A stretch of DNA of 64,000 bases, taken from the NCBI GenBank assembly GCA_964006375.1, contig OZ023267.1, positions 27,774,739 to 27,838,738 on the forward strand. The letters run 5' to 3'. Position 1 is the stretch's first letter; each line of letters starts with the position of its first letter. The notes beneath the pieces are model-generated. The model was not told the origin of the DNA, searched no databases, and was given only the letters and a program-made list of their open reading frames with translations. The translations under genes were made by a program, and so were the position numbers. Of the stretch, positions 1 to 64,000 are shown piece after piece. Source of the DNA: Tillus elongatus. Taxonomy: Eukaryota; Arthropoda; Insecta; Coleoptera; Cleridae.

Positions 1-600
1 CCCACTATGACCTGGTTGGATCCTTAAGACGTGCCACTATTATATCTGTAACAATTAGTACAATTCAACTTTTTATAAACCTTCCATTAATTTTTTTCTG
101 ATTCGAATGGATCTAATAAGCTTTTTAATGGACTTGGGACTTTTTCTTTTGGAATTGCTGATCATTTAGAGCCCATTGCAAAGTCTCTCCATCTAGGTAA
201 CACTCATCGCCCAAATAGATTTAGAAGTCCAAAAAACTCACATCCAGCATCTGCACTAAATTGATTGTAGTTGGTTTTAAACAAGTAAATTTAATATTTC
301 TCTTTTCGCATGTTTCAAAACTAATTTTAGGGGATAGGTTATTTCAAATCAATGCAATATCTCCTTCTTGACGTACCCACCACAAAGAAATTGAGTTCTC
401 AACTCGTCTTCAAAACAATTGCATCGATTCAGCCACTTTTCGTGTGAATAAATTTAGCACATTCTAGCCCATTAAGAACCAACGAAAAACAATTGCATCG
501 ATTCAGCCACTTTTCGTGCGAATAAATTTAGCACATTCTAGCCCATTAAGAACCAACGAGGACCATTTATACAATCAGTTCTAAAAACTGTATGGTGTGG
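1..600. other. Unassigned AT-rich DNA with a 72-bp tandem duplication
   Basis: No gene was recognised here. From about 413 to 558 a segment of about 72 bp occurs twice head to tail; it begins AACAATTGCATCGATTCAGC and the two copies differ by very few bases. The nature of the flanking DNA is unknown. It may be old retroelement sequence. Confidence 0.5.
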
Positions 601-873
601 TAACAAAGTGCCTGTCACTTTGCCACAAAACTTCATCGACGTAGTATGCAGTCTATGTATTAAATTCGCATTTTACAAATTTTCTGATTATTTACCGGAT
701 TATCAGATGCATTGGTTTCATTATATGTTCTCTAGGGGGATATTAGCTAACTCTATTTTGAGATCCTTAATGACTCCAACTAAGATACTGCCCCCCTTTC
801 TTGACAGACAATATCGGGTGATCACGATCAGAGCCTGGAACATTGCCCTTAAACGTAGCTACTGTAACAGTCT

Positions 874-1310
<437 letters not shown>

Positions 1311-1801
1311 TTTAATTATCTATTATTATTATTATTTTCATTATTATTATTATTAATATCATCGACTTTATCCTGAAGGGCTTTCACACTCCCTTAAAGG
1401 GAAACATTCACTCATCCCAGGTATATCAGATACCAAAGGGACTGAGCTCAGATGGAGCCCTTTCTAAGTTATCTGGCCCTGAACGACAACGCAACGCATC
1501 TTCATTTCCCAGGAATCTCCGCACGGTGTGGGCAGTTGCAAGTAGTACCGCCTTCTGCATAACCCTATAAAGATGCTCTCTAGGATCCAATATTTTAATG
1601 TTCTCTCGAAGATTCTTAGGAACCCCACCAGTTGACGACATGACTATCACTCGGACACTATCTGCCCTTTACTGTCTCTTTACTTGTATCTTGATGTCTC
1701 TGTTCTTAATGATCTTCTCGTTGTACTTCATCTCTAGATTATTAGTATTTGGAATCGCCACATCACTTAGCGTCACTTGGTTGCAGGACTTATACACTAT
1801 T

Positions 1802-1931
1802 AGTGAATTTTCGTAGAAAAAATTCACTAATGGGGAGATCCCACACTTTTGAATTTTGAAAAAATTTTTGCAAATGAGCGCGATCTAGGACCCCTAGAAC
1901 CCATATCCGGGGTCAGTTTCATATTTTATAT

Positions 1932-2027
<96 letters not shown>

Positions 2028-2923
2028 CACACCGATAACTCAAAAAATAATAGGCCGATTTTGATAAAATTTGGTACGTACCTTTCTTTTGTAAATGGCT
2101 TGGATAAGTTTGTTAGTCAGGAAAATCGGATGAGGTTTTCCGGGAAAATTTTGAGTTTTCATTCGAAAAAAATTCTTATCTCAAAAAGTAATAAGCCGAT
2201 TTCAATAAAATTTCGCGTGTACCTTCCTTTTGTAAATGGCTTTGACAAGTTTGTTAGTCAGGAAAATCGAATGAGGTTTTCCGGGAAAATTTTGAGTTTT
2301 CATTCGAAAAAAATTCTTATCTCAAAAAGTAATAAGCCGATTTTAATAAAATTTGTCGTGTACCTTCCTTTTGTAAATTGCCTTGACAAGTTCGTTAGTC
2401 AGGAAAATCGGATGAGGTTTTCCGGAAAAATTTTGAGTTTTCATTCGAAAAAAATTCTTTTCTCAAAAAGTAATAAGCCGATTTTAATAAAATTTGGCAT
2501 GTACCTTCTTTTTGTAAATCGCTTTGACAAGTTTGTTAGTCAGGAAAATCGGACGAGGTTTTCCGGGAAAATTTTGACTTTTCATTTGAAAAAATTTTTT
2601 ATCTCAAAGAATAATGGGCAGATTTTGATATAATTTAGCATGTACCTTCCTTTTGTAAATGGCTTTGACAAGTTCGTTAATCAGAAAAATCGGACGAGGT
2701 TTTCCGAAAAAATTTTGAGTTTTCATTTGAAAAAAATTTTTATCTTAAAAAATAAAAAATCTATGATAACCAAATTTGGTAGGTAGGTTTACGATATAAA
2801 AAGTAAAGTATACACCAAAATTTAGATTTCCATGTTACATGAAAAAAAAGTTATAATAAAATATTTTGTGCCAGATCATTTCTATGAAAATTCACTACCA
2901 TAACGCACTTGCTGCGTCCCGAG
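1802..2923 (-). mobile_element. HINE/DINE-1-like element copy M1 with five tandem internal units
   Basis: The 3' end, at 1802, is the hairpin AGTGAATTTT..AAAATTCACT. The 5' end, at 2923, is CTCGGGACGCAGCAAGTGCG followed by the subterminal repeat TAGTGAATTTTC. A (TA)n tract lies at 1933-2022. Between 2040 and 2740 a unit of about 155 bp is repeated roughly five times; each translates to a variant of [16 protein letters not shown], so a 203-codon ORF results by chance from repetition. The element sits inside the R2-type LINE, whose DVAIPNTNNLE region resumes beyond 1800. Confidence 0.75.
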
Positions 2924-3206
2924 TTTGTATTATATCTGGCCTGTGCAACTCGTTGATCTGTGAGGACAATCCGATCCCAGTACAACCTGTATCCTGAGTT
3001 CTCTAGAACAGGCTCAGGGGCGTATCTATAGTAGGGCACCTTACTAAGATTTAAAAGTCCCAGTTTCAGTGCCAGTTTTTGATGAAGTATTTTAGAAACT
3101 GCGTCGTGCCTCTCTTTATACTCTGTTGCAGCAAACGCTTGGCATCCTCCGGTGACGTGCTGGATAGTCTCGGATGAATGACACCCAAATCTACATTTGT
3201 CATTTT

Positions 3207-3358
<152 letters not shown>

Positions 3359-3732
3359 TTCAGGTAGTTTCTTGTTGGGATGACCTGCAAAATGACCGGC
3401 CAAGACCCCTCTGTCTCTGGAACCATCTGTCCGGACATTAACCAGTAGTACGACGACAGTTTGTCGACATGTGGCTGGGTGGCCTCATTCAGATGTAGCC
3501 CATGGAGAAGCTTCTGCATCCAAGATTGCAGCTTGTCCTGATCAGTCCGATGGTGACTTTGTATTTCACTTTCTATTAATTGTAGCGGTGTTGATTCATC
3601 TGCCTCGCATGGCATGGTATAGTTCAGAACTAAGCGCCTGCTGATGGAAATATGTACGCAGGTTCGCTATCTGCTGGTCCAACTGTTTACCAATATCCAA
3701 CACCCATCTTCCAATTTGGTATGTAGGTAGGG

Positions 3733-3796
3733 TTTTTTTTTTTGTTCCCTCAGGGCTCGTCCGCGGCCTTGCCGCCTCGATAGCACCGCAACCGTA
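3733..3796 (-). mobile_element. Very short poly(A)-tailed retro-insertion
   Basis: On the minus strand about 50 nt of GC-rich sequence (core GGCGGCAAGGCCGCGGACGA) ends in about 12 A residues. Both sides carry the same 12 bp, GTAGGTAGGGTT. This is the structure of a LINE-mobilised insertion with a target-site duplication. It interrupts the R2-type LINE. A related GC core (GGCGGCAAAGCCGCGGGCGA) occurs near 60183-60208. Confidence 0.6.
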
Positions 3797-4145
3797 GGTA
3801 GGGTTACTCGCTCGATATCACTACGGGGGTGATGCTTTTTGAATTTTGTTAGGAGTATTCACACCTTCCGTTGTACATTTTCGATGTCCGTTTTACTCCA
3901 GTTCACAATCTCAAATGAGTAGCTAAGCGCAGAACATGCATATGTATTCAGAGCTTTAGTCAGGTTCGTGCTGTTAAGATGTGATCGCACCACCTGCTTT
4001 ACTCGTTTCGTATATTTATTTGTCAGGGTGTTCTTTATCACCGAATGGTTTATTTTCCTCGCTTGCTGTATTCCCGGTATTTATAACACATATTTACATC
4101 CATCGAGGCAATTTGCTGGCCGTTCTGCATTTTATATACACCTTA

Positions 4146-4264
<119 letters not shown>

Positions 4265-5029
4265 GTTTATTGATATTAATCTTACAGTGCATCATTTAGC
4301 AAATAAGTTTTAAATTTGTGCTGGTCCAGGATGCAATTTTCATAGGTCGTGTCCAAACGGTAGTAACAAAACTTCCAGGACATTGACAAATTAAATTTTG
4401 ACATGATAAAAATCGTGATTTTTATTCCACCATTTACTTACTCCATATTCAATTCTAACCGTTAGTATTACTTCCAGAGAAACACACACTTTTAGCACCG
4501 ATTATTTGCTTAAGTTTTTTCTTTTTTTTTCTTGTAATATTAAAAAAACAAAAAAAAACAGACTGCTAATTTGAAACAGAATAAGTCAGTCATCCACTGC
4601 GACGAAAATTCCAACATCTTGGCAAGGTGTTGAACAAATACCTACTCCTAATGTTCATTGAAAACTCTCTCTCCACGATTTTCCTCGATTTCTACAGTCT
4701 AAGTTTGTTCTTCAAGAGTCTGATAGGAATTCCGCATGGTTTAGCACCTCGTCTTTGGCCCAATCGCGTTTTTGGAACGTCATTTGACTGCATTGTTTAT
4801 AATTAGGATAAATCTCATAAATTCTAGCCTTACTGGTACCATATTTTTTGGAGCATAATCGATTTTCATTAAATTTAAAAGTAACAAAAACAAATGTTAG
4901 TTAACACCGATCAATATTAGAAGACTGGTATATGAACCAGTTAAAATATTGAACAACATCTGAATATCATTTTATTGTGGTAAATTTGTCTCACTACAGA
5001 ATCACAGACAATGTCACGCTATTTTGATG
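4265..5029. other. No gene seen
   Basis: AT-rich sequence without a convincing reading frame, splice-flanked exon or recognised repeat. A T/C-rich run followed by an A-rich run lies around 4516-4560. Confidence 0.4.
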
Positions 5030-5262
5030 TTAATTGAGCGGGGCGCCTCCGTGGCCGTGCGGGAAAGTCGATTCAGACTTTCCAATACGAACTCGGGGGA
5101 CGACGGTTCGAGACTCACCGGTGGCGGATGATTTTTCAAATCACTGTCGTCGTTGAGATCGAGCTCAAGGTGGAGGGTAGGTTAGTTTAGATGAGCAAAA
5201 ATGGTCAGCAATGGCCTAATTGCCAGTAAGCATCTTATCTTTACCTTTTTAATTGAGCGGGG
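5030..5262 (+). mobile_element. tRNA-derived SINE with 14-bp target-site duplication
   Basis: The 14-mer TTAATTGAGCGGGG occurs at 5030-5043 and again at 5249-5262. Between the copies lies a tRNA-like head with an A-box-like GTGGCCGTGCGG and a B-box-like GGTTCGAGACTC, then a short body. The intact duplication indicates a fairly recent insertion. The head resembles a tRNA with a long variable arm (Leu/Ser type), but this is inference. Confidence 0.75.
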
Positions 5263-5689
5263 AAACTAACAACAAAAAAACTGCTGCCTAGATTTGTTAA
5301 CAGTTTCTTATTTCATTAGGTCAATACAATAAATAAAACAGTCACAAACAACGATTTAGAATTAGGTAAGTGGCATATTGTTTTTAATAGAAAGTTTGAA
5401 AGCAAATAAAATCACCAAACTAACAGAATCATCCATGACAGCTTGGTCCTTTGTGACGTCTAGACAAGTCATTTGCCATTTGAGTGTATAAACAACATTA
5501 GATATTTTTTTCTGTGCGGTTTACGGTAATTGGATAGACAGTCGTCAATTGCTTGATTTGTCTCACTAACGCCACATTGTATCGCTACCATTTTTCGTAC
5601 ATCTACCAAAATTTTTTCATTCTTTTTTTTTTTGGAACTGGGAGCGGAGAATCCATTATGGACCCACTCAATCACACACCATGGTGTGC

Positions 5690-6060
5690 GATATTTAGGT
5701 ATTGTGGGACCCGCATCCACAAAGCCCACCTCCCTGGTGCACAACAACTTGGTCCATACCACCGCCGGAAAGATTCACACACGACATTTGGATTTTGAAT
5801 GTTTCTATTATGTTAGGCCGCATGGGCATTAGATAGTCAGGATAAGATTGGACGCCTATCCCTATAAGTGGAAGTCGCTCGTCGTAGTCGGTGGCACGCG
5901 GAAGAACATTTGCATAAAAGCCGGCTTTGGTGAACTGAGTGGTAGATAGTCGAGTTATAAACTCAAGTATTGAGGCCATTCTCAATCAGAGTGAATCTGA
6001 CTTTCTGAGAAACCATGGCGCTCCAGTAACCATTCTCAGAATTGTATTCTGGACGATTGA
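5690..6060 (-). pseudogene. Jockey-type LINE C-terminal fragment
   Basis: On the minus strand the piece QNTILRMVTGAPWFLRKSD is recognisable as the end of a Jockey-superfamily reverse transcriptase. The family pattern is close to NKVLRxITxAPWFxRN. The next residues continue in a shifted frame (LEFITRLSTTQFTKAGFYAN). The fragment is short and frameshifted. The DNA from 5460 to 5690 may be more of the same element but is not recognisable. Confidence 0.5.
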
Positions 6061-6124
6061 AGGGTACTGATATGTGCATCGGCCGCGATGGCCCACGCGA
6101 AAGCTTTATTTTTTATATTTTTAT

Positions 6125-6937
6125 ATTTATTTAAACAACACACCACGAGGGCTTACAGCCTAAATACTATCGTACCGTGGGTGTCGACAAGGAGGAAAGA
6201 GGCAACTTGTTAATTTTGGACTTGAAGGTTTGTAGGTTCGGGGGAGAAGGAAAAACATGTGCCGGCAAGGAATTCCACAACTTGGAAAGGGTGCATTCGC
6301 TATGTTCCCCTGGTAGATCTGTTGGGGGCAGCAGGTGGAGGAACTATGGAAGAAAGCTCCTCTGAGCAGTGCCCGTGCAGATATCTATAAAAGAGAGAGA
6401 GAGGTCACCAACGCCACGTCGGTGGGCAAGGGATGGCAGCCTTTGGGTGAAGGTAGGGTCACCGATGAGACGTATAGCTCTCTTCTGAATAGAGTCCAGG
6501 ATAGCGAGTGTAAAACCGGCAGCGGTACCCCAGATGTGGGAGCAGTATTCAAGGTTTGGTCTTATTTGTAAAGTATATAAGGTATAGAGATTAGCTGGTG
6601 AAAAGCATTTGCGAGCCCGGAAGAGGAAACCTAATTTCTTAGCAGCCGCTTCTGAAATTGATGTGACATGTTGGTGCCAATTGAGATTTCGATCCACAGA
6701 AATGCCAACAAGTGAAAAGGACTCATTACTTTGATTAACTTGGTTGTTTATTGTGATAGGTCTAGGGCCGGTGTATCTCTTATGAGAAAGAAAGCAAGAC
6801 TGTGATTTGGTGGGGTTGAATTGTACAAGATTTCTACTTCCCCAGTCTAATATTTTTTGGAGATCCGCAGAGACAGAACCCTCCATGAGTCTGCGATCCT
6901 CATCTAATTGGGCTAAAGAGACAGGTTTAGAATAGCT
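6125..6937 (-). pseudogene. Jockey-like LINE family A, copy 1 (3' part)
   Basis: Same family as the long copy at 21112-23575. Residues from MEGSVSADLQKILDWGS through the LNWHQHVTSI and PNLEYCSHIWG motifs to LPSLAHRRGVGDLSL are intact over 180 codons, after which the frame shifts. The 3' end CCACGAGGGCTTACAGCC is shared with the other copies. The 5' part of the element (endonuclease and most of the RT) is missing. Confidence 0.8.
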
Positions 6938-7080
6938 GCATAGGTCAAGGCTGGCCGGATCATGACTTTGTACACGAGAAGTTTTTTGTTCATGGAGAAT
7001 TTGGAGTTTGTGTTGAGAAGTGGAAAGAACTTCCGAGATGAACAGCGAAGCTTTCTGTCAAGCATGTACATAGGCTACCG
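6938..7080 (-). pseudogene. Small Jockey-type LINE fragment
   Basis: The minus-strand peptide MNKKLLVYKVMIRPALTYAA matches the YKxxIRPxLTYA motif just after the RT domain of Jockey-type LINEs. It abuts family-A copy 1 but belongs to a different element. Confidence 0.5.
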
Positions 7081-7599
7081 TCACATGCCATGCTTTACAT
7101 TGCTAGCATTGGCGGTCGTTAGTGCTACCATCTATCGAAATCATATATTACTAACATAATATCTGTTAAATTGAAGGCAGAATCATCCGATATGTTTTTC
7201 GGTCATGTGGGACAACTCGCTTCTTTGTAAACACGACTAGGCCGGCTGACAGTGCGTAATATAAATACATTGTCCATTTATGACCTAAATAGTTCAAATC
7301 AATATCGATATCGATTCAACTCCACATAATATTCAATCTCCGCATATTATTTTATTTTCCTATGCAACTGTTAATATACCGCTTTGATTTACGTGTTGCC
7401 TACAAAAGCATGGGGAGGTATTTTAAATCAGGATATTTATTATAAATTTTATAATCGGTTCTAAACAGTCTTACGATTCTTGTGACTGTGATATTAGTTA
7501 AAAAAAAATTCGGGATGCAGCAAGTTTGTTATAATAGTGAATTTTTAGTGGAACTTTACACTATTAGTACGGCGTACTAAAAGTAATACCTTTAATTTA

Positions 7600-8700
<1,101 letters not shown>

Positions 8701-8732
8701 GGAGAGTTTGCTGACCTGACTATGTCGTAAAA

Positions 8733-10257
<1,525 letters not shown>

Positions 10258-10590
10258 AAAAAAAAACACGTAGTTCCGAGTCGCGACCGTTTTCCTGAGG
10301 AGACAGAAGGTTCGTTAAACACGGAGTAGATATTGAAATTTAAAATCTTAGTTTCATCCCGTATTTGACAAAGCTGAGAACTTTAGCGAAACTGAAGTTA
10401 TGCGTTCAATAAAATAGTGTAAATTAGTTTGTTTATTTATCTAAGTATATAAAAGGTTTGTTTAATTTCACTAAAAGTATTCAATCATTTCTAAAAATTA
10501 AACAAGTCTTCAAGCAGCTACATTGTTCATTTCTTATTTATTTAAATAACTATAACTATATTCTATCATTTAGTAACCAATTTTTTTCAG

Positions 10591-10699
10591 ATATCTGTAA
10601 CAGCATCAGATATTGTGTTAGCATATGTTGCTGGTTTAGTACTCAGCCAAACTTTTGAAGCGCCTATTATTGGACTAGAGAAAATAATTCTAGGCAGAG
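10591..10699 (+). CDS. Nose resistant to fluoxetine-6-like acyltransferase, penultimate exon
   Basis: An exon of 109 nt is bounded by TTTTTTTCAG and GTAAGT. Only one frame is open, starting in phase 0 and leaving one base. Its 36 residues include DIVLAYVAGLVLSQ and TFEAPIIGLEKIILG. That matches the last transmembrane helix and the FExPxxGLEKxxL ending of the acyltransferase-3 domain in the NRF-6/drop-dead family. These are multi-pass membrane proteins implicated in moving lipids or drugs across epithelia. Upstream exons were not found in the window and should lie to the left. The product name rests on this C-terminal motif, so the family is likely but the exact orthologue is open. Confidence 0.75.
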
Positions 10700-10809
10700 G
10701 TAAGTGGAAATAAATATTATTTTTGACAATATAAATCAAAAAGACGCGAGGTAACTTTTCAATTTATAAGCTCCATTGTTAGCTGGACAAAAAACCTTTT
10801 TGGTGTAGT

Positions 10810-10934
10810 TATTTGAAATGTTTAGAAAATCATACGCTAATTTTCTTAGGGCACGCGCGGTTAAGTTCATCGATACTGTTGTAACAGGACCCTTGTCCTT
10901 AAGAGTTATCCGTTTCTAATTTTGATACTACCAA
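10810..10934 (+). repeat. 125-bp direct repeat, left copy
   Basis: Begins TATTTGAAATG and ends GATACTACCAA. The same 125 bp recur at 14483-14607 with about 10% mismatches and no length difference. The two copies exactly bracket the LINE and its (TA)n tail. Confidence 0.8.
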
Positions 10935-10994
10935 ATCTATATGCGACAGAAATGAATAAAACCTTAAAAGCTCAAAGCACAGAAGAAGATAATA

Positions 10995-13076
10995 CAGTGC
11001 TTTCATTTCAAAATTAGCCACCCCTAATAATTTCTTTATCAAGGAAATCTGGGTCAAAAAACAAACAGGTCAATTGGGGTTTCGAGGAGCACGCTCAAAA
11101 ACAGTATGTTTGGAATTTTAAATGACACCCCCTAGCTTGAGATACATTGTTTTAAAGGTATTTAAAATCCTAATCCAACGGCGTTTACGAAATCTAAATC
11201 CACCGCCAACTTTTTAATTTAGAAGAAGAAAACCTCATCAAATTCGGAATATTTAAAAAATATATATTTAATAGTTTAAGACAAAAACCTACTTTATTAA
11301 GTGCTCAATGTGGCATCCGTTGTTAGCTAAACAATAAAATAGTCGATCGACGAATTCTCGTTTAACGTTTTGAAATGTTTCTGTATTAATTTGTCGGCAA
11401 GGTGGGTGATCCTATCTTTTAGAACTTGAATATTCCCTGGTGGAGAATTATGGTACACAACTGATTTTAAACAACCCCAAAGGAAGAAGTCCAGTGGTGT
11501 TAAGTCCGGAGATCTAGCGGGCCATTCCAGGGCGCCTCCTCTGCCAATCCATTTGTCGGGAAATCGTTGATTAAGCCACTCGCGAACACGTAAGGCATAG
11601 TGTGGTGGTGCACCGTCCTGTTGATAGTGCAAATTTTGTTCATCCAGCAGTGGGTTGCCTTCTTCATTAAGTTGGTTTTCTAAGGACTCTGTTATGAGTG
11701 GGTCAATATAATTTTCCAAAAAATTTAAATACAAATCACCAGTTAAATTTTCTTCAACAAACAAAGGGCCTATTATTTCATTTCCAAGAATTCCCGCCCA
11801 GACATTAATTTTTTGTGGAAACTGTGTATGACCCTCTACGAACGCTCGTGGATTTTGATTATCCCAATATCTACAGTTGTGTTTATTAACAAGACCATTT
11901 CGAAAGAACGTTGATTCATCACTAAAGCAAATATTCTTTACCAAATCGCCTATCGTCTTGAATTCTGGCAGTCATTATTTCACAGAATTGATTTTCTATC
12001 ATAATCATCCTCGCCGAGTTCATGGAGAATGGTAAATTTATAAGGAAAGAACTTGTAAAGTTTTAAAACTTTATGTATGGAACCGACGGAAATATTCGTT
12101 AATGCAGCGACTTTTGGAATTGAAGTTGTAAGTTCAGCGGCAAAACATCCTAAAATCTCAACTTGTGCACCTTCGTTAAGAACTCGTAGTTGCTTATTTG
12201 CTTTGTTACATAATGAACCACTTTCTTCAAATTCTCGTGCAAGACTTAGCACATATTGGTGTCCCACCTTTTTTTCAGGATGCCTTCTGAGCACCATACA
12301 AGTAAATTATTTCAACTCTTTCTTGTGTAGTGTAAACCATGATTGTTAGTTTTATTTAAATTGAATATTTTAAATTGAAATGATGTAAAGGAGTTTAAAG
12401 TTTTCAAAATTTAAAAATTTAATCACAACAGACTCGGTTTTAACTCGTTGCAGTCGTCAAGAAATCGAACACTAAATACGAATAAGTAACAAAGTTATCA
12501 AGAAAGTAAAACTGGCTCATTTTATCTGAAATTTATCGTTAATTTAGACCTGGGCGTTATCGTTCCCACATCACTTCGTACCAGGAAAATTGATAGCCGT
12601 AAATGGCACCGGGGAGCTAAATTTGCAACAACATTACGCTTAGAAAAGAACTGATAAAAACAATTCAAACAAATAATTCGACAGTCGACTATTTTATTAT
12701 TTAGCTAACAACGAGGGCACTTTGAGCACTTAATAAAGTAGGTTTTCGTCTTAAACTATTAAATATATTTTTTTAAATATTCCGAATTTGATGACGTTTT
12801 TTTCTTCTAAATTCAAAAGTTGGCTGTGGATTCCAATTTCGAGAACGACGTTCGATTAAGATTTTAAATACCTTTAAAATGATGTATTTCAAGCTAGGGG
12901 ATGTCATTTAAATTTATAAAGTTGGGGTGGCTGGGACTTAGGGGGTGAAAAGTAAAATTCCGAAAATACTGTTTTTGAACGTGCCCCTCGAAATCCCAAT
13001 TGACTTGTTTTTTTTTAACGAGATTTCTTTGATAAAGAAATTATTAAGGGTGGCTAGTTTTGAAATGAAAGCACTG
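10995..13076 (-). mobile_element. Complete mariner-like transposon with long inverted repeats
   Basis: The element runs from CAGTGCTTTCATTTC to GAAATGAAAGCACTG and is flanked by TA on each side (10993-10994 and 13077-13078), the expected Tc1/mariner target duplication. Inverted repeats are very long: about 360 bp on the left (10995-11357) and 395 bp on the right (12680-13076), which carries an extra block of about 45 bp. The left repeat includes the 3' end of the transposase gene. It was inserted into a LINE whose sequence continues on both sides. Confidence 0.85.
11327..12340 (-). pseudogene. DD41D mariner-like transposase, frameshifted
   Basis: Starts with ATG at 12340 (MVYTTQERVEIIYLYG). 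A frameshift lies near 12290 and another around 11945-11979. An N-terminal helix-turn-helix region (IPKVAALTNISVGSIHKVL) precedes the catalytic part. Catalytic aspartates are seen in CFSDES, in YQQDGAPPH and in SPDLTPLDFFLWG. The spacing between the second and third aspartate counts to 41 residues, so it belongs with DD41D elements rather than classic DD34D mariner. Total length is about 338 codons, normal for the family. Inactive because of the frameshifts. Confidence 0.85.
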
Positions 13077-14416
13077 TATAAATGAACAATGGAAGCAAAT
13101 AAAAGAATGTATAAACAAGACATCGAAAGAACATATGGGGATAAAAGGAAAGAAGCATAATAAATGTTGGTGGAATGCACAATCCCAAGAAACCATAGAA
13201 ATTAAATAAGACTACAGAAGAAAATGGCTAGCAACGAATAATCCAACCCATTGGAAATAATATGATAAAAAAAGAAAGGAATGCAGTAAAATAATTATAA
13301 AAGTGAAGAGACAGTGGATTAAGAGTGAGATAAAAGAAGTTGAAGAAGAGAGAAAAAACAGAAACACAAGAAAATACTATCAAAAAATTAATGAACAAAA
13401 GAAAGTACGCAAACCAAGGGCAAGGCATATAAGAAACAAGGATGGAAGATATGCTCAAAATGAAGAGGAATTTAAGAAAATATGGAAAGAGCACTTTTCG
13501 GGACTGTTAAATGAAAAGGGAATACCAAACCTCACGGAAGAATGCAACGCAAATAATAGCATACGCTGACGATGTAATGATAATATCCAGACAACGACAA
13601 TTGATGATTACAGCATTAGAAGAAATAGAGGAAGAGGGCAAGAAAATAGGATTGAAGGTCATCAGAGAAAAAACGAAGATTATGGCATGCGGTAAAAACA
13701 CTCGAAAACATAAAATAAGATTAAATAACTATGAATACGAAGTAGTAAAAAGTTTTAAGTATCTGGGAACCACGATAACCAATTCAGCAGATAGAAACAC
13801 TGAAATAAAGGAGAAATAGAGCATTTCACGCCCCAAAGAAGATACTAAAAAGTAATGCATTGGCCAAGCGAACAAAGATAAACATATATAAGACAATGAT
13901 AAGACCGATTATGACAAATGCTGGTGAAACCTTGACAATGACGAAGAAAGAAGAAAGCGAAATAAGAGTAACAGAGAGAAAAATTATGAGAGCGATACTC
14001 GGACCCATAAAGTGAGTGAGACTGAGTACCGAAAAAGCATGAACCAAGAAATAAGAGATGAAATGAGTTAAGATTATATCATATCTTGCATAAAAGCGCA
14101 GAGAGTAGATGGCTGGGTCATGTATGGAGATCGGGACATGCATCAACAATAAGATCGATAACTGAATGGAAGCCCGCTGGAAGAAGAAGGAAAGGAAGAC
14201 CTAGAAGTACGTGGATATATAAAGTGAAGAAGAATCTGAGAAAAGCAGGAATCAAGGAATGGGAGAGACATACAAGCGATAAAAAACAGTGGAAAGAAAT
14301 AGTGGAAAAAGTGAAACAGCTCGCACATACAGAGAAGTAAATGGAGGGAGTGATTCACCCTATCACACGAATCGTGAAGGATTCAAATATGAAGCGGCCA
14401 GACTCCACGGGAGTGT

Positions 14417-14419
<3 letters not shown>

Positions 14420-14485
<66 letters not shown>
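14420..14485. repeat. (TA)n at the 3' end of the LINE
   Basis: About 33 TA units between the LINE end and the right 125-bp direct repeat. The position suggests an expanded LINE tail. Confidence 0.85.
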
Positions 14486-14488
<3 letters not shown>

Positions 14489-14607
14489 AAATGTCTCGAA
14501 AGTCCTACGCTAATTTTCTTGGGGCATGCGCGGTTAAGTTCATCGATACTATTGTAACAGTGCCCTTGTACTCAAGAGTTATCCGTATCTAATTTTTATA
14601 CTACCAA
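14483..14607 (+). repeat. 125-bp direct repeat, right copy
   Basis: Partner of 10810-10934. Both copies contain TACGCTAATTTTCTT and GCGCGGTTAAGTTCATCGAT. They share a short open frame by common descent, not because it codes for anything recognised. Confidence 0.8.
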
Positions 14608-15096
14608 CTCCACCTAAGGACCCCAATATCTGATACCCTACTTTAGTCCGTGATTACAACTGAGCGAACTTTGGAACATGTAGTGAATATGTACTAATTG
14701 GAGAACCCACTTCATGGCAATACATTTTTGAGACCTGACGATCGTTTCTTTAACAAAATTAACGTCATCAGAGGGACGAATAAACTAGATGAATAAATAA
14801 ACAGTTTATCCACCATTAGTTTTTTGTTTAATAAAAAGCGGTCCAATCATCTTTTCTCAATGATATTTATCAATTTACATACCAAAATTTTCCTGTTGTA
14901 ATCGTACCTACAGTTTATCTGCTAACAAACTTTATATTAGCTTTACATCGAAATTTTAACGGTTCTATATTTTGCCGTCACACTTTCCCTGACTTTTTTT
15001 GATACAGCTAGTTGATTGTTCTCTAAATAAAGGCAAACGTTTTTTTATGACAAGGTGCGAAAACATTCTAATGTTTTTTTTTTTTACTATTTTCAG

Positions 15097-15197
15097 AGCG
15101 GAAACCACAGGAGAAGAGGAGGCAATCTGACTTTCAAACAAACAGTGATATTTATATTCCGAAAGTGACAATTACAAGAAATATAGGGCGATATTAG
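15097..15197 (+). CDS. Nose resistant to fluoxetine-6-like acyltransferase, last exon
   Basis: Acceptor TATTTTCAG precedes the exon. The base left by the previous exon completes GAG. The tail reads ERKPQEKRRQSDFQTNSD then IYIPKVTITRNIGRY and a TAG at 15195-15197. A short, charged, cytosolic-looking tail after the final helix is usual in this family. A poly(A) signal AATAAA lies at 15436-15441, giving a 3' UTR of about 250-270 nt. Confidence 0.7.
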
Positions 15198-15435
15198 TTA
15201 AATATAAAACCATTGTGATATTATCATACCTCACGTATTTTTTAATTATTTTAACCTTGTGATCCTGATTGTCTATTTTGTTTGTTTTAAAACAATAACT
15301 GTTTGTCCTCTGTAATTTTTAGAGGTTTAACTTATATAGTAAGAGGTGATACATGTTTAATTTTAATTTCTCTGTTTTGACTTAGTGTTTGTGTTCTTTT
15401 GCTGATTGTATTTATTTTATCGATTATTTTAAGAC

Positions 15436-15441
15436 AATAAA
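15436..15441 (+). terminator. Poly(A) signal of the nrf-6-like gene
   Basis: AATAAA about 240 nt after the stop codon, in T-rich DNA. Confidence 0.6.
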
Positions 15442-15699
15442 TAGCTAAGTAAAAATTGTGCTGTGTTTATATATTTTTTAATTGCGAGAAGTATAGGTCT
15501 ATGGGTCTATTAACCCTTTAATGACCAGACCCACTTTTTTTTTATTTGTCCCTTTTTTGGCTGAAACTTATTAAAGAGGCTTAAAAAACATATAATGAGG
15601 TTAAATTTTAGTTAAGAAACTAAACATTTATGAAAAAAATGTGGGACCAAAAGTACCGGCAGTATCTTACAGGTTCAGAAATGGATCATAAAACTTATA

Positions 15700-16035
15700 T
15701 ATATGAAAAATATTAGGTATTCTACAGAACTGATCTATTGCAAGGCAGAGATAATGGATCTCCGACAACTTTACAGCCTTTCTTGGCTTATAAATATTTT
15801 GAGGGAAAAATAAAATTGGAATCTACTAGGCACCTACGTCATAGGTGACACAGAGAGAAGAGCTGCATGGTTATGGGTAAGTTTAAGAGTATTAGTCAGA
15901 GGTCTACGAAATATTTGGCCTCAAGGCTGTACAATATTTTGCCTGAGGAATTGAAAGAAAAAATAGTTTTAAAATCGTTTAAAAAATTATCTAAAACGTG
16001 GATAATCAAAACTGATATATTTAAGACAGTGTAGA
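15700..16035 (+). pseudogene. LINE 3'-end fragment
   Basis: Plus-strand peptide SQRSTKYLASRLYNILPEEL then KEKIVLKSFKKLSKTW ends in a stop at about 16033. This is the typical C-terminal tail of CR1/Jockey-type LINE polyproteins. Upstream frames are broken. Only the last 100-200 nt are convincing. Confidence 0.5.
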
Positions 16036-16626
16036 CCATCTGCAGGTTAATGGTTAATGATATACTAGACAGAGAGCCAGAGGTGAAAAAATTCTCTGAA
16101 TTTACAAAAGCTGATTTTTTGATAGTTAATTAGGTACGCTGTGCACGTTCACATATTCTGGTCAGTCAAGGTAATCTTAGAACAGGTGCCACAGGTGCGC
16201 CAACAAAGATGTCGTTTTTATCGGGGTAATAAAATGAATTTACAAAAGCTGATAATTATTATACAGATTCTATATTGTATAACAATAAAAGTTATGTCAG
16301 TCAGTCACCTGCATACGGGAACAGAGCTGGTCAGTCAGTTCGAATGTGTGTATGAAAAATAAATAATGTGCAATTTATTTAGAAAGCTTGGATTTTTTTT
16401 TGTGGGTATATATTGACCTATTAAACATTAAAAACATAGTCAGTCAAGGGGAGGCAAATGTATGCTTTCGAAAACATAACAAATCGTGCCTCATTAACCG
16501 TTTTTAATTTTTTTAATCCATATAAATTGCAAACAAATTGCTGCAATATTTGAAACACTGCATTCTTGTTGCACTCTGTAATGCCGCCGACATCGGTGAA
16601 AGCTTTTTGGAAATCTAAGTTTCGCT

Positions 16627-16998
16627 TCAATATCTGCAGAGGTTTTCTTTTTCATTTTTTTTATAGAAAGCTGAGTTATAATCACATTCAGTAAAAGCGT
16701 GCATAACTGGCAGTGCATTACATACAAATTTTCGGAAATCTTCTGCTAACATAGAGACATCAATTATTCTTTGATGGTTCCCACATCCAACTTCCATCCA
16801 AACCTTTGATGGAGATAGTAAATTTTCCATGTTTCCTAACATTATAATGAGTATGTCCGTATCTGAACACCTTATTAAAATATTAGAATCTCTTACGATG
16901 TTGCAAACATGTAAAACTATTTTCCTATCTGCCTCCCCTTGACTGACTATGTTTTTAATGTTTAATAGGTCAATATATACACACAAAAAAAATTCCAA
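16627..16998 (-). pseudogene. XPG/PIN-like nuclease fragment of a mobile element
   Basis: The peptide has GEADRKIVLHVCNIV, LIRCSDTDILIIMLGNM, VWMEVGCGNHQRIIDV and LPVMHAFTECDYNSAF. The order EAD - SDTD - G(N) - HAFTGCDYxSAF is that of a widespread arthropod repeat-associated protein resembling the XPG-I/PIN nuclease fold, in which these acidic residues bind metal. The usual Gly of HAFTGCD is Glu here. The N-terminus of this reading frame is the palindrome arm. A fragment only; frames are lost beyond 16640. Confidence 0.55.
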
Positions 16999-17142
16999 GC
17001 TTTCTAAATAAATTGCACATTATTTATTTTTCATACACACATTCGAACTGACTGACTAGCTCTGTTCTCGTATACAGCTGACTGACTGACATAACTTTTA
17101 TTGTTATACAATATAGAATCTGTATAACAATTATCAGCTTTT

Positions 17143-17270
17143 AGTGAATTTTCTTAAAAAAATTCACTAATGAGGAGATCTCGACTTTTGAATTTTGAAA
17201 AAATTTCTTCAAATGAGCGCTAATTAGGCCCCCCAGAACACATATCCGGGGTCAGTTTGAATTTTTATAT

Positions 17271-17366
<96 letters not shown>

Positions 17367-18485
17367 ATATATATGTATCACACCGATAATTAAAAAAATA
17401 ATAGGCCGATTTTGATTAAATTTGGTGAATAAATTTCTTTTGCAAATGGCTTGGATAAGTTCGTTAGCCAGGAAAATCTGCCCAGGTTTTCCCGGAAAAT
17501 TTTGTGTTTTCTTTCGAAAAAAATTTATATCTCCCGAAATAACAAAGTAAGGGCAACCAAATTTGGTACGCAGGTTTACGTCCTTATAGGTAAGTTACCT
17601 ACCAAAATTTAGCTCTGTATGTCAAAAGACAAAAAAGTTATAGGCATTTAAAGAAAAATAAATTGGGGTTTTCCTCAAAACGTCAAAGTTGCGACTTAAA
17701 ACGTCAAAATCGGCAACATTTTGGCAAATAACTTGAAACTAATACGTGCTATGGAAATCAAATGTCTCAAGAAGGATGTTTTACAAACACTGAAGTCTTA
17801 GTTTCAACCGTCATTGTCCTTCATTTTACTAAAATGTTTCCAGAAAATTCATTTGAAATAGACGCTTTCCCTGATGCTTGGCAGTAGCCTTAGCTATAGA
17901 GTTTATCGTTTAATGGTATATAATTTTTGTCGAATTTTCGTAAAAAATCAATAAAGCTCAATATATCCGTTATTATACAAGATTTGAAAAAAATTTGTAT
18001 ATATTAATTATAGGGTGTCTTGAGCTACATCTTAAAAAAATATTTCTACAATCACAGGATGGCCCATAAGTCATTAGTGATACAAATTTTCTTTTTTTTT
18101 TAATCAAACACGCCTTATGTTATTGCATTTTCCATCGAAATATAATGCATGTTTGTAAGAAAAGAAATTCTGGATGCAGCAAGTGCGTTATGGTAGCGAA
18201 CTTCGATCAAATGCTTCATATTTGAATAGCCCAATTTGCTATTAACCTATAAGGTTGACCAAGAAACGAGTTTTTCCGGGAACACTTTAAGTCTACTTTT
18301 GGAAATCTTGGTACATTTTCACACAATAAAGTTATTTTTATGAAACATGGCACATTGCTTTTATTATATAGGTTATACTGGTAACCAAAATTGATGCCTT
18401 CTTTCTTAAAAAGAAAACACACATATTTGCAATAAAAACATTTTTATGAAAATTCACTACCATAACGCACTTGCTGCGTCCAGAG
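17143..18485 (-). mobile_element. HINE/DINE-1-like element copy M2, full length (1343 bp)
   Basis: The best reference copy. The 3' hairpin AGTGAATTTTCTTAAAAAAA..TTCACT lies at 17143, (TA)n at 17274-17374, and the 5' end CTCTGGACGCAGCAAGTGCG at 18485 (minus strand). The 5' sub-unit (about 18171-18485) is flanked by inverted copies of the 5' end. It lies in the right arm of the palindromic element. The empty site, read from the opposite arm, is CAGCTTTTGTAAATTC. Confidence 0.85.
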
Positions 18486-18672
18486 TTTTGTAAATTCATT
18501 TTATTACCCCGATAAAAACGACATATTTGTTAGCGCACCTGTGGCTCCTGTTCTAAGATTCGCTTGACTGACCAGAATATGTGTACGTGCACAGCGTACC
18601 TAATTAACTATCAAAAAGTCAGCTTTTGTAAATTCAGAGAATTTTTTCACCTCTGGCTCTTAGACTATATGG

Positions 18673-19080
18673 TATGCCGAATACTATGAACAGTTTGTAT
18701 TGTGTGTGACGCATTGCTGATAGTGATCTGTTTGGTGTGTGTTTGTTTGTTTGTGTTGTATTAGGGAACGGGGGAAATTACCTGGACCGGACATTTTACA
18801 TGGACTGGACGTTTGACCTGACCTGGCCATTTTACTTTGCCTTTTTACCAGTGGTCATTGGAAGGCCAGTTACGCAAAAATAACTTTTATGTTGTCTCAG
18901 TGACTTAAATTGTTTTCTTTAGAACTTGTACACATTTTTGAAATAATCTTTTGTATTATCGTAATTTGTTTCTAAATAAACCTTATCATTATTATTTTCT
19001 TTGTTTTCTGTTTGTTAATTAATTTATTCGCTAGGTAAGCAGTGTGTCCGTTATATTCGGTCACGTACTTAATATAATTT
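18673..19080. other. No gene seen
   Basis: Unassigned DNA with a GTTTGTTTGTTTG run near 18740 and a TACCTGGACCGGACATT-type stretch near 18780. No reading frame or splice-bounded exon is convincing. Confidence 0.4.
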
Positions 19081-20275
19081 AATTTTTTGGTATATATTTA
19101 CTTTTGCTTAAAGGCAAATTAATTAACCGGTTTACTAAAAAATTCAGACTGGCCATTTTGTGTGCGTATGTATGATGTGTCATTCGGAATGTAGATTAGA
19201 GTGCTGGTTTCCTTTCTATAAACATCAAGTTCTAAAGTGTCTTTCTTCTTGATAACTAGTACATCTAGAAAGGGTAATCTATTAATAATTTCTAATTCGT
19301 GGGTAAATCTTAGAATCAAATTTATTGTTTAATTTGGCAATAAAATTTTGTATTCTGTAAATGTTTGTGTTAAACACTGCGAAAATGTCATCCACGTAAC
19401 GAAACCACACTCTAGAAAAATACTCACTTCCAATTTCAACATCTGTTTCAATTGTACTCTTGAAAATGCCCGCGATAAATGGAGGTAGCGGGTTGCCGTG
19501 CCTTGGGTTTGTTCAAAAAATTCATTGTTGAATCGAAAAATATTTTGTTTAATAGAATAGTATGTTAAAGTTAAATACTCTTTGCAGATATTTTCGTTTA
19601 TGTTATTCATTTTTAACACCTCTTCTAAATACGTTAACGTTTGCTTCGTGGGAACGCTAGGAATGAGGTTACATGGAGTGAAATTAAAACCTCTCCTTCA
19701 ATCAACTTAACCTCTTTAATTTTATTAATAAATTCAAGTGAATTTGTTACTGATTTTTTTTTTGTATGAGTGGCAAGCTTTTAAAGTCATTTGTCAACCA
19801 CTTTGCAAAATTTGATGTCATGGAATTTATAGCCAAAACGATAGATCTCATTGATTTTCCCGGTTTATGAATTTTTGGGAAACCGTACTTCTGGGGACTT
19901 TAGGATTTGCAACTTGTAACTTTCCTCCTAAGTTGTGACAAACTTTAGACTATCTTTAACGTTCCAAACTATTTTTGGTAGCGTATTTTTAATTAGTTTT
20001 TTATAGGGTCCTGTCTCTATGGCGTCATAAACTCTTATACTCGTCTTTGTCCAAAAATCGCAACCTTATTGCCTTTCTCTGCTTTAACACAAAAACAATC
20101 TTTCTCTCGCAATCGCTCAACTATGTTCATTTGATTAAAATGTTACTTTTTAGTGGACTTATTTTCTTTCAAGTTTTTTGAAATTTTATTTTTACATGCT
20201 TCTCTAATACATTTTTTTGAAGATTCAGGTAATTATTTAATTCTTGTTTCAATACTAGCAATGATTTATACCATA
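19080..20275 (-). pseudogene. Penelope-like element reverse transcriptase remnant
   Basis: Minus-strand pieces: IWYKSLLVLKQELNNYL and NVLEKHVKIKFQK (N-terminal side), IFRFNNEFFEQTQGT, then after a frameshift HGNPLPPFIAGIFKSTIE and VWFRYVDDIFAVFNTN (the YVDD catalytic box), RLPFLDVLVIKKKDTLELDV and SLNFLVNRLINLPLSKSKY. This is the usual order for the Penelope RT. The GIY-YIG nuclease part is absent. Multiple frameshifts; inactive. Confidence 0.75.
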
Positions 20276-20280
20276 TCTTA

Positions 20281-21020
20281 GTCTTGCTTTCTATCTCATA
20301 AGAGATACACCAGCCAGCCCTAGACCCATCACAATGAACAACCAAGTTATTCAAAGTAATGAGTCATTTTCACTTGTTGGCATTTCTGTGGATCGAAATC
20401 TCAATTGGCACCAATAAGTCACATCAATTGCAGAAGCGGCTGCTAAGAAATTAGGTTTCCTCTTCCGGACTCGCAAATACTTTTCACTAGCTAATCTCTA
20501 TACGTTATATACTTCACAAATAAGGTTAAACCTCGAATACTGCTCCCACATCTGAGGTGCCTCTGCCGCTTCTACACTCGCTATCCTGGACTCAATTCAG
20601 AAGAGAGCTATACGTCTCATCGGTGACCCTACCCTCACCCAAAAGCTGCCATCCCTTTCCCACCGACGTGCCATTAATAACCTTTCCCTCTTTTATAGAT
20701 ATCTGCACGGGCACTGCTCAGACGAGCTTTCTTCCATAAATCCTCCACCTGCTGCCCCCAACACATCTACCAGGGGAACAGAGCGAATGCACCCTTTTAC
20801 TGTCCAGGTCAGGTCATAGAACATCTTGTTATGTCCGCTCTTTAGTCTCGACGACTTCCAAGTTGTGGAATTTCTTGCCGGCACACGTTTTTCCTTCTCC
20901 TCCGAATCTCCAAACCTTCAAGTTCAGAATTAACAAGTTGCCTCTTTCCTCCTTGTCGACACCCACGGTACGATATTATTTAGGCCGTAAGCCTTCGTGG
21001 TGTGTTGTTGAAATATTTAA
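20281..21020 (+). pseudogene. Jockey-like LINE family A, copy 2 (3' part)
   Basis: Plus-strand copy of the last 740 bp of the family, from the HKRYTSPRPITMNNQ region to the 3' end GGCTGTAAGCCCTCGTGG (here GTAAGCCTTCGTGG). Stops and frameshifts are present. It faces copy 3 tail to tail across about 90 bp. Confidence 0.8.
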
Positions 21021-21111
21021 AAAAAGTATAGTTTTTGTGTGACTGTAGACCGGATTTTAACCCCTTATTTAGCAGATCAATTTCATTTTAACCAAACGAC
21101 TTTTTTTTTTT

Positions 21112-23575
21112 TTATGTCAACAACACACCACGAGGGCTTACAGCCTAAATACTATCGTACCGTGGGTGTTGACAAGGAGGAAAGAGGCAGCTTGTTAATT
21201 CTGGACTTGAAGGTTTGGAGGTTCGGAGGAGAAGGAAAAACATGTGCCGGCAAGGAATTCCACAACTTGGAAGTCCTCGGGACAAAAGAGCGGCCATAAC
21301 AAGATGTTCTATGTCTGGTGACCTGGACGTTAAAAGGGTGCATTCGCTCTGTTCCCCTGGTAGATCTGCTGGGGGCAGCAGGTGGGGGAATTATGGAGGA
21401 AAGCTCCTCTGAGCAGTGCCCGTGCAGATATCTATAAAAGAGAGAGAGGTCACCAACGGCACGTCGGTGGGCAAGGGATGGAAGCCTTTGAGTGAGGGTA
21501 GGGTCACCGATGAGACGTATAGCTCTCTTTTGAATGGAGTCCAGGATAGCGAGTGTAGAAGCGGCAGCTGCACCCCAGATGTGGGAGCAGTATTCGAGGT
21601 TTGGCCTTATTTGTGAAGTGTATAAGGTATAGAGATTAGTTGGTGAAAAGAATTTGCGAGCCCGGAAGAGGAAACCCAATTTCTTAGCAGCCGCTTCTGC
21701 AATTGATGTAACATGTTGGTGCCAATTAAGATTTCGATCCACAGTAATGCCAACAAGAGAAAAGGACTCATTACTTTGAATAACTTGGTTGTTCATTGTG
21801 ATGGGTCTAGGGCTGCTGTATCTCTTGTGAGAAAGAAAGCAAGACTTAGTTTTGGTGGGGTTGAATTGTACAAGATTTCTACTTCCCCAGTCTAATATTT
21901 TTTGGAGGTCTACGGAGACAGAACCCTCCATGAGTCTGCGATCCTCATCTAATTGGGCTAAAGAGACAGGCTTAGAATATTGTATGTTTGAGTGGAGGGT
22001 GCTGTCGTCCGCGTAACTGTGAACTGGGTTGGATGTGCTAGAGAGGAGGTCATTGATGTGGAGAAGAAACAAAGTAGGGGCTAAAGCTGAACCTTGAGGA
22101 ACTCCTGCATTAATTGGATACAGTTTAGAGGAATGGCCATCCACAACAACAGATATGCTCCTGTTGGAGAGGAAATTTGCTGTCCAGGTACAAAGTTTTG
22201 GTGGTAGGCCATAGGCCGGAAGTTTATTAAGCAGCGCTGCGTGCCAGACCTGGTCGAATGCTTTGGATATGTCTAGAGCAACAATCTGGGATTCACCGTG
22301 TTGTTCCATAGACTTGTTCCAAGAATGGGTGACAAAGGAAAGGAGGTCGGCAGTCGATCTGCGCTGACGGAATCCATACTGCCTGTCGTGGATTAGACTG
22401 TGTTTTTCAAGGAATTTTAGTAGTTCGGTGTTTATATACTTTTCCATCACTTTAGAGATGACTGAAAGGAGAGAAATAGGCCTGTAGTTGCTAGGAAGCG
22501 CTTTGGATCCTTTCTTGGGGATGGGTTGTACTCGAGCAGTTTTCCAGTTACTAGGGAATATGCCTTTATTGTAAGATATCTGAAACAGACGAGTCAGGAC
22601 AGGAGCAAGTTCTGGTGCGCATTTTTTGAGAACAATTGCTGTGATCTCGTCAAGGCCAGAGGCTTTCCTGGTATTAAGAGAAGAGAGCATCTTTCGTACC
22701 TTTTTAGTTTGGAAAATGATATCAGTCATTTTATGCGCGACATTGGGGACTGTTGGTGGTTGAACATTTGGAGGTGGGTTGAGAGTAGAATTTCCGGCGA
22801 ACAACGAAGCAAAAAGTTCAGCCTTGCCCAGGGCGGTAGAAACAATTTCATCACCTGAGACAAGAGGTGGGAACCTGCACTTGCAGAAATTATTTCCAAT
22901 AGACTTAGCAAGAGTCCAGAAGGGTTTGCCGCCGTTGGAGCTTGAGAGGACTTTGTTTTTGATGTGGTTATTAAACGAGTTTTTTGCCTCAGAAAGAATG
23001 CGGACTAAGCGGTTTCTTGCGTCGTTGAATGCTTGACGATTTTCTTGACTGGGATTGTGTAGAAGCGTTTTGTGAGCTTTGACCTTTTCAAGTCTGGCCT
23101 TGTCACAGGATTTAGAGAACCAGGGCTTTTGAGTGGCTGAAGAGGTTTTCTGTGTACGTGGAATAAATAATTCCATGCCAGCTTGGATAATTTCGGTGAC
23201 GTTTTGTGAGATATCAGAGGGGTCAGGATGAGAGAAGCAGACAGACGCCCATGGAAATGAGGAAAAGTAATCCCGCATTTCGTCCCAGTTTGCGGAGTTG
23301 TAGTGCCAAACGATACGTGGGTGTGATGACTGTGTGACCTCGGGTTGCATTGCACAGGAAGCAGTGACCATGCCGTGGTCTGAGCGACCAAGGGGGGCGG
23401 TGACTGATATCTTATAGCATTCAGGATTTGTAGTAAGAAGGAGATCCAGGGGATTTGAGCTGTGTGTTGGGATACGAGGAAAGTAAGTAGGTTGCTGTAC
23501 CATATTGGCCAAAGAATTGCTGACTGCAAAGGCCTCCGCTGCTCTCCCTTGTGGATCGGTTTTTGAAGATCCTAG
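21112..23575 (-). CDS. Jockey-like LINE family A, copy 3: 786-codon endonuclease/RT ORF, 5' truncated
   Basis: A long uninterrupted frame (23512 down to 21152; open to about 23575). It begins inside the apurinic-like endonuclease (the LGRSDHGMV box near residue 42). After a linker comes the RT domain: IPKKGSKALPSNYRPISLLS, the KAFDQVWH box, GVPQGSALAPTLFLLHINDL and the catalytic YADDSTLH. The thumb and C-terminal region follow (PNLEYCSHIWGAAAAST, LPSLAHRRAVGDLSLFYRYL, SKLWNSLPAHVFP). The RT motifs are complete but the endonuclease N-terminus and ORF1 are missing, so it cannot move by itself. It is the youngest-looking LINE in the window. Confidence 0.85.
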
Positions 23576-23800
23576 CCTGTAAAGAAAGGCTTTCTACGAG
23601 GTCAATTTTCCGAGGAACTGGTTCTTCGTTTTTAATTTGACATTTTACCAGTCGTTTAATTTTTTTATTTTGTATGTTACTTTTCTTAACCATTTTCGCG
23701 TTTATGACTACAAACATTTTCCTCTGAAAATTGCACCGTTCTTCATATTCTAAGTTGTCTAACTTAAAGGTAAATTTTTTAAAAAACAAACTGCCTGTAT
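23576..23800 (-). other. Unrecognised basic reading frame beside the LINE
   Basis: Minus-strand frame with VVINAKMVKKSNIQNKKIKR and EPVPRKIDLVESLSLQARI. It is lysine-rich and may be the N-terminal part of the Penelope remnant at 19080-20275, pushed away by the LINE copies. No motif proves this. Confidence 0.3.
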
Positions 23801-24009
23801 TTCTAACATACTACGTTTTGAATACAGATATTGCATTTCTAGATCCAGCCATTTTTACAAAAACATGTTAGACCGGCAGAAGCACGTCCGATAGATAATA
23901 AAATAATTTAGGTATTTCCGCAAAATGAAATATGTTAATTTTTATGCATTTCGAACACCCTTTATTGTTATGCACCGACTACCCGCACAAAAATATAGGC
24001 AGAGCTGTA

Positions 24010-24151
24010 GCTGTAATATATTTAGAATTATTCCACCTCTGATGACGCTAACTTGGTTAGTGAAACGATCGTCAGGTTTTTTGTGTTGTGGTGATTTGGG
24101 TTCTCCAAGTGCACTTAAAAGCATCAAGGTTGTTAACATCGTAACAACATT
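24010..24151. repeat. MITE fragment with hammerhead-like motif
   Basis: Contains CTGATGA (24039-24045), a 6-bp stem with TTG loop, GAAAC (24062-24066) and GTC (24071-24073) with outer ACCT/AGGT pairing, then GTGATTTGGGTTCTCCAAGT, the terminal sequence of the MITE family arrayed at 24777-25862. Confidence 0.6.
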
Positions 24152-24548
24152 CAATTTTAATGGAAGCTAAGAGCCTCGGTGCTTCAGTGGTAAGAACGTG
24201 TGCCTCTAAACCGAATGGTACTGGGTTCGATCCCAGGGTACTCCTTTCACTTTTTCAGTACATACTGTACAATTAACAACAAGCGAGGTTGTGGCATTGT
24301 ATTTGAGCAAGTTGAATGTCTGCACGTTCCGCCCTTCGGAGGGGGCGTAAAGCCGTCGGTCCCGTGTCCATGCGATGTTGGGCACGTTAAAGATCCCCAC
24401 CCTCCTTACAGAAAAGCAGGGGTTCGGCAAAATTTCCAGGATAGTAAGGTGAAATTGCTCCATGGCGTCGGTGATTGGCCATAGTCGTGGAAAAAGACCG
24501 ACGTTTAAGAAATAAAACACACACGCACACACACAATTTTAATGGAAG
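24152..24548 (+). mobile_element. tRNA-derived SINE family B, intact copy
   Basis: Flanked by the 15-mer CAATTTTAATGGAAG on both sides (24152-24166 and 24534-24548). The head has a CTTCAGTGGTAAG A box and a GGTTCGATCCC B box. The body carries GGGGCGTAAAGCCGTCGGTC and GCACGTTAAAGATCCC, a central block that resembles conserved domains seen in other invertebrate SINEs. The 3' end is AATAAAACACACACGCACAC. Minus-strand relatives lie near 37000, 62719 and 63655. Confidence 0.85.
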
Positions 24549-24776
24549 GTCTGAAGACTAACTAGATATCAATATACCCTCGTATATATACAATAGATGA
24601 AAAATACTGCATGATTTGTCTCATAAATGCATGGTCTTTTAGGTAAACAAAATAAAATGGTTAAATAAGGAAACATCACAGCCGCCTATAAATTATGTTA
24701 CAAAAATAATATTTATTTTTAAGTTGACATCTAAGACGTTCACTAAGTGAAGATTGGAACCTGTGATGAGCACTGA

Positions 24777-25862
24777 TAGGTACACTTGGAGAACCCAAAT
24801 GACCACAACTCATCATTTTAAAGACCTAACGATCGTTTCACTAACAAAGTTAGCGTCTTCGGATGATGAAATGTCTGAATGTTTAGATTGATTCTTGAAT
24901 TTTTCCTCATCTGTTGACGCTAACTTTGTTAGTGAAACGATCACCAGGTCTTAAAAAGAAAATATCACATCCGCCTATAAATTGTTACAAAAATAATATT
25001 TATGTTTAAGTTGACATCTAAGATGTTCACAAAGTGAAGATTGTAACCTGTGATGAGCACTGATACGTACACTTGGAGAACCCAAATGACCACAACTCAT
25101 CATTTTAAAGACCTGACGATCGGTTCACTAACAAAGTTAGCGTCATCGGATGATGAAAATGTCTAAATTTTTAGATTGATTCTTGAATTTTTCCTTATCT
25201 GTTGACGCTAACTTTGTTAGTGAAACGATCACCAGGTCTTAAAAAGAAAATATCACAGCCGCCTATAAATTGTTACAAAAATAATATTTATGTTTAAGTT
25301 GACATCTAAGACGTTCACCAAGTGAAGATTGTAACCTGTGATGAGCTCTGATAGGTACACTTGGAGAACCCAAATGACCACAACTCATCATTTTAAAGAC
25401 CTCACGATCGTTTCACTAACAAAGTTGGCGTCATCGGATGATGAAAATTTCTGAATGTTTAGATTGATTCTTGAATTTTTCCTTATCTGTTGACGCTAAC
25501 TTTGTTAGTGAAACGATCACCAGGTCTTAAAAAGAAAATATCACAGCCGCCTATAAATTGTTACAAAAATAATATTTATGTTTAAGTTGACATCTAAGAC
25601 GTTCACCAAGTGAAGATTGTAACCTGTGATGAGCTCTGATAGGTACACTTGGAGAACCCAAATGACCACAACTCATCATTTTAAAGACCTCACGATCGTT
25701 TCACTAACAAAGTTGGCGTCATCGGATGATGAAAATTTCTGAATGTTTAGATTGATTCTAGAATTTTTCCTAATCTGTTGACGCTAACTTTGTTAGTGAA
25801 ACGATCGCCAGGTCTTTAAAAAGATCTGTTGTGGTGATTTGCGTTCTCCAAGCGTACTTATC
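24777..25862. repeat. MITE with internal tandem array of about 292 bp units
   Basis: The ends are ATAGGTACACTTGGAGAACC and its inverted partner GTTCTCCAAGCGTACTTAT. Between them about four units repeat, each with GATCGTTTCACTAACAAAGT and, further on, the inverted ACTTTGTTAGTGAAACGATC. Each unit is therefore an imperfect palindrome. Units are over 95% alike by eye, which suggests recent amplification. Confidence 0.75.
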
Positions 25863-25869
25863 TAAGATA

Positions 25870-26571
25870 TTGATGTTGGTAATAAAACTTATTTCAATGT
25901 ATGTATTTATTACGCATAAAACAATGCGTGTTGAAGCAATTAAGATTAAGGACATGTTGTAATCGGAGTAAAAGTGGACAACATTTACATATTGATTTTC
26001 ACATTGTGTGTGACTAGAAACCCCCTTGTTTTATATCAGAACGAGATGCACAGCTATCGATTGGATTTTGTTTTTGACATTAACTAATGTGACATATATA
26101 AAACATTGGCTTATATTGTTACCTTTAACAGGACATCAATTATATTGTGAGACAAATGAAGGTTGTTAGTTTTTGAATTAAAGGGATTAAATTAGGAATG
26201 TGTCACTTACTAAAGGTTTCAGTTTTGTTGTCTTTTATAATCTGATGAATCGCTTCAATTCCATACTAAAGTCTTTAACAGCAAAAATGGAGAAACAGAT
26301 TGGAATGTAATATTAGCAATTTTTTGTAAAAAAAAATGCTGTTGAGGTAATCACGACGTTCAAATTGTAAAAAAAATTATTTAAATAAGCGTGCAGTAGG
26401 ACCGCTAGAACGCAGGGTTCTGCGGTTCTAAATGTAATATTTATATATATTCGCATAATTTTTGTATCTTAAAAATAACAAAGCTATGATAACCAAATTT
26501 GGTACGCAAATTTTTAACGTAAAAGGCATCCTACATATTTAAATTCAGATCTCTAAGATAAAAGAAAAAAA
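25870..26571. other. No gene seen
   Basis: AT-rich DNA without a recognised element until the HINE begins. Two short stretches near 26470-26560 resemble HINE internal sequence (AACCAAATTTGGTACGC). Confidence 0.4.
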
Positions 26572-28597
<2,026 letters not shown>

Positions 28598-28600
<3 letters not shown>

Positions 28601-29265
28601 GGCGCAGAAAGTTCATTATGGTAGTAAATTTTTATGGAAATAATCTGGCACCAATTATTATTTTTTTATTAGTTGCTTAAAACTTTTTTCTTGTAACATA
28701 GAGTTCTGACTTTTGGTACATGGTTTACCTTTTGTAGTTGGTTGCCATAGCATTATTATTTTTGGAGATACAAATATGTTCCAAAAGAAAACCCAAAATG
28801 TTTTTCGTGGCTAACTAACTCGTCCATGACACTTACAAAAGGAAGGTACCTGAAACCGAAAAATTATTTTTTGAGTTATCGATGTTTTTTCTTCAAATAA
28901 CCCGGATTTAAAAGAATATATTATTACGGAAAGAAATATTTTTACACGTGACATTTGTAGAATAGTTGGTGGCCAAGGGAATTACGATAAACCACCATTT
29001 GACCGAATATTTGTCAGGGACGGAATTTAATTTGGAAGTTATGCATTACGAAGAGGAAAGCTTATCAGAAACGTATACAAATAGAAAAGTATTAAGTTTG
29101 TATATATCTTGTACAGTTTTAATAACAAAAAAAGGATAAATAAAGCAACAATAGAATATATATAAAGTATAAAGTATAAAATATAAGTAAATAAAAACAA
29201 GCATTTTTAGAATTTGAAAGCTTTTTTGTTAAAATCGTTACCATAACGCACTTGCTTCGCCCGGA
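28598..29265 (+). mobile_element. HINE-related unit with inverted 5' ends
   Basis: It begins right after the previous hairpin with GGCGCAGAAAGTTCATTATGG and ends in the inverted form CCATAACGCACTTGCTTCGC. The inner part (28890-29150) is not found in other copies; one frame contains ICRIVGGQGNYDKPPFDRIF. This could be captured DNA. Confidence 0.5.
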
Positions 29266-29399
29266 TTTTTTAGAATATCGAAAGTAAGTTACATTGACTT
29301 GAATAGGAGATTTTTTTCTAGATACATTTATTTTTATTTATATATTATATAGTTCTCCGAAGGTTCTGTTTTGGCTCGTAACTCTTAAAGGATAGCTAA

Positions 29400-31290
29400 A
29401 TATAAAACTACTCCTCAATAGGGGTGTTTCTTAGCCAACTTCTGGTAACGGATTTTTGCTACTAACAGTGGTTATATATGTTTAGTGACTGCAGTCAGTT
29501 AAACACTTCCAGTGGTGGTGGCAATAAACTGAAATATGTCAACAGTAAACTACCCCTAAATGGGGTATTTTCAGTAAACTTCGAGTAGCGAGCTGGTAGT
29601 TACCAGCATTGATTAGGTGTAAACGTATAGCTTTGTCGGATTCATACTCTTTCTGGCCGCACTGGAAAATGAAAAAACCTCAAGAGTAAAGTACCCTTAA
29701 ATATTACGATTTTTTTGTGAAACATTGGCAGCGGAAAGACATTAACATTAGGATAAAAAATATGCAATATCAGAGAAATCCTTAAAGATTAAAGCCTCTG
29801 CCAGCAACGTTCATTTTAGTCAGCTAATAACATAGTCATGTAAACTATTCCTCAATAGGGGTGTTTCTTAGCCAACTTCTGGCAATGGGTTTTTGTTACT
29901 AACAGTGGTTATATAAGTATTTTGACTGCAGTCAGTTAAACACTTTCGCTGGTGGTGGCAATAAGCTGAAACATGTCAACTGCAAACTACCCCTAAATGG
30001 GGTAATTTTTCAGTTAGCTTTTGGTAGCGAGCTGACAGTTACCAGCATTGATTATGTGCAAGTGTAAAGATTTGTCGATTTCACACTTTAACTGGTCGCA
30101 CTAGAAAATGAAAAAACCTCACGAGGGAACTACCCTTAAATATTAAGGCCTTTTTGTTAAACTTTGGTAGAGGAGAGACATTAACATTAGGATAAAAAAT
30201 CGGCTATATCAAAGAAATCCTTAAAGCCTTGGTCAGCAACATTCATTTCGATCAGTCAATTACATCGTCATGTAAAGTTCCCCTAAATTGGGGTGCATCT
30301 TAGCCATTTTCTGGTAGCGAGGTTTTTGTTACTAACAATGGGTATTTATGTATTATGACTGCAGTCAGTCAAACACTTTCGCTGGTGTGGCAATAAACTG
30401 AAATATGTTAACAGTAAACTACCCCTAAATGGGGGTACTTTTCAGTCAACTTTTGGTAGCGAGCTGATAGTTATCAGATTTTGATTATGTGTAAATGTAT
30501 AGCTTTGGCGGATTCATACTTTTTCTGGTTGCACTAAAAATTGAAAAAACCTCAAGAGTAAGCTACCCTTAAATATTAATATTTTTTTATTAAACTTTGG
30601 TAGCAAGAAGGAATTAGGATACAAAATATCCCAAAAATCAAAGAAATCCTTAAAGATTAAAGCCTCGGTCAGCAACATTCATTTTGGTCACCAAATTACA
30701 TAGTCATGTAAACTACCCCTAAACGGGAGTGTTTCTTAGCTAACTTCTGGTAGCAAATTTTTGTTACTAACAATGGTTACTTATGTATTTTGACTGTAGT
30801 CAGTTAAACAATTTAGCTGGTAGTGGCAATAAACTGGAATATGTCAACAGTAAACAACCCCTAAATAGGGGTATTTTTCAGTCAGCTTTTGGTAGCGACC
30901 TGACAGTTACCCGCAATGATTATGTCTAAATGCATAGTTATGTCGGATTCATATTTTTTCTGGTCGCACTAAAAAAATGAAAAAACCTCAAGAGTAAACT
31001 ACCCTTAAATATTAAGGTCTTTTTGTTAAACTTTGGTAGCTAGAAGGAAGTATCATTAGGATACAAAATATGAAATATTAAAGAAATCAAAGATGAAAGC
31101 CTCGGTCAGCAAGATTATATGTGGTCAGCAAATAACATCGTAAGGTAAAGTACCCTTAAATGAAGGTGCATCTTGGCCAACTTCTGGTAGCGAGTTTTTT
31201 GTAGCGAACAATAGTTATATATGTATTTTGACTGCAGTCAGTTAAATACTTTCGACGGTAGTGGCAATAAACTAAAATACATTATGGTTC
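29400..31290. repeat. Satellite-like array, about 435-bp period, five units
   Basis: The landmark CTACCCCTAAA(T)GGGGTGTTTCTTAG recurs near 29408, 29844, 30276, 30711 and 31148. Inside each unit the palindromic box ACCCCTAAATGGGGT occurs in two places and a weaker form (ACCCTTAAATATTA) in a third, so a higher-order structure is built on a shorter ancestral repeat. No ORF spans it. Confidence 0.8.
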
Positions 31291-31572
31291 TATAGGTTTC
31301 TGGTAGCATATGTGGCTGGTAGGTGGGGTTCAAGAGATAGAGTTTTATGAAAAACTTTTGTCTATAAGTAGTCGGTCAGCTAAAACAACCAATTTTGGCC
31401 AGCAATTTACTTTTCCCCAATATAAAAGCGTATATCGGAAGAATCAAAAGGTCCATGCAGTGTTGCCAATTCTAAAATGTTACTATAATATAGGTATACG
31501 TTTTAGAACAATCGATATGAAACAAGTTACTATCACGCATTTTCTGCCTACAGACTTTTAATGAAAAAAATT

Positions 31573-32346
<774 letters not shown>

Positions 32347-32700
32347 AAAGGCACTAAGCGTGGTAATCTTTTCTGGCTTATCTTATACATGAGGTTGCTC
32401 AAAATTTAGTATGTAACATATAATAAATATCTGACATAATATAAATATATTGCCTAATTTTGAATATCGACAACCAAACACAGGCTTCAATCGACTCACG
32501 AAGAATAATTGTTATGTGACAAACACAAAACATGCCTACAAGTTAAAAATTATAGCGCAAACAAAGCTAATTACAAACGATTTTAAGGCGCCACAGCGTT
32601 AAAACAATAGAAAGATTAAGATTTTTGATACCGTGCAACTTGTACTGTATAATTTTTGTGTCAAATAAAATTTTAGCTAATCAAAAAAGTAAACGTATTT
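32347..32700. other. No gene seen
   Basis: AT-rich spacer between a HINE and the poly(A) end of the minus-strand micro-exon candidate. It would be 3' flank of that gene. Confidence 0.4.
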
Positions 32701-32705
32701 AGACT

Positions 32706-33720
32706 TTTATTATATGCTACACTCCAGCGAGGACCACGGGGAGGTATTTGAGCACCCTCGCCGCCTGAAAAAAAAAACAAGCGCAACACACATAAAATTA
32801 GTATTTAAATAAAAAACCTGAAAATTTTTAGTTCCCTGAAAAAAAACTGAATTACATTGTCTAAAAAAAAAATATTATCCCTGCAAAAAAAAGGGTTAGT
32901 AAAATCAACAAACTGAAATATGAAGAAAGTTATTAAATATTATTAAATCTAAAAATAATAGGCAATTAAAAAACAGAGAGTAACAAATTAAAATGGCGAA
33001 AAATGTAACCACAAAAATACATAACTCACCAGAGCTCTGAAAGAGAACAAATATTAGTAAAACAGGAAAAAATTATTACCTTTCGCTGAAAATGAATAAA
33101 TTAGTCTAAAATACAGAGAGCTAAAGAGTGAATAATACATAAACATACACAAAAAGAAAACGATTTACTAACAATGAAAGAAAAATAATTGCTTGTTACA
33201 TACAAACAATAAAATGTAATTTATAAAACAAGTACCATAAAATGTTAAATCAATATTACCGAAGATGAGGACTGAAATAAGTCCTTAGAGATTTGACATG
33301 TATGTATTAACTGGCCTCATCATTAAACGAAACCCCAAAGTATTTTGACCATTGGATCATTGTTTATATTACCACTATCATCTGGTAAAAGATATTTCGA
33401 TTTTCTGTTTAGTATCTATAACAAAAATCAAACATTAAATTCAAGAGATATCACGAATACTATGACAAAAAATGTATACCAAATACTTATCTGATTACCG
33501 CACTCATTGTTCCAATTTTCGTATTACTTACACAAAAATAAACACTACACTTTTTAACATATTACCGCAGTGCGAACCAAATACGCATTTTGTCAGTAAC
33601 CGATTTCTGGAATTGTGCGAATTTTTCGATAAAATTAAATAAAAGACACCAACCTCAACTGGGCGTCCCCTAAGGACGGCTCTATCCCACGTCGCAGCTG
33701 CAGTCTCTTCAATACTTACT
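32706..33720 (-). CDS. Candidate micro-exon gene, 3' end
   Basis: Seven splice-bounded pieces on the minus strand join in one frame: 33720-33653 (68 nt), 33606-33566 (41), 33404-33373 (32), 33271-33260 (12), 33085-33080 (6), 33036-33030 (7), and 32764 to the TAA at 32712-32710. Acceptors are all YAG after T-rich runs. Donors are GTTGGT, GTAATA (four times) and GTGAGT. The joined peptide runs VSIEETAAATWDRAVLRGRP, then MRIWFALRKSKYLLPDDS, and ends RRGCSNTSPWSSLECSI. AATAAA overlaps the stop. No family is recognised. The 43-nt intron between the 6- and 7-nt exons is very short but has a TACTAAT branch site. Read as a hypothesis. Confidence 0.35.
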
Positions 33721-33760
33721 CTGAAACAAAGAAACGAGCATAAGCATAAAATATAAAAAA

Positions 33761-35347
<1,587 letters not shown>

Positions 35348-35350
35348 AAT

Positions 35351-35640
<290 letters not shown>

Positions 35641-35806
35641 TATATAAAAAGTAAAGGTACACAAAAAATAAGCTACCACAAAACTTCAATGCCGTCACAT
35701 TATACATACGTAAAAATATGTAAGTTAAAATTTATCAAAACTATTAACGACTTGAAAGCATTAAAAATAATTTTGCATAATTGTAAAAAAAAAGTAAGAG
35801 CAGACT

Positions 35807-36293
35807 TGTGACTAATAGCATAGGTAACTTAAAAAAATGTTTCAAAACTATATAGGGTAACCAAGACGCTGTTCTAAAAAATACAAAAACTTAGAAACAA
35901 AATCAAAAAAATAAACCCATGCTTATTTTCTTAGAGAAACATCACTGCAAGTTATCTTTATGCTATTCCAAGTTCTATTATATAATAGCCTTTCTGTGTA
36001 GCATGCTTTACTCCTAGCATCTACAGTTAACTCACAACTTAAATTAATAAAATTATTTAATAACTAATAGAGGCAAAACTCACACTTATCCTTGAATTCC
36101 TATGCTTTCCGCGCAGCTCCAGAAACCAGAACCATAACACCCCATAGAAGGACACCAAACACACAACACTCACGTTATTTTAACGAACTATGAATTATAT
36201 GCTATTTTAAAAATATAACACTTCACTTGATTTGAAGAAATAAAATGAGAAACCGCACTTACTGACGACTTCCAAAATTTCAGGCATCTGTGG
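35807..36293 (-). other. Further possible micro-exons of the minus-strand gene
   Basis: Splice-bounded pieces lie at 36293-36263 (31 nt, donor GTAAGT, peptide HRCLKFWKSS), 36116-36084 (33 nt, donor GTGAGT, LRGKHRNSRIS), 36020-36012 (9 nt) and 35871-35860 (12 nt). They keep one frame, but the link to the exon at 33720 is not resolved. Donors of the shortest pieces are weak. In AT-rich DNA such pieces also arise by chance. Confidence 0.2.
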
Positions 36294-36419
36294 CTAAACG
36301 AAAGGACATTAAGCCAGAATTCCCAAACTTTTTGAAAAGCCGCCAGCAACTAGAAGTCCCTGTAACGTGGACTTATACCGACCCGAATTAAATTAAGAAT
36401 GACAAATTTAATACAACAT

Positions 36420-36980
36420 ATTCACAGGACAAATCACGCCAGAAAGTGGACGATTTTAAAGGAAATTGAGATAAGGCTGTCGGTGAATAATTTTTTGTTC
36501 AATTACACAACTACGATAAGAATTCTTAATCATTTATAAAGGGACGAATACACTACAAAACATTTGTGTTAATAATATGTTCAATTAAAGCAACCAAATT
36601 TATTATTCCTCATAATTTAATATTTTAGTAGCGATAATGTTAATAATCAAACTCTAAGCAGTTAAACAACATATACTGTAATATACAATCAAAGTTTAGA
36701 TTAAAGTTATGCCAAACAATAGGTAATTGCCACGCGATATTGTTCTTAAACGCAGATAACATCACATGGTACACAGAACCAACAACCTTATACCCCATAC
36801 GAAGGGTAAACAGTTAAGTTAAACATACAGCACAAATACAATAAATAACTTCTAACAGTTGGTAGATTACAATTTATATTTTTACAAACAAATGCGCCGT
36901 TGGGTTTTAGAACGCCAGGTTGCAGCTGCGTAGGCTAAAACTTTGCGCCATCAAGACTGCTAGATGATGTTTTATTTATA
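36420..36980. other. No gene seen
   Basis: AT-rich DNA without recognised repeats; candidate upstream region or intron of the minus-strand gene. Confidence 0.4.
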
Positions 36981-36984
36981 TATT

Positions 36985-37300
36985 GTTCCTTTAACGTCGG
37001 TTTATTTCCGCGACGATTATGGCCGATCACCGACGCCAGGTGGCAGTTTCACCTCACTATGTTGGACATTTTACGGAATCCCTTCCTTTTTGTAAGTAAG
37101 GTCGGGATATTTAACATTACACGAGGCCGTCGGTGTAGCGCTCCCTCCGAAGTGCAGACATTCAACTTGCTCACACATGCCACTACTTTGGTTGATGTTA
37201 ATTTACAATATGTACTGAAAAAGAATTTGACGTTTCTAACGGAAATGGAACGCGAAACCTTTTGCTCCAGGGGCACACGTTTTGCCCCTGGACCACTGAA
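36985..37300 (-). mobile_element. tRNA-derived SINE family B, older copy
   Basis: The minus-strand order matches 24167-24533 but with many substitutions: GACGGCCTCGTGTAATGTTA replaces the GTCGGTCCCGTGT block, and GGTCCAGGGGCAAAAC stands in the tRNA head region. The B box is no longer recognisable. Confidence 0.65.
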
Positions 37301-37559
37301 CCAAATGATATATCACAGGCAACTTGTTTTTAGGTACACTTTGGAAAAATCTAGTTCACCACGATCTACTAAAGTCTCGCTCCCTCTCTTCGCAGGTGGT
37401 AGTGGAATTTTCCTTTACATAATAGTAAAGATTTTCCACGCCCGAGTAGGTACCACCCCATGCATCAAGGGTCCGGTGAAGTCCCAACGGACGTTTCCGG
37501 TTCTGGTGTATGAGTCGGTTTCCCTTATAAGCAAAAATTATGATGGCTCCTCCTTGTAC

Positions 37560-37809
37560 AAAACATTCCGGAGGTAAAATACCCCTCAATTCGGATCTCC
37601 GGGAGAGGGGTGTACAGGGGGCGCAAACATCAAGATTCAAAATATCCTTCTCGAATATATGTGGCCTAAATTCTAACCTGAACTCCGTCCACCATTTCCT
37701 CCAGGATAATAGGCCCCAACTCCTCTTCCTCACCGAAACCCAAATCAGTGCCAAAATAGCCAATAATCACCTAAATTTCCCGGGGTATTCATTACCCAAA
37801 CTTTTGTAA
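37560..37809 (+). pseudogene. Jockey-type LINE endonuclease N-terminal fragment
   Basis: Plus-strand peptide FSNICGLNSNLNSVHHFLQD, then RPQLLFLTETQISAK and LNFPGYSL. This is the start of the APE-like endonuclease (N of NICGL and E of TETQ are catalytic-core positions). The piece at 37920-38000 (RTGGTVLIATKIKYDF) continues the same domain after a gap. The RT part is missing. Confidence 0.7.
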
Positions 37810-38096
37810 ACTTCTACATATACTCAGTTGTTATAACGAAACTTTTAACATACAAAAATTGCCTAGTGTAGACGTAGCTTCACTGAAAGAAAAAAGTGTG
37901 TATATAAAGAAACAATATTGCGGTGATAAGAACAGGTGGTACTGTTCTCATAGCAACAAAAATCAAATATGACTTCAGAAATATTGAACATTCCTTAGAT
38001 AATTTTTTGCTAAAAACTAAACGTATGACTAAGAAACATCTAGAATTTATTGCTTCTTCCTTTAATTTTACACTGAAATATTTGCATGTAGCAAAA

Positions 38097-39112
38097 ATTC
38101 TGGGCGCAGCAAGTGCGTTATCGTAGCGAATTTTCCTAGAAATGATCTTTTTTTTTTACAAAAATTATAATAGTATAGGACAAGAGAATAATAATTGTAT
38201 CCAACAGAAAACTATTTCAGTCTTGCGCCTTCCTGGGACCTTCAGTGGCGCCAAACATTTTTTTCATCAAAGTTTTATAACTTTTTTCTTTTAACTTGGA
38301 GACATAAGTTCTGGTATATAGTTCAACTTTTATAATTTTAAGCTCTGATATTTTCGAAGATATAAAAATGTTCCGAAACAAAATTTTAAATTTTCTCAGA
38401 ACAACTGGATGTTTCTGGCTAACGAGCATTATCTAAGCTAATTACAAAAACTCTGGACGCAGCAAGTGCGTTATGGTAGTGAATTTTCATAAAAATGTTT
38501 TTATTGTAAATATGTGTGTTTTCTTTTTAAGAAAGCAGGAATCAATTTTGGTTACCAGTATAACCTATATAGTAAAAACAATGTGCCATGTTTCATAAAA
38601 ATAAGTTTATTGTGTGAAAATAAACAAAAATTTACAAATGTAAACTTAAAGTGTTCCCCGAGAAACTCGTTTCTTGGTCAACTTTATAGGTTAATAGCAA
38701 ATTGGGCTATTCAAATATGAAGCATTTGATCTATATTCGCTACCATAACGCACATGCTGCATCTAGAATTTCTTTTCTTACAAACATGCATTATATTTCG
38801 ATGGAAAATGCAAAAATGCAATAACATAAGGCATGTTTGATTAAAAAAAAAAAAGAAAATTCACCAACAACTTATGGGCCAGCCTGTGCTTGCAGAAATA
38901 TTTTTTAAGATGTAGCTCAAGACACCCTATAATTAATGTATACAATTTTTTTTCATATCTTGTATAATAACGCATATATTGAAATATGGTGCATGGTTTC
39001 TACTATGAAGGTCATACTATCTCTACCAAATTTGATATTTTACATCAAAATACATTTCATATTAAAAACATTTAAATAAAAGCTCGTTATCATAACGCAC
39101 TTGCTGTGTTCC
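38097..39112 (+). mobile_element. Two adjoining HINE 5' units
   Basis: The first begins TGGGCGCAGCAAGTGCG at about 38101, the second CTCTGGACGCAGCAAGTGCG at 38451. The second contains the conserved 69-codon frame (INFGYQYNLYSKNNVPCF) and the inner inverted end near 38740-38765. A further inverted end (CATAACGCACTTGCTG) lies at about 39090. The (TA)n part and the 3' hairpin are missing. Confidence 0.65.
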
Positions 39113-39382
39113 AACTTTTTTTAAATATAGGTTCAACAACTTGAATGTCATTTTATGTTAGACCCCTGGTGACGCTGTGAATAACGATACCACATATACT
39201 CCTCTTTAACAACTCGAAAAATAATGAAGTTAGGTTTGCGCATGCTCCATCCGCCATATGTATAAATGTCATTTTTTGCAAAGTAAAAATTCAGAACTTT
39301 ATTATTTTGACAGGCCAGACTAAATGTCATTTTCAAATTTAACCTCTAATTTTTAAACCCTGGTCTGCCAACTTGGATTATC

Positions 39383-41022
39383 TCTTCGCGTTAGACATGG
39401 AAAATAAATTGTCGAATGTGTTTCTATCGAAACTCTGACAGTTTGTTGGTTAACTAGCTAATAATGGCACGGTTAAATTACACACACGAAGATTATTTTA
39501 ATTTATTTACTATTTATGGAGAATGTAATAAAGTAGTTTCGCGAACGTGTGATACATTTGCTGATAGATATCCATATAAACAGAGACCGTCACGTAAAAC
39601 CCTCAAACGAATAGTAGACAATTTCAAAAACTGCGGATCTGTCAAGAAAAAGGTGCATAGGGCTAAACCCGTTGTTAACAATGAACAAATTGAGACAGCA
39701 ATTTTGGGATATTTTGCCGCATACCCTACAAAGTCAACGAGGCAAGTAGCACTGGAGTCAGGATTGTCCAAAACCTCCGTTCTGCGAATTTTACGTAAAC
39801 ATAAGTTCCATCCTTATGCTTTTTCAGTTGTGCAACATTTGAAGGAAACTGATTTTACCAGAAGGGTGGAGTTCTGTGAATTTATTTTAATGCGATTCCA
39901 AGAAAACGAGCAGTTTTTAGATAACATCATATGGACGGATGAAGCAAAATTTTCAAAAAATGGACTTTTCAATCGTAGAAATTCTCACTATTGGAGTGAC
40001 ACAAATGTTCATCCTTCTAGGGAAGGAAATTTTTAGGAAAGCTGGCAGTTTAATGTTTATTGTGCTATAAGGAATGACGGCGTCGTTGCCCTAGAAATAT
40101 ACGACGATAATTTGAATGGTGAGAATTAATCCGAAATTCATAAAATACGTTGTTTATTATGATTTATTTATTTGTAGGTGAGCGTTATTTGGAAATTTTG
40201 CAAAATTTGGAAGTAACTTATTTGGACAACCTTCCTTTGAATGAATATAGGCAAATATTTTACCAACATGATGGGGCCCCTCCTCATAATGATCACCTGG
40301 TTAACAATATTTTACAATCTCTATTTGCTGACCAATGGATTGCCAACAATGGGCCACACCTCTGGCCACCTCGATCGCCTGACTTATCTGTTCTCGATTT
40401 TTTTATATGGGGTACTATAAAAAATAAAATCTACAACACTGCAGTTTCTACTAAAGAAGATTGCATGCAGCGGGTTCGCGAATCATTTCGTGAATTGGAT
40501 CCGGATTCAATAAGAAGGGCCACACATGAGGGATTGACACGTAGGTGTGAAAAATGTCTTGACGCCAGAGGTCGTCAATTTGAACACATAGGACGTTAAT
40601 TTTTGTTTCATTTTATTCAGTCCATGTTGTGTGTGAATTTTTTTTATTTATTTGTATTATCTGTTTGATGGTTTTATATAAGGTTATATGGCAAAATACC
40701 TAAAAATTGCTGTCTCAATTTGTTCGTTGTTAACAACGGGCTTAGCCCTCTGCACCTTTTTCTTGACAGATCCGCAGTTTTTGAAATTGTCTACTATCCA
40801 TTTGACGGTTTCATGTGACGGTTTCTGTTTATCTGGATATCTATCAGCAAATGTATCACACGTTCGTGAAATTACTTTATTACATTGTCCATAAATAGTA
40901 AATAAAATTTAAATAATCTTCGTGCGTGTAATTTAACCATGCCATTATTAGCTAGTTAACCAACAAACTGTCAGAGTTTCGATAGAAACACATTCGACAA
41001 TTTATTTTCCATGTCTAACGCT
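39383..41022 (+). mobile_element. Mariner-like element whose 5' end is duplicated in reverse at its 3' side
   Basis: The 335 bp from about 39383 to 39720 (leader plus the first 85 codons of the transposase) recur inverted at 40688-41022, about 90% alike. Both outer edges carry CGTTAGACATGG. A TA duplication was not found at these edges, so the true ends of the transposon are uncertain. Confidence 0.7.
39464..40599 (+). pseudogene. DD41D mariner-like transposase with a 59-nt intron
   Basis: Starts MARLNYTHEDYFNLFTIYGE. The helix-turn-helix region includes KSTRQVALESGLSKTSVLRI. The catalytic boxes are IIWTDEAKF, FYQHDGAPPH and SPDLSVLDFFIWG; 41 residues separate the last two aspartates. One in-frame TAG at 40034-40036 stands where the family has Gln (GNF*ESWQFNVYC). 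A 59-nt GT..AG segment (40119-40177) interrupts DDNLNG|ERYLEIL and its removal restores the frame. The stop is at about 40597. Apart from the TAG the gene is intact, about 360 codons. Confidence 0.8.
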
Positions 41023-41024
41023 TA

Positions 41025-41640
41025 TGGTAAGAAATTTATCAAAATATGGCTTTGAAATGAGTTTTTTCAAAATAAAATGAAAATCGTTTAATTTAGGTAT
41101 AGGTAATTACATACAAAGTGTCAGTGATTTTTTGAGTTTAACACGATAGTGTTATAAAAAAAGGAGGTTCCAATTTGAAAATCGCGAGATTTTCATAATT
41201 TCTCATTGCAAACTTCAAGAATTTTTTTTGGACACTCTGTATACTCTATCATTAGTCTCGATGTGGAAATAGATGGAGTGAAATATCTTTCAAGACAATT
41301 CTAAAAATCGTAACGAAATATGTTCTTATTATAAAAATATCGGTATCTATATGACTGGCCGTAAATGTCAAATTTTATCTTAAAGTCTAAATATCTTCTG
41401 GGCAGTTGATGATAGGTATAGAACATTATTTATAAAAAGTGTTCAGAATTTATTGTATCATCTGAAACTGCAATAAAATATAGGGTTTTCTATTTAAAAT
41501 AAGCGAATTGATATCTACTTCCGGTATAACCGCAAGTGCCTCCATCTTGTAAATATTTTTAACCTGTGGCCCCCAACGACTTTAGTGTAATGTCCAATTT
41601 TTAGGTTTTTCCTATTGATAGTGTGCCCGCAATCGATCGT
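41025..41640. other. No gene seen; possible mariner terminus
   Basis: AT-rich. GGACACTCTGTATA at about 41230 resembles the ends of Tc1/mariner-type elements and might be the right terminus of the preceding element. Confidence 0.35.
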
Positions 41641-41661
41641 GGGACCTCCCGGACGACCGCC

Positions 41662-41746
<85 letters not shown>

Positions 41747-42030
41747 GAAACTGACCCCAGATATGTGTTCTGGGGGGCCTAATTAGCGCTCATTTGAATA
41801 AATTTTTTCAAAAGTTGGGATCTCCTCATTAGTGAATTTTTTTAAAGAAAATTCACTAAAAGGAAGGTATCTGTAAAATTTTATCAAAATCGACACATTC
41901 TTTTTTAATCATGGGTGTGATACATATAAAAATTGTAAGTAACCTCGGAAATAACTCCAAGCGGCTTAGAAAATTGTATTAAATGTAAGAACCGCAACCG
42001 AAACTTTTGAATTTGGAAAAAAAAATTGAG

Positions 42031-42107
<77 letters not shown>

Positions 42108-42585
42108 TAAAACTGACCCTGGACATAAAAATAATAGGCCGATTTTGATAAAATTTGATAATTTTGTAGGTAGATTGAAAAAGTTCGTTAGTCAAGAAAA
42201 TCAAATCAGTTTTCCTGGAAAATTTTCGTTTTCCTTCTAGCAAATCAAAAAATAATAAAGCTATGGCAACAAAATCTCTTAGACAAGTTTTATTATAAAA
42301 TGTTTACTATATACCAAAATTTAGATCTCTAAATTTAGAAAATTTATATCTCTAAATTCAGAGTTAGAAAAAGATAAGCATATAATAAAAAACATTTTTG
42401 GTGCCGCTGAAGGTCACAGGAGAGCACAAGTCGAAAACATTTGTGTGTTAAGCAAAATATATTAAACACTACAGAGAAATAATATTTTTTTCTTATTGCA
42501 TATGTAGTTTCCGTAAAAAAAGTTAAATGAAAGATCGTTTCTACGAAAATTCACTACCATAATTGCCTTTGCTTAGTCCGGATTT
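41641..42585. mobile_element. Two partial HINEs meeting tail to tail
   Basis: The first (plus) keeps (TA)n at 41665-41744, the CTGACCCCAGATATGTGTTC block and the 3' hairpin at about 41833-41862. The second (minus) has (TA)n at 42036-42104 and the 5' end TCGTAGAAACGATC..GACTAAGC near 42540-42582. Confidence 0.6.
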
Positions 42586-42726
42586 TTTTTTCTTCGACAA
42601 ATAAGAAGCCTGTCATTAGCACACTGGGAATAAATTGTACCGAAAGCATTATAATGCAATAGACTTTATAGATTTTCCCATACAATATAATTTGCTTTAA
42701 TGTTTCACAAGGCTTTTTATTTACAG

Positions 42727-42764
42727 TGTCATGCGCTACAAAATGTATCTGGCGACAGGTTTCA
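42727..42764 (+). CDS. Possible upstream exon of the cysteine-rich gene
   Basis: 38 nt between TTATTTACAG and GTGAGC, open in the frame that joins the next exon: VMRYKMYLATGF. Phase fits (one base in, one base out). Donor at 42758 (GTTTCA) is an alternative. Evidence is splice sites and phase only. Confidence 0.35.
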
Positions 42765-42873
42765 GTGAGCTTTCAGACTTCGAGATTGCGCGTCTTCATT
42801 ACAGTGAAATATGTAGTGAATATTTTATGCCTTAAATCTTTTATTATGGGTTTATTTGATATAATTATACCAG

Positions 42874-43392
42874 CTCTGTGCTTTAATACAACTTGCATAG
42901 ATGATTACGAAGTTGGTGAGGAGTTTTCTGCATACTTTTCAACTACTTTCGTTTCATTAAAATATTTTTTTAGAGCCCTATTGTTTCAATGTTCCCTGTC
43001 CACCTGAAAATGGGGAAATAGGTAAGTGGGTTGTGCAAACTATTGTACATGACAGTGAGTGAAGTATTTTTTGCTGAAGTCAAAATAAAATAGTTAAATA
43101 TTGTTTTTCGCATTTTGACTGATTATGTGCTATTTCACTAAATTCAAAATCGTCTATTAAAGTGGCAGTTTATCGTACACAAATCTCACTTTCCTATAAA
43201 GTACCTAATGTCACTGTTATACGACATAGTTTGGCAGGAAATTGTTCACTTAACTATTGGAAGCATTGTTATATCATTTAAAAGTACAGTTATTATTATT
43301 ATTTTTTTTTTAATATTATAGATCAAACCAGTTCAGCAACATGTATACTATTCATGGTTGTTTTATCTGCCATGAGCTATTGTCTAATATAA
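42874..43392 (+). CDS. 3' end of a small cysteine-rich, probably membrane-anchored protein
   Basis: Three exons: 42874-42915 (42 nt, LCFNTTCIDDYEV), 42974-43021 (48 nt, PYCFNVPCPPENGEI) and 43322 to the TAA at 43390-43392 (DQTSSATC then ILFMVVLSAMSYCLI). All internal joints are phase 1 with GTGAGG and GTAAGT donors. The first two encode similar CFNxxC modules, as if one exon had duplicated. The C-terminus, SSA followed by a hydrophobic run, suits a GPI-anchor signal or a final membrane helix. The first intron is only 58 nt, normal for insects. AATAAA lies at 43398-43403. No family could be named; a distant VWC- or sushi-like module is conceivable. Upstream exons beyond 42727 were not found. 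Confidence 0.5.
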
Positions 43393-43397
43393 GAAAC

Positions 43398-43403
43398 AAT
43401 AAA
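43398..43403 (+). terminator. Poly(A) signal of the cysteine-rich gene
   Basis: AATAAA 6 nt after the stop codon. Confidence 0.5.
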
Positions 43404-43496
43404 AAATTATAACGATAAGATGCTATAGTTAGAAACATAAATTAAAAATAGTTTATAAGTTAGTTACATTATTTGGTGGGCTTACATTCGTATGTA

Positions 43497-46400
43497 CAGG
43501 GTGATTTTTTTAAGTGTCTCACCCCTGTACTTTTTTTATTATTAGAGATATCAAAACAATTCTAACGCTGTCTGACAAACTATCATGCGATGAGTTAAAA
43601 TATTGCGACAGAAAAACAATTGCACATCGCCTTCATAGAAATCCGTGGCCAACGTTGATTTTCTTAAATAGAATGATAGGCCTCAGACACATACAGTCGA
43701 TGCAGAATCGAAATCTGCGTACAACGATGCCACGCTCGCATTTCTGAGTCAAGCCGTTTCGGAGACATGACGTCACAAAATTTCAAAATGTTGCTAATTT
43801 TTTTAAGTGTCTCACCACTGTAATTTCTTTATTGTCAGAGATATCAAATAAATTCTAACGCCATCTGACAAACTATCATGCGATGAGTTAAAATATTGCG
43901 ACAGAAAAACAATTGCACATCGCCTTCATAGAAATCGGTGGCCAACGTTAATTTTCTCAAATAGAATGATAGGCCTCAGACACATACAGTCGATGCAGAA
44001 TTTAAATCTGCGTACAACGATGCCACGCTCGCATTTCTGAGTCAAGCCGTTTCGGAGACATGACGTCACAAAATTTCAAAATGTTGCTAATTTTTTTAAG
44101 TGTCTCACCCCTGTAATTTCTTTATTGTCAGAGATATCAAATAAATTCTAACGCACTCTGACAAACTATCATGCGATGAGTTAAAATATTGCGACAGAAA
44201 AACAATTGCACATCGCCTTCAAAGAAATCCGTGGCCAACGTTGATTTTCTGAAATGGAAAGATAAGCCTCAGACACATACAGTCGACGCAGAATCGAAAT
44301 CTGCGTACAACGCTTGCATTTCTGAATCAAGCTGTTTCGGAGACATGACGTCACAAAATATCAAAATGTTGCTGATTTTTTTAAGTGTCTCACCCCTGTA
44401 ATTTCTGTATTGTCAGAGATATCAAATAAATTCCAACGCCATCTGACAAACTATCATGCGATGAGTTAAAATATTGCGACAGAAAAACAATTGCACATCG
44501 CCTTCATAGATCCATGGCCAACGTTGATTTTCTTAAATGGAAAGATAGGCCTCAGACACATACAGTCTATGCAGAATCGAAATCTGCGTACAACCATGCC
44601 ACGCTCGCATTTCTGAGTCAAGCTGTTTCGGAGACATGACGTCACAAAATTTCAAAATGTTGCTGATTTTTTTAAGTGTCTCACCCCTGTAATTTTTTTA
44701 TTATATGGGATATCAAAAAAATTCTAACGTCATCTGACAAACTATCATGCGATGAGTTAAAATATTGCGATAGAAAAACAATTGCACATCGCCTTCATAG
44801 AAATCCATGGCCAACGTTGATTTTCTTAATGGAACGATAGGCCTCAGACACATACAGTCGATGCAGAATCGAAATCTGCGTACAACGATGCCACGCTCGC
44901 ATTGCTGATTTTTAAGTGTCTCACCCCTGTATTTTTTTTATTATCAGAGATACCAAAAAAATCCAACGCCATCTGACAAACTATCATGCGATGAGTTAAA
45001 ATATTGCGACAGAAAAATAATTGCGCATCGCTTTCATAGAAATCCACGGCCAACGTTGATTTTCTTAAATGGAAAGATAGGCCTCAGACAACTACAGTCG
45101 ATGCAGAATCGAAATCTGAGTACAACGATGCTACGATCGCATTTCTGAGGCAAGCCGTTTCGGAGACATGACGTCACAAAATTCAAAATGTTTGTGATTT
45201 TTTAAGTGTCTCACTCCTGTAATTTCTTTATTATGAGAGATAACCAATAAATTCCAACGCCATCTGACAAGAAATAGTTTTACGTTATAAAGCAGTTCGC
45301 AGTGAATAAATTACCCCTAAAGCATTTTGCTCTATGTGCCACATGAACGGCGTTATCTTCCGTTACAGAGCTCTGCCCGACATGTATATTCTTGTTATAT
45401 TTTAGTTGTATAAAACACAAGAAAAGCGAATTTGCCATAATTTCTTTGTATTTTCAAAATATTTTAAAAAATTACACCGCCGCACTATGTAGTAGGTACT
45501 ACACCTCGTAGTGAAAATATTAAACGTATTTCATTTGAGACTGGATGATAAGTTATATCTATTCAGTGCTGTATACGTCAGAAAAATCTAGGATAATGCA
45601 TGTCTGATTTTGACATTTGATGTCAACTGATACTTGTTTTGAATGAGATTGAAACCATTTTCCGATTTCGTATATGTGTATCGTTCTTTCGTTTTCGTCA
45701 ATCAAAAAGTTATCAGCATTCTGTGTAATTTAAGTATTTTTTCGTTTGTTTTTCTTTTATTCAGCAATTATTACAGAAGTGAGACACTTAAAAATTTACA
45801 AACATTTTAAAATTTTGTAACGTCATGTCTCCCAAACGGCTTGACTCAGAAATGCGAGTGTGGCATCGTTGTACGCAGATTTCGATTATGCATCGACTGT
45901 ATGTATCTGAGGCCTATCGTTCCATTTAAGAAAATCAACGTGGGCCACGGATTTCTATCAAGGCGATGTGCAATTGTTTTTCTGTCACAATATTTTAACT
46001 CATCGCATGATAGTTTGTCAGACGGCGTTATAATTGTTTTGATATCTCTGATAATAAAAAAATTACAGGGGTGAGACACTTAAAAAAATCAACAACATTT
46101 TGAAATTTTGTGACATCATGTCTCCGAAACGGCTTGACTCAGAAATGCGAGCGTGGCATCGTTGTATGCAGATTTCGATTCTGCAACGACTGTATGTGTC
46201 TGAGGCCTATCATTCCATTTAAGAAAATCAACGTTGGCCACGGATTTCTATCAAGGCGATGTGCAATTGTTTTTCTGTCACAATATTTTAACTCATCGCA
46301 TGATAGTTTGTCAGACGGCGTTATAATTGTTTTGATATCTCTGATAATAAAAAAATTACAGGGGTGAGAGACTTAAAAAAATCAGCAACATTTTGAAATT

Positions 46401-46682
46401 TTGTGACATCATGTCTCCGAAACGGCTTGACTCAGAAATGCAAGCGTGGCATCGTTGTACGCAGATTTCGATTCTGCATCGACTGTATGTGTCTGAGGCC
46501 TATCGTTCCATTTAAGAAAATCAACGTTGGCCAGGGATTTCTATGAAGGAGATATGCAATTGTTTTTCTGTCACAATAATTTAACTCATCGCATGATAGT
46601 TTGTCAGATGGCGTTGGAATTTTTTTGATATCTTTTGTAATAAAAAAATTACAGGGGTGAGACACTTAAAAAAATCACCCTG
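43497..46682. mobile_element. 3.2-kb foldback element with tandem-repeat arms
   Basis: The ends CAGGGTGATTTTTTTAAGTG and their complement are flanked by TA (43495-43496 and 46683-46684). The left arm has about six direct units of 290 bp (landmark TAAGTGTCTCACC at 43511, 43804, 44096, 44382, 44674, 44913, 45206). The right arm has three units in reverse (45780-46680). About 490 bp of unrelated DNA lie between. Units contain GCGATGAGTTAAAATATTGC and GTTTCGGAGACATGACGTCA. Open frames of 60-85 codons recur with the units but match nothing known. A non-autonomous Tc1/mariner-type element is likely. Confidence 0.8.
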
Positions 46683-46739
46683 TACACATCCATACTCACA
46701 CCAACACACACACACACACACTCACATACGCCCAAATAC

Positions 46740-47290
46740 TCTAATCATGGACCATTAAACACATCTTGTGGAAGTGTTTTTCTTAGTCTTCTGTGTTGTA
46801 GTATTGCACCAAGATTGTAATGTACTGCTCCAGGACATTCAGTTAAGTTGTTCAGGAAGTTGATTGCACTTGTTTTTATGGAGTCACTGATCACTGGTAT
46901 GTTTAATTCGCGATGTATTTGCGTGTTCCTAATGAACCACGGTGCATCGGTGATGATTCGTAGCACTTTGTTCTGAAAGGTTTGTGCGATATTTACTGTT
47001 GAATTTGACGCTGTTCCCCACGTTGGACAGCCATATGTGAGAACTGGTCTAAGAATACTTTTGTAGATTAGAGTTCCGCATTCAATATTCAGTGATGATC
47101 TTCTGTTTATAATAGGTTACAGCATTTTTAGACTCCCATAAGCTTGCTGAGTTCTGTTTTTGATATGATGCCTCCAGGTGGGTACGATCGTAATGTAGGC
47201 CTAAATATTTGACGGATTCGTGTTTGTGATTCCAAGGGATTGCTTTGTTATCTATTTGTAACGGTGGCGGATTTGGTCCTCTTCAGATTA
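46740..47290 (-). pseudogene. Jockey-type LINE C-terminal fragment
   Basis: Minus-strand pieces NPPPLQIDNKAIPWNHKHES, VKYLGLHYDRT, ILRPVLTYGCPTWGTAS, QNKVLRIITDAPWFIRNTQI and HRELNIPVISDSI end with LRKTLPQDVFNGP and a stop. This is the end of a Jockey reverse transcriptase. Two frameshifts are needed. A short (CA)n run at 46705-46722 lies just past the 3' end. Confidence 0.75.
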
Positions 47291-47329
47291 AAATTTTAAA
47301 ACTAAATAACACCAAATTAACTCAAATCT

Positions 47330-47590
47330 ATTTGTTCCCATGAAAACTTTTATAACTCCATGTGCGTTGTTGAATGATCTTGAGGTGCACTAGTTCTTGC
47401 TGATGAAGTATACTTTTTGACATTTTCAACTTAATGGCGATGCTCTCCTCGATATATCCTTCAGCCGCACTAGTTGACTGCCACCTCCATTGCCAGTTCA
47501 GTGTTTTACTGTAAGCTCTACTGTCAGCGTGGAAGGTGGCATACGTCCTCTTCAAGCAATGGCCAGTGTAACTAGTTGCATCTAGGAGTT
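47330..47590 (-). other. Unrecognised reading frame
   Basis: Minus-strand frame AYSKTLNWQWRWQSTSAAEG, IEESIAIKLKMSKSILHQQE. It looks protein-like but no motif was recognised. It lies between two LINE pieces and may belong to one of them or to a third repeat. Confidence 0.3.
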
Positions 47591-47617
47591 TTTTTTTTGT
47601 GTTTTTTTTAAATTTCA

Positions 47618-48177
47618 ACAACACACCACGAGGGCTTACAGCCTAAATACTATCGTACCGTGGGTGTCGACAAGGAGGAAAGAGACAACTTGTTAATTCT
47701 GGACTTGAAGGTTTGGAGGTTCGGGGGAGAAGGAAAAACATGTGCCGGCAAGGAATTCTACAACTTGGAAGTCATCGGGACAAAATAGCGGGCATAACAA
47801 GATGTTCTGTGTCTAGTGACCTGGAAAGTAAAAGGGCGCATTCGCTCTGTTCCCCTGGTAGATCTGTTGGGGGCAGCAGGTGGAGGAACTATGGAAGAAA
47901 GCTCCTCTGAGCACTGCCCGTGCAGATATATATAAAAGAGAGAATGGTCACCAACGGCACGTCGGTGGGCAAGGGATGGCAGCATTTGGGTGAGAGTAGG
48001 GTCACCGATGAGATGTATAGCTCTCTTCTGAATGGAGTCCAGGATAGCGAGTGTAGAAGCGGCAGCAGCATCCCACATGTGGGAGCAGTATTCGAGGTTT
48101 GGTCTTATTTGTGAAGTATATAAGGTATAGAGATTAGCTGGTGTAAAGTATTTGCGAGCCCGGAAGAGGAAACCTTT
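47618..48177 (-). pseudogene. Jockey-like LINE family A, copy 4 (3' part)
   Basis: Shares the 3' end CCACGAGGGCTTACAGCC and residues AILDSIQKRAIHLIGDPT, LPSLAHRRAVGDHSLFY with the 786-codon copy. The 5' break is at about 48177, within RFLFRARK. Frameshifts are present. Confidence 0.8.
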
Positions 48178-48329
48178 TTCTCAAGTATTCTGCAACTGTT
48201 GATGCCAACTGGTTGTATTGTGCACTTACCGTGCTTATAGTAAATGAAAGATCTATCGTGTTTTGCTTGTTTGTAGCTTAATTGTAGATACATGATAAAT
48301 TTCGCATCTGTTGCACACTGATCCCACGG

Positions 48330-48500
48330 TCATTTTGATGTAGGAATTATGCAAAGTTGATTATCAAAACTTTCTACGTGTCTTCTATATATTTTACAGC
48401 CAAGCTGCTCAATTCGGCACGCCGTCATGCCCCATTTAAACCATACAATAGTACCACTTTCATTACATAAGTACGTACCGTCTGGAGTCTTTTTAAAAAC
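48330..48500 (-). other. Unrecognised reading frame with conserved look
   Basis: Minus-strand frame FKKTPDGTYLCNESGTIVWF, KWGMTACRIEQLGCKIYRRH, VESFDNQLCIIPTSK then TGA. A TAG just upstream stands where TGG would extend the frame. The composition is that of a folded cysteine-containing protein. The source is unknown: it could be an exon, a gene relic or part of a repeat. Confidence 0.3.
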
Positions 48501-48544
48501 CTAGTAGCGTTTTCCATAGTTAAATATTTTGATTTTTCTGCTTT

Positions 48545-48660
48545 TTTAGTGAATGTTCTTTAAAAAATCACTAATGAGGAGATTCCGACTTTTGAATTTT
48601 GAATTTTTTTTTTAAATGAGCGCGAACTGGGCCCCTTAAAACCCATATCCAGTCAGTTTA
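48545..48660 (-). mobile_element. HINE 3'-end fragment M4
   Basis: Hairpin AGTGAATGTTC..AAATCACT followed by GAGGAGATTCCGACTTTTGA and CCCATATCC, the usual sequence between hairpin and (TA)n. Confidence 0.6.
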
Positions 48661-49459
48661 AATTTACATGTACAGTGTGTCCCAAACTGGATGGAAATGT
48701 ATTGCTATCTCCGTTATTATTAGAGATAAGGAGACAATTAAATTAGCAATGTTTTGTAGAATTTCATGCTCGTTCCAATTATTGTATTTTGCACTACCTC
48801 TTTTCGTTTTTGAGTTATTTTGAAAAAAAAAAACAAAATTTGTCGATTTCATTTTTCTTGAGTATCTAACTAGGCGTTGATATGACTTGCACATTATCAG
48901 GACTCTTTTGACAGAGTAATCTTTTGGTGCTATTCTCAACTTTGGATTGTCATTTGTTTTTGAGCTACAGGTATCAACGTTAGTTTTTATTATGGCAGCC
49001 ATATTGAATACATCAGAAAAATTTCTTTCACTTTCATGAAGTACTCCCTGTAAAACCAGTATTTACTGAAATATGGGGTGCGTTTTAAGAAACAAGGTAC
49101 ATTTAGATACAGAATTATATTAAGATTTACGGTCACTACTTCCCAAAATGTTGTACTTATTCCGACCTAGTTTTATTAATTCAGAAAACTGGCAAATGTC
49201 GGCTTGTTTCAACTGTGGCACTCCTTAAAAAATGAATTGTTATCAATATACAAGAACCTGGAGAAAAAAGTTTCGCAAATAAAAATAATAAGTAGAAAAG
49301 AAAATTTTAATGGAAAAATTAAATTTGTATTTTAAATTAAAAACTATTCGATTAAGTGATATTGAAATAAAACTTAAAGCTGAAATTAGAATGCAATAAA
49401 TCATAGAAAATTGTGATAACAATGTTATAACAACTACACAAAAACAGTGAAAACTAGTT

Positions 49460-50560
49460 ATATAAATGTTCAAAATGACCACCACTTTGCGCAGCACATA
49501 ATTTTAAGCAAGTTTCAAAAGAATAGTTAGCGTTTTGTAATACACTTAAATTAATATTATCAAATACACCACGGATTCTTGTCTTCATATCTTCTTTTGT
49601 CGACGGTTGTGTCTGATAAACTAAATTTTTTACATAGCCTCATAAAAAAAGGCCATTTTTGTTAGATCAGGTGACCTAGGCGGCCAGGCATTCGGCCCTT
49701 CTCCCCCAATCCAGCGTCCTAGAAAATGTTGGTTCAAAAAAAAACATGAATGTTAGCTTTATGATGAACTGGGGCACTGTCATGCATATACTACATATGA
49801 TCACATATGCTAACAGGCAGTTGGTCTAATAATGGTCCAAGGTCTTCTCCTAGAAACCGAAGATATCGCTATGCAGTGAGCCATTCCTCAAAGAACTCAC
49901 CGATGACAACATTTCCAATAATTCCACCCCAGACGTTAAGAGAACATATTTTGACTAGTCGTGTGAGTAATAGTAATACACATTTATGGAGAAGATTTTC
50001 CTCCATACAGAAAAATACAAATAAATATATAATAATGCACAATTTACACACACAAAAAAATCTCCCCCAACAAATGGAGAGAAAAAACTGCCTAAGTCAA
50101 AGACTTGTTGGTAGTATAGCAAAAACAAGACTACATAAACAACAACAAAAATTCTATCATTTCTACCATACGCTTCCCTCCAAAGAAGTCACTGATTAAA
50201 ACATCGTAACGCATCTGTTACACAAAAGCAAAAAGCATATATTATGCACTTTAAAATACAAACATAAAAAACCTCAATTTCCAGTCTCCAATCACAGTAT
50301 ACATGCCTCAATACCGATATCCACTCCAGTATGCAGCAAAGTGAGGGTTTTCAGCAGAAAAGTCGTGAAAGTTGTGCCTGCTGACATGACCGTTCTTATG
50401 ATATGTTGCTTCATCAGTGAACAACACAAAGTTGAATCATCATTGTTCTTTGAAAAGTTGAATATGGTATGGGTAAATTTGTTTTTACGTAAAATTCCTA
50501 AAAGAGAGGTCTATTTATATCAATTTCTCTTGCTATTTTTCTTGAGCTGACATGATTATT
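49460..50560 (-). pseudogene. Mariner-like transposase remnant, interrupted
   Basis: Minus-strand pieces: NGHVSRHNFHYFSAENPHFA (50440-50300), then after about 300 bp of inserted A-rich DNA (roughly 49960-50280) NVWGGIIGNVVIGEFFEEW, a YMHDSAP box (second aspartate) and GRWIGGEG before a region corresponding to WPPRSPDLT. It belongs with the DD41D-like elements by its RWIGxxG spacer. Many frameshifts. CAGTGTGTCCCAAACTGG at 48672 may be one terminus. Confidence 0.6.
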
Positions 50561-50639
50561 TGCTACACTTTATATCGGTCCAGGGTAATATGTGATATTG
50601 CTTATCAATTAGAGGTTTTGGAACAACAGCACCAAAGAG

Positions 50640-51290
50640 TTACTTTCATATGGGTAAAAGTCACTTAAAGCTTGGGGGTAATGAAAAGGCTGACTATTTT
50701 GCTAAAAATGCAACGATAACAGGTTGTAAACATGACTTTTACAGTAACAGAGATTTTCTTCCGCAAGTAAAACATGTGTGTAATATAAGATGGCAGAATC
50801 ATTGGAATAAGTTGAAAAGTAGCTGTAGCAAGCACTTCAGTAGTATCATCCCTAATCTAAGAAAACAGCCCATTTACAAAGAACTGTTGCTTCCTAGGTA
50901 CTTGTCTACCACACCTAACAGAATTATCATAGGCCATGGTGCTTTTAAGTCTCATTTGTATAAAATAAAAGTTGCAGACAATTCATTTTGCTCATGCGAC
51001 AATACCAGCCCAGCTGATTTAAATCATTTGATTTTTTCCTGTATTATGCATCATGAACAAAGAAAAATATTATTTTGTAATTTGATAGAATACAATGTTC
51101 CCTTGCCACTTGACGTGACATCACTTATGTCTGAAGCTGTTTGTAATAAAAGTGTCATGGTAGCTTTCATGTGTTTTGTTAAAGCCTCTAAGTGACCTAG
51201 GTTTATATAGCTCTTAGTAAAAAGATAATATTCTGAAAATTGGACTGTTGCAATAAATATTGTACTAGTGGCAATATACTATATACTCTT
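50640..51290 (+). pseudogene. LINE RNase H and C-terminal fragment
   Basis: 181-codon frame with SHLKLGGNEKADYFAKNAT, matching the last motif of RNase H (GHxxxxGNExAD) found in I/Jockey-type LINEs, then a zinc-knuckle-like CSCDNTSPADLNHLIFSC. The stop is at 51193-51195. The rest of the element is absent. Confidence 0.65.
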
Positions 51291-52330
51291 AAGGGATACT
51301 AAATAAACTTAGCAGATTAATGTATAGTGAGAGAGATAAAAGTAAGTTCCTTTGTGTATTTCCTTGTATTAACCTATTTTGACCGCAGCCTCCCCAGTAG
51401 GTTAAAAAGTCACCATGACAGGCTTCATTGGTGTGAAAAGCGTCCCAGTGTTTCTCCTGCAACAACTTGTAGCGTAGATCGGTGCATGCATATTTATGTG
51501 TGTGTGTATGTGCACATGAAGAAATAATGCGCATTTTCTGTCCTGCATCCAGTGTTAAATACTGGACGTATAATCTGTTGACGTGAGTGCGTATACATGA
51601 GTGCATATGTGCTCGCGTATGTGTGTGAGTGCATGTGTATGCAAGTTTTAATTTTAATATATATTTTTAGTAAACAGCAAGTGTATAGGGAGATAAAAGG
51701 GGATGAAAGAAAATAGTTAACGAGCTTGTTAGATTAATATTCTTAAGACAGGTTTTGCCATTGTGAAAAGCAAGGTCAGATGCATCCTTGTTTATTTAGA
51801 AGATTGACAGTGACTGAATGAGCCAGTTCTCAAAGTCAAAACTGTAATCAAAAAAAAAAAAAAAATCAACTCGTTCTCTTCGTTTAAAACACGCTTGGTT
51901 ATCTCATTCTTCTTGTATCCCATGTTCCCGTTTCGTCAAAACGTCGCATTAGTATTTCAAAAGCATTTCTGTGTGGTTGACATCTATTGTGATATTTCTC
52001 ATGATAGATTCTTGTCGTGAATTAACAGTTTTTGTTACTTGCTCCTAACACATAAATCATATCAATCATTTGTTGTCGAGAGAAAATCGTTGTGTTTTAA
52101 TTCATATACAAAAAAATAACTACTCGATAGCTTAAGTAAATGTTTGAGAAGTAAGTCAATACACTGCTTATTTTGCATAGTCATGATATAATACACTAAT
52201 TCGCTCCTGTGTATAAATGTACCTTTTCAAAAAAAAAAAAAACATCCACTATCTCAGTATATACTGGTTTTAGGTATAGGGCATACTTTAAAGGCAACTG
52301 AAAAAACATTTGTTGATGTATCGAAATTGA
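51291..52330. other. No gene seen
   Basis: Contains a TG/CA-rich stretch (51495-51640). GTTTTAGGTATAGGGCATAC near 52270 offers an acceptor and a short open frame, but no reliable donor. Confidence 0.35.
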
Positions 52331-52338
52331 TTATAATA

Positions 52339-52556
52339 TACAGGATGTTCCATTTGAATTTCTCGAGGGAACTTTACTATAGTATTTTTGCTCACCCTGT
52401 ATACTGTTTCCAAGGAATTGTGTCTGTATTGATTGACGTTGAAAGAAGATTACTTTTTGAGATTGTTGTCATGACGAATGAAATAATATACAGGCTGTAC
52501 CATTTAAAAAAAGGAAGTTTGGGTTTTAGTTAACTTATACAACATCCTGTATATGC
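52339..52556. mobile_element. MITE with TACAGGATGTTCCATTT ends
   Basis: The left end TATACAGGATGTTCCATTT and right end ACAACATCCTGTATA are inverted. An internal TATACAGGCTGTACCATTT repeats the motif. About 218 bp, in the intron just before the first IR93a exon seen. Confidence 0.55.
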
Positions 52557-52642
52557 AAAAACAATTTTTGTATGTAGATAACCTTAGTGTAGCTGCAACT
52601 TTTTTTTTTGTATATATATATCACTATATGACTCTGTTTTAG

Positions 52643-52728
52643 CAAATATTCGTTCCCGACATCACGTAAGCTCTGTACAACTTGCTGCAGAACTAGAAGG
52701 TCAAGAGCTAGTCGTAACAACTCTTGAG
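52643..52728 (+). CDS. Ir93a: Ionotropic receptor IR93a-like, exon encoding start of the ligand-binding lobe S1
   Basis: 86 nt between CTGTTTTAG and GTAAGT, phase 2 in, phase 0 out: NIRSRHHVSSVQLAAELEGQ then ELVVTTLE. In this receptor family such a segment opens the S1 ligand-binding half. IR93a is a conserved arthropod co-receptor acting with IR25a in dendrites of temperature- and humidity-sensing neurons. The gene name rests mainly on the third and fourth exons. Upstream exons (signal peptide, N-terminal domain) were not found within the window. Confidence 0.7.
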
Positions 52729-53085
52729 GTAAGTATTATTAGGACAAAGGCGTCAAAAGAAAACCATGTCATTTTTATTTGATAGTGTATATATTTCGTT
52801 TTTAAAATAGTAGTAAAAGAAAAGTCCTTTAATTAGAAGCTTGACAAAGCAGACTTTATAAAGCTGTTGATGAGCATCATATATACTAGTGCTCATAAGG
52901 AATATTTGTCGTGGGATTTAAAAACCGTGTGTTAACTTAATAAAATTATTGCTGTAAAATTTTGATAAGCGTATTGTTATTTTTTAGTTAAAAGGATAAT
53001 ATGTAGCGGTCGCAAATATACTGTAATTTTTTAATGTGTCCTAGATGTAACACGATTTTATTTAACATAATATCCAATATTTTAG

Positions 53086-53262
53086 AATGGTGAATTAAGT
53101 GGTACTGTCAAAAGAAATGACATTTTAGTTGGAAATGGAGTGGCTTTCGAACTCTTTGACATTTTAAAAGAAAAGTATAGATTCAATTATACAGTCTTAA
53201 AACCCAAAGACAGTTTATGGGGTTCAAGCAAAAGCGGTGTTCTGGGGTTACTCGTCAACAAT
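53086..53262 (+). CDS. Ir93a: IR93a-like, S1 lobe exon
   Basis: 177 nt in phase 0, acceptor ATATTTTAG, donor GTAAGT. 59 residues: NGELSGTVKRNDILVGNGVA, FELFDILKEKYRFNYTVLKP, KDSLWGSSKSGVLGLLVNN. The GxxxFELFDxLxxxxxFxY block and the GVLGLLVN ending correspond to the S1 region of ionotropic receptors (compare the WNGMIGDL region of classical glutamate receptors). Confidence 0.85.
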
Positions 53263-53314
53263 GTAAGTATAAATAATATGACTAAGTGAAGATTGGAACC
53301 TGTGATGATCACTG

Positions 53315-53468
53315 ATAAGTAGACTTGTATAACCCAAATCACCACAACACAGCTTTTAAAGACCTGACGATCGTCTCATCCACTAATTACGTTGACTTTG
53401 TTAGTGAAACGTGCGTAATTTTTTTAAAAGGTGCGCTGTGGCGATTTGGGTTATCCAAGTGTACTTAT
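53315..53468. mobile_element. MITE copy in the IR93a intron
   Basis: Inverted ends ATAAGTAGACTTGTATAACC and (complemented) ATAAGTACACTTGGATAACC, 154 bp. Same family as the array at 24777-25862, with GACCTGACGATCGT and GTTAGTGAAACG inside. It lies 52 bp after the splice donor. Confidence 0.75.
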
Positions 53469-53654
53469 AAATAATATGAAATGTTCGATAATATTCAAGA
53501 GTTTAATGCAAAAGAAAATATTGTATATTAAGTCGCTAATAACATTATTTAATTTTGTTATTAACGACTCATAGTTTACTTGTAAGATAATTAATGCACT
53601 GTGTGAGGTAATATATATTCTGTCAAAATTAGAGGTTTTTAAGAAATGTGTTTT

Positions 53655-53777
53655 TAGTAAATTTTCGTTAAGAAAATTCACTAATAGAGAGGTATCGATG
53701 GTGTAACTTTTGGAAAGTTTCTCTAAATGAGCGCAAATTAGGGCCCCTGGAACTAATTTCCTTGGTCAGTTAAAAAG

Positions 53778-53847
<70 letters not shown>

Positions 53848-53965
53848 CCAACCGATAACTCAAAAAATACTTCACTGATTTGGACCAAATTTAGGAAGTA
53901 CCCTATTTTGATAATGGCTTGGATGAGTTCGTTCATGAGATCTTAAGGCCCAATTTCACTTAATA
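53655..53965 (-). mobile_element. HINE 3' half M5 in the IR93a intron
   Basis: Hairpin AGTAAATTTTCG..GAAAATTCACTA, (TA)n at 53777-53843, then ATGTATCCAACCGATAACTC. The 5' half is lost. Confidence 0.65.
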
Positions 53966-54339
53966 TATAATTAAAAAATATTTTTTAAAAGACAATTTCT
54001 CTCAAATTGTTTAAGTGATTGAAACGAATATTTACGACTTAAAAGAACATAGACAGGCGTGGTTGTGTACCAATTTTCCAGTCTTTTAATCTAACAAAAA
54101 TAAAGTTATTCGAAATTGATAATAAAATAATTCTTGACATTAGTTCAGATTCTGTAATGCAATATGTACAATGTTGGTCAAAGGCAGATGACCTTATCTG
54201 TACTGCTATGCTATTTAAATAAAGCGTAGACAAATAATGCAAGATTTAAGAATGGGGAACATTATGAGAGATACGACAGGGACGCCATCTCGGTGCGGAA
54301 TCAGGTAGTTTGTTGTCATAATAGCTCTAGTTAACACAA

Positions 54340-54417
<78 letters not shown>

Positions 54418-54735
54418 AGCTTGTGTACAATATGCAACCAACTAACAATTTTGTAAATTGTCAGCACTAGACCATTTCTTTCCTGATACTGAGACAGTGT
54501 TCGCGTCCAAAAGCGCTAAATTTTAGCACTCGACTGCAAGCGGCTTGATACCTATGGAAAATTTGAAGAAAATGAAACTAGATATCTAATATAAAGTGCA
54601 TACATACCTAGTTTAAATTATATAAACAGATGTTTAGGATAAATTATTAAAATTTAAATTTCAAAATTTTGTATTGTTTATATTTATTTTATTTTCAAAA
54701 TGTATGTATACAGCAAGTAAATAAGTGTTGAAAAG
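53966..54735. other. Intron DNA with (TA)n
   Basis: Part of the 2966-nt IR93a intron (53263-56228). Holds (TA)n at 54345-54416. Otherwise no recognised element. Confidence 0.5.
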
Positions 54736-56178
54736 AGTTTAAGTGCGTTATGGTAGCGAATTTTCATAAATATACTTCAAATGGTGATCTCAATTTCTCA
54801 TTAAACTAGATTAAACTTCAGTTTTGATACATAGTAAAACCTATATAAAAGCAGCGTGGATACTAAATTTAAAGAATAACACAATGAGCTTCACAGATAA
54901 TTACAAATTTGTTTTAGGAAACTTTTTTGTTATTTTGTTTGCAGAAACTGGTTCGATGGTGTTGATTAAAACGGATCATTCAACCGATTAATATAGAAAA
55001 AGACTCAAATTAATTCCGTTTGGAAACTAATAATTACATTTTCGGTGAATTTGCAGATTAGCACAAGGGGGGTGTTTTTAAAAATCTTTTCAAAAACATG
55101 CTTAGAACCCCTATCGGGATTCCCAAACTACAAGAAATTTCTTGCAAACAGCCCACAAGAAAGTTACGGGGCCAGGAGTGAATAGGACGGGGAAGATAAG
55201 AAGGAAATGTGAGCTAAAAGTGCGAAAGAAACAACTTAGTTCGACTTCTATAAGGTGCCTTTATCCCATTTTGTAGCTACACCTCTTTAAAATCCCGTTT
55301 ACCATGCGCAGAACCTCTATATTCACCGCAGGTCCCGTAAGTTTCTTTGGGGTTGTTCCCAAGAAACTTTTCTTGTTTACATTTTTCTTGTTTATGTATT
55401 AAGAGTGATTGTAGGCATGCAGAAGGGAAAGGAAAACCCCTGCGACGAAGCAGGGAGTCAAGATTTTCAATCTATGTTTTAATTGTTATTTCATTTCATT
55501 TAAAAAATATTTTTCCAAAAATGATTTTGATGTTGCACATTTTATCATTTTCATAAAGTATGGATACAGCAACAGTAAATAAGTGTTGACAAGGGTCTGG
55601 GTGCAGCAAGCATGTAATGGTAGAGAATTTTCGTAAGAATATTTCAAATCCGATAACTAAATACATATCTCATTAAGCTAGAACCTTAAAGCTTGAAACA
55701 TTCTAACACCCAAGTAAACGCAGCGTGGGTAAATTAAAGAAAAATAACAATGACCTTCGCGGATAACTACAAATTTGTTTAATTTTTTTTTTGGATATTT
55801 ATTGTTTGCAAAAACTAGTTACATTGGGTTGACTAAAACAAACGCCTCCAAGCAATTAATAGGAAAAAATACCTGCCATATTTATAATTTGGGAGGTACA
55901 TTTGCTTTGTAGATAAATATTTTTTTTCTAAAAAACTTTTGTGACTAATGAAATTTGTAACACAATTTATACCTACATATTTTACCTAGGACCAAATTTT
56001 AATTTTCCAGCTCCATACAAAATATACATTTTTTCAAATAATCGCTAACTGGGACTCTAAAACCGATCTCCAAGGTCCACTTAAATTTAAAGAATTAGGT
56101 TTAATCATATATCTTACTAAGAGTGTACAATTCTTATGAAAATTCACTACTATAACGCACCTGCTGCGTCCCGAACTT
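54736..56178 (+). mobile_element. Diverged HINE 5' units in the IR93a intron
   Basis: AGTGCGTTATGGTAGCGAAT at about 54743 and GTCTGGGTGCAGCAAGCATG at about 55595 mark two 5' ends. The inverted end CACTACTATAACGCACCTGC lies at 56140-56170. Internal sequence is poorly conserved with the main family. A GCGCAGAACCTCTATATTC segment between is unassigned. Confidence 0.5.
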
Positions 56179-56228
56179 TTTTATTTTTTTCTGCTGTTCT
56201 GAAATTATAACATTTTTATTGTTTTCAG

Positions 56229-56565
56229 GAAGCTAATTTAACGGCTGCGTTTCTACCTGTGTTGCCGGATTTTTACAATTTGACCACCTATTCACCCAGT
56301 TTAGATATGGGGGTCTGGGTAGCTATGATGAAAAGACCAAAGGAATCGGCTACTGGTTCAGGACTTTTGGCACCGTTTACTTTGGCAGTGTGGATGTTGA
56401 TTCTGGTTTCGCTCCTTGTAGTTGGACCTATAATATATTTGCTGATTCTTCTAAAAGCAAAAATATGTAAGGAAGATAATGACGTCGTATTCTCATTACA
56501 ATCATGTGTATGGTTCGTATATGGAGCCTTACTGAAGCAGGGAACGACTTTAAGTCCGACAACAG
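56229..56565 (+). CDS. Ir93a: IR93a-like, exon with first membrane helix and pore loop
   Basis: 337 nt, acceptor TGTTTTCAG, donor GTAAGC, phase 0 in, 1 out. Residues run from EANLTAAFLPVLPDFYNLTT through MGVWVAMMKRPKESATGSGL and LLAPF, then the first transmembrane segment (TLAVWMLILVSLLVVGPIIY) and the pore region (VVFSLQSCVWFVYGALLKQG). The RPxESATGSGLLAPF signature is the strongest pointer to IR93a. This part forms the end of S1 and the ion path. Confidence 0.88.
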
Positions 56566-58674
56566 GTAAGCAAATTGCCAATTATTTGTTGCTTATTTCA
56601 AATCTGTTATTCGATATTTGTGCATTTCTCTTCTTCGTGTAAAACCAACTGTTTTGTCAGTATTTATATTGACTGTTGTCTACTTTGCCAAGGTTGGCAA
56701 TACTGGGGGGAACTATTATATTGTCAGTCATCTTGTGCGTGATATAATGACTTACAAGAGATATGATCTTGCGAATATGCCACGCCATTTCTATGACGTC
56801 ATGTGGTGAGTGAAAAATAGGCGCTATCATTTGAATGTAAACACTTTCGAATACCAATTCACTCTTCTACGGTTTTTTTCAGAGTTTGCAACTTTTCGGT
56901 TATTGTAGTGATTAATTTTCAAGTTTGATCTTTGTAGGTGCGATAGCTTGGCTGTTAAAAGTTGGAGTTAGGAGCAAAAATAAGAGCTGTGTTTTGTAAT
57001 GTGTTTGCATTTAATATAAGATTAAACATGCTTTGTGCTGTTCACGGGTGTAATTAGGACAATCAGCCATACAACTTTGCCAGAGATATACTTTTTTTTA
57101 TTTCCTGCCGAAAATACGATGATAGACGTGTGGGAACAACTTTTGGGTGATGAATAAAAATGCTTTTTCTTTTCAAACAGATATTTCTATTCCTTGTCCC
57201 GACGCGTTTCGACCCTTTTTAACAGGTCATCCTCAGGGCAACCTAGAATTTACAAAAGGCTTGTCAGAAAAACTGAGTTTTCCGGTAGGCTACTTCTGAG
57301 AGGGTACAGCACAGGAATACTAGATAAAATAAGGTAACAAAAGCTAACCCCAACACTAAGTCAAAAAGTTAAAGGTTAAAAATGTCAAGCTACAAAGCTA
57401 TAAAAGATTATAGGTGTACAGTCACAAACTACTACATGCAATAAAATGAAACAAATACAAGTCAAATTGAACTACAAGAAAAGCTAGTTTGTCTTGAGAT
57501 TTTAAATTACAATAAGTCTGGCTCTAAAACTCATAAAAGCTTAAAAATTCTTCAAAAATTCTTTAAAAAACTTGGCAGGGTATTTTTTAAGTTCAAGCTG
57601 AAGACAACAAGAGGAGCGAAAGCAAACAGCACAAACACCAGCAAGCCATGCAGCTGAGAAGAAACTTTCAGAGAACATCAAACTCATTAAATGAATGGGA
57701 AATGAAACAGAGGCGAATTTTTTACTGTTTTATGAATCATGATAAAACGCCGAGATGGTGAACTTATTTACTTGTCTTGTTAAACAGGACTGAAAAACTA
57801 TAGAGTTTAATGTCCAAGGAACATGCTTCACATGTTGTTGTTGGATTGATCCATTGGCATCCGAAGTGTTACTAACTTGGAAAGTAGCAACTTTTATTGA
57901 AATTAAGAATGAATTTTTGTCTCTAAATCTCCAAATCTCTAAATCTCTAAATCTCTAAATCTCTAAATCTCTAAATCTCTAAATCTCTATATATCTAAAT
58001 CTCTAAATCTCTAAATCTCTAAATCTCTAAATCTCTAAATCTCTAAATCTCTAAATCTCTAAATCTCTAAATCTCTAAATCTCTAAATCTCTAAATCTCT
58101 AAATCTCTAAATCTCTAACTCTCTAAATCTCTAAATATCTAAATATCTAAATCTCTTAATATCTAAATCTCTAAATCTACAAATCTCTAAATCTCTAAAT
58201 CTCTAAATCTCTAAATCTCTAAATCTCCAAATCTCCAAGTCTCCAAATCTCCAAATCTCTAAATATCTAAATATCTAAATATCTAAATCTCTAAATCCCT
58301 AAATCTCTTAATCCCTTAATCAAAAATCCAGTACACGCTTCGCACGAGAGACAGAAGGCTACCGTGCTACCATGTCAATATAGCTTGCGCACTGATGGTC
58401 GGCAATCACATGCTAATATGAAATACACGCCGGTCCATCTCTCGCCGGCCGTAATTTTTTATAATGTGAATATATTTGCAAATGAATCGATTCTATTTTC
58501 TAATATTCGCTAATTAAATAGCCAAATAAGTTCGCGCTTCATTACAGCAGGTTCAACTGATGACGCCATTAGTGATTAAACAAGGTTTGGTGTTAAACTA
58601 GATGCTTTATCGCGTTGTACCTTCAGTCTTTACATAAATTACAAAATACGCTGATGTGAAAAATTTTGTTGCAG
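56566..58674 (+). other. IR93a intron with relics and a minisatellite
   Basis: 2109 nt. Around 57020-57150 a frame with LCAVHGCN and FARDILFF resembles the start of a THAP zinc finger, possibly a DNA-transposon relic. A hammerhead-like box lies at 57201-57236. The (CTCTAAAT)n minisatellite fills 57924-58320. DNA between 57245 and 57920 is unassigned. Confidence 0.6.
57924..58320. repeat. (CTCTAAAT)n minisatellite
   Basis: About 50 copies of an 8-bp unit with scattered variants (CTCCAAAT, ATCTAAAT). It lies wholly within the IR93a intron. Confidence 0.9.
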
Positions 58675-59185
58675 ATTCATCCAGAATCCTTTTTGCAACG
58701 TGGTGGATATTTATAACCATCTTGACGGCATTTTATACAGCAAACCTAACAGCTTTTTTGACACTTTCAAAATTTACATTACCAATTAACTCAGCTGAAG
58801 ATATTGGTAGAAAACGATACTCATGGGTAACTAATAAGGGCAATGCAATCGAAGATATAATCAGATCAGAAAACAATGCACTTGATCATTTTGGAGTTTC
58901 CACTTTGAAACCTTTGGGCACGGTTTTAGGTGACTCTCACATATATTCAACTTCAAGCGATGCAGTGATCCTAGAGAAATACGTCCAGAAGAAAGATATG
59001 ATATTCTTAAGGGAGAAGCCCATAGCGGATTTTGTGATGTACGAAAGTTATAAAATGAAGACCAAACAAAACGAGAAGGAAGAAAATCGATGTACGTTTG
59101 TAATGACGAAATTCAACATAACAGCTTATCCAAGAGCTTTTGCTTATTCAAAGAATTTTAAGTATCACCATATATTTGACAACGC
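58675..59185 (+). CDS. Ir93a: IR93a-like, exon with second membrane helix and S2 lobe
   Basis: 511 nt, acceptor TTGTTGCAG, donor GTGAGT. The leftover base completes Asp. The TM segment FATWWIFITILTAFYTANLT leads into AFLTLSKFTLPINSAEDIG, a sequence typical of IR93a. The S2 lobe follows (RYSWVTNKGNAIEDIIRSEN ... DAVILEKYVQKKDMIFLREK ... FAYSKNFKYHHIFDNA). The last helix and cytoplasmic tail must be in a downstream exon; none was found up to 64000. Reading on into the intron gives a false stop after DNA. Confidence 0.9.
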
Positions 59186-59241
59186 GTGAGTATTTTTTGA
59201 GTTAATTTTTTCATGTATAAAATGAATGTGTGTATGGATTT

Positions 59242-60292
59242 ATGTCGACGAGTGGCGGCTCATCAGATAACGCAGGTGAAGCGCTGCTTCACCTATATTT
59301 TTCGGTTAAGCAAAACTTTTTAAATCAAAATCCACCATAATTATTTTTTTGTCACAAATTCATTTGGTACAACTGCATAAAGATGTTTTGTTACGTCGCG
59401 CTGCAGTTGATAATGTATTTTTATAATAATTTATGGTACGATATAATTTGCATGCCTGCCCCTGATCACCGCCTCAACGCGCAGTGCCTACCTATTGCGG
59501 ACCATAGACCACTGTGGAACGTCAAGCAACTGCGGACTGACTGAGCCAGATTCGTTGGTTTACAAATGCTGCGTCTGCTTTGGGACACTTGCATGAGAGG
59601 TTGCCATGACAATGGGACGCGCACTGGAAGGTTTGGGTCTATTAGTGTTACAAAAAGTGATGCAGAGTTCTGAGCCTGCTTCAAAACTTAGTTTCCGTTG
59701 TTTGTCTAGATTGAGTCAGATCGTCAGAGCGTATTTTTATTTGTACTATGGTGCCGTTAAATGATCTGATATGTGTCACATTTACTGAAAAGCTTGATTT
59801 TTCATGTTTCTTTTTGATAAGTGGAATTGATTTGTTTATTATCACATCTAAAAGAATAATTTCAACATAATAAAGTGTTAGATATAAAATTTCAAGTTAT
59901 AAAAAAAGAGAAGGGCCTTCAATTAAAAAAAAATATGCTTGTAGCCCGTCCCCCTATAAATAGATTTTCATAGGTAATATATTACCGTATTCGTGCGTGT
60001 ACAGTGTCTTCTCATCGAATATTCCTAGTCATTATTCCTGAAATTATTCCTTGTGAAAGATTTCTGATTTAAATACTGAAGTGACAGAAGAACGCGAGAC
60101 CTTGAAAATTTTAAAAATTTTCGTCTGCGGTGCAGAGGGGGGTGTTCGTCTCCCTGAACCCCCATTTTTTTCTCTCTCAGAATTCGCCCGCGGCTTTGCC
60201 GCCCCGATACTACTGCACGATGGACCCCCATTGGTGCCACACGGATTCTGCTTCACCCATTCCCAAAATCACGGGCCGCCACTGATGTCGAG
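59242..60292. mobile_element. Non-autonomous hAT-like element
   Basis: The ends GAGTGGCGGCTC and (complemented) CAGTGGCGGCCC are inverted. The flanks ATGTCGAC (59242-59249) and ATGTCGAG (60285-60292) form an 8-bp duplication with one mismatch, the hAT hallmark. No transposase is visible. Around 60120-60260 a GC-rich block has TTCGCCCGCGGCTTTGCCGC. Confidence 0.7.
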
Positions 60293-60299
60293 GTGTTAG

Positions 60300-60555
60300 A
60301 TTGTTTTGATTTGTCTGAAGAACTTCTGGTGCTAATTTTTTAGTGTTACACTGTATTATAGAATAATTATTCCTTAATTTTTCAGAGTGTATTCTATATA
60401 AAATGTTGCCTTACCAAATTTAGCGTCAATACATATTTTAACTAAAAGTTACAATTTTAGTAAATTCTGGAAATTTTAAAACAATTCTCCATACAAACGC
60501 GGATTTGAGCTTCTAGAACCAATATAGTCTACCGCTTAAAATTAGGAGGTTCGGA

Positions 60556-60643
<88 letters not shown>

Positions 60644-61640
60644 CAAATAAAAAGCGCTAATGGTGTATTTATATTGATTTTTACTAGGACCTCTTGTTTG
60701 ATTAAATGTGATTATTACGACAGTATCTGAAAGAGTCATTTATATGCTTTTTTTGTTATTTCTATACAAAAAATGTTTACAGTAGTTTTTTACATATATT
60801 TCTTTGTGGCAATTGCTGGTATTATTTTGAAATATAGTCATAAAAAATATGAATTATATACATAATATATCGGTCAAGATTGGAGCGATTAACTGTAGGT
60901 CATACAGAAGAAACGTATTACTTTTATATATATTCGACAGTCGGTTACAACTGTTGAATCTAATTATAGTATTAATAATACAGGCGTAAAAAGCTTAAGT
61001 TCGAGTGATCATATTATATTGATTGTAATGTTATTAAGAAGTATTAAACAACATGGCTTAGCAGGCTCTTTATAAAATGAGAAATACATTGTTATACAAC
61101 AAAAATATTGTTGCTTAGATAGCCATGTCGATAGTGCTTTATGTAATTTTTTGCCTAATTTAATTCTTGATATTTTTAAGCGATTTTCGAAGATTAACTT
61201 TTCGTGTATCTACTTTTGTGTTAACCAATTTTTCGTCTGTTAATTATTTTTTTCAACCAGGTATGCTTTTTTTCATGTAACAGAAGCAAAATCGCCAGAT
61301 TCATTATTATTTAGGCACACTTGGAGAACACAAATCATCACAACACATTTAAAAAACCTGGGGATCGTTTCACCAACCAAGTTAGCGTCATCAGAGGATG
61401 AATAATTATAAATATCTTATATTCACAACCATATTTATATTCTCCCTCAGGTAGTCGGTCACTAACGAGTTACGGAGGTTCAACGACACCAAAATTAACA
61501 TATTTCGTTTGGCGGAAATATCTGTGTTCTTTTATTATCTATCGTACATGCTTCTGTCTGTATTTATTTTATAATGTAATCTATCAGGAGACTGCCCGTA
61601 GACGGCGGAGCGAGATTGATACATTTTTTTATTATTACTA
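60300..61640. other. No gene seen; (TA)n and MITE scraps
   Basis: (TA)n at 60559-60640. A MITE end (AGGCACACTTGGAGAACAC) with GATCGTTTCACCAACCAAGT lies at 61305-61400. The last IR93a exon was looked for here and not found. Confidence 0.4.
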
Positions 61641-61647
61641 TATTTAG

Positions 61648-61796
<149 letters not shown>

Positions 61797-61797
61797 T

Positions 61798-62212
61798 TGT
61801 TAACGGGAGCGTTAGGATATTTGGAGGAATAGTGTCGTCGAACTAAGCGTATGAACATCGGTAACGGCTTAATTATAAATTAAATAACTCACAGAGATTT
61901 CAACAATAACATTATAAATAACAACTAAGATGAACCTAATGTCGACTGTTACATCGTGAATCTTAATTGAACAGTCGACATTAGGTTCATCTTAGTTGTT
62001 ATTTATAATGTAACTGTTGAGAAGGACCATGTTAACGGGAGCGTTAGGATATTTGGAGGAATAGGGTCGTCGAACTAAGCGTATTTGAACATCGATAACG
62101 GTTTAATTATAAATTAAACAACTCATAGAAATTTCAACAATAACATTATAAATAACAACTAAGATGAACCTAATGTAGACTGTTACATCGTGAATCTTAA
62201 TTGAACAGTGTT
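61798..62212. repeat. Direct duplication with inverted block, possible LTR relic
   Basis: TGTTAACGGGAGCGTTAGGA starts at 61799 and again at 62033; about 180 bp are shared. Between them AACAGTCGACATTAGGTTCA is the inverse of TGAACCTAATGTCGACTGTT just before. The TGTTA start is compatible with an LTR, but no retroviral-type gene is near. Confidence 0.5.
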
Positions 62213-62515
62213 TTTATGTATATCAATAAACAATATTTATAGTATTCTTAATTAGTTTCCGACCTTCCGAATTGCCGATTTCATCATTCCTAGATACCTT
62301 GCACGTTGCTAATTTGCGTTGTTTACTGTTTACATAACAAATGCAAATCCATACAACTCTGACCTCTAATTATGTGTAATATTTACATTCCTTAGTTTAG
62401 ATAGATTTCTTAATACTAATGTCACTTGTGATTTTACTGATCTTAATTATTATGTTTCCTTGCGATTCTACGGCCCTTCTTAAATTGTCATTGTTCTCTG
62501 AACACATACACACAC

Positions 62516-63654
<1,139 letters not shown>

Positions 63655-63655
<1 letters not shown>

Positions 63656-63875
63656 TTCCCCTGTCTTTCTGTAAGGAGGGTAGGGATCTTTAACTTACCC
63701 GACGGCACGTGCAGATATTCAACTTGCTCAAATACAATGCCCGAACTTCGGTTGATTTTAATATTACAGTATGTACTGAAAAAGTGAAAGGAGAACCCTG
63801 GGATCAAACTCAGTACCCTTCGGTTTAGAGGCACACGTTCTTCCACAGAACCACCGAGTCTCTAATACCCATAAT
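63655..63875 (-). mobile_element. tRNA-derived SINE family B, 3'-shortened
   Basis: The minus-strand head has GGTTCTGTGGAAGAACG and GTTTGATCCCAGGGTTCTCC, then the body as far as TCCCTACCCTCCTTACAGAA. The last third is missing. It abuts the 5' end of a HINE. Confidence 0.7.
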
Positions 63876-64000
63876 ACGGCCATTATTTATTGAACTGAAA
63901 CCGATATAAAAAACTACATGTGTCATAAAACGTAATATATCCTTTGACAGAAAAATAGCTTATATTTTGTTTGAAAGGATGCGCCGTTATACAGGGTGGT
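63876..64000. other. No gene seen
   Basis: AT-rich. The window ends in TACAGGGTGGT, which resembles a transposon end of the TACAGGGTG type. Confidence 0.3.

What the first reader, a model, noticed from the sequence alone, without database searches (positions are those of the whole stretch)
17143..18485. Abundant HINE/DINE-1-like family with (TA)n core
At least a dozen copies (1802, 8733, 17143, 26572, 31573, 33761, 35351, 41641, 53655, 62519 and others) share a 5' end CTCTGGACGCAGCAAGTGCG, a subterminal TAGTGAATTTTC that matches one arm of a 3' hairpin AGTGAATTTT..AAAATTCACT, and a (TA)n tract between fixed blocks. Subterminal repeat, 3' hairpin and central microsatellite are the known layout of Helentron-associated elements. 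The long (TA)n core and the 310-bp 5' sub-unit with inverted ends appear to be special to this family.
Basis: partly seen in the sequence, partly recalled or inferred. Interest (0 to 1): 0.75.

Follow-up and report, generated by a model that had tools for sequence, protein, structure and literature searches.

The report
Abundant insect HINE (Helentron-derived) repeat family

Summary
True 5' end: T-run, TAGTGAATTTTC and its inverted partner (hairpin). True 3' end: GAAAATTCACTA-CCATA-ACGCA.CTTGC.TGCGT-CCAGAG, then a T-run. The named copy is 17142-18485, + strand; its empty site lies in the window (16073-16459, minus, 95% over 390 bp), where filled and empty differ only in T number. Exact 5' ends: 37,007; exact 3' ends: 15,058, in 1.72 Gb (reversed-pattern controls 0). 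In 37 sampled copies the T-runs at the two ends are uncorrelated (r=0.002), against a fixed TTTT duplication. The genome holds an open 2,427-codon Helentron frame (Rep, PIF1, AP-endonuclease, C48 protease); its ends were not reached, so it is only a candidate partner. The (TA)n sits where HINE microsatellites usually sit. The '310-bp sub-unit' is genuine: 40 of 48 sampled loci, all chosen by one exact 3' end on one contig, have an inverted second 3' end 300-460 bp inside; in copy C it resembles a sister subfamily's 3' end. New member of a known kind; the doubled inverted terminus is the unusual part.

The parts
17142..18485 (+). Copy C, the named element in true orientation, 1344 bp, long form
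   Evidence: Ends fixed, up to the number of T's, by the empty site; alignment to other copies
17142..17169 (+). 5' terminal hairpin: subTIR TAGTGAATTTTC, loop, inverted partner (11-bp stem)
   Evidence: -7.5 kcal/mol, z -6.3, 0 of 200 shuffles as good; conserved in copies
17266..17378 (+). (TA)n microsatellite, 113 bp
   Evidence: same position in other copies
17393..17533 (+). One unit of the 141-bp central repeat (5.1 units in copy A, 2039-2755)
17643..18422 (+). About 780-bp segment of the long form, absent in A, G and H
   Evidence: its middle part is present in 38 of 48 genome loci
18169..18249 (-). Inverted inner 3' end; 81-bp ungapped match (67 of 81 by my count of the printed alignment) to the 3' end of copy G, a different subfamily
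   Evidence: score 92; maximum of 200 shuffles 28
18168..18485 (+). 318-bp sub-unit bounded by inverted copies of the 3' terminus
   Evidence: inverted arm 300-460 bp inside in 40 of 48 loci
18448..18459 (+). 3' subTIR GAAAATTCACTA, 26 nt from the 3' end
   Evidence: same offset in 42 of 42 copies
18465..18479 (+). 3' palindrome ACGCA-CTTGC-TGCGT
   Evidence: -4.5 kcal/mol, z -3.0, 1 of 200 shuffles as good
16073..16459 (-). Uninterrupted paralogue of copy C's flanks (empty site TCAGC-TTTT-GTAAATTC)
   Evidence: 95.4% over 390 bp
1801..2923 (+). Copy A, short form with 5.1 x 141-bp central repeats
8733..10256 (-). Copy B, long form
26572..27922 (-). Copy D, long form, inserted in another copy of the family
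31573..32345 (-). Copy G, short form, G-type subfamily
33761..35346 (-). Copy H, short form; its (TA)n is split by a foldback-like insert at about 34200-35130
38451..41858 (-). Copy IJ, inserted in the core of copy K at a TTTT; 5' and 3' parts are tied together by this shared target; interior holds other transposon sequence
35351..35636 (-). Old divergent copy H0, directly followed head-to-tail by copy H (limits read by eye)
53655..53933 (+). Partial G-type copy (5' end, (TA)n, part of core)
48547..48659 (+). Partial copy (5' module)
62520..63659 (+). Old long-form copy, 67-81% identical in its pieces, without a recognised 5' end and interrupted by a tRNA-type SINE

Best explanation
A high-copy family of non-autonomous Helentrons (HINEs, Helitron2 group). 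No protein of its own was found in the copies. It carries the terminal signals on which a Rep/helicase/endonuclease made elsewhere in the genome would act: a 5' hairpin containing the subTIR directly behind a T-run, and a 3' subTIR followed by a short palindrome. Most likely route (inferred from the class, not shown here): the Helentron protein nicks at the T-run in front of the 5' end, peels off one strand by rolling-circle replication, stops at the 3' subTIR/palindrome, and inserts the strand into a T-rich target, gaining little but T's. The long subfamily, which is the majority of the loci sampled, is a chimera: between the central repeat and the 3' end it has taken up about 780 bp that includes an inverted 3' end resembling that of a sister (G-type) subfamily, so its last 300-320 bp or so are bounded by inverted copies of the terminus.
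For: SubTIR pair 12/12 in copy C (0 of 2000 shuffles); 3' subTIR at 26 nt from the 3' end in 42 of 42 copies and 11-12 of 12 positions matching in 39 of 42; own 5'/3' pairs match better than shuffled pairings over 17 nt (0 of 5000; 0.016 over positions 13-17; shared ancestry not removed). 5' hairpin folds better than all 200 shuffles. 3' run of at least 2 T in 43 of 48; 5' run of exactly 4 in 21 of 37. Empty sites: copy C, IJ and D, five further loci, and a copy upstream of the C5 Helentron frame, empty in C7. T-runs at the two ends equal in 3 of 37, r=0.002. Helentron genes are present: PF14214 at 65 places; C5:166331903-166339183 reads open for 2,427 codons with DUF6570, Helitron_like_N, PIF1, Exo_endo_phos and Peptidase_C48 matches and IEFQQRGSPHAH, the Helentron-diagnostic form in PMC4067079 (section 7 read). 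Head-to-tail neighbours at H0-H, 28597 and L026.
Against: No Helentron with the same termini was found: C5 and C7 match in three fetched pieces spanning about 14.5 kb without reaching an end, so the partner is unproven. Head-to-tail pairs are few (one search flagged 1 of 43 copies with a 5' flank, and did not flag H0-H) and could come from insertion into the T-run behind an older copy. The 3' palindrome has one mismatch in 3 of 7 complete window copies (D, G, H), and its fold is only moderately better than shuffles (1 and 5 of 200 as good in C and A). The window-only test of 5'/3' pairing was weak (fraction 0.048). The C5 empty site also gains one A among the T's. Gained T's could be a T-only duplication in single cases (C: 4 becomes 4+4). 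Five of 48 loci have an A, not T, directly after the 3' end. Pairing of 5' and 3' ends takes the nearest upstream 5' module, so some of the 37 pairs may be wrong.
Confidence: 0.9

Rival explanations
1. A cut-and-paste MITE family with a 4-bp TTTT target-site duplication.
For: Copy C: empty T4 becomes 4+4; IJ: T4 becomes 4+5; L041: T6 becomes 6+4; a 5' T-run of 4 is the commonest (21 of 37). Earlier authors filed DINE-1 as a MITE (PMC2374699, abstract start in the listing).
Against: Termini are asymmetric: the inverted repeats sit 0 nt and 26 nt from the ends. T-runs at the two ends are uncorrelated (r=0.002) and equal in 3 of 37; 6 of 37 have only TT at the 5' end. No search was made for a DDE gene with these ends.
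Confidence: 0.06
2. A canonical Helitron1-type non-autonomous family.
For: Genes with the Helitron1-type motif RGLPHxH are in this genome: 12 of the 15 loci in which the motif could be read, among 34 scanned.
Against: No 5'-TC and CTRR-3' ends, and insertion is at T-runs rather than between A and T; the hairpin at the 5' end is a Helitron2 feature (PMC3627910 and PMC5148889, passages).
Confidence: 0.02
3. The inverted-ended 318-bp unit is an independent mobile element that happens to sit inside the long form.
For: It has inverted 43-bp ends that are identical over 28 nt in the subfamily consensus and is preceded by an A/T-rich stretch as at a target.
Against: In the 48 sampled loci the inverted arm comes with the long-form middle segment in 38 of 40 cases. 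No solo unit was recognised, but the sample is anchored on one 3' end and solo units were not searched for without bias.
Confidence: 0.1

Closest known systems
DINE-1/HINE, Helentron-associated interspersed elements (PMC4067079: abstract, passages and section 7 seen)
   Same: 5' subTIR with a nearby inverted partner, microsatellite, central tandem repeats, 3' subTIR, 3' palindrome, T-rich target without other target modification, very high copy number, Helentron genes in the same genome
   Different: (TA)n as microsatellite; long subfamily with an extra inverted 3' end inside; autonomous partner not linked by its ends
Helitron2 group with asymmetric terminal inverted repeats (PMC3627910 and PMC5148889: passages seen)
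   Same: 5' ATIR 0-2 bp from the 5' end within a hairpin, 3' ATIR 20-30 bp from the 3' end (26 here), hairpins at both ends, insertion behind TTTT
   Different: Chlamydomonas members described there have 7-19 bp target-site duplications; none seen here
Cg_HINE of the Pacific oyster (PMC7492417: passages seen)
   Same: subTIR, complementary IR, microsatellite in the left part, satellite-like central repeats, 3' subTIR, palindrome
   [quoted passage not shown] here (TA)n
Lep1 and other insect non-autonomous Helitrons (PMC4344730, PMC4038834: listing only)
   Same: Non-autonomous rolling-circle elements in insects
   Different: Sequence relationship not tested; four patterns from this family's ends had no exact match in the viral contigs

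Membership tests
HINE (non-autonomous Helentron) | 5' subTIR near the 5' end with an inverted partner a few nt downstream | tested here: met
   37,007 exact matches genome-wide, control 0
HINE (non-autonomous Helentron) | 3' subTIR inverted to the 5' one, tens of nt from the 3' end | tested here: met
   26 nt from the end in 42 of 42 copies; at least 11 of 12 match in 39 of 42
HINE (non-autonomous Helentron) | Short 3' palindrome behind the 3' subTIR | tested here: met
   ACGCA-CTTGC-TGCGT; stem intact in 4 of 7 complete window copies (A, B, C, IJ), one T-G or G-T mismatch in D, G, H; fold
HINE (non-autonomous Helentron) | T-rich target, no other target-site modification at empty sites | tested here: met
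   T-only duplication cannot be excluded; one A gained in the C5 case
HINE (non-autonomous Helentron) | Microsatellite and/or central tandem repeats | tested here: met
   (TA)n and 141-bp repeats
HINE (non-autonomous Helentron) | Shares its termini with an autonomous Helentron of the same genome | tested here: inconclusive
   Helentron frame with endonuclease found but its ends were not reached
HINE (non-autonomous Helentron) | Moved in trans by the Helentron protein as a single strand | not testable with these tools
   Needs a transposition assay
Canonical Helitron (Helitron1) | 5'-TC and CTRR-3' ends, insertion between A and T | tested here: not met
   Ends
Cut-and-paste MITE | Terminal inverted repeats at both outer ends and a constant target-site duplication | tested here: not met
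   Asymmetric inverted repeats; T-runs unequal in 34 of 37; no duplicated non-T sequence seen

The most novel reading that the evidence does not exclude
The inverted second 3' terminus is not a passenger but a reason for this subfamily's success. Two head-to-head terminators about 320 bp apart, identical over 28 nt in the subfamily consensus, would give a Helentron protein a second, opposite-strand stop or start signal, or a large foldback that stabilises the single-stranded intermediate. The element would then be a rolling-circle transposon that has acquired a TIR-like tail, by one HINE subfamily taking up the inverted end of a sister.
Probability: 0.15. Interest if true: 0.6.

Novelty: new member of a known kind. 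Interest (0 to 1): 0.3.

Why it matters
It adds a very large, fairly young HINE family (37,007 exact 5' ends; median 4.6% from consensus over the last 330 bp among the 42 copies aligned as long form) with usable empty sites, in a genome that still has an open Helentron frame. That makes it a good place to settle two open points about Helentrons: how the T's at the ends are gained, and whether the 3' palindrome sets the end point. The doubled inverted terminus offers a natural test of the second.

Tried and rejected
Treating 7501, 54741, 55596, 29265 and 39118 as complete copies: rejected, only single (mostly diverged) 3' ends were recognised there. The idea that the C5/C7 Helentron ends in the HINE copy lying downstream of it: rejected, the downstream copies in C5 and C7 differ and have their own 5' modules. 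The three genome-contig hits to an 18-mer were taken as chance (about seven are expected by my own arithmetic from the collection size) and not examined. Viral contigs: four patterns, no exact match; that collection may leave out records near the window's genome. In one search, 14 of 41 joined flanks had a spanning hit; L025, L026 and L049 matched only element junctions and are not counted, leaving 11, of which L009, L013 and L035 are uncertain and 8 are used (L011, L018, L027, L041, L042, C, D, IJ); that no non-T sequence is duplicated was judged by eye on that output. Body of the 318-bp unit against the central repeat: weak only (best score 35 against shuffle maxima 30-32). A genome-wide count of the inner-arm pattern did not complete. 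Beetle affinity rests on one receptor exon with named hits in Ignelater, Callosobruchus and Dendroctonus, but also in moths, flies and hemipterans lower in the list, and is not pressed. The copies' lack of protein was judged from the absence of long frames in them other than (TA)n reading frames, not from a domain scan.

Full report
The observation. The repeats are present and far beyond chance. Comparing copy 17142-18485 with the window, with its (TA)n masked, gives seven copies with both ends and eleven further single ends on both strands.

Polarity. Read the other way, it falls into the published order. A T-run is followed directly by TAGTGAATTTTC and its inverted partner (11-bp stem, -7.5 kcal/mol as DNA, 0 of 200 shuffles as good). 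Then come a conserved block, the (TA)n, one or more 141-bp central repeats (5.1 in copy A), the 3' subTIR GAAAATTCACTA 26 nt from the 3' end (42 of 42 copies), the palindrome ACGCA-CTTGC-TGCGT, CCAGAG, and a T-run. The palindrome's stem is intact in 4 of 7 complete window copies and has one mismatch in D, G and H; its fold is weaker evidence (1 of 200 shuffles as good in C, 5 of 200 in A). PMC3627910 (passages) gives 0-2 bp and 20-30 bp for the two distances in Helitron2, and hairpins at both ends. PMC5148889 (passages) gives insertion between TTTT and T or C for Helitron2 and in a TT dinucleotide for Helentrons. PMC4067079 (passages) gives the same plan for DINE-1 and HINE, with a microsatellite and central repeats.

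The two subTIRs go together. Over 17 nt, each copy's own 5' and 3' ends match better than shuffled pairings (0 of 5000 shuffles of 42 copies; 0.016 for positions 13-17 alone). With the seven window copies alone the signal was marginal (0.048). Shared ancestry within subfamilies was not removed, so this is supporting, not decisive.

Target sites. For the named copy there is a near-perfect empty site in the window. Its flanks, joined, match 16073-16459 on the minus strand at 95% over 390 bp, and at the junction only the number of T's differs: empty TCAGC-TTTT-GTAAATTC, filled TCAGC-TTTT-element-TTTT-GTAAATTC. Copy IJ sits in the core of another copy at a TTTT, and copy D in another copy at a longer T-run. 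Of 41 joined flanks tested against the window and the sampled loci, 14 had a spanning hit; three match only element junctions and three are uncertain, leaving eight. A further case is a copy upstream of the C5 Helentron frame, empty in C7; there the 3' side also has one extra A among the T's. No duplicated non-T sequence was seen, judged by eye. Among 37 sampled copies paired with a 5' end, the T-runs at the two ends are uncorrelated (r=0.002) and equal in 3; the 5' run is 4 in 21 and 2 in 6. The pairing takes the nearest upstream 5' module and may be wrong in some. A fixed TTTT duplication does not explain this, but single cases such as copy C are compatible with one. Five of 48 loci have an A before the T-run at the 3' end.

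Genome-wide picture. The host assembly has 1.719 Gb in 30 contigs. The exact 3' 20-mer occurs 15,058 times and an exact 5' hairpin pattern 37,007 times, with reversed-pattern controls of 0. Mutated ends are missed, so ends of the family are more numerous. I took 48 loci around exact 3' ends, all from the first 5.6 Mb of contig 1; they are therefore biased to one 3' end and one region. Of the 48, 37 have a recognisable 5' end; lengths run from 511 to 2118 bp, 23 of 37 between 1327 and 1504.

The 310-bp sub-unit. In the window, copies A, G and H are short: the central-repeat part is followed directly by the 3' end. B, C and D carry about 780 bp more, and IJ has the 3' part of that segment. Inside the segment lies an inverted 3' end. 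In copy C it matches the 3' end of copy G over 81 bp (score 92, shuffle maximum 28) but its own 3' end over only 43 bp (score 56, shuffle maximum 28), so it probably came from a G-type copy. An inverted arm 300-460 bp inside the 3' end is present in 40 of 48 loci, 38 of them with the long-form middle segment; 8 of 48 have neither. Over the last 330 bp the 42 copies aligned as long form (38 loci and 4 window copies) differ from their consensus by a median of 4.6%, with six at 20-33%, and in that consensus the two arms are identical over 28 nt. The old copy at 62520-63659 already has the arrangement. So the sub-unit is an old and successful feature of the commonest sampled subfamily. Whether it does anything is open. 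I consider hitch-hiking more likely than function.

A source of transposition protein. Helitron_like_N (PF14214) is found at 65 places. The Rep motif could be read in 15 of the 34 loci scanned: 12 carry the Helitron1 form RGLPHxH, and three (L081, L082, L084) carry RGSPHxH, the form that PMC4067079 gives as diagnostic for Helentrons (section 7). The frame at C5:166331903-166339183 is open for 2,427 codons and matches DUF6570, Helitron_like_N, PIF1, Exo_endo_phos and Peptidase_C48. A protein with PF14214, PF05970, PF20209 and PF02902 is among the 120 relatives listed (P0123), so the protease domain is not unique. C5 and C7 match in three fetched pieces spanning about 14.5 kb and no end was reached; the stretch of C7 between the pieces was not fetched. 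The partner relation to this HINE family is therefore not shown.

Verdict. A new, very abundant HINE family: ordinary in kind, unusual in carrying a second inverted terminus in most sampled copies. The rows listed by the four answered literature searches showed nothing on this feature; they are capped listings and do not show that it is unpublished.

Noticed in passing
16073-16459 and 16926-17141 + 18486-18660: Inverted repeat with arms of about 390 bp at 95-96% identity; copy C is inserted in the right arm. Perhaps a foldback-type element.
   Followed up: partly
34200-35130: Foldback-like element with inverted ends (TGAGACATACTTGGTTCTCGG) and internal 89- and 112-bp repeats, inserted within the (TA)n of copy H. 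TA tracts of HINEs may serve as landing sites for other elements.
   Followed up: partly
39388-41021: Transposon-like stretch with 341-bp inverted ends (93%) and transposase-like frames (39458-40599; DUF4817 over its cut-off, Tc3-type helix-turn-helix below its cut-off), inside copy IJ.
   Followed up: no
21152-23593: Open 813-codon frame with a reverse transcriptase domain (PF00078), a non-LTR retrotransposon-like protein.
   Followed up: no
62720-63080 and from 63655: tRNA-type SINE (box-B-like sequence on the minus strand) with a probable duplication ACAATTGGCAATG; a second copy follows. Recognised by eye.
   Followed up: no
58638-59189: Ionotropic-receptor-like exon (PF00060); the best-scoring named relatives are in beetles (Ignelater, Callosobruchus), with other insects below.
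   Followed up: partly
29405-31279, 24661-25824, 43504-46677: Satellite-like tandem arrays with units of about 436, 288 and 293 bp.
   Followed up: no
L082 5903 to L083 3183: Open 2,427-codon Helentron frame with a C-terminal Ulp1-type (C48) protease match; a HINE copy sits upstream of it.
   Followed up: partly
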